32,424 nucleotides of DNA from Mailhella sp. GTDB lineage: Bacteria > Desulfobacterota > Desulfovibrionia > Desulfovibrionales > Desulfovibrionaceae. Shown in pieces: positions 1 to 32,424 of the stretch. Positions within the stretch are counted from its first letter, which is position 1. The number at the start of each line of letters is the position of its first letter. The stretch is from contig JARHYD010000038.1 of assembly GCA_029258655.1 (NCBI GenBank), positions 1 to 32,424 on the forward strand, in the 5' to 3' direction. A program made the translations under genes and the position numbers. The notes beneath the pieces were generated by a model. That model ran no database searches. It worked only from the letters and a program-made list of their open reading frames with translations, and was not told where the DNA came from.

Positions 1-138
1 TTTGCATTTTTATTCCTTATTGTTATATAAACTATTCACTCATTGATAAATTCATACTTACTATTTCTTTATCATATCTCAATTTATAAATATTAACTTC
101 TTACTCGTCAATGCATAATATAAGTGAATTTTTAAAAT

Positions 139-228
139 AAGATATATTTCTAAATTAATATTATTTTATTTTTTCTTTAGGGATTACATTATCTTTATCC
201 GCAATTTCCTGCGTCACAACGACTAAAG
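139..228. repeat. Dispersed 90-bp intergenic repeat, copy 1 (family C)
   Basis: About 80% identical by eye to 20731-20820. The shared core includes TTACATTATCTTTATCCG, preceded by a T-rich run ending TTTCTTT. Read on the minus strand, both copies stay open to a stop and encode a similar tail containing the residues DKDNV. This may be a relic of a coding end or simply part of the repeat. Both copies have the same orientation and lie beyond the terminator of a minus-strand gene (acrB here, tRNA-Asn at the other site). Confidence 0.6.
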
Positions 229-234
229 CAAAAT

Positions 235-460
235 GATTTCCCCTAATCTCCCTCAATCAGACAAACTTATTAAAATACGTTTCAATAAATTTACCTATTT
301 TAAGACATTAGTAAAAATTTTTCTCCCAAAAATAAAAAAGTTCTTTATTTTCAAATTGTAACTATAAGTATTTTCTAATACTATTGCATTGCAAATATTT
401 TATTCTTATTATCAAAGAACAAAGTTTAATAATTATAACTAATTAAAAAAAACACCCTAA
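235..460. repeat. AT-rich intergenic repeat, copy 1 (family D)
   Basis: This stretch aligns with 5151-5335. Both contain a CTCCCTCAATCAG-like start, the string AATAAAAA followed by TTCTTTATTTTCA, then TTGTAACTATAA, and end near AACAAAGTTTAATAATTATAA. This copy has about 45 extra bases near its left end that resemble 32058-32100, so the three copies look like one element with different internal deletions. The left half of the GGGGGAAATGATTTCCCCC palindrome seen in other copies is lost here; only ATGATTTCCCC remains. Confidence 0.65.
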
Positions 461-471
461 TAATTCAAAAT

Positions 472-494
472 AAAAAAAGCCCCTAATCGGGGCT
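472..494 (-). terminator. Rho-independent terminator of the acrAB operon
   Basis: On the minus strand the stem AGCCCC/GGGGCT with a 5-base loop begins about four bases after the acrB stop codon. It is followed by a run of seven Ts (A472-A478 on the plus strand). Its strand and position fit termination of acrAB. Confidence 0.85.
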
Positions 495-498
495 GTTT

Positions 499-3400
499 TT
501 ATTTTAATACATCTCTAAGGGGAATTTTTTTAAACAATACTCCAACAGAAATAGCAACAACAGTAAAGAAAATAGGAATAAAGAAAATACCTAAAACTGT
601 TGCAGTAATTGTACCAAAAAATACTGCTGTACCAACAGCTTTTTGGCTTGCAGCACCAGCACCAGAAGCGAGTAAAAGAGGAACAACCCCAAGACCAAAA
701 GCCAATGATGTCATAAGAATTGGTCTTAAACGAAGTCTAGCAGCCTCACTTGCAGCAGCTCTTAAACTTTTTCCATCTTTTTCCATAAGTTCTTTTGCAA
801 ATTCAACAACCATAATTGCGTTTTTAGCTGAAAGTCCCATTGTAGCCAAAATACCTACTTGGAAATACACATCATTAGAAAGTCCTGTAATAAATGTACC
901 TAATACAGCACCAAGAACCCCAATAGGAATCATTAGAATAACAGAAAAAGGAATACTCCAACTTTCATAAAGTGCAGCAAGAGCTAAGAAAATAACCAAA
1001 GCAGAAAGAGCTAAAACAATGGTCGTTTGTCCTGCTGTTGCTTTTTCTTCATAACTCATATCAGTCCAACTAATACCAAAACCACCACCAAGTTTTTGGA
1101 CTTCATCTTCCATAATTTTCATAGCTTCCCCAGAACTTACACCGGGAATAGGCTGCCCTTGCAATTCAACAGAAGGCAAACCATTATACCGTTCAAGTAA
1201 AGCAGGACCTTGTTGCCATTGTACTTGAGCGATAGAAGAAAAAGGAACCATTTCTCCCCTATTATTTTTGAAACTTAGATTTTTCAAATCATCAGGGGTC
1301 ATTCTAAAACCCATATCAGCTTGCACATAAACTTTTTTTACACGGCTTCTGTCAATAAAATCATTAACATACGCACCACCAAGCAAAATAGATAAATTTT
1401 GGCTAACATCACCAACAGATAAGCCTAAACTTGTTGCTTTTTGATTATCAAATGTAATGGAATATTGTACGTTATCTTCTTGACCAGTTGCACGAACATA
1501 AGCGATTTTAGGATTTTGAAAAGCTGCAGCCATAAGTTGATTTCGAGCTTCAATAAGTTTTTCATGGCCTAAACCAGCATTATCTTGCAACTCAAGCGTA
1601 AAACCAGAACTTGTACCAAGTTCAATAATTGCTGGTGGAATAAGCACGATAACATTACCACGCAAATCCCCCATAAAGCGTTGACGCATTCTCATAGCAA
1701 TAGCAGCAGCACTACTTTCTTTACTTTTACGTTCTTTCCATGGTTTTAAGGTAATGAAGCTAGCACCAACGTTTTGCCCTGCTGATCCCATACCATACCC
1801 TGCAATTACCATAAGGTCTTTTACATATTCTCCTTCTTCTTCAAGAGCTACCTTTTCAAAATCTTTTAAAACTTCAAGAGTTTGTGCTTGGGTACTATTT
1901 GGAGGAAGATTAACAACAGCTAAAAGCATACCAGAATCTTCTTCTGGTAAGAAACTAGTAGGCAAACTAATATACATACCTAAAAGTCCTACCACAAGCA
2001 CTGCATAAACTATCATCATACGAGTACCACGTCTAAGTAAGTTATTTACTTTATTATGATAACTCTTAGTAAATAAATCAAATTTTCTGTTAAATGAAAC
2101 AAAAAAACGTCCAACTTTTTTATCGTGACTATGTTTTTTCAAAATAGTAGCACAAAGAGCTGGAGTTAAAATCAAAGCAACCATTAAAGACATAACCATT
2201 GCCGTAACAATAGTTACAGAAAATTGTCGATAAATAACCCCAACAGAACCACCTAAAAAAGCCATAGGTAAAAACACGGCACAAAGAACAACAACAATAC
2301 CAATCAATGCACCACTAACCTGATCCATACTTTTTTCAGCAGCTTCAATAGGTCCAAGTCCTTCATCAACCATAATACGCTCAACGTTTTCAACAACAAC
2401 AATAGCATCATCAACTAAAAGACCAATAGCTAAAACCATCGCAAAAAGCGTTAAAGTATTAATAGAAAAACCTAATGCTAATAAAATACCAAATGTTCCA
2501 AGCAAAACAACAGGTACAGCAATAGTTGGAATAATTGTAGCACGAATATTTTGTAAAAAGAGGTACATTACAAGAAATACAAGCACAATAGCTTCAAAAA
2601 GTGTTTTTACCACGTTTTTAACTGATGCAGAAACAGGAGGTGTTGTATCGTATGCAATACCTAATTCTAAATTCTTAGGTAAAAATTTACGTAATTCATC
2701 AAGTTTTTCATTAATAACATTAGCTGTACTTAATGCATTTGCTCCAGAAGCTAAGCTAATACCCATAGCACCAGAATTAGCTCCAGAATAGCGAGCAGCA
2801 GTATTGTAACTAGCACTACCAATTTCAACTCTTGCTATATCGCGTACAAAAACACTTCTTCCCTCAGGATCAACTCGAAGAAGAATTTTTTCAAAATCTT
2901 CAACTGTTTGTAAAAGACTTTGTCCTTTAATTGCAACGTTAATTTGTGCTGTTTTTTCTGCTGGAAGTGAACCTAATTGTCCTGCTACCACTTGCATATT
3001 TTGTGCTTTTATAGCGGCAACAACTTCTGCTGCTGTCATTTTATAATCATGCAATTTTTGTGGATCTAACCAAATACGCATAGCATATTCATCACCAAAA
3101 ACTTGCACACTACCAACACCGGGCAAACGGCTTAACTGGTCTTTAATATTAGCATTCATGTAGTCTGCAAGGTCAACAGAATCCATTGTTCCATCTGTAC
3201 TTCTAATAGCAATAACCATGAGCATATTACTATTACCCTTACTTACATTAATACCTAAACGTTGTACACTTTCTGGTAAAGAAGAAATAGCCGTTTGGAT
3301 TTTATTTTGCACTTGAACTTGAGCAATATCAGAATCAGTACCTTGTGCAAAAGTTACAGTAATAGACGCTCTACCATTGGAATCAGATGTAGAACGCATA

Positions 3401-3630
3401 TAAATTAAATTATCAACACCAGTAATATTTTGTTCTAAAACTTGTGTTACACTTTCTTCTACTGTACTTGCAGATGCACCAAGATAGGTAGCTGAAATTT
3501 GAATACTAGGAGGTGCAACGTTAGGATATTGTGCAACAGGCAAAAGAAAAAGAGATAAACCACCAGCAAGCATGGTAATAATGGCAAGCACCCATGCAAA
3601 AATAGGGTGGTGAATAAAAAATCGTGCCAT
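499..3630 (-). CDS. acrB: RND efflux pump inner-membrane transporter, AcrB/HAE1 type
   Basis: Proton-driven drug exporter of the inner membrane, the pump part of a tripartite RND complex. At 1043 residues it has the standard length of the hydrophobe/amphiphile-1 (HAE1) family. Visible hallmarks are the N-terminal ARFFIHHPIFAWVLAI, the TM4 proton-relay aspartate pair in GLLVDDAIVVVENVERI, the TM10 lysine in GLSAKNAIMVVEFAKEL, and two large periplasmic loops between duplicated 6-TM halves. Its ATG overlaps the stop codon of the upstream adaptor gene as TAATG, with GGGAGG just before it, so translation is probably coupled. A terminator follows at once. No outer-membrane channel gene is present, so it presumably uses a TolC-like protein encoded elsewhere. 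Drug specificity cannot be read from sequence; the symbol denotes family type. Confidence 0.95.
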   Translation of the reverse strand: MARFFIHHPIFAWVLAIITMLAGGLSLFLLPVAQYPNVAPPSIQISATYLGASASTVEESVTQVLEQNITGVDNLIYMRSTSDSNGRASITVTFAQGTDSDIAQVQVQNKIQTAISSLPESVQRLGINVSKGNSNMLMVIAIRSTDGTMDSVDLADYMNANIKDQLSRLPGVGSVQVFGDEYAMRIWLDPQKLHDYKMTAAEVVAAIKAQNMQVVAGQLGSLPAEKTAQINVAIKGQSLLQTVEDFEKILLRVDPEGRSVFVRDIARVEIGSASYNTAARYSGANSGAMGISLASGANALSTANVINEKLDELRKFLPKNLELGIAYDTTPPVSASVKNVVKTLFEAIVLVFLVMYLFLQNIRATIIPTIAVPVVLLGTFGILLALGFSINTLTLFAMVLAIGLLVDDAIVVVENVERIMVDEGLGPIEAAEKSMDQVSGALIGIVVVLCAVFLPMAFLGGSVGVIYRQFSVTIVTAMVMSLMVALILTPALCATILKKHSHDKKVGRFFVSFNRKFDLFTKSYHNKVNNLLRRGTRMMIVYAVLVVGLLGMYISLPTSFLPEEDSGMLLAVVNLPPNSTQAQTLEVLKDFEKVALEEEGEYVKDLMVIAGYGMGSAGQNVGASFITLKPWKERKSKESSAAAIAMRMRQRFMGDLRGNVIVLIPPAIIELGTSSGFTLELQDNAGLGHEKLIEARNQLMAAAFQNPKIAYVRATGQEDNVQYSITFDNQKATSLGLSVGDVSQNLSILLGGAYVNDFIDRSRVKKVYVQADMGFRMTPDDLKNLSFKNNRGEMVPFSSIAQVQWQQGPALLERYNGLPSVELQGQPIPGVSSGEAMKIMEDEVQKLGGGFGISWTDMSYEEKATAGQTTIVLALSALVIFLALAALYESWSIPFSVILMIPIGVLGAVLGTFITGLSNDVYFQVGILATMGLSAKNAIMVVEFAKELMEKDGKSLRAAASEAARLRLRPILMTSLAFGLGVVPLLLASGAGAASQKAVGTAVFFGTITATVLGIFFIPIFFTVVAISVGVLFKKIPLRDVLK

Positions 3631-4946
3631 TATTTATTGCCTCCCTTTTTCACATTTGCTTTATCCTGATCTTTTTCTGTATGAGCATCTTCTTTTTCAA
3701 TAAATTCATTTATGTTACCCTTTGGCTTTACTTGATTTTCACCTAAATAATCTGCATCAGCAGGAATATTTAATTCTGCTGTTTGGATAACATTTATCAT
3801 AGAAGCTTCTGTTACTTTTTGTAAGCCCTCAACAACAATAGTTTCTCCAGATTTTAACCCTTCTAATACCATCCAATTTTCACCATAAGTATCACCAAGT
3901 GTTACATAACGGCGAACAGCTTTTGCTTGAATAGGAGCTTCTTTACTTGGAGTAGATCCAGCTTTATACCCTTCTGCAATAAAAACATAAGGATTTCCAC
4001 GAGTATCACGTACAATAGCTCTTTGTGGCACTAGCATAGCATTTTCTTCTACGCCAACTTCTACTTTAGCACGGATAAATAATCCTGGCATTAGTTGATA
4101 TTCTGAATTAGGAAAAGAAGCACGCAATGTCATTGTTGCTGTACCTGTATCCACACCAATATCAACAAACTCTAATTTACCAATATGGTTATATTCTTTA
4201 CCGTCTTCAAGAAAAAGTTTTACAGGAATATTCAAATCTTGTAATTTTTTCATATCTTCCTGTGCATTTTCACGAGAACGGATTTTAACCAATGTTTCTA
4301 CTGATTCTGTAATATCAACATTCATGGGATCAATTTGATAAATAGTAGAAAGGGCATTCACTTGATTATTAGCAACCAAAGTACCAACAGAAACACTTGA
4401 TTTTCCAATCAATCCACTAATAGGAGCACTTATTTCTGTTCTATCTAAATTAATTTTAGCTGTTTGCAATGCTGCCCGTGCTGCAGCTACCTCTGCATTT
4501 GCCTGTAAATATGCTGCTCGTGCTTCATCATAATCTTGTTGGCTGATAGAATTTTTCTTTCTTAGCATACTCATTCTACTTTCTTTTAAACGAGCAACAT
4601 TCACAGCCGCTTCTGCTCTTGCTAAATTTGCTTTTGCACTATCATAACTTGCTTTATATAATTCATCATCAATATGATAAAGTACATCACCTTTTTTTAC
4701 ATAAGAACCTTCTTGATAGGTTCTTTCACGAATAATTCCCGTAACTTCTGGACGAACTTCTGCTGTTTCAAAAGCCACTGTACGACCTGGCATTTCACTA
4801 TACAAAATTACTGGACGAGCTTTTAATTCTAAAACCCCCACAGGTGCAGCAGGTCTTTGCATTCCTGCTTGTTGATCAGAACCACAAGCAGTAAGGGTAA
4901 GCATTGTAACTCCACATAATAACAAATGCTTAAATTTATAAGACAT
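3630..4946 (-). CDS. acrA: RND efflux periplasmic adaptor lipoprotein, AcrA type
   Basis: Periplasmic membrane-fusion protein linking the RND pump to an outer-membrane channel. The N-terminus is a lipoprotein signal: a hydrophobic stretch ending in the lipobox LTAC, with Cys21 as the expected lipidated residue. A biotinyl-lipoyl-like half (VRPEVTGIIRERTYQEGSYV) is followed by an alpha-hairpin rich in Ala/Arg/Glu (about 95-170), the second lipoyl half (TEISAPISGLIGKSSVSVG), and beta-barrel and membrane-proximal domains. The Lys/Glu-rich C-terminal tail is low complexity. The start is supported by GGAG seven bases upstream. It forms a two-gene operon with acrB, overlapping by one base. No TetR-type repressor gene lies beside it. 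Confidence 0.93.
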   Translation of the reverse strand: MSYKFKHLLLCGVTMLTLTACGSDQQAGMQRPAAPVGVLELKARPVILYSEMPGRTVAFETAEVRPEVTGIIRERTYQEGSYVKKGDVLYHIDDELYKASYDSAKANLARAEAAVNVARLKESRMSMLRKKNSISQQDYDEARAAYLQANAEVAAARAALQTAKINLDRTEISAPISGLIGKSSVSVGTLVANNQVNALSTIYQIDPMNVDITESVETLVKIRSRENAQEDMKKLQDLNIPVKLFLEDGKEYNHIGKLEFVDIGVDTGTATMTLRASFPNSEYQLMPGLFIRAKVEVGVEENAMLVPQRAIVRDTRGNPYVFIAEGYKAGSTPSKEAPIQAKAVRRYVTLGDTYGENWMVLEGLKSGETIVVEGLQKVTEASMINVIQTAELNIPADADYLGENQVKPKGNINEFIEKEDAHTEKDQDKANVKKGGNK

Positions 4947-5019
4947 ACAATTACTCCAATTTTCATTGATTAAAAAAGATCTTAGAGATTTTATTCACTA
5001 ATAGATAAATACAGGAAAT

Positions 5020-5047
5020 ATTATATACGTATTTTTCGTTAAGTCTA
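5020..5047 (-). promoter_or_regulatory. Candidate sigma-70 promoter of acrAB
   Basis: On the minus strand a perfect -10 (TATAAT) sits 16 bases after TAGACT, which matches four of six bases of the -35 consensus. This would give a leader of about 65 bases before acrA. A small palindrome ATACGTAT touches the -10 and could be an operator, but in AT-rich DNA this is weak evidence. Confidence 0.4.
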
Positions 5048-5150
5048 GTTTTTAATAACGTAGCTATTTATTTGATTATTCTATAAAAAAACTATACAAA
5101 AAAATACAAATAATTAGAATAAATTTATACATTAGTTTTATTTTTTCTTT

Positions 5151-5335
5151 GGGGGAAATGATTTCCCCCAAGCCCCCTCAATCAGGCAAATTTTTTTTCT
5201 CAAAAATAAAAATATTCTTTATTTTCACATTGTAACTATAAATATTTTCCAATGCAATTATATTATAAATCTTTTATTTTTACTATCAGAGAACAAAGTT
5301 TAATAATTATAAATAATTTGGAAATACTCCCTAAA
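5151..5335. repeat. Repeat family D copy 2, led by a REP-like palindrome
   Basis: Begins with the perfect palindrome GGGGGAAATGATTTCCCCC (5151-5169), continues with a CCCCCTCAATCAGG segment, then the AT-rich sequence shared with 235-460. Together with the hairpins at 5352-5418 it fills most of the 481-bp gap between the regulator gene and acrA. The rest (4947-5150) holds the acrA promoter region. Confidence 0.65.
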
Positions 5336-5351
5336 TAATAAACGGATAAAA

Positions 5352-5385
5352 AAAAATCTCTTTGAAAATTTTCAAAGAGATTTTT
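5352..5385 (-). terminator. Perfect 34-bp palindrome; terminator for the regulator operon
   Basis: A perfect inverted repeat built on ATCTCTTTGAAA and its complement, flanked by A and T runs, so it could terminate in both directions. It lies 43 bases beyond the stop codon of the minus-strand regulator gene. No plus-strand gene ends nearby, so its main role should be on the minus strand. Confidence 0.75.
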
Positions 5386-5399
5386 AATTGAGGGGGGGT

Positions 5400-5418
5400 G
5401 GGGGAAATCATTTCCCCC
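5400..5418. repeat. REP-like 19-bp palindrome (family A), inverted copy
   Basis: GGGGGAAATCATTTCCCCC, preceded by a TTGAGGGGGGGT head. It is the inverse orientation of the copy at 5151-5169, so the two form an inverted pair about 230 bp apart, as in bacterial interspersed mosaic elements. It lies ten bases past the regulator's stop codon. Confidence 0.7.
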
Positions 5419-5427
5419 ACAAAAAAA

Positions 5428-6990
5428 TTATACTTTTCGTACTGTAAAATGTCGTGGATCAATATTATATTTTTTCACTTTATAATTTACAATCCGATAA
5501 CTACTTTTTAGTATTTTAGCAGCTTTTAAAACATTTCCACTTGCTTTTACAAGAGCATCAACAATCATTTCTTTTTCAAAACGAGTTACAGCATCACCTA
5601 AAGACAAATCATTTTCTGTTGCCGTGCTTTCTGCTGTTTGTAGACTTGGAGGTAAATCACCAGCACGTATAACTTGATCCGAACAGTTTTGTGCTGCCTG
5701 TTCCATACATTTTTGTAATTCTGGAATATTACCAGGCCAATAATAATGTGTAAGAAGTTGTAATGCAGGATAAGAAATACGCTTAACGCTTTTATCTTCT
5801 TGCCCATTATTTTCTTGCTCTGCCACTTGAGCAAGAAAATGTTCTGCTAGTGGAATAATATCTTCTCGCCGTTCACGAAGAGGTGGAACATAAAGACTAT
5901 ATAAATTAAGCCGAACATATAATTCTTTGATAAATTTTCCTTCTTCCACTAATTGTTCAAGAGAAGTAGAAGAGGACGCCACTATTCTAGTATCACAAGA
6001 AAGAGGAGTACCACCTAACCTTGTTACTTCATGTTCTTGTAATAAATGTAATAATGCTTCTTGTGAATCGTGATTTAAATATTCAATACTATCAAGGAAA
6101 ATAGTACCATATTGTGCTTGTTCTAATAAACCTTTTTGAGTTTGCACTGCCCCAGCAAAAACACCTTTTTGATAGCCCACAAGCTCTGCAAGCATTTTTT
6201 CTTCTGGCAATGTTCCCAAATAACAAGTAATAAAAGGCATATCTTTACGCGAACTTGCTTTATGAATACGTCTGGCAAGAAATTCTTTTCCAACACCATT
6301 TTCCCCAACTAGCAATAAAGGAGCACGTCCTTGTGCTAAATGGCTTGCTTGATCTACAATATGCCGCATTACTTTTGAAAAGAGAAAATAATTTCCATCT
6401 TCTTCTTGTGTTATTGTAGTAGCTAAATCAACACGCCATAAACGGGATAATTCTTCTTGTACGTATGCTGCACCATTAGCAATAAGAGAGGCAACAACTT
6501 CTAAAAATAATTTTCGCCATTCAAGATCTTCTTTATCACCGCCCATAGTATCTGCATTAAGAGTGCCTAAAATATCTCGAGCTGTCATAGGATTTGCTTC
6601 AACAGGTGAAAGAACAGGAACAGAAATAAAAGCAAGTTTTTCCATTTCTTCATCAGTCCGATTAAAAAGCAAACTCATAAAATGTTCATCATCTTTTAAT
6701 TTTTCTACAACAATAGATTTTCCAGTGGCAAAAACTTGTCCTGTTACCCCTACACCTGGTGAATATGTTGCTTCATTAACTTCTTGAGCAGAGTAGGAAT
6801 GGCGTAAACGCAACAATCCTGTTTCAGGCTCAAATAAAACAAGATGTGCTCTTAAAAAATTATGTCGTTTAGCAAGAAGTTGCAAAAAAAACTCTAAATT
6901 GGATCGAAAAGAACGTTGAGGTCCAAGATAAGACGCCATTATTCTAAGCGTTTCTAAATAATCAGAAAAATTCTTTGGAGTTTTTACCAT
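5428..6990 (-). CDS. GAF / AAA+ / Fis-HTH regulator related to sigma-54 activators, with degenerate ATPase motifs
   Basis: 520 residues with a GAF-like sensor domain (about 25-175), a central AAA+ domain (about 200-435) and a Fis-type helix-turn-helix (about 478-510), the layout of NifA-like enhancer-binding proteins. Walker A is intact (GENGVGKE, 229-236). Other hallmarks are altered: the GAFTGA loop reads GVFAGA (276-281), Walker B reads FLDS instead of FLDE (298-301), the sensor I Asn region reads ASSS (348-351), the first of the two usual arginines in the FRxDLYYRLN segment is Ile (FIKELYVRLN, 353-362), and sensor II GNVREL reads GNIPEL (420-425). Since the GAFTGA threonine contacts sigma-54, this may be a regulator that no longer activates sigma-54 promoters, or a divergent one. 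It is eight bases downstream of the TPR gene and likely co-transcribed. The ligand and targets are unknown. Confidence 0.85.
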   Translation of the reverse strand: MVKTPKNFSDYLETLRIMASYLGPQRSFRSNLEFFLQLLAKRHNFLRAHLVLFEPETGLLRLRHSYSAQEVNEATYSPGVGVTGQVFATGKSIVVEKLKDDEHFMSLLFNRTDEEMEKLAFISVPVLSPVEANPMTARDILGTLNADTMGGDKEDLEWRKLFLEVVASLIANGAAYVQEELSRLWRVDLATTITQEEDGNYFLFSKVMRHIVDQASHLAQGRAPLLLVGENGVGKEFLARRIHKASSRKDMPFITCYLGTLPEEKMLAELVGYQKGVFAGAVQTQKGLLEQAQYGTIFLDSIEYLNHDSQEALLHLLQEHEVTRLGGTPLSCDTRIVASSSTSLEQLVEEGKFIKELYVRLNLYSLYVPPLRERREDIIPLAEHFLAQVAEQENNGQEDKSVKRISYPALQLLTHYYWPGNIPELQKCMEQAAQNCSDQVIRAGDLPPSLQTAESTATENDLSLGDAVTRFEKEMIVDALVKASGNVLKAAKILKSSYRIVNYKVKKYNIDPRHFTVRKV

Positions 6991-6998
6991 AGAATATC

Positions 6999-7736
6999 CT
7001 ACTTTGATAATTCTTTAATTCTGCTTTGATAAAAAATAACATCAGTTGAATTTACATCTTGAAATAAAGCAATACCGTCTTGATATGCTTTTATTGCTTT
7101 TTCCTTTTGCCCTACTTTTTCAGCAGCCTCACCTAATTGAAAATAAACAACAGATTGCACATCTTTTGGGCAATGTGAAACTATATCTTCATAAATTTTT
7201 ATTGCACTTTCATTATCACCTGTATGCAAATAAAGTGCTGCTGTATTCATTGCTGCAATAAAACCCAATGCAGAATATTTTTCTTGTTTCATTACATAAT
7301 CAAAAGCATTTTTAGCTTTTTCAAAATCATTTTGTAATGTTGCATAACGAGCTATTTCAAGTTCAACTGCCGTAAGCACTTCACTAGGAGCTTTTTCTTT
7401 TAATGCTTCAAGATCAGCAAGAGTTTTTGCCTCATCTTGTTGAGAAATAATAAGTGCTAATTGTTCTTTTGTTTCAACAATAATATTTTCATGGTAACCA
7501 CGATAAAAAGCATAGCCACCAATAATGACAACTAAACCAACTACAATAGCTGCAATTTTAGGTGCATTATCATTAATAAATTGCCATAAAGGAGTTGCTT
7601 CTGGAGAAATTTCTCCTTGCATTTCTTTTAATAAATCTTCAGCAGAACCAGTGTAAGGACTTTGATATGTTTCCTTATCTTTAACAATTTCAGCTTCTTT
7701 TGCTAAAGAATTTTTTTTATTATCTTTTAAAGACAT
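6999..7736 (-). CDS. Membrane-anchored TPR protein, YfgM-like
   Basis: 245 residues. A charged cytoplasmic N-terminus is followed by one membrane segment (IAAIVVGLVVIIGGYAF, about residues 60-80) and a periplasmic helical-repeat domain with TPR-like helices, for example ESAIKIYEDIVSHCPKD and KEKAIKAYQDGI. The layout matches the YfgM / tetratricopeptide-like DUF2133 family, whose E. coli member associates with the SecYEG translocon and the chaperone PpiD. A GTG two codons upstream is also open, but the GAGGAG sequence leaves a proper five-base gap only to the ATG at 7736, so that start is chosen. It is the first gene of a two-gene unit with the GAF regulator. Function by family resemblance only. 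Confidence 0.75.
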   Translation of the reverse strand: MSLKDNKKNSLAKEAEIVKDKETYQSPYTGSAEDLLKEMQGEISPEATPLWQFINDNAPKIAAIVVGLVVIIGGYAFYRGYHENIIVETKEQLALIISQQDEAKTLADLEALKEKAPSEVLTAVELEIARYATLQNDFEKAKNAFDYVMKQEKYSALGFIAAMNTAALYLHTGDNESAIKIYEDIVSHCPKDVQSVVYFQLGEAAEKVGQKEKAIKAYQDGIALFQDVNSTDVIFYQSRIKELSK

Positions 7737-7940
7737 AGCCACTCCTCTAATATTCTTTTGACATTTTTCTTTATAATTTATTTTAATAAAAATAACTTTT
7801 TTGTAAAGTACAATTTACAATATCTTTTTGTATTAGTAAAGAATTTTCCTATAAAGGATATTTAGTATTGCAACTCTTAGTAAATACTTCTATACTAAAA
7901 AAAATTTTTATAACAAACTTGTAAAATAAAGGCTAAAGCT

Positions 7941-9197
7941 ATGCTAGAACAAGAAATACAAAAAATAGGATTACAAGCAAAAACTGCAAGCAGAATAATT
8001 GGGGCAGCAAAACCCCAACAAAAAAATGCTGTACTTATAAGTCTTGCTAAAATTTTACAAGAAAATATTTCTCTTATTCTTGAAAAGAATGCCCTTGATT
8101 TGCAAAAAGCAAAAGAACAAAACTTATCTTTACCTAAAATAGATAGACTAACATTAAATGAAAAACTTATTCATGCTATGTCAAATGCGTGTCTTTTTAT
8201 TGCAAACCTAGCAGACCCTATTGGAGCAATGACAAAACAATGGCAAAGACCTAATGGTTTATTGGTTGGTAAAATGCGTGTTCCGCTTGGTGTTATTGCC
8301 ATGATATATGAGTCACGCCCTAATGTAACCATTGATGCAGCTATTTTATGTTTAAAAGCTGGTAATGCTGTTATTTTGCGTGGAGGTTCAGAAGCATATC
8401 ATTCTAATATGATATTAACATCATGTATTCAACAAGCATTACATGAAAATAATTTACCAGAAAACTGCGTACAAAGTGTGCAAAATACCAATAGAGAAAG
8501 CATTTATGAGCTTTGCAAACTTCATCAATATATAGATGTTATGATACCTCGTGGGGGAGAAAAAATGGTGCAAAGCATTGCTGCCCATGCAACTATGCCT
8601 GTTTTAAAGCATGATAAAGGAGTGCCTCATGCTTTTATTGATGAAAGTGCTGATTTAGAAAAAGCTGTCAATATTATAGATAATGCAAAAACGCAAAGAA
8701 CAGGAGTATGCAATGCTTTAGAGGGATTACTTGTTCATAAAAATATTGCTGATAAATTTTTACCTCTTTTAGAAAAGAAACTACTTTCTAAGCAAGTGGA
8801 AATTTTTGCTTGCCCTAAAAGTAGCCCTTACTTGCCTAATCTTGCCAAACCACTACTTGACGAACATAAAGGTACAGAATTTGGTGCGTTAAAAATGGTC
8901 TGTCTTGTTGTTGATGATTTAGACGAAGCTCTTAATTATATACATCAATTCGGATCAAATCATACAGAAATTATTTGTACCAATAATTATAGCAATGCAC
9001 AAAGATTTTTACGCGAAGCAGATGCTGCAATGGTGGCAGTAAATGCCTCTTCACGCTTTAATGATGGTTCTGAATTAGGACTTGGAGCAGAAATAGGTAT
9101 TAGCACATCAAAACTTCATGCATACGGGCCTATGGGAGTAGAAGAATTAACCACAACAAAATTTGTTGTTTATGGTGAAGGACAAATCCGTGACTAA
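7941..9197 (+). CDS. proA: Gamma-glutamyl phosphate reductase
   Basis: Cytoplasmic NADPH-dependent enzyme that reduces gamma-glutamyl phosphate to glutamate semialdehyde, the second step of proline synthesis. The 418 residues match the family length. Visible motifs are the cofactor region (GVIAMIYESRPNVTIDAA), LILRGG-like AVILRGGSEA, the stretch IPRGGEKMVQ, the catalytic cysteine near residue 257 in RTGVCNALEGLL, and the C-terminal GPMGVEELTTTKFV. AAAGG precedes the start. The gene overlaps nadD by eight bases. The usual partner proB (glutamate 5-kinase) is not in the window. Confidence 0.96.
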   Translation: MLEQEIQKIGLQAKTASRIIGAAKPQQKNAVLISLAKILQENISLILEKNALDLQKAKEQNLSLPKIDRLTLNEKLIHAMSNACLFIANLADPIGAMTKQWQRPNGLLVGKMRVPLGVIAMIYESRPNVTIDAAILCLKAGNAVILRGGSEAYHSNMILTSCIQQALHENNLPENCVQSVQNTNRESIYELCKLHQYIDVMIPRGGEKMVQSIAAHATMPVLKHDKGVPHAFIDESADLEKAVNIIDNAKTQRTGVCNALEGLLVHKNIADKFLPLLEKKLLSKQVEIFACPKSSPYLPNLAKPLLDEHKGTEFGALKMVCLVVDDLDEALNYIHQFGSNHTEIICTNNYSNAQRFLREADAAMVAVNASSRFNDGSELGLGAEIGISTSKLHAYGPMGVEELTTTKFVVYGEGQIRD

Positions 9198-9879
9198 ACA
9201 TATTGGAATTATGGGGGGAGCGTTTAATCCTTTTCATCATGGACATTTACGCCATGCTATTGAAATAAAAGAAGAACTTAATCTTGATGGTATAGATTTA
9301 GTTCCTTCATATAATCACCCTCATAAAGATAAAGAAGGACTACTTCCTTATACTATTCGGATACAATGCATACAAAAAAGTGTAGAACATATTGATTTTA
9401 TAAGAATAAATCGAATAGAAGAACACATTATGGGAAAATCCTATACTGATGTTATGCTAAACCAATGGAAAAAAGAAAATCCAGATTATTATCCTTATTT
9501 TCTCATGGGAATAGAAGATTTTGCCGTTTTACCTACATGGCATTGTGGTACAGAGCTACCCCTTCTTGCCCCACTTATCATTGTTTCAAGGCATGGAAAA
9601 ACAGCAGAAGATTTCTTACAAATTGCTCAAACCTATTGGGATAATTGTACTATTCAACTAGAAAATAAAAATCTTCCCCTTATTTTACAAAAAAAAGCTA
9701 CAATTTATGTCCACAATAAACTATATTGCCAATTCATTCAAATCCCTAATTTAGAAATAACTGCAACCCATATTCGAGAACTTTGGATAAAACAAAAAAA
9801 TTTACAGGGCTTATTAAATCCACTTGTTATTCAATTTCTCAATAAAGAATATAAATTAATTCAAGAGCATTGGCAATAA
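9190..9879 (+). CDS. nadD: Nicotinate-nucleotide adenylyltransferase
   Basis: Joins nicotinate mononucleotide and ATP to give deamido-NAD in NAD synthesis. The N-terminus has the nucleotidyltransferase signature GGAFNPFHHGHLRHA, followed by PSYNHPHK (family PxxxPPHK), the MGIEDFAVLPTWH segment (family GxDxxxxxxxW) and ATHIREL in place of the usual SSTxIR. The reading frame is open further upstream to a TTG at 9163, but GAAGGA at 9177-9182 lies seven bases before a GTG at 9190, which is the more likely start and gives 229 residues. The start lies inside the end of proA, so translation is likely coupled. The common downstream partner rsfS is absent. Confidence 0.92.
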   Translation: MTKHIGIMGGAFNPFHHGHLRHAIEIKEELNLDGIDLVPSYNHPHKDKEGLLPYTIRIQCIQKSVEHIDFIRINRIEEHIMGKSYTDVMLNQWKKENPDYYPYFLMGIEDFAVLPTWHCGTELPLLAPLIIVSRHGKTAEDFLQIAQTYWDNCTIQLENKNLPLILQKKATIYVHNKLYCQFIQIPNLEITATHIRELWIKQKNLQGLLNPLVIQFLNKEYKLIQEHWQ

Positions 9880-9993
9880 ATTATTTATAATAAAGGTTTT
9901 TTACTTTACAAACAAAAATTTCTAACGTATTCTAACAAGAGCAGATTTATTCTGCACTTTGTAGTTTAATTATTTCCTCTTTTTTGGTGAGTA

Positions 9994-10767
9994 ATGAAAA
10001 TTTATAAAAACCTTTGCATATATTTTGCAACTATCTGCATAATATCCGCTATTATTACCCTAAGCTTTACGTTTTCACGCTTTGATTTTCTACACATTGC
10101 TTTTTTAAGTGCACCTGTTTCTGTATTTTCTGTGAGTGTAGTTGGTTTTGTAGCAAGTTTTGTTATGTATAAAAGTACACAAACAACTCTTATAGCTTTA
10201 CTAAAGCGTCGTGCTGGTCGTTGTTATGGTGAACTCTTACATCATAAAATGCGTCTTATTGATGTTATTGACGGAAAAAGAAGTTTTGTTGATTTTGAAA
10301 AATATCTTTATCCTCGTGATGCTTTTATTAAAATCAAAAAACTTTTATATGATGAATATTTTGCTCTATTCTCTTATGATCCTTTCATTAAAACAAATAA
10401 ATCTTATAAAGCTGTAACAGATTTTACAAAACTTCATCAAGATTTATTAAATTATATTCGCTCTCAACATATTGATAATATTGAATATAACAACTTCAAA
10501 ATTCTTTATCAAAAAGTATATAAACAACCTATTGTTTCCGATACACCAGAAGAAAACTTCAACCACCCAGAACTTATTGAAGCTATGGAAAATTATCGTT
10601 CTGCTCTTGATTATGCTTTATTAAATGCAGATACTCTTATGAGTTTTATTGATAATCATCTTTACGCCCTTGATGAATATTTTGGAACAGGCGAACCTTG
10701 GTCTGCAATCAAAGAACGTTTTGACCAAGAATTTCAACACTGGGTACAAAATCCTGATGAAGCTTAA
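9994..10767 (+). CDS. Unknown membrane-anchored protein
   Basis: 257 residues, not recognised. Two hydrophobic segments lie near the N-terminus (about 7-27 and 33-58), followed by a basic stretch (LLKRRAGR) that suggests the long C-terminal part is cytoplasmic. That part is rich in aromatic and charged residues (repeated Tyr, Phe, Lys, Asp) and predicted to be mostly helical by eye. No catalytic motif is visible. GGTGAG just before the ATG acts as a ribosome-binding site, and a strong terminator follows, so it may form its own transcript or end the proA-nadD unit (114 bp upstream). Base composition matches its neighbours. Confidence 0.7.
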   Translation: MKIYKNLCIYFATICIISAIITLSFTFSRFDFLHIAFLSAPVSVFSVSVVGFVASFVMYKSTQTTLIALLKRRAGRCYGELLHHKMRLIDVIDGKRSFVDFEKYLYPRDAFIKIKKLLYDEYFALFSYDPFIKTNKSYKAVTDFTKLHQDLLNYIRSQHIDNIEYNNFKILYQKVYKQPIVSDTPEENFNHPELIEAMENYRSALDYALLNADTLMSFIDNHLYALDEYFGTGEPWSAIKERFDQEFQHWVQNPDEA

Positions 10768-10771
10768 CAAT

Positions 10772-10798
10772 AAGGGGATATCAAAATCCCCTTTTTTT
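10772..10798 (+). terminator. Terminator of the unknown membrane-protein gene
   Basis: Stem AAGGGGAT/ATCCCCTT with a six-base loop and a T run, starting four bases after the stop codon. Confidence 0.88.
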
Positions 10799-10945
10799 AT
10801 AGCACAGTATAAATTAGCTACATTACAACTTTACATATACAATTCAATTAATCCTAACACAATATCTTGATACAAAAATAATAACAAAAAACCTTTTTCT
10901 ATTTTCATAAAACAAATAAAAAACTAGCCCAAAGAACGAAAAAAT

Positions 10946-11653
10946 ATGAAACAAGATCTTGAATTACTACAAAAAAATTACGGATATATTTTTAATAATA
11001 TTGAATTATTACAAACAGCCCTCACACACAGTTCTTACATTAATGAAAGTGATAAAAAAGAACATAATGAACGCTTAGAATTTTTAGGTGATGCTGTACT
11101 AGAAATCCACATTTCCGAAATGCTTTATCATCGTTTTCCTCATTCACGTGAGGGAGCATTAACGCATATGCGTTCAAGCATAGTTAATGAAAAAAGCCTT
11201 GCTGAAAAAGCCAAACAATTAGGTATACCTCATAATATTCTTTTAGGTACAGGTGAAGAACAGCAAGGAGGAAGAAATCGCCCTGCTCTCATAGCAGATG
11301 CCTTTGAAGCCATACTCGGAGCAATATACCTTGATGGTGGATTTTCCCACACACAAAAAGTTATCCAACACCTTTTTCAAAATAATATCCCAAAAGAAGA
11401 AAAAACTATTCAACAAAAAAGTTATAAAACCCAATTACAAGAATTAACACAAGCCTATTTTAAATACACACCCGAATATGAACACATAGGAAGTTCTGGA
11501 CCAGAGCACGCTAAAAAATTTACAGTACGCTACACTTCCCCACAAGGCTTTGTTCTTACAGCCGAAGGCTCAAGTATCAAAAAAGCTGAACATGAAGTCG
11601 CAAAACTCGCATTATTAGCTTACCAAAAAATACTTAATAAAAACAATGCATAA
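10946..11653 (+). CDS. rnc: Ribonuclease III
   Basis: Double-strand-specific endoribonuclease that processes rRNA precursors and structured mRNAs. At 235 residues it has the typical bacterial length: a catalytic domain with the signature NERLEFLGDAVLE (acidic residues E45 and D49) and a second pair in ALIADAFEAILGAIYLDGG (D118, E121), followed by a C-terminal dsRNA-binding domain from about residue 155 (YKTQLQELTQAY) to the final KKAEHEVAKLALLAY. Divergent or downstream partners such as era are not adjacent. Its 3' side runs into a dense repeat block with long inverted repeats, which could form RNA substrates for this type of enzyme; that link is speculative. Confidence 0.96.
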   Translation: MKQDLELLQKNYGYIFNNIELLQTALTHSSYINESDKKEHNERLEFLGDAVLEIHISEMLYHRFPHSREGALTHMRSSIVNEKSLAEKAKQLGIPHNILLGTGEEQQGGRNRPALIADAFEAILGAIYLDGGFSHTQKVIQHLFQNNIPKEEKTIQQKSYKTQLQELTQAYFKYTPEYEHIGSSGPEHAKKFTVRYTSPQGFVLTAEGSSIKKAEHEVAKLALLAYQKILNKNNA

Positions 11654-11680
11654 TTTTTAATTACAGCATTTATTTTTTTT

Positions 11681-11786
11681 AGGGGGAAAACTTTTGAAAA
11701 AGTTTCTCCCCCTAACCCCCTTACAAAACTTTTTATATACTTCTCATATATTGAGGGGGATTGGGGGAAATCATTTCCCCCAAAAG
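11681..11786 (+). repeat. Compound hairpin repeat unit 1
   Basis: Starts with a long hairpin (AGGGGGAAAACTTTT paired with the AAGTTTCTCCCCCT side), continues CCCCCTTACAAAACTTTTTA and ends with TTGAGGGGGATT plus the family A palindrome (11763-11781). Its left part matches the modules beyond the U32, GT8 and radical SAM genes. Its right part matches family A, so it bridges the two families. Confidence 0.8.
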
Positions 11787-11842
11787 AAAAAATACAATAA
11801 AATTATTTTAAAAACACACCCTATAATCTTCATTACTTTTTT

Positions 11843-11947
11843 AGGGGGAAAACTTTTAAAAAAATTCTCCCCCTAGCCCCCTTACAAAACTTTTTATATA
11901 TTTCTCATATATTGAGGGGGATTGGGGGAAATCATTTCCCCCAAAAA
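11843..11947 (+). repeat. Compound hairpin repeat unit 2
   Basis: Second copy of the unit at 11681-11786, with about five differences and a single-base deletion in roughly 105 bases, offset by 161-162 bp. It includes the palindrome at 11924-11942. The near-identity of two copies only about 60 bp apart suggests recent duplication or gene conversion. Confidence 0.8.
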
Positions 11948-11949
11948 AC

Positions 11950-11984
11950 AAAAAAAGTCCATTCATTTTTTGATGAATGGACTT
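11950..11984 (-). terminator. Terminator of the flagellin transcript
   Basis: A 12-bp perfect stem (AAGTCCATTCAT/ATGAATGGACTT) with a six-base loop. On the minus strand it is followed by a T run, so it points away from flagellin. It lies about 215 bases beyond the flagellin stop codon, implying a long 3' untranslated region. Confidence 0.75.
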
Positions 11985-12082
11985 CAAAGTTTATACAGTT
12001 CTATGCTCATCCTTAACACCCCCTTTTTTTTAGAAAAAGCATAAAAGGCAAATAAGGATACATAATCAATAGGTTTTTACAC

Positions 12083-12123
12083 CAGTACCTCTGTATTTTG
12101 TAGAGATAGCATAAGAGGTACTG
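12083..12123 (-). other. Hairpin in the flagellin 3' untranslated region
   Basis: Arms CAGTACCTCT (12083-12092) and AGAGGTACTG (12114-12123) form a perfect 10-bp stem with a 21-base loop, about 75 bases after the flagellin stop. No T run follows on either strand, so it is not a standard terminator. It could stabilise the mRNA or bind a regulator. Confidence 0.5.
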
Positions 12124-12197
12124 ATGTATACCTTTATACCTAGGTCGATGAACTAAACTTAGGAACGAGCCTAACTTAGTAAAATTTTCCCTAAATA

Positions 12198-13097
12198 CTA
12201 ACCTATTAATTGCATAGCCATTTGTGGCAATTGGTTTGCTTGACCTAACATAGAAACAGCAGAGTTACTTAAAACTTGGTTTCTTACGAATTCGGTCATT
12301 TCTGTTGCTACGTTAGCATCAGAAATACGAGATTCTGCTGCTTGTACGTTTTCTGCTTGAATTGAAATGTTACTAATAGTTGCTTCTAAACGGTTTTGCA
12401 ATGCACCAAGGTGAGCACGAATATTATCTTTTGAAACAATAGCACTGTTTACAGCTTCAATTGAATTTTGAGCCATTGCTTGTGTAGAAATAGTGAAACC
12501 ACCGTTATTTTTAGCTCCTGGTAATCCTGCATTGTTACCAAGACCAAGAGCTGAAGCAGTTGTGCAACCGATTGTGATGTAGTAATAGTCTTCTGCTGAA
12601 TCGTTGCCTGTACCAAAGTGAACTTTGAGAGCACCAACAGATTTCATTTTTGTACCATCGTGAGTACCACTTAATGTACCGTCTAACAATTTAATATTGT
12701 TAAAGTCAGTAGCATTAGCAATACGGGTAATTTCTGATGCCATTTGTTGGTATTCTGAATCAATAATCATACGTTGAACTGAGTCATAAGTACCGGTAGC
12801 TGCTTGTTCTGCAAGTTCTTTCATACGAATGAGCTTTTCGTCAACAGTTTGAAGAGCTCCATCAGCAGTTTGAATCATAGAGATTGCGTCGTTGGCGTTA
12901 CGTACCCCTTGATGTAAAGTTGATACGTCGGAACGCATAAGCTCACGAATTGCAAGGCCTGCTGCGTCATCAGCTGCTGTGCCTACACGTAAGCCTGAAG
13001 ATAATTTACGAGTTGAGTTTGCCAATCTTCCATAGTGAGTGTTTAAGTTTCTCGCTACGTTCATTGCCATTAAGTTGTGATTAACAACTAGAGTCAT
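12198..13097 (-). CDS. fliC: Flagellin
   Basis: Structural subunit of the flagellar filament, exported by the flagellar type III system. The 299 residues show both conserved ends that form the D0/D1 helices: the N-terminal VNHNLMAMNVARNLN, KLSSGLRVGTAADDAAGLAI and ISMIQTADGALQ, and the C-terminal AESRISDANVATEMTEFVRN with a final QANQLPQMAMQLIG. The central variable region is short. The ATG is preceded by GGAGG. A sigma-54 promoter lies 39 bases upstream of the start codon, and codon use is richer in G+C than in neighbours, as expected for a highly expressed gene. The gene stands alone here; other flagellar genes are outside the window. The symbol is by family; several flagellin paralogues may exist. 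Confidence 0.96.
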   Translation of the reverse strand: MTLVVNHNLMAMNVARNLNTHYGRLANSTRKLSSGLRVGTAADDAAGLAIRELMRSDVSTLHQGVRNANDAISMIQTADGALQTVDEKLIRMKELAEQAATGTYDSVQRMIIDSEYQQMASEITRIANATDFNNIKLLDGTLSGTHDGTKMKSVGALKVHFGTGNDSAEDYYYITIGCTTASALGLGNNAGLPGAKNNGGFTISTQAMAQNSIEAVNSAIVSKDNIRAHLGALQNRLEATISNISIQAENVQAAESRISDANVATEMTEFVRNQVLSNSAVSMLGQANQLPQMAMQLIG

Positions 13098-13136
13098 AAT
13101 TCACCCCTCCTAAGGTTTAGGTATGCCTTACTATTA

Positions 13137-13152
13137 GCAACGAATGTGCCAA
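13137..13152 (-). promoter_or_regulatory. Sigma-54 (-24/-12) promoter of flagellin
   Basis: The minus strand reads TTGGCAC, five bases, TTGC, then TA, an almost ideal match to the RpoN consensus TGGCAC-N5-TTGC. Transcription would start about 28 bases before the flagellin ATG. An enhancer-binding activator site further upstream could not be identified. Confidence 0.85.
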
Positions 13153-13365
13153 GATATTTTTATAATAAAAAATCAATATGTTATAAAAATTTATCTTCTT
13201 ACTATGCAAAATTTTCCCTCTTAAATCCTCTGTAAAAAGTTCTTTTTTTCCTTAAAAAACTTTTTCTTATTAAAACATTAATCTTTTTAACGAAAAATTT
13301 TCCTCATATTTTAACCTCTTAATAACATAGACATTTTTTACTTTACAGTTTAGAAAAGGATTATT

Positions 13366-13377
13366 ATGTTATTTTAA
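13366..13377 (+). other. Possible three-codon leader ORF ahead of the U32 gene
   Basis: ATG-TTA-TTT-TAA, preceded at proper distance by AAAAGGA (13354-13360). It is the best ribosome-binding site in the 5' region of the U32 gene, yet it leads to a stop after three codons, 36 bases before the chosen U32 start. It could be a translational regulator or chance. The rest of 13153-13413 is AT-rich and shows nothing else. Confidence 0.3.
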
Positions 13378-13413
13378 CCTTAATTAATGAATACAGTTAA
13401 CAACGAGGCAATC

Positions 13414-15921
13414 GTGAATAAAAGCATACATAAAAAAAATACACATCAAGAAAATACAAAAAACAAACAAAATTCCAAAAAAAATAATACTGAAAAAAAA
13501 TCAGCAACTTCAAATGCAAAAAAAAATACTTCTAAAAAAAATTTAATTATTTTTAAAGATGAAAAAAATTCCTTTAAAAATTCATTGCCAAAAACAACAA
13601 AAAAAATAATAAAAAATCAAGAAGATACACGCCCTATTGAAAATTTTGGCATTTCCAATATTGAAGTAGAAGAAATGCAATACGATGCAAAGCTTGAACC
13701 ACTTTATTCTCAACAAAAAAATACAGAAAGCAAAAGTAGATTTAGTATACCAAGCTTACAACCAGTTGCAGGCTTTAAACCAGAAATTCTTGCACCAGCT
13801 GGTGATACAGCATCTTTTTTAGCAGGACTTGCAGCAGGCTGTGACGCAACATACGTAGGTTTAAAACATTTTTCTGCAAGAGCAGGGGCAGATAACTTTA
13901 GCATGACAGAACTTTCCCGCATGGTAAATCTTGCAGGGGAATATGGAAAAAAAATCAATGTAGCTTTCAACTCCCTTGTAAAACCAAACGATATTGCAGC
14001 AGCAGGCAGACTTTTTAAACGTCTTGCTCGCGATGCTAAGCCTAATGCAATCATTATTCAAGATCCAGGTCTTATTGAAATAGCAAGACAAGCTGGTTTT
14101 GAAGGTGAAATACATCTTTCCACCCTTGCTAATATTACCCACCCAAAAGCCCTTGAAAATGCCTATAATTTAGGTGCAAATCGTGTTATTTTACCTCGTG
14201 AAATCAATATTGATGAAGTACGACTTGTTGCCGAACATTGCCCAAAAGATTTAAGTCTTGAACTTTTTATTCATGGTGCGTTATGCTTTTGTGTTTCTGG
14301 TCGCTGTTATTGGTCTAGTTATATGGGAGGAAAAAGTGGGTTGCGTGGTCGCTGTGTGCAACCTTGTCGCCGTGTGTACAAACAAAAATCCCGTGAAGGC
14401 AGATATTTCTCAAGTCAAGATTTTTCTTTAGATGTTCTTGTTAAATCTCTTCTTTCCATTCCACAAGTAAACTGTTGGAAAATTGAAGGAAGAAAAAAAG
14501 GCCCTCACTATGTTTACCACACTGTGCTTGCTTATAAACTTTTACGTGATGAAGGAAATGCTGCTAAAAAAGAAGCTGAAAAACTCCTCGAAATGGCTCT
14601 AGGCAGACAAAGCACTCATGGTATTTTCCTCCCTCAAAATGAACAATCCATTACTGCTCCAGAAGATAATACAGGTTCTGGGCTTTTAGTTGGAAAAATT
14701 CAATTTGATGTTATTGAAGAAAAACAAAATAAAGGGAAAAAACTACAACCAAAAGATAAAAAACAACAAAGCAGACAAAATCTTTCCCTCCCTTATTTTA
14801 AACCACGTATCCCACTCATTGCAAAAGATATGCTCCGAATTGGCTATGAAGATGATCCATGGTATTCAACTGTTATGGTAAACCGTTCTATTCCAAAAAC
14901 TGGAACATATACATTAAAACAAGAACGCCATAAAACACCAAAAGCAGGTACACCTGTATTTCTTATTGATCGCCGTGAACCGGGTCTTATTGCTGAGCTT
15001 AGCACATGGGAAAAAAAATTAGCTAACACAAAAGCTACACAAAGTACCGAAGTTAATTTTATTCCCCATTTACCCAAACCATGTGGAAACAAAAAAGAAC
15101 TCAATATTCGTGTACGTGTTTCCCTTCCACAAGGAAAAGAAACCAAAGCTGCAAAATCTTCCTTAACAGGACTTTGGCTAAGCCCTACCACTGTAAGAGC
15201 TGTTTCGCGAACGCTAGCTCCTCGCATTTCTTGGTGGCTTCCACCTGTAATTTGGCCTAATGAAGAGCATACTTGGCAAAGAACCATCACCGAAGCCATA
15301 CGAAATGGAGCTATGCACTTTGTATGCAATGAACCTTGGCAAATAGCATTTTTCCAAAACTACCCTGCCTTTGAAGGACGTTTCAATAATTTTGGTGAAG
15401 AAATTATGCAAGAAAAAGGCAAACCCAATAGCCCAAGCCATAAAATAAAAGTCCCTCGTGGTGGAAAAAATAACCAAGAAAAAATCTTATTTCACCTCAC
15501 AGCAGGACCATTTTGCAATATCGCCAATGCTGCAACCATAGCTCTATTAAAACGCATGGGCTATGATTCTGCTATTGTTAGTCCAGAACTTTCTCGCGAT
15601 GATTTTCTTTTATTGCCTCGACAATCAAGCCTTCCTCTTGGTTTTGTTTTAGAAGGTTTTTGGCCTATGGGCTTATCACGGCATGATACCATGTATCTAA
15701 AAACCAATATGCCCTTTGAAAGCCCTAAAGGTGAACAATTCTGGACAAGAAAATATGGGCAAAATCTCTGGATTTATCCAGCTTGGCCAATGGATCTAAC
15801 AAATCATAAAGCCGAATTAGAACAAGCAGGTTACAGCTTTTTTGTTAAATTGGAAGAAAACTGCCCAAGTGAACAAGAAAGAAAATCAAGTGAATTTAAC
15901 TGGAATAATATTTTATTATAG
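13414..15921 (+). CDS. U32-family Fe-S protein (RlhA/TrhP-like, peptidase U32 / DUF3656)
   Basis: Family members called peptidase U32 are now known to include prephenate-dependent RNA hydroxylation factors: RlhA for 23S rRNA and TrhP for tRNA. The domain starts near residue 115 (PEILAPAGDTASFLAGLAAG). It contains the signature LELFIHGALC and four cysteines spaced C-x6-C-x15-C-x3-C (about residues 290-320) that fit the family's iron-sulphur site. Beyond the U32 core is an RlhA-like region (GLLVGKIQFDV) and a long C-terminal part, total 835 residues, longer than E. coli RlhA. The first roughly 70 residues are Lys/Asn-rich low complexity. An ATG at 13387 is also open, but GAGG five bases before the GTG at 13414 decides the start. 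Which RNA, if any, it modifies is not known. Confidence 0.85.
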   Translation: MNKSIHKKNTHQENTKNKQNSKKNNTEKKSATSNAKKNTSKKNLIIFKDEKNSFKNSLPKTTKKIIKNQEDTRPIENFGISNIEVEEMQYDAKLEPLYSQQKNTESKSRFSIPSLQPVAGFKPEILAPAGDTASFLAGLAAGCDATYVGLKHFSARAGADNFSMTELSRMVNLAGEYGKKINVAFNSLVKPNDIAAAGRLFKRLARDAKPNAIIIQDPGLIEIARQAGFEGEIHLSTLANITHPKALENAYNLGANRVILPREINIDEVRLVAEHCPKDLSLELFIHGALCFCVSGRCYWSSYMGGKSGLRGRCVQPCRRVYKQKSREGRYFSSQDFSLDVLVKSLLSIPQVNCWKIEGRKKGPHYVYHTVLAYKLLRDEGNAAKKEAEKLLEMALGRQSTHGIFLPQNEQSITAPEDNTGSGLLVGKIQFDVIEEKQNKGKKLQPKDKKQQSRQNLSLPYFKPRIPLIAKDMLRIGYEDDPWYSTVMVNRSIPKTGTYTLKQERHKTPKAGTPVFLIDRREPGLIAELSTWEKKLANTKATQSTEVNFIPHLPKPCGNKKELNIRVRVSLPQGKETKAAKSSLTGLWLSPTTVRAVSRTLAPRISWWLPPVIWPNEEHTWQRTITEAIRNGAMHFVCNEPWQIAFFQNYPAFEGRFNNFGEEIMQEKGKPNSPSHKIKVPRGGKNNQEKILFHLTAGPFCNIANAATIALLKRMGYDSAIVSPELSRDDFLLLPRQSSLPLGFVLEGFWPMGLSRHDTMYLKTNMPFESPKGEQFWTRKYGQNLWIYPAWPMDLTNHKAELEQAGYSFFVKLEENCPSEQERKSSEFNWNNILL

Positions 15922-15935
15922 AAAGTTATTTTTTT

Positions 15936-15996
15936 AGGGGGAGGACTTTTTATAAAAAGTTCTCCCCCTAAAACCCCCTCTCAAAAATTTTTAATC
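15936..15996 (+). repeat. 3'-end hairpin module (family B), U32 copy
   Basis: Hairpin AGGGGGAGGACTTTT/AAAAGTTCTCCCCCT (15936-15970; 15 pairs with one G-T wobble), then an ACCCCCTCTCAAAAATTTTT segment and AATCC. It begins 15 bases after the U32 stop and leads directly into the terminator at 15997. Confidence 0.7.
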
Positions 15997-16033
15997 CAAC
16001 AATCCTTTTGTATACAAAAGGATTGTTGTTTTT
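15997..16033 (+). terminator. Terminator of the U32 gene (32-bp perfect palindrome)
   Basis: CAACAATCCTTTTG and its complement around GTATAC form a perfect palindrome (15997-16028), followed by five Ts. It is the tail of a family B module. Confidence 0.85.
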
Positions 16034-16145
16034 AATCATCTATAATAAAAAGTAAAATTTTTATTCGCATATCCAATAGTTATCACATATTAATTTACAA
16101 TTAACAAAATATAACAAAGCATAATAATTTTTAAAATTAATGTAC

Positions 16146-16182
16146 AAAAACAAACTATCTTTTACACGCAAAAGATAGTTTG
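16146..16182 (-). terminator. Terminator of the GT8 gene
   Basis: Stem CAAACTATCTTTT/AAAAGATAGTTTG (13 bp, six-base loop), followed on the minus strand by five Ts. The inner TTTT/AAAA pairs match those of the other family B terminators, while the outer pairs differ on both arms. Confidence 0.85.
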
Positions 16183-16245
16183 GATTAAAAAGTTTTGAGG
16201 GGAGAGTTTGAGAGGGGAACTTTTTCAAAAGTTCCTCTCTCAAAA
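16183..16245 (-). repeat. 3'-end hairpin module (family B), GT8 copy
   Basis: On the minus strand: hairpin GAGAGAGGAACTTTT with its near-complement (one mismatch), then AACTCTCCCCTCAAAAC and TTTTTAATCC leading into the terminator at 16182. It starts about 15 bases after the GT8 stop. Nearly identical to 20620-20685. Confidence 0.75.
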
Positions 16246-16257
16246 AATAAAAATATA

Positions 16258-17421
16258 TTAATATTTTTCTCTTTTCTTTTTCCATGTACGGATTTTATTT
16301 CTAACCAATTTAAATGGTTGCTCTAATTTTTTAAAAAAAGGACGTGTATTTCTCTTTAATTTTAGTAAATTAACATAAAAAGTATAAGAAAGTAATTTTT
16401 CTTGTTTAGCATTTTCTTTGAGCATTTTTTGATAGGCAGAACTTTCCTTAATAGCTAAAAGTTCTTGGGCAAAACATGGCGTTTTTTCTGCCACTTGCCA
16501 CCATAAATCAATATTAGGATAATAAAAGCCTTCAAACTGGGCAGAAACTCGAAAACCGTTACTATTCCATGGTTTTACGGAATAGTGTATAATACAAGGT
16601 TTTTCAATTTCTGAAATTAAATATATATATATATATTGGTCTTTATTTTTTTTGCTTTGCTCTTGCCATTCGGAAAGAACGTATTCTGGTTTCACCATAT
16701 TATTCCACATTAAATTCCATTTATACGGCATAAGTTTTATATTATCTTTATAAACAGCATTTAATGCATCTTGATCTGGGCAAATTACTTCATAATTATT
16801 GAGAAACTCAATAACTTTTTTTTCTGTATCTTGTTTTCGCCATTGATTTAAATCTATAAGCATAAAGCCAGAATTAAAATACCAAGTATACTCCTTAAAG
16901 GAATAAGGTTTTTGTCCTTTTTTATTTTTTAATTCATGGCGTAATTGTGGATAATTAGGCACACAGGCTAAACCTTTTCCTTCCATATTTAAGGCAAAAA
17001 CTTGGCGTATATCCGTAGTTACCAACATATCACCATCTAAATAAAGTACGCGATTAATATTTTCTGGAATAAAATGTGCTAACAAAATACGATAATACGC
17101 TGCATAACTTTTACGCCATTGTGGATAATCTGCAAATAATCTATCATCTAAAATATGCCAATCAATAGTTGTAGGAAAAAGAACAGTTAATGCCTTTTCT
17201 AATTTTTTTATTTTTTCTTTTGTATTATCTGAAAGTTTATCAATTAAAATATGAAAATAATATGCTTCCTTACTTTTTTCCCAATCATCTTGCTGACTAA
17301 AAATATCTTTTACATCATTTTTATATTTTTTTTCTTTTTGTGTATTCTGCACAATACTTGTTATAACAACACAAATATAAGGAATATATTTTTCATCTCC
17401 ATTAAAACCTATGTGATACAT
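16258..17421 (-). CDS. Family 8 glycosyltransferase (LPS-type), with an (AT)8 tract
   Basis: Retaining sugar transferase of family GT8, whose bacterial members add glucose or galactose to lipopolysaccharide cores. Of 387 residues the catalytic part shows the expected order: an N-terminal Rossmann-like strand (YICVVITSIVQNT), the metal-binding DxD in VLYLDGDMLV (D129, D131), YFNSGFMLIDLNQWR (181-195), PDQDALNAVY (215-224) and HYSVKPW (279-285). The C-terminal 90 residues are basic and may bind membrane. GAGGA precedes the ATG. Residues 263-267 (YIYIY) are encoded by eight AT units at 16621-16636. Gain or loss of a unit would frameshift the protein before the HxxxKPW motif, so expression may switch. 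The gene is single, with its own terminator; acceptor and sugar are unknown. Confidence 0.9.
   Translation of the reverse strand: MYHIGFNGDEKYIPYICVVITSIVQNTQKEKKYKNDVKDIFSQQDDWEKSKEAYYFHILIDKLSDNTKEKIKKLEKALTVLFPTTIDWHILDDRLFADYPQWRKSYAAYYRILLAHFIPENINRVLYLDGDMLVTTDIRQVFALNMEGKGLACVPNYPQLRHELKNKKGQKPYSFKEYTWYFNSGFMLIDLNQWRKQDTEKKVIEFLNNYEVICPDQDALNAVYKDNIKLMPYKWNLMWNNMVKPEYVLSEWQEQSKKNKDQYIYIYLISEIEKPCIIHYSVKPWNSNGFRVSAQFEGFYYPNIDLWWQVAEKTPCFAQELLAIKESSAYQKMLKENAKQEKLLSYTFYVNLLKLKRNTRPFFKKLEQPFKLVRNKIRTWKKKREKY
16621..16636. repeat. (AT)8 dinucleotide tract inside the GT8 coding region
   Basis: Sixteen bases of pure AT repeat, in frame, at codons 263-267 of the glycosyltransferase. An A8 run (minus strand) lies ten bases upstream in the gene. 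Both are possible slippage sites. Confidence 0.9.
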
Positions 17422-17559
17422 ACTATCCTCACAACATATTGATAAGTAAGTATAATCATGCTTATAGAAAAAGCAAGAAACAATTCTTTTTCTCTTTCCC
17501 TTTACAAAGATAAAAACAATAACTATATTATTTCAATCATGTTATAAAAGGAGCTATCT

Positions 17560-17892
17560 ATGGCTTACGATATTCGTTTAGTAAAAATTGTTACAGGTGA
17601 ACTCATTATAGGTAAATATGATGCAGCAGCAAAAGCTCTCACTGATGTTGCTATTATGCAAACAGTACCTACACAACAAGGCAGTATGCAATTAATGCTT
17701 CTTCCTTATGGCTATCCTTTTGAACAAAGCTTTACTGGCAAAATTTCTGAAGAACATTTTCTCTATGTTTATGCCAATGTACCACAAGAAATGATTGATA
17801 AATACCTTGAAACTAGCTCAAACTTTACCCTAAAATCAGGTGGACTTGATCCAAATCCCGCTGGTGGATCTTCTAGTGGTTTAATTTTATAA
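17560..17892 (+). CDS. Small protein of unknown function, possibly LSm-like fold
   Basis: 110 residues. The beta-rich start YDIRLVKIVTGELIIGKYD resembles the first strands of LSm-type small barrels, but this is only a visual impression. The middle (MQLMLLPYGYPF) is hydrophobic and the C-terminus is a flexible Gly/Ser/Pro tail ending GGSSSGLIL. AAAGGAG lies seven bases before the ATG. It is 96 bases upstream of the radical SAM gene on the same strand and may be co-transcribed. It is divergent from the GT8 gene. No catalytic motif is seen. Confidence 0.75.
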   Translation: MAYDIRLVKIVTGELIIGKYDAAAKALTDVAIMQTVPTQQGSMQLMLLPYGYPFEQSFTGKISEEHFLYVYANVPQEMIDKYLETSSNFTLKSGGLDPNPAGGSSSGLIL

Positions 17893-17988
17893 GATACTAA
17901 AAAAACACATTATTATAAAAATTTTTCTATAAAATATTATTTTGCTAAGTGAGGGGAATTTCCTCTCACTTTCTTATATGGGATTATT

Positions 17989-20580
17989 ATGCGTGAAATT
18001 TTAGCATTGCTTCCAAAACCAAGCCGTTATTTAGGTATTGAAGAAGGAGCTATACAAGTCGATTTAACAAAAACAAAACTTCATACTGTGTTAGCTTTTC
18101 CTGATATGTATGAAGTTGGTATGTCATATCTTGGGCATAAGATTTTATATAATCTTTTAAATAATCACCCAGATATTACAGCAGAACGTGTTTTTACTCC
18201 ATGTAGGGACGCTGCAAAAATTTTACGTGAACATAATGTTCCCCTCGCAACATTAGAAAGTGATACTCCACTTGCAAAAACGCACCTAATTGGATTTTCT
18301 ATCACCACAGAACTATGCTTTACTAATCTTCTTTATATGCTTGATTTAGCAAATATTCCACTTAAAGCTGAAGATAGAGGCGATGATTTATTTACTTATC
18401 CAATTATCATGGCAGGTGGTGGCTGTACTATTTGTTCTGAACCTGTTGCACCTTTTTTTGACCTCATGGCACTTGGTGAAGGTGAAGTAATGATGCCTCC
18501 ACTTATGGATCTTTTAATACAAGCCCGTTCTGAAAATTGGACAAAAACAAAATTCCTAGAAGAAGCACGCCATATTCCCGGTATTTATGTTCCTAGCCTT
18601 TTTAGCCTAAATAATGACGGAACACTAAGTCCAAAATTTGATGATTACCAAAAAATACAAAGACGTGCAGTAGCAAATCTAAAAGACGCCCATTATCCAG
18701 AAAATCAAGTTGTTCCCTTTGGAGCTGTACATAATAGATTATCACTTGAAATTGCAAGAGGCTGTACACGAGGCTGTCGTTTTTGCCAAGCTGGTATGAC
18801 TCTTCGTCCCTCTCGAGAAAGAAATATTGAAGAAATTAAACAAATTATGGAAACTTGTTTAGAAAAAACAGGATTTGATGATGTTTCTTTTCTAGCTCTT
18901 TCTTGTGGTGACTTTTCCATGCTAAAAGCTCTTTTTCTTGATGCAGCAAAACGCTGTCAAGAAGAACAAATTTCTATATCCCTACCCTCTTTGCGTGTTG
19001 GTTCTGTTGATGGTGATATTATGCAAGCAATGGCAGGCATTAGACGCACAGGGGCAACCCTTGCTCCAGAAGCTGGAAGTCAAAGATTACGTGATGTTAT
19101 CAATAAAGGTATTACAGAAGAAGCCCTTATTCACCATGTACGCCAATTAGTAGGTTATGGCTGGCAACAAGTAAAATTATATTTTATGATAGGATTACCT
19201 ACTGAAACCTATGAAGATTTAGACGCCATTTTAGAACTCTGTAAAAAAGTACGTGATTGTTGCCGTATTCCCAATGAAAAAGGTTATATTGAAGGACCAC
19301 GCATTGCCGTAACAGCAGCTCTTTCTCCTTTTGTGCCTAAAACCCATACTCCTTTCCAATGGGAAGCACAAATTTCTATGCAAGAAATGAAAAATCGCAT
19401 TTTTTATTTACGTGATAAATTCAAAAAAGAAAAAGCACTTATTATGCGTTGGCACGAACCTGCCATGAGTCACCTTGAAGGTATTATTTCTCGTGGTGAT
19501 AGACGCCTTGCTCCTTTCATAGAAACTGCATATAAAAAAGGTGCAATTTTTTCCACTTGGGTAGAAGGTTTTAATCTTGATCCATGGTATGAAGCAGCTA
19601 AAGAATGTCATATAAATATTGAAGAATGTACAGGTGCAAGAGAACTAACGGCAAAACTCCCTTGGGAACATTTAGAAGCAGGACTTTCAAAAGAATTTTT
19701 ACTAAAAGAACGCGAACGAGCAATTCAAGAAAAAATTTCTGATGATTGCCGTTATAAAGCTTGCCGAAACTGTGGTTCTTGCGATACAAAAGTAAGCTCC
19801 TCACTTTTACATACACCTAATGACCCAATATTACAAACAAAACTTAATCAAGACCATAGAGATCAAATAGAATTTGGCCCTATCCCAAGCCCTAAACCAC
19901 ATCAAAAAGCAGAAGCCCCACAAATTGATGAAAGATTAAAAAAGAAAGCTGTTCGTTATCGTATTTGGCATAAAAAAATAGGACAAGCAGCATTTTTAAG
20001 CCAACTGGAAATTCAAGCACTTTTTGATCGTGCTATGCGTAGAGCAAAATTACCATTAGCTTTTTCACAAGGTTTTCACCCCATGCCCTTGCTCACTTTT
20101 GGCATGGCACTATCAACAGGTATAGAAAGCAATGCTGAATGGTTTGCCATTACATTAAGAGAAGTAATGACAAAAGAAGATGTTGTAAAAGCTCTTAATC
20201 CACATATGTTACGCGGTATGGAAATAACGCTTATAGAAGAAATGCCTCTCTCTGGTACTATACAAAATGCTACAAAAGAACGCTTTCTACTTGGACATAA
20301 GAAATTATCCCATACAGATATTTTACAAGCTATGGAAAAATTTTCCCAAAAGGAAAATATTGAATACAACAAAACAAATAAAAAAGGTATTCTTAAAACA
20401 AGAAATATTCGTCCCGTATTACTAGAATATAAAAAAATAGAACACCCTGATTTTGCAATAGAAATGCTACTTTCTTGGGAAGATGGCTATATTTCTCCTA
20501 TTACTTTTAGCCAATTTATCCTTGAAAACAGTGAACCTGTTGATTTAAAAATACGAAAAATTGAACAAATTTTTAATTGA
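17989..20580 (+). CDS. B12-binding-type radical SAM protein fused to a DUF2344 domain (TIGR03960/TIGR03936-like)
   Basis: 863 residues in two parts. The N-terminal part (about 1-620) is a radical SAM enzyme with a preceding cobalamin-binding-like region (FPDMYEVGMSYLGHKILY) and the [4Fe-4S] cluster motif C-x3-C-x2-C in RGCTRGCRFCQAG near residue 260, followed by GGG/GAS-type segments such as LAPEAGSQRLRDVINKGI. A cysteine cluster (CRYKACRNCGSCDT) near residue 590-600 may bind another metal or cluster. The C-terminal part from about 660 (RYRIWHKKIGQAAFLSQLEI) resembles DUF2344. In many bacteria the two are separate adjacent genes; here they are one frame. Substrate unknown. A family B terminator module follows. 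Confidence 0.88.
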   Translation: MREILALLPKPSRYLGIEEGAIQVDLTKTKLHTVLAFPDMYEVGMSYLGHKILYNLLNNHPDITAERVFTPCRDAAKILREHNVPLATLESDTPLAKTHLIGFSITTELCFTNLLYMLDLANIPLKAEDRGDDLFTYPIIMAGGGCTICSEPVAPFFDLMALGEGEVMMPPLMDLLIQARSENWTKTKFLEEARHIPGIYVPSLFSLNNDGTLSPKFDDYQKIQRRAVANLKDAHYPENQVVPFGAVHNRLSLEIARGCTRGCRFCQAGMTLRPSRERNIEEIKQIMETCLEKTGFDDVSFLALSCGDFSMLKALFLDAAKRCQEEQISISLPSLRVGSVDGDIMQAMAGIRRTGATLAPEAGSQRLRDVINKGITEEALIHHVRQLVGYGWQQVKLYFMIGLPTETYEDLDAILELCKKVRDCCRIPNEKGYIEGPRIAVTAALSPFVPKTHTPFQWEAQISMQEMKNRIFYLRDKFKKEKALIMRWHEPAMSHLEGIISRGDRRLAPFIETAYKKGAIFSTWVEGFNLDPWYEAAKECHINIEECTGARELTAKLPWEHLEAGLSKEFLLKERERAIQEKISDDCRYKACRNCGSCDTKVSSSLLHTPNDPILQTKLNQDHRDQIEFGPIPSPKPHQKAEAPQIDERLKKKAVRYRIWHKKIGQAAFLSQLEIQALFDRAMRRAKLPLAFSQGFHPMPLLTFGMALSTGIESNAEWFAITLREVMTKEDVVKALNPHMLRGMEITLIEEMPLSGTIQNATKERFLLGHKKLSHTDILQAMEKFSQKENIEYNKTNKKGILKTRNIRPVLLEYKKIEHPDFAIEMLLSWEDGYISPITFSQFILENSEPVDLKIRKIEQIFN

Positions 20581-20619
20581 TAAAAAGAGTTTTTTGAAAG
20601 GGAAACGTTATAAGATAGT

Positions 20620-20685
20620 TTTTTTGAGAGGAGAACTTTTGAAAAAGTCCCCCTCTCAAACTCTCCCCTCAAAACTTTTTAATCC
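20620..20685 (+). repeat. 3'-end hairpin module (family B), radical SAM copy
   Basis: GAGAGGAGAACTTTT with an imperfect complement (two A/C mismatches), then AAACTCTCCCCTCAAAAC and TTTTTAATCC, running into the terminator at 20686. Forty bases after the radical SAM stop. Nearly identical to the GT8 copy read on the opposite strand. The remainder of the gap to the tRNA holds the family C repeat and the tRNA terminator. Confidence 0.75.
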
Positions 20686-20717
20686 AAAACACATTTTGCA
20701 TACAAAATGTGTTTTTT
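20686..20717 (+). terminator. Terminator of the radical SAM gene
   Basis: Stem AAAACACATTTTG/CAAAATGTGTTTT with loop CATA, running into a T run. Same inner pairs as the other family B terminators with different outer pairs. Confidence 0.87.
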
Positions 20718-20730
20718 ATATTAAAAAAAC

Positions 20731-20820
20731 AAGATATGTCTTCAAATTAATCATTTTATTTTTTTCTTTGAAGGGTTACATTATCTTTATCCGTAACTTC
20801 CTTTGTCGTAATGGTAAAAG
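20731..20820. repeat. Dispersed 90-bp intergenic repeat, copy 2 (family C)
   Basis: Matches 139-228 at about 80% by eye, in the same orientation, including the TTACATTATCTTTATCCG core. It lies just beyond the tRNA-Asn terminator on the minus strand. Confidence 0.6.
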
Positions 20821-20831
20821 TGATAGGATAT

Positions 20832-20861
20832 AAAAAAAGGTCTGTAATAATTACAGACCTT
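20832..20861 (-). terminator. Terminator of tRNA-Asn
   Basis: An 11-bp perfect stem AAGGTCTGTAA/TTACAGACCTT with a three-base loop, followed on the minus strand by a T run. It starts nine bases after the tRNA CCA end. Confidence 0.88.
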
Positions 20862-20869
20862 AAAATTTT

Positions 20870-20945
20870 TGGCTCCCCGAGACGGACTTGAACCGCCAAC
20901 CTAGTGATTAACAGTCACCCGCTCTGCCTATTGAGCTATCGGGGA
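20870..20945 (-). tRNA. tRNA-Asn (GTT)
   Basis: On the minus strand a full cloverleaf of 76 bases: acceptor arms TCCCCGA/TCGGGGA, D-loop region AGCTCAATAGGCAGAGC, anticodon loop CTGTTAA with anticodon GTT reading AAC/AAU, T-loop GGTTCAAGTCC, discriminator G and an encoded CCA end. It has its own promoter and terminator and so is a single-gene unit. Confidence 0.96.
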
Positions 20946-20957
20946 ACAACGAAAAAC

Positions 20958-20985
20958 AATTTATCTTAATATATAAATTTGTCAA
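20958..20985 (-). promoter_or_regulatory. Sigma-70 promoter of tRNA-Asn
   Basis: A perfect -35 TTGACA and a -10-like TAAATT separated by 16 bases. The predicted start is a few bases before the mature tRNA end. Confidence 0.7.
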
Positions 20986-21078
20986 GAAAAAAATCTTAAC
21001 TTATTTGTTTTTAATTAATTCAATACCAGTACACATGGTTTTACAATGAAAAATTATAAAACAAACTCCAATAAAGAA

Positions 21079-22353
21079 TTAAAACGTTAATTGTTTAGCA
21101 GCGTCTAATGTTTTATTAAAATCATCATCTGTATGTGCAAAACTTACCATTGCCGTTTCAAACGCAGATGGGGAAAGAAAAATTCCTTTTTCACGCATTT
21201 GTTTATAAAAAGATTCAAAAATAGAAACAGAAGCTTTTTCCACATCAGCAAAATTATGAACTGGTTTATCAGTAAAAAATAATGTAAACATAGACGCAAT
21301 ATGTTGATATTGCACATCAAGTCCTTTACCTTGCAAAATACTTACAAGTTCTTTTACAAAAGCTAATACTCTTTCTTCAAGTCCTTTATAATCAGCTTTT
21401 TCAAGAATATTTAATGTAGCAATTCCAGCTGCCATTGCTAAAGGATTACCAGATAATGTACCAGCTTGATACACATCACCAGCTGGTGCAATACGTTTCA
21501 TAAACTCTGCTTTGCCACCATAAGCACCAACAGGTAAACCACCACCAATAATTTTACCCATTGTCGTAAGATCAGGAATAACATTAAAACGACCTTGAGC
21601 CCCTTGATAAGAAACTCTAAAACCAGTAATTACTTCATCAAAAACTAATAATGCTCCATATTTTGTGCAAAGCTCACGCAATCCCTGCAAATACCCTTCA
21701 AGCGGAAGAACTAAGCCCATATTTCCAGCACATGGTTCTACAAAAAATGCTGCAATATCATCACCATATTTTTCAAAAATAGCTTTTGCTGCTTCTAAAT
21801 CATTATAAGGAACAAGCAATGTATCTTGTACTGTACTTTGCGGAACTCCGGGAGTTCCTGGTATGGAAAAAGTTGCCAATCCAGAACCAGCACTAGCTAA
21901 AAAAGCATCACCGTGTCCATGATACCCACCAATAATTTTTACAAGCTTATTCTTTCCTGTTACAGCACGTGCTAAACGTAAAGCACTCATTGTTGCTTCT
22001 GTACCTGAATTTACCATACGCACCATATCACAAGAAGGAAGAGCAGAACAAATTTTTTCTGCTAAAATAACTTCTGCCTCACAAGGTGCTCCATAACTTG
22101 TACCACGCAAAGAAGCCTCACAAATAGCTTTATGTACTTCTTCGTGAGCATGACCTAAAAGCATAGGTCCCCAAGAACCAATAAAATCTATAAAATCTAT
22201 CCCATCAACTGTTTGAATATGTGATCCTTTTGCTGAAGCAATAAATAATGGATCACAATGGACATTTTTACACGCACGAACAGGACTATTTACACCACCG
22301 GGAATAGTCTTACACGCACGATCAAATAATTTTTTTGATTTTTCAATATTCAT
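21079..22353 (-). CDS. hemL: Glutamate-1-semialdehyde 2,1-aminomutase
   Basis: PLP enzyme converting glutamate-1-semialdehyde to 5-aminolevulinate, the precursor of all tetrapyrroles in the C5 pathway. The 424 residues match the family. Motifs: [11 protein letters not shown] near the N-terminus, [36 protein letters not shown], the PLP aspartate in [10 protein letters not shown], the PLP lysine in [16 protein letters not shown] (near residue 265) and [20 protein letters not shown] overlaps the upstream gene's stop region. It is the last gene of the nine-gene operon, nine bases after the siroheme-decarboxylase-like gene; the pair points to shared tetrapyrrole synthesis. Confidence 0.97.
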
Positions 22354-22362
22354 AAATATTCC

Positions 22363-22845
22363 TTATTCTTCATCATCAAAATAAGTCATAGAAGTTTTCT
22401 TTAATTCTTTCAAACTTTCTAATATAGCATATTCATCTAAACAAGTATTAGCTCTTAATTCTTCAACAACATCAAAACATTCTTGCTTTGTTTTTCCATG
22501 TATCATAGTAAAAAGTGTATATTGCCAATCAGGAGCAGAACTTGGACGAAAATAACAATGAGAAATACGTTGATGATTTGTTGCATATTCTGCAGCTTCA
22601 TCAATTTGTTCTTCATTAATTTTCCATGCAACCATAGCATTATTATTGTAGCCTGTTTTTTGATGTTTTATACTTGCCCCAAAACGACGAATAGTTCCAT
22701 CTTCCTTTAACCGTTTAAGTAAAGCAATCACTTCATCTTCTGTAAGTCCAACTTCTTTGGCTATATCTTGATAAGGATTAAGCGTATCTGGTAAATTAAA
22801 TTGCACTATACTTAATACTTTTTTTTCTTTTTCTGTAAAATCCAC
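22363..22845 (-). CDS. AsnC/Lrp-like siroheme decarboxylase subunit (AhbA/AhbB type)
   Basis: 160 residues with an Lrp/AsnC-like helix-turn-helix (about 25-55) and an alpha-beta domain. The segment [21 protein letters not shown] and the histidine region [24 protein letters not shown] are typical of AhbA/AhbB/NirDLGH proteins, which decarboxylate siroheme in the alternative haem and haem d1 routes rather than act as transcription factors. Only one of the expected two subunits is here; A and B cannot be separated by eye. The start is GTG, four bases after GGAGG, within the junction with ychF. Its position directly upstream of hemL supports the enzyme role over that of a regulator. Confidence 0.85.
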
Positions 22846-22853
22846 ATTACCTC

Positions 22854-23957
22854 CTACACATTGAACAAGAAATGCATAACATCACCATCTTGTACTACGT
22901 ATTCTTTTCCTTCTACACGTAAAACACCTGCACTGCGACAAGCTGCTTCGGATTTATATTTTATATAATCTTCGTATGCAATTACTTCTGCACGGATAAA
23001 ACCTTTTTCAAAATCTGTATGAATAACACCAGCACATTGTGGAGCTTTCCAACCATTTTTATAAGTCCAAGCTCGTACTTCTTGCACCCCAGCTGTAAAA
23101 TAACTGCATAAACCCAACGTATGATACCCTGTTCGAATAACATTAACAAGACTACTTTCTTCGATACCATAGGACGCTAACATTTCATTTTGTTCTTCTT
23201 GTGATAACCCTTGTAGCTCTGCTTCAAGGTTAGCACAAACAATAACCATTTCACTATCATGTTGTTTTGCAAGTTCACGAAGAGCGTTAACGTGTTCTGA
23301 TTCTGTTTCAAGTCCAGCTTCATCTACATTTGCACAATAAATAATTTTCTTTGCTGTCAAAAGACTAAGCTCTTGCCATACTTGTTTAAAATGATCATTA
23401 TGTTCTGGAATATCAAATTTACTTGCCATATTTCCTTGATCTAAAAATTCAAGTAACCGTTTACATTCATCAAGACTTTTTGCTGCTTCTTTATCTGCTT
23501 TTAATTGTTTTGTTAGTCGTTCAATTCTTTTATTTACAGATTGAATATCAGCAATAATTAATTCTGTTTCAATAGTTTCTACATCACGTGCTGGATTTAC
23601 CGATCCGTCAACATGGGTTATATTTTCATCTTCAAAACAACGCACAACGTGCAAAATAGCTGCACATTCACGAATATTCGCTAAAAATTGGTTACCAAGC
23701 CCTTCTCCTTTACTTGCTCCTCGTACAAGCCCTGCAATATCAATAAAATCAACAGTTGCATTTAAAATTCTTTGAGGATTAACAATTTCAGCTAAGGCTT
23801 CTAAACGCTTATCAGGCACAGAAACGGTTGCTTTATTAGGTTCAATAGTACAAAAAGGATAATTTGCAGCTTGTGCATTTTGAGCCTTTGTTAATGCATT
23901 AAAAAGTGTAGATTTACCTACATTTGGTAAACCAACAATACCGATACTAAGTGCCAT
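22854..23957 (-). CDS. ychF: Ribosome-associated ATPase YchF (OLA1 family)
   Basis: Obg-related nucleotide hydrolase that prefers ATP and binds ribosomes; linked in E. coli to stress responses. 367 residues, the usual length. G1 motif [11 protein letters not shown] near residue 9, G2/G3 region with [20 protein letters not shown], the family's altered G4 (CANVDE in place of NKxD, explaining ATP preference), a coiled-coil insert and a C-terminal TGS domain ([17 protein letters not shown] to the final [13 protein letters not shown]). AGGAGA precedes the ATG. In many bacteria it is next to pth; here it sits between galU and the Ahb gene. Confidence 0.97.
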
Positions 23958-23965
23958 ATATTCTC

Positions 23966-24847
23966 CTAATTATTTGAAAATTCTTGTAATAATGCCTGCA
24001 ATCTATTATGCATAGCATCTTTCATTTTTGGATCTTGCAACGCAAAATACACATTCACAGATAAAAAGTCCAATAAATCCCCTGCATCAAAACGTCTTCC
24101 TTTTACAGGAACAGCAAGCATACCTCTATCCTTTGCTAATGCGTTAAGAGCATCTGTTAATTGAATTTCTCCACCATGTCCAGGTTTGCCTTTTTCTAAA
24201 TAATCAAAAATTTCTGGTGATAAAACATAACGACCAATAATAGCCATATTAGAAGGGGCTTTTTCAACACTAGGCTTTTCTACCATTTCTGTTATTTCAA
24301 TAATTCCATCAGAACGAGTATTTCCTGCTATAATGCCATATTTATAAACCATGCTAGGGTCTACTTCCATAACACCAATAACAGGTTTATCTTCTTTTTG
24401 TGCTATTTCAATAAGTTGTTTTAATCCACAATCTTCACCTAAAATAATATCATCACCAACCATAACAGCAAAAGGTTCATTTTGTACTATACTTTTAGCA
24501 CACAATACAGCATGACCAAAACCAAGCTGTCTTTTTTGACGAACACTCATTACTGTAACCATTTCTACAAGGTCACGAACTGTTTTTAAAAGATCATTTT
24601 TCCCTGTTCGTGCAAGTACATCTTCCAAAGGTAAATGATGATCAAAATAATCTTCAAGAGCTGTTTTTTCCTTACTTGTTACAAAAACAACATCATGAAT
24701 ACCAGCTTGTACAGCTTCTTCTACAACATATTGAATTACAGGCTTATTATAAATTGGCAACATTTCCTTAGGCACATTTTTACTTGCTGGTAAAGAACGA
24801 GTTCCATGTCCTGCTACTGGAATAACAACTTTTTTGATATTTTGCAT
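23966..24847 (-). CDS. galU: UTP--glucose-1-phosphate uridylyltransferase
   Basis: Makes UDP-glucose for LPS and other glycans. 293 residues. The N-terminal nucleotidyltransferase signature reads VIPVAGHGTRSLPASKNVPK (usual family form GLGTRFLPATK), so His replaces Leu in the loop. KEMLPIYNKPVIQYVVEEA, FGHAVLCAK, VMVGDDIILGED and VEKPSVEKAPSNMAIIGRYV follow as expected for GalU rather than GlmU or RmlA. A short AGGA precedes the ATG. Placed after glmM, it may feed the GT8 enzyme with UDP-sugars. Confidence 0.93.
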   Translation of the reverse strand: MQNIKKVVIPVAGHGTRSLPASKNVPKEMLPIYNKPVIQYVVEEAVQAGIHDVVFVTSKEKTALEDYFDHHLPLEDVLARTGKNDLLKTVRDLVEMVTVMSVRQKRQLGFGHAVLCAKSIVQNEPFAVMVGDDIILGEDCGLKQLIEIAQKEDKPVIGVMEVDPSMVYKYGIIAGNTRSDGIIEITEMVEKPSVEKAPSNMAIIGRYVLSPEIFDYLEKGKPGHGGEIQLTDALNALAKDRGMLAVPVKGRRFDAGDLLDFLSVNVYFALQDPKMKDAMHNRLQALLQEFSNN

Positions 24848-24856
24848 TTCCTATCT

Positions 24857-26215
24857 CTATTTTTCTTTATTCAATGCTGTTCGTACAACATGGGCTAATT
24901 GTTGTGTAAGCTGCTTTACTTGCTTTTCATCACGAGCTTCTACCATTACACGACATAAATTTTCAGTACCAGAATACCGTAAAACAACACGACCATATTT
25001 CCCAAGTTCACTTTCAGCCTGTTTAATTGCCTCTTGAATAGCTGGAACTGTTGCTAAATCTGGCTTTTCTGTAATATATACATTTTCCATTTCTTGTGGA
25101 TATAATTCTAATTTTTGGGCTAATTCCGAAAGTTTTTTATCAGATTCTCGCATAATAGCTAAAATTTGTAAGGCAGCTAATAGACCGTCCCCAGTTGTGC
25201 TATAATCATGAAAAATTAAATGTCCTGATTTTTCCCCACCAAGACTTAAATCAAATTGTCGCATAGCCTCCACAACATAGCGATCCCCAACATTAGTGCG
25301 AATAAGAGTCCCCCCTTTTTTCGCCATAAAAATTTCTAATGCCATATTACTCATAGATGTTGCTGCTAAGGTATTATTTTTTAAACGACCTTTATCCATT
25401 AAATATTCAGCACAAATTGCCATAATTTGATCGCCGTCAAGAATCTTACCAGTTTCATCAACCACAATAAGACGATCCGCATCACCATCTAATGCTAACC
25501 CTATATCAGCACGTACTTCTTTAACTTTTTCAGCCACATATTCTGGATATAAAGAACCACATTGCAAATTAATATTAGTCCCATTTGGTGTATTAGATAT
25601 AGTAATAACTTCTGCTCCTAATTCTTCCAAAGCAAGAGGAGCTATTTTATAATTAGCACCATTAGCACAATCAATAACAATACGTAACCCATTTAAATTA
25701 AGATATTCAGGAAAACTATTTTTTATATAAACAATATACCTGCCTTGAGCATCAAAAATACGCTTTGCTCGTCCTATTTTATCAGCTTCAGGATAATCCC
25801 ATTCATAATCTTTATTCAAAACCATTTGTGCAATATTGTCTTCCACATTATCTGGAAGTTTATAACCATATTTATCAAAAAATTTTATTCCATTATCATG
25901 GTAAGGATTATGGCTTGCAGAAATTACCACCCCTATATCTGCTCGCATATTTTTTGTTAAAAATGCAATAGCAGGTGTAGGCATTGGCCCAACTTGGTAA
26001 ACATCAATACCAGCAGCACATAAACCCGCCGTTAAAGCAGATTCAAACATATAACCAGATAAACGCGTATCTTTTCCTATAATAGCTTTATGTCTATGCT
26101 TTCCATCACAAAAATATGTACCAGCAGCAAGCCCTAAACGCAATGCCATATCAGCTGTCATAGGAGCTTTATTTACATAACCTCGAATACCATCAGTACC
26201 AAAAAAACGTTTCAT
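24857..26215 (-). CDS. glmM: Phosphoglucosamine mutase
   Basis: Converts glucosamine-6-phosphate to glucosamine-1-phosphate, leading to UDP-GlcNAc for peptidoglycan and lipid A. 452 residues with [12 protein letters not shown] at the N-terminus, the phosphoserine loop ISASHNP (Ser101), the metal-binding DGDADR loop, the sugar-specificity loop GGEKSGH and the C-terminal phosphate-binding [15 protein letters not shown]. It lies directly after cdaA-cdaR, the order known from Gram-positive bacteria, in which GlmM binds and inhibits CdaA. Confidence 0.97.
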
Positions 26216-26222
26216 GTTTTTC

Positions 26223-27218
26223 CTATTTCTTTCTTTTTACTATTTTCACATACACAGGATTTACAGATAATAATTTTGCCCCTTTTGGTAAATTAATATG
26301 TACAGGCAAAGATTGACCATCAGTGTATGCTGCATTTGATTGTATAATAGCTCTTACTTGTGCCATATAAGAAGGATCAACATTAAAAGTATCAACCTTA
26401 CTTTCTGGAATTTCTAAATCAATATTAACTGTTTTAGGAATTGTTGTAAAATCTTCTCCACCTTTTTCTAACTGTACTAATCGACTAAGATTTACTGGCA
26501 CTAAATCATACCACGTTTCAAAACTTAATGTTGTAACTGGATTATCTGCTTCAACATATTCAGGTAAAATAAGTGGTAAATTTTTTGAATAAGAACCAGC
26601 TTTTTCTATTTGATTAATATCAAATTTAACCTTTAATGATTGTATAGATTCAATTTTTTCTTTTGGGCCTCGCAATGTTACTTCAGAAGGAGATAATTTT
26701 AAATTACGAATATACAAATCATCATTTTCTTTTTGAGTAAAATCAATTTCAATAGGAACTTTCTTTTCAAGTAATAAATCTGTTTCTAACAATAAATAAG
26801 AAGGAGAAACACTTAAAATCTCTAAACCTTTAAAATCACCATAAGCATTTACTTTTACAGGAAAAACATTTGCTCCAACCGTCGCTTGACTTAATTGCAC
26901 GGGATAAGAAATATCTCTATTTTGCAAACTACGCAATAACTCAGTAGAAGCTCTCACCCGAACTCGGATAGAATCTTCAAGTCCTTTTGTAATAATAAGA
27001 TTATCTGGTAATTGTGTATACTCAACTCTCAAATGAATATCACCTTCAATTTGTGAACTACCAACAACAATAAACCACAAAGCACACGCTATCACAAATG
27101 ATAAAGAAAATATTTTCATATCTTGAATATATTTTATATTAGAAAACAATTCTTTTATGGTAGAAAAAAATTCTTTACCTTTTGTTATATCAAAAGAAAA
27201 TTTTTTAAACGAGAACAT
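26223..27218 (-). CDS. cdaR: YbbR-domain protein, CdaA regulator
   Basis: 331 residues: a cytoplasmic N-terminus, one membrane segment (about 38-58, [17 protein letters not shown]), then an extracytoplasmic chain of beta-rich YbbR repeats with the recurring pattern of PVxVxxxG and [13 protein letters not shown]. In Gram-positive bacteria CdaR binds the diadenylate cyclase CdaA and tunes it. Its ATG lies inside the end of cdaA (14-base overlap), so the two should be translated together, and it is seven bases from glmM. Confidence 0.88.
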
Positions 27219-27954
27219 TACTTAAAATCCTTTCTAATCTTTCGCCATTTAATGGATTGGAAAGACGACCATTTTGTGCAACCGTTATTTCTCCACGTTC
27301 TTCAGAAACAACTAAAATAATGCTATCACTTACTTCTGATAAACCAAGAGCTGCTCTATGCCTTGTTCCAAATTTTTTTCTATCTTGTGATTGTGTTAAA
27401 GGTAAAACACAACTAGCAGCAATTATTCTTCCTTGTTGATTAATAATAACAGCCCCATCATGCAATGCTGTATTTGGAAAAAAGATAGTATGTAAAAGTT
27501 CTCCAGATAAAAGAGCATCAAGTTTCACACCACGACTAAGCAAATCACCAAGTTTTACTTCTTGCTCAAGAACAATAATTGCTCCTACCCGTTTTTTTGC
27601 TAATTCTTCACACGTTTGAACAAGAATTTTAATAATATTATCCCCTAATTTTTCACGTTTTTTAAAAAAAGAACGTATACTAATACCTGCCAAAGCTTGC
27701 CTAATATCAGCACTAAATAAAATAACAATAACAAGAAATAATGAGCCAAAAAAGTTTTCTAATAACCATGAAAGAGTAAATAATCCTAACCCCTTAGCAA
27801 GAGCATAAATAATAAAAAGTAAAAATAAACCATTAATTGCAGCCATAGCTCTAGTCCCTTTTACTAAACGTAAAAGATAATAAAAGCAAAATGTTACAAC
27901 TAAAATATCAATAATATCTCTAAAGGTTATAGGAAATTGCTCAAAACCAATCAT
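27205..27954 (-). CDS. cdaA: Diadenylate cyclase CdaA
   Basis: Membrane enzyme that makes cyclic di-AMP from two ATP. Three hydrophobic segments fill residues 10-82, followed by the DAC catalytic domain with the DGA motif in ALHDGAVII (166-168) and the RHR motif in GTRHRAALGLSE (198-200), both intact. 249 residues, slightly shorter than Bacillus CdaA. GAAGGA precedes the ATG. Context with cdaR and glmM matches the classical cda module, here embedded in a larger operon of a Gram-negative organism. No c-di-AMP phosphodiesterase or known receptor is visible in the window. Confidence 0.95.
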   Translation of the reverse strand: MIGFEQFPITFRDIIDILVVTFCFYYLLRLVKGTRAMAAINGLFLLFIIYALAKGLGLFTLSWLLENFFGSLFLVIVILFSADIRQALAGISIRSFFKKREKLGDNIIKILVQTCEELAKKRVGAIIVLEQEVKLGDLLSRGVKLDALLSGELLHTIFFPNTALHDGAVIINQQGRIIAASCVLPLTQSQDRKKFGTRHRAALGLSEVSDSIILVVSEERGEITVAQNGRLSNPLNGERLERILSNVLV

Positions 27955-27965
27955 GGTATTCCTTC

Positions 27966-28856
27966 TTAGTTTATTGCATAGGTTAATGCTAATGTTTGGA
28001 CTGTATGTGCAACTTCATGCACTCTATGGTGAATAATACCTTTTTCCATTGCTAATGCAGTACAAACTTGTGTACTTATACTTCTTTTATCTTTATCAAG
28101 CCCTAATAAATGCCCAAATAAAGATTTTTGTGAAATACCTAGCAAAATTGGTCTTTGCAATGTAGCAAATACCTTAATATTTTTCAATAAATTTAGATTA
28201 TGCTCAAGCGTTTTTCCAAAGCCAATACCAGGATCTAAAATAATATTTTGTTCTGGAAGTCCTGCCTTTACAAGAATATTCATTTTTTGTTCAAAAAATT
28301 CATACACTTCCTTGACAACATCTTGATATTGTGGAGCTTGTTGCATTGTTTGAGGTCTTCCCTGACAATGCATTAAAACATACATAGGCTTATAATCTGC
28401 AACCACAGATAAAAGCTTTTCCTCCCATGCAAATGCAGAAATATCATTTATAATTTCAACACCTTGTTGTAAAGCTTTTTCAGCAACTTCTGCTCGCCAT
28501 GTATCAATAGAAATTAAAGGCTTATCAGCAAAAGATAACGGCACAATATCTGTTCGCAAATTTTCAGCACCTTTACTTGGTAAAGAAAAATTTTGTACGG
28601 CTTGAATAACTGGAAAAATACGTTCCCATTCTTCCTCTGCACTGACATCTTTTGCTCCAGGTCTTGAAGAAGCACCACCTATATCAAGAATAGCTGCTCC
28701 TTGCTCCCAAAGCTTTTGAGCATGAAAAATAGCATTTTCACTTTCTAAATATTGCCCACCATCAAAAAAAGAATCTGGCGTTGTATTTACAATACCCCAA
28801 ACATAAAAAGGGGCGGGCGTTAACGCCTCACCCCTATACTGCAATGTATTATTCAC
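27966..28856 (-). CDS. folP: Dihydropteroate synthase
   Basis: Condenses p-aminobenzoate with dihydropterin pyrophosphate in folate synthesis; the sulfonamide target. 296 residues with GIVNTTPDSFFDGGQY (21-36), DIGGASSRPGA (58-68), INDISAFA, LDPGIGFGKTLEHN and HRVHEVAHT. Two conserved loops differ from the common form: GESTRPGA is GASSRPGA, and SRKS near the C-terminal half is SQKS (242-245). The start is GTG and overlaps the ftsH stop as TAGTG, with AAGGA upstream inside ftsH, so it is probably translated by re-initiation. Confidence 0.94.
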   Translation of the reverse strand: MNNTLQYRGEALTPAPFYVWGIVNTTPDSFFDGGQYLESENAIFHAQKLWEQGAAILDIGGASSRPGAKDVSAEEEWERIFPVIQAVQNFSLPSKGAENLRTDIVPLSFADKPLISIDTWRAEVAEKALQQGVEIINDISAFAWEEKLLSVVADYKPMYVLMHCQGRPQTMQQAPQYQDVVKEVYEFFEQKMNILVKAGLPEQNIILDPGIGFGKTLEHNLNLLKNIKVFATLQRPILLGISQKSLFGHLLGLDKDKRSISTQVCTALAMEKGIIHHRVHEVAHTVQTLALTYAIN

Positions 28857-30835
28857 TACATTGTATCCTTTTTATCATTTGTTACATCAGTTTTTTCTGT
28901 TGTATCAATTTTTTCACTATTATCCTTTTCTTTGGATACATTGTCTACTTTCTTTTCATCTTCCCACGTAAAAGTATCTTTTTCCTCTTGTTTTTTAGTT
29001 TCCACTTTATCACTAGAACTATTTATATCAAAAGGAGGAAGTTCTTTTCCTTGCATAATGCATTGAATATCATCACCAGAAATAGTTTCTCTTTCCAATA
29101 ATGCAGCAGCAATAGCATGGAGTTTATCAATATTTTCTTCTAAAATTTGACGACAGCGATTACGAGCTTCTTCTATAAAAAACTTAATTTCACTATCCAC
29201 TAATTGAGCAGTAGATTGACTTACAGAATCCGTGTGAGTCCATTCTCTTCCTAAGAATACCTCACCCCCATTATCACCAATAGCTTGTGGGCCAATCTTA
29301 TCACTCATACCCCATTCGCAAACCATTTTACGAGCCATTTTAGATGCACGTTCAATATCATTACCAGCACCAGTTGTAATATCGTCCATTACAAGTTCTT
29401 CAGCCATACGACCAGCAAGTAATACAACTAAATTATTACGTAAATAATTTTTAGAATACCCATGACGATCTTCTTCTGGTAATTGCATAGTAACGCCTAA
29501 AGCACGACCACGAGGAATAATAGATACTTTATGTACTGGATCAGTTTTTGGTAAACAAACAGCCGCTAAAGCATGACCTGCTTCATGATAAGCTGTAATA
29601 CGTTTTTCTTCATCACTAAGCACAAGACTACGACGTTCTTTACCCATTAAAACTTTATCTTTTGCATATTCAAAATCAGCCATATTTAACTGATTTTTAT
29701 TTTTCTTTGCAGCTTGCAATGCAGCTTCATTAACTAAATTTTCAAGATCAGCACCAGAAAAACCAGGAGTTCCCTTAGCTAAAACATCAATATCCACGTC
29801 AGGAGCAATAGGAGTTTTTTTAGTATGCACACCTAAAATATGTTGACGTCCACGTAAATCTGGCGTTGAAACCACCACTTGACGGTCAAAACGTCCGGGA
29901 CGAAGTAAAGCAGGATCTAAAACATCAGGACGGTTCGTTGCTGCAATTAAAATAACACCTTCATTTGATTCAAAGCCGTCCATTTCTACAAGCATTTGGT
30001 TTAATGTTTGTTCTCTTTCATCATGTCCACCACCAAGTCCAGCACCTCTTTGACGGCCAACAGCATCAATTTCATCAATAAAAATTAAACAAGGTGCATT
30101 TTTCTTTCCTTGCATAAAAAGATCACGTACACGAGATGCACCAACACCAACAAACATTTCCACGAAATCAGAACCAGAAATAGAAAAGAAAGGCACTCCA
30201 GCTTCCCCAGCAACAGCACGAGCAAGCAAAGTTTTCCCCGTACCAGGAGGGCCTACTAAAAGCACTCCTTTAGGAATACGCCCACCAAGACGTGTAAATT
30301 TTTTAGGATTTGATAAAAATTCAACAACTTCAGAAAGTTCTTCTTTTGCCTCATCAACACCTGCAACATCAGCAAACGTTACTCTTGCTTTATCTTGATC
30401 AATCATTCTAGCACGAGAACGACCAAAACTCATGGCTTTTCCGCCACCCCCCTGCATTTGACGCATAAAGAAAATCCACACACCAATAAGCAAGAGCATA
30501 GGGAACCAAGACATTAAAACAGAAACAAGTAAAGAAGGTTCTTCTGGTGCTACTGCATCAATACGAACATTTTTACTTAATAAATGTGAAACTAACTCTG
30601 GATCATCAGGTGAATAGGTTTGAAAAATAAGACCAGATTGATTTTTAAATGTAATATTTTTTTCTTGAATTTCAACTTCAGAAACTTCCCCTCTATTTAC
30701 AGCACTAAGGAAGTCACTATAACTCATAACTTGTTTGGAAGTATTAAAAGAACCATTAAAAGAATTAAAAACCACCATTGCGGCAAGTACAATTAAGACC
30801 CAAACTAATAGATTTTTTGAAAAACCGTTATTCAA
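28856..30835 (-). CDS. ftsH: ATP-dependent zinc metalloprotease FtsH
   Basis: Membrane-bound AAA+ protease that removes unassembled membrane proteins and regulatory substrates such as LpxC in enteric bacteria. 659 residues: TM1 (8-25), a periplasmic loop, TM2 (about 105-125, [17 protein letters not shown]), Walker A GPPGTGKT (near 195), Walker [12 protein letters not shown], second region of homology [19 protein letters not shown], zinc site HEAGH (near 416) and the distal protease domain. The C-terminal 45 residues are a charged Lys/Asp/Glu tail. The start is TTG, five bases after a strong GGAGG; no better in-frame start is seen. First gene of the nine-gene unit. Confidence 0.97.
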
Positions 30836-31050
30836 AGTTTCCTCCGTGGCATTTTGCTTTTGCTTATACTAATATGTAATGTAGCCACTACGTCAGTACA
30901 TATTTTTATTTTCTTGTAAAGTATAACAGAAACTTACCCTACTTAGCAAGTAATCTTCCTATAAAATTATAAAATAAGTCTTATTTTCATTTTGACAATT
31001 ACCTTTATTTAACTTTATTATTTTTTTATCACACCTCATGGAAATAACAA

Positions 31051-31977
31051 ATGAAAAAAGAACATGAAGATATTAACTTTTCAGAAATAACAACAATAAC
31101 CCAGAAAATACAATATGGTTCACTATATTTTTTAGGTGCAACAATACGTTTTTTAGGTACAAAAATAAGCTATGCCATAGCGGATTTTCTTGCTTTTTTT
31201 GCATGGCATCTTTTACGAAAAAGACAAAAATTAACTATTCATAGCATAGCAGAACACTTACATATAGGGTATTACGATGCAAAAATTATAGCCTATAAAA
31301 GTTTTCAATCTACCTTTCGCTCTTTTACCGAAATTGGATTAACAAAAGATTTTGGTATAGAATTAACTGGAAAAAAACTTTTTATAAAAGATCCAGAATT
31401 ATGGAAACGCTTTCAAGAATGTGATCGACCAATCGTTGCTGCAACAGGACATTATGGCTCTTGGGAATTGCTCGCCTCTCTTTTAGGACAAGTATTTCCA
31501 AAAGAAAGACCACGTATTGTTGTTGTACGAAAATATCCAAATCCTGCTGTACATCAATTTATTGCTGATCAAAGAGAAGCAAAAGGTGCAAGCATGATTG
31601 GACATAGAGCTGTTGCCACATCTGTTTTAAGAGCATTAAGAAAAAAAGGACTTGTAGCTTTTTTAATTGACCATAAAAGCCACTCACATGAATCTTACTG
31701 TATTCCCTTTTTCGATGATGAAGCAAGGGTAAATATTGGTCCTGCTCTTTTAGCCATCAGAGCAGAAGCTCTTATCTGGCCCATTTTTTTAGAACGCCTT
31801 GAAAATGGCTATATGCTCCATTTACAAGAACCTCTTGATACAAAAAATCTTAAAGGAACAAGTGAACAAAAAATAAAAACAAGTGCTGCTTTTTATACAA
31901 AAGCAATGGAAAAACAAATTCTCCAAAACCCTTGCCAATGGTTTTGGATACATAATAGATGGGATAAAAAATATTAG
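31051..31977 (+). CDS. LpxL/HtrB-family lipid A acyltransferase
   Basis: Inner-membrane acyltransferase that adds a secondary fatty acid to lipid A or a related lipid. 308 residues: a hydrophobic N-terminal segment (about 28-50), the catalytic HX4E motif in ATGHYGSWELLASLLG (His near residue 134), the VRKYPNPAVHQFIADQREAKG region typical of the family, and a final NPCQWFWIHNRW that matches the conserved PEQWxWxHRRW. Divergent from ftsH across a 215-bp AT-rich gap with no clear promoters. The ribosome-binding site is weak. Which acyl position it modifies (LpxL, LpxM or other) cannot be told. Confidence 0.92.
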   Translation: MKKEHEDINFSEITTITQKIQYGSLYFLGATIRFLGTKISYAIADFLAFFAWHLLRKRQKLTIHSIAEHLHIGYYDAKIIAYKSFQSTFRSFTEIGLTKDFGIELTGKKLFIKDPELWKRFQECDRPIVAATGHYGSWELLASLLGQVFPKERPRIVVVRKYPNPAVHQFIADQREAKGASMIGHRAVATSVLRALRKKGLVAFLIDHKSHSHESYCIPFFDDEARVNIGPALLAIRAEALIWPIFLERLENGYMLHLQEPLDTKNLKGTSEQKIKTSAAFYTKAMEKQILQNPCQWFWIHNRWDKKY

Positions 31978-32015
31978 AGAATGTTTTCCAAATAATTTTC
32001 TTTTCTTTTTTCTTT

Positions 32016-32160
32016 GGGGGAAATGATTTCCCCCAATCCCCCTCAATAAGATAAATTTTTTGAAACAAGTTTCAAGAAATTTGCCTATAGAAGGTTAGTA
32101 ATTTTTTTCTCTTATTGATAATTATAAATAAGTTAAAAATATCCCCTCATCAAAAATAAA
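32016..32160. repeat. Repeat family D copy 3, led by a REP-like palindrome
   Basis: Begins with GGGGGAAATGATTTCCCCC (32016-32034) and CCCCCTCAATAAG, then a segment (GTTTCAAGAAATTTGCCTAT) that resembles 280-300 of copy 1, and ends TTGATAATTATAAATAAGTT like copies 1 and 2. It fills the gap between the acyltransferase and the last gene. Confidence 0.6.
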
Positions 32161-32164
32161 AATC

Positions 32165-32416
32165 TTATTCATCAAATTCTGGAATAAAATTAGAAACAAG
32201 TGTAAAAAACCGTTTTAAAATAACTTCTCTTTCATCTTCGGTTACGCTTTTACAAATTTCAACCAACATATTTGCACCATGACAAGGTGCTTGCATAGAC
32301 CAAAGATCAGCACCTGTTAACATTAAATACAATGCTTTTTCACCTAATTCTTTTGCTAGAACTTCTGCTTGCAAATGTGGTTTATGAATAAAATCATGTT
32401 CTAATCCTATAATCAT
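32165..32416 (-). CDS. Unknown protein, possibly truncated by the window edge
   Basis: At least 83 residues, not recognised. Mixed helical composition with a GADLWSMQAPCHGAN segment containing one Cys and one His, and an acidic end (NFIPEFDE). An ATG at 32416 is available but has no clear ribosome-binding site, and the frame stays open to the window end, so the true start may lie beyond it. The stop codon is real and is followed by a family D repeat. Confidence 0.55.
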   Translation of the reverse strand: MIIGLEHDFIHKPHLQAEVLAKELGEKALYLMLTGADLWSMQAPCHGANMLVEICKSVTEDEREVILKRFFTLVSNFIPEFDE

Positions 32417-32424
32417 AAATCTTA

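Follow-up and report, generated by a model that had tools for sequence, protein, structure and literature searches.

In Escherichia coli, TyrR is both a sigma70 repressor and an activator of amino-acid genes. It has no GAFTGA motif (PMC6375630), and EBPs that lack this motif and are active at sigma70 promoters have been documented in Rhodobacter, Caulobacter and Vibrio (PMC10274813). In R. capsulatus NtrC, ATP binding is needed rather than hydrolysis, and in Caulobacter NtrC the Walker B motif is still needed (PMC10274813). In PspF, changes at E108 cripple ATP hydrolysis and T86A blocks engagement of the closed complex, and the E108Q protein still remodels the sigma54 holoenzyme on pre-melted DNA (PMC4132715). 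Because PspF E108Q still remodels, losing only the Walker B Glu is no proof of inactivity. The one-component EBP DVU1949 of Desulfovibrio vulgaris has a predicted regulon of nine operons for nitrogen metabolism and transport (PMC4641369). EBPs that work without sigma54 have so far been scattered, distantly related examples, and their activity at sigma70 promoters is already known; the strength of the present case is that active orthologues can be set beside altered ones at a single locus, in dozens of related genomes and with a near-identical HTH.

The stretch of DNA analysed here (the window, 32,424 nucleotides) encodes such an altered EBP, with the following features.

5428..6990, minus strand: EBP gene, 520 aa, GAF - AAA+ - Fis-type HTH, putative DVU1949 orthologue with altered AAA+ motifs
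6466..6951, minus strand: GAF-like sensor domain, about aa 14-175; weak GAF_2 match, aligns with NifA 9qq6 and Nlh1 4g3k
5878..6378, minus strand: AAA+ core, aa 205-371 (Pfam)
6286..6288, minus strand: Walker A Lys235, kept, as in 34 of 36 altered orthologues
6154..6156, minus strand: Ala279 in place of the GAFTGA Thr
6088..6090, minus strand: Ser301 in place of the Walker B Glu
5929..5931, minus strand: Ile354 in place of the first arginine finger
5722..5724, minus strand: Pro423 in place of the sensor II Arg
5467..5586, minus strand: Fis-type HTH, aa 469-508, SYRIVNYKVKKY, common to canonical orthologues

Pfam matches comprise Sigma54_activat (PF00158, 155.5 bits), an AAA lid, HTH_8 and a weak GAF_2; the same search gave no match to a REC receiver domain, and the N-terminus is GAF-like. 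Set against a canonical sigma54 EBP, the protein has the AAA+ domain and the Fis-type HTH but lacks the GAFTGA Thr, the Walker B Asp-Glu pair and the complete set of two arginine fingers and sensor II Arg. Walker A reads GENGVGKE. GAFTGA has become GVFAGA, and this part of the L1 loop (GxFxGA) is still present in the window's genus. FLDE has become FLDS and GNVREL has become GNIPEL; the arginine-finger segment FRxDLYYRLN reads FIKELYVRLN, with the first Arg replaced by Ile and the second kept. An earlier note on this DNA, which named no strand, described an intact reading frame with GAF domain and HTH, and the 520-aa open reading frame on the minus strand agrees with this. Of the five altered motifs it listed, four read as stated, while the fifth, a change at the sensor I Asn, is not a specific signature, since canonical orthologues mostly carry His at this position (23 of 27). 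The GAFTGA Thr, Walker B Glu, first arginine finger and sensor II Arg are invariant in the 27 canonical orthologues, and their loss is therefore not chance variation. It follows that PF00158 matches need a motif check before they are counted as sigma54 activators. GAFTGA is also missing from two other EBPs encoded in the window's genome, L012 and L013 (contigs C57 and C118 of G000), which read GQEATGINGTIAL and EEESNHRFQRG, and one of them has a Walker B motif changed to YLGE.

Orthologues were sought in 199 genomes of the family, with matches in 172, some of which are not orthologues; many of the genomes compared are MAGs. The nearest matches come from the window's genus, which includes Desulfovibrio sp. 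UBA8003, a MAG assigned to Taurinivorans muris (PMC10507020), and from one sister genus. In both genera every examined orthologue has altered motifs, and in nearly all of them a TPR gene lies directly upstream of the EBP. At the locus of canonical orthologues, the TPR gene is usually followed by iorA and iorB and then by the EBP, with proA and nadD divergent. The two nearest genes of the window's locus are:

6999..7742, minus strand: opening gene of the operon, a TPR_21 protein with a single apparent membrane segment
7941..9197, plus strand: proA (glutamate-5-semialdehyde dehydrogenase), transcribed divergently next to the operon and perhaps a target

The altered set consists of clade A, the window's lineage (20 orthologues, five genera), and clade B (16 orthologues, four genera), and was compared with canonical proteins, 27 orthologues and 13 paralogues. 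Neither the GAFTGA Thr nor the Walker B Glu occurs in any of the 36 altered orthologues (clade A alone: lost in 20/20), and both occur in all 27 canonical ones; together with the finger Arg they are likewise invariant in the 13 paralogues. The first arginine finger is lost in 35/36 altered orthologues, the Walker A Lys is kept in 34/36, and the sensor II Arg is lost in the window's genus. Mean identity of the AAA+ core is 0.81 among active orthologues versus 0.59 in clade A; the GAF domain (0.51 versus 0.60) and the HTH (0.85 versus 0.83) show little or no drop. In clade B (L212-L215, L223-L234), GAFTGA is replaced by GEASKS or GERSKA, Walker B reads FLDD and the order TPR-iorA-iorB-EBP is kept. 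The best EBP tree places the altered forms in two groups, preferring two origins, and the proA tree requires two changes; by the AU test, a single origin is not rejected for the EBP tree (p 0.29).

Several features place the window's EBP in the DVU1949 group: the adjacent TPR gene, the divergent proA-nadD pair, the common HTH, the position in the tree with syntenic orthologues, and a palindrome upstream of its own operon, of which the window copy nearest the TPR gene has an imperfect right arm. From the operon description in PMC4641369, we infer that it is the positional orthologue of DVU1949. No earlier description of altered DVU1949 orthologues was found in the openly accessible literature, subscription literature lying outside the search.

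The surroundings of the gene offer some further observations. The TPR membrane protein had been proposed as the constant partner of the EBP, an idea that we dropped, as the TPR gene stays in genomes that have lost the EBP and so does not encode a dedicated or obligate partner. Downstream of the EBP, after 481 bp, lies an AcrA/AcrB-type efflux pair (window 499-4946), conserved in G039 with an extra open reading frame between pair and EBP; it was rejected as a target, no matching palindrome having been noted in the gap at 4947-5427. Between nadD and the RNase III gene, window positions 9994-10767 encode a 257-aa protein that is 83-88% identical within the genus and has no Pfam or NCBIfam match.

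Two candidate operators lie in the 198-bp gap between the TPR gene and proA:

7793..7806, minus strand: candidate operator 2, TTACAAAAAAGTTA, located at the putative promoter of TPR-EBP; counterparts in G039, G113 and G101
7911..7924, minus strand: candidate operator 1, TTACAAGTTTGTTA, with 16 bp between its end and the proA start; counterparts in G039, G113 and G101

The counterpart of operator 1 in G101 is a perfect palindrome, TTGACAAGTTTGTCAA. Because the pattern, which was chosen after the sites had been seen, occurs only 23 times in the 2.14-Mb genome, two copies within 198 bp are unlikely to arise by chance (about 2e-6). In most canonical and clade A genomes, the palindrome TTGACMTTTYTGTMA lies over the -35 element of a sigma70-like promoter of the TPR operon. 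Of the 19 clade A genomes that could be assessed, with one near-duplicate excluded, 16 have a TKACA-N4-TGTMA palindrome at the TPR-EBP promoter, versus none of the four genomes that kept the TPR gene and lost the EBP (p=0.004). No clear operator was found at the TPR gene of G067, from the window's genus, or of G003 and G006. One genome, G086, was rejected as an EBP-less genome with operators: proA and the RNase III gene of the same locus are also missing there, and an assembly gap is likely. Clade B promoters keep TTTTGACA and have lost the right arm, though the clade B HTH is conserved. The same type of palindrome is found upstream of amtB in several canonical genomes, in some of them with a -24/-12 match downstream of it. 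Palindrome and protein are linked by correlation, through co-occurrence across genomes, which suggests binding.

Genome-wide, the pattern TKACAWNNWTGTMA outnumbers its reversed control 86 to 23 in clade A (15 genomes) and 59 to 27 in canonical genomes, versus 33 to 23 in EBP-less genomes (not significant) and 2 to 3 in clade B; enrichment in clade A relative to EBP-less genomes is significant (p=0.01). The EBP-less G183 has five motif matches, most of them carrying G/C within the core, versus no control match. Sites conserved across the window's genus precede ilvC, agcS, livJ, a gene for a 544-aa glutamate-synthase-like protein and an NhaC-type-antiporter-like gene (named by eye; no model match), and sites in single genomes lie at sstT, a basic amino-acid binding protein gene, ilvE and asd. 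Genes with sites in the sister genus are livJ, an agcS homologue and a diaminopimelate-dehydrogenase-like gene (named by eye), and a site also lies near asd. A search for AmtB came up empty in all six genomes of the window's genus (G000, G039, G067, G086, G101, G113), and neither this genus nor the sister genus gave a GlnA match above the curated cut-off. The prediction for Taurinivorans, a taurine-respiring mouse-gut genus with no AmtB found, is an amino-acid regulon. Two Taurinivorans-type genomes also encode a canonical GAF-EBP (L274:839-2329 and L298:570-2084) with the same palindromes just upstream; judged by the HTH, none of the EBPs recovered for the window's genome was recognised as its counterpart.

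The placement of the sites in the window's genus suggests how they may work. The glutamate-synthase-like gene has three sites at approximately fixed places (-232, -186 and -25 from the start in G039) and, by consensus match, a TTGCNN-17-TATANN promoter in five genomes. The ilvC and livJ sites are each placed some 30-36 bp ahead of a TTGACA element, and the agcS site follows a -10-like element, again by consensus match. A consensus scan upstream of the examined conserved targets found no -24/-12 elements. We therefore infer that the target promoters are of sigma70 type, and the site positions suggest activation at ilvC and livJ and repression at agcS.

Taken together, the EBP is probably a regulator that once had two modes, one at sigma54 and one at sigma70 promoters, and that in the window's lineage kept only the latter. 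The ancestor would have been a one-component nitrogen regulator of the DVU1949 type, which activated ammonium and glutamine genes through sigma54 at the expense of ATP and also acted as a DNA-bound regulator at the sigma70 promoters of its own operon and the glutamate-synthase-like gene. The window's lineage would have lost the sigma54/ATPase mode and retained the DNA-bound one. With Walker A kept, ATP binding probably remains, without hydrolysis, and activity would be governed by a ligand of the GAF domain, perhaps a nitrogen or amino-acid signal. The nearly unchanged HTH would bind TTACAWWWTTGTAA palindromes. Sites over the -35 or downstream of the -10 (own operon, agcS, glutamate-synthase-like gene) would serve repression, and those about 30-36 bp upstream of a TTGACA -35 (ilvC, livJ) may serve activation, much as with TyrR. 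The sigma54 nitrogen targets may have been handed to a canonical paralogue, or lost, which would have freed the DVU1949 descendant from its sigma54 task. Six sister-genus genomes also encode another, canonical EBP of NifA-like type near a glutamine-synthetase match. Sister-genus amtB promoters (L079, L081, L082) retain good -24/-12 elements and carry GATACAAAAAAATATT instead of the DVU1949 palindrome; this is perhaps the site of that paralogue.

It is also conceivable, although we consider it unlikely, that the EBP is a conserved, ATPase-dead protein that controls its own operon or something unseen, and that the palindrome regulon is under a different amino-acid regulator. In G039, G101 and G131 the palindrome also precedes other EBP genes, and paralogues could share it. 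The last helix of L012, an EBP from the window's genome, is somewhat similar (SRSLMQYKLKKYNI), and L012 may bind the same palindromes; clade B has the EBP without the motif. However, the operator at the TPR gene is gone in all four EBP-less genomes, and the published DVU1949 motif, detected at the same operon, led to a nitrogen regulon (PMC4641369).

A role through protein contact, in mixed rings with an active EBP or in competition with one as an anti-activator, seems quite improbable. The AAA+ fold and Walker A are kept, and the window's genome encodes RpoN and many other EBPs. Nevertheless, the HTH is the most conserved part of the protein and points to DNA, and the candidate sites in the window's genus have no adjacent -24/-12 match.

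Continued sigma54 activation with tolerated motif variants is very improbable. RpoN is present, the GxFxGA remnant of the L1 loop persists in the window's genus, and PspF E108Q retains partial remodelling (PMC4132715). Against this, the GAFTGA Thr is missing throughout the altered set, and PspF T86A fails at the closed complex (PMC4132715); the first arginine finger is lost too, as is the sensor II Arg in the window's genus; the conserved sites have no -24/-12 match; and the classic target, AmtB, was not found in the window's genus.

Selection on the gene is strong. Clade A pairwise dN/dS, excluding ratios between orthologues of the window's genus, where dS is saturated, spans 0.039-0.091 over the full gene, with 0.026-0.079 in the AAA+ region and 0-0.023 in the HTH, and pairs of canonical orthologues range from 0.024 to 0.27. 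The clade A gene is thus under strong purifying selection. That it is dying is barely credible: the AAA+ core is less conserved than in active orthologues and some relatives lack the gene, but frames are open in five genera, the HTH is nearly unchanged, and dN/dS together with intact frames rules out decay. The earlier note had already argued against simple decay, and had looked to conserved substitutions with low dN/dS for support; both are found, the Thr and Glu losses in 20/20 clade A orthologues and dN/dS at 0.04-0.09. Canonical orthologues do exist, and the relaxed selection that in their company would have spoken for a dying gene was not seen. Its central proposal, a GAF-bearing DNA-binding regulator without ATP hydrolysis or sigma54 contact, is supported by the motif losses, dN/dS, HTH and candidate operator.

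Beyond the retained sigma70-promoter mode, a broader reading is plausible, if tentative: in two lineages within a single bacterial family, the orthologous group may have exchanged ATP-driven activation through sigma54 for an ATP-locked form of regulation at sigma70 promoters, with HTH and operators kept in the window's lineage, targets moving from ammonium and glutamine to amino-acid synthesis and transport, and class-I-type activation at ilvC and livJ. The DVU1949 series makes it testable, by domain and promoter swaps, how an ATP-driven activator turns into an ordinary regulator.

Among known systems, NifA (TIGR01817; PDB 9qq6) is the best whole-length relative of the EBP, both by sequence model and among solved structures; at 282.9 bits TIGR01817 is the closest curated model, far below its cut-off of 528.85. 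VpsR (PDB 7v2b) has a receiver-type N-terminus and regulates biofilm genes. It resembles the window's protein as an EBP without GAFTGA at sigma70 promoters (PMC10274813), and is a weaker sequence match (116 bits). TyrR differs in its ACT-PAS sensor, and the EBP scores 196.6 bits against the TyrR model, below the cut-off of 576. The NtrC proteins of Rhodobacter capsulatus and Caulobacter are likewise GAFTGA-less nitrogen regulators of the EBP family at sigma70 promoters (PMC10274813); they are, however, two-component REC proteins with L1 deletions, whereas the window's EBP is a one-component protein with a GAF domain, its catalytic set altered throughout by point changes. With the DVU1949 group it shares the locus, the GAF-AAA-HTH architecture, the HTH sequence and a candidate palindrome at its own operon, and it differs from the canonical members in their GAFTGA, FLDE, both arginine fingers, GNxREL and predicted sigma54 targets.
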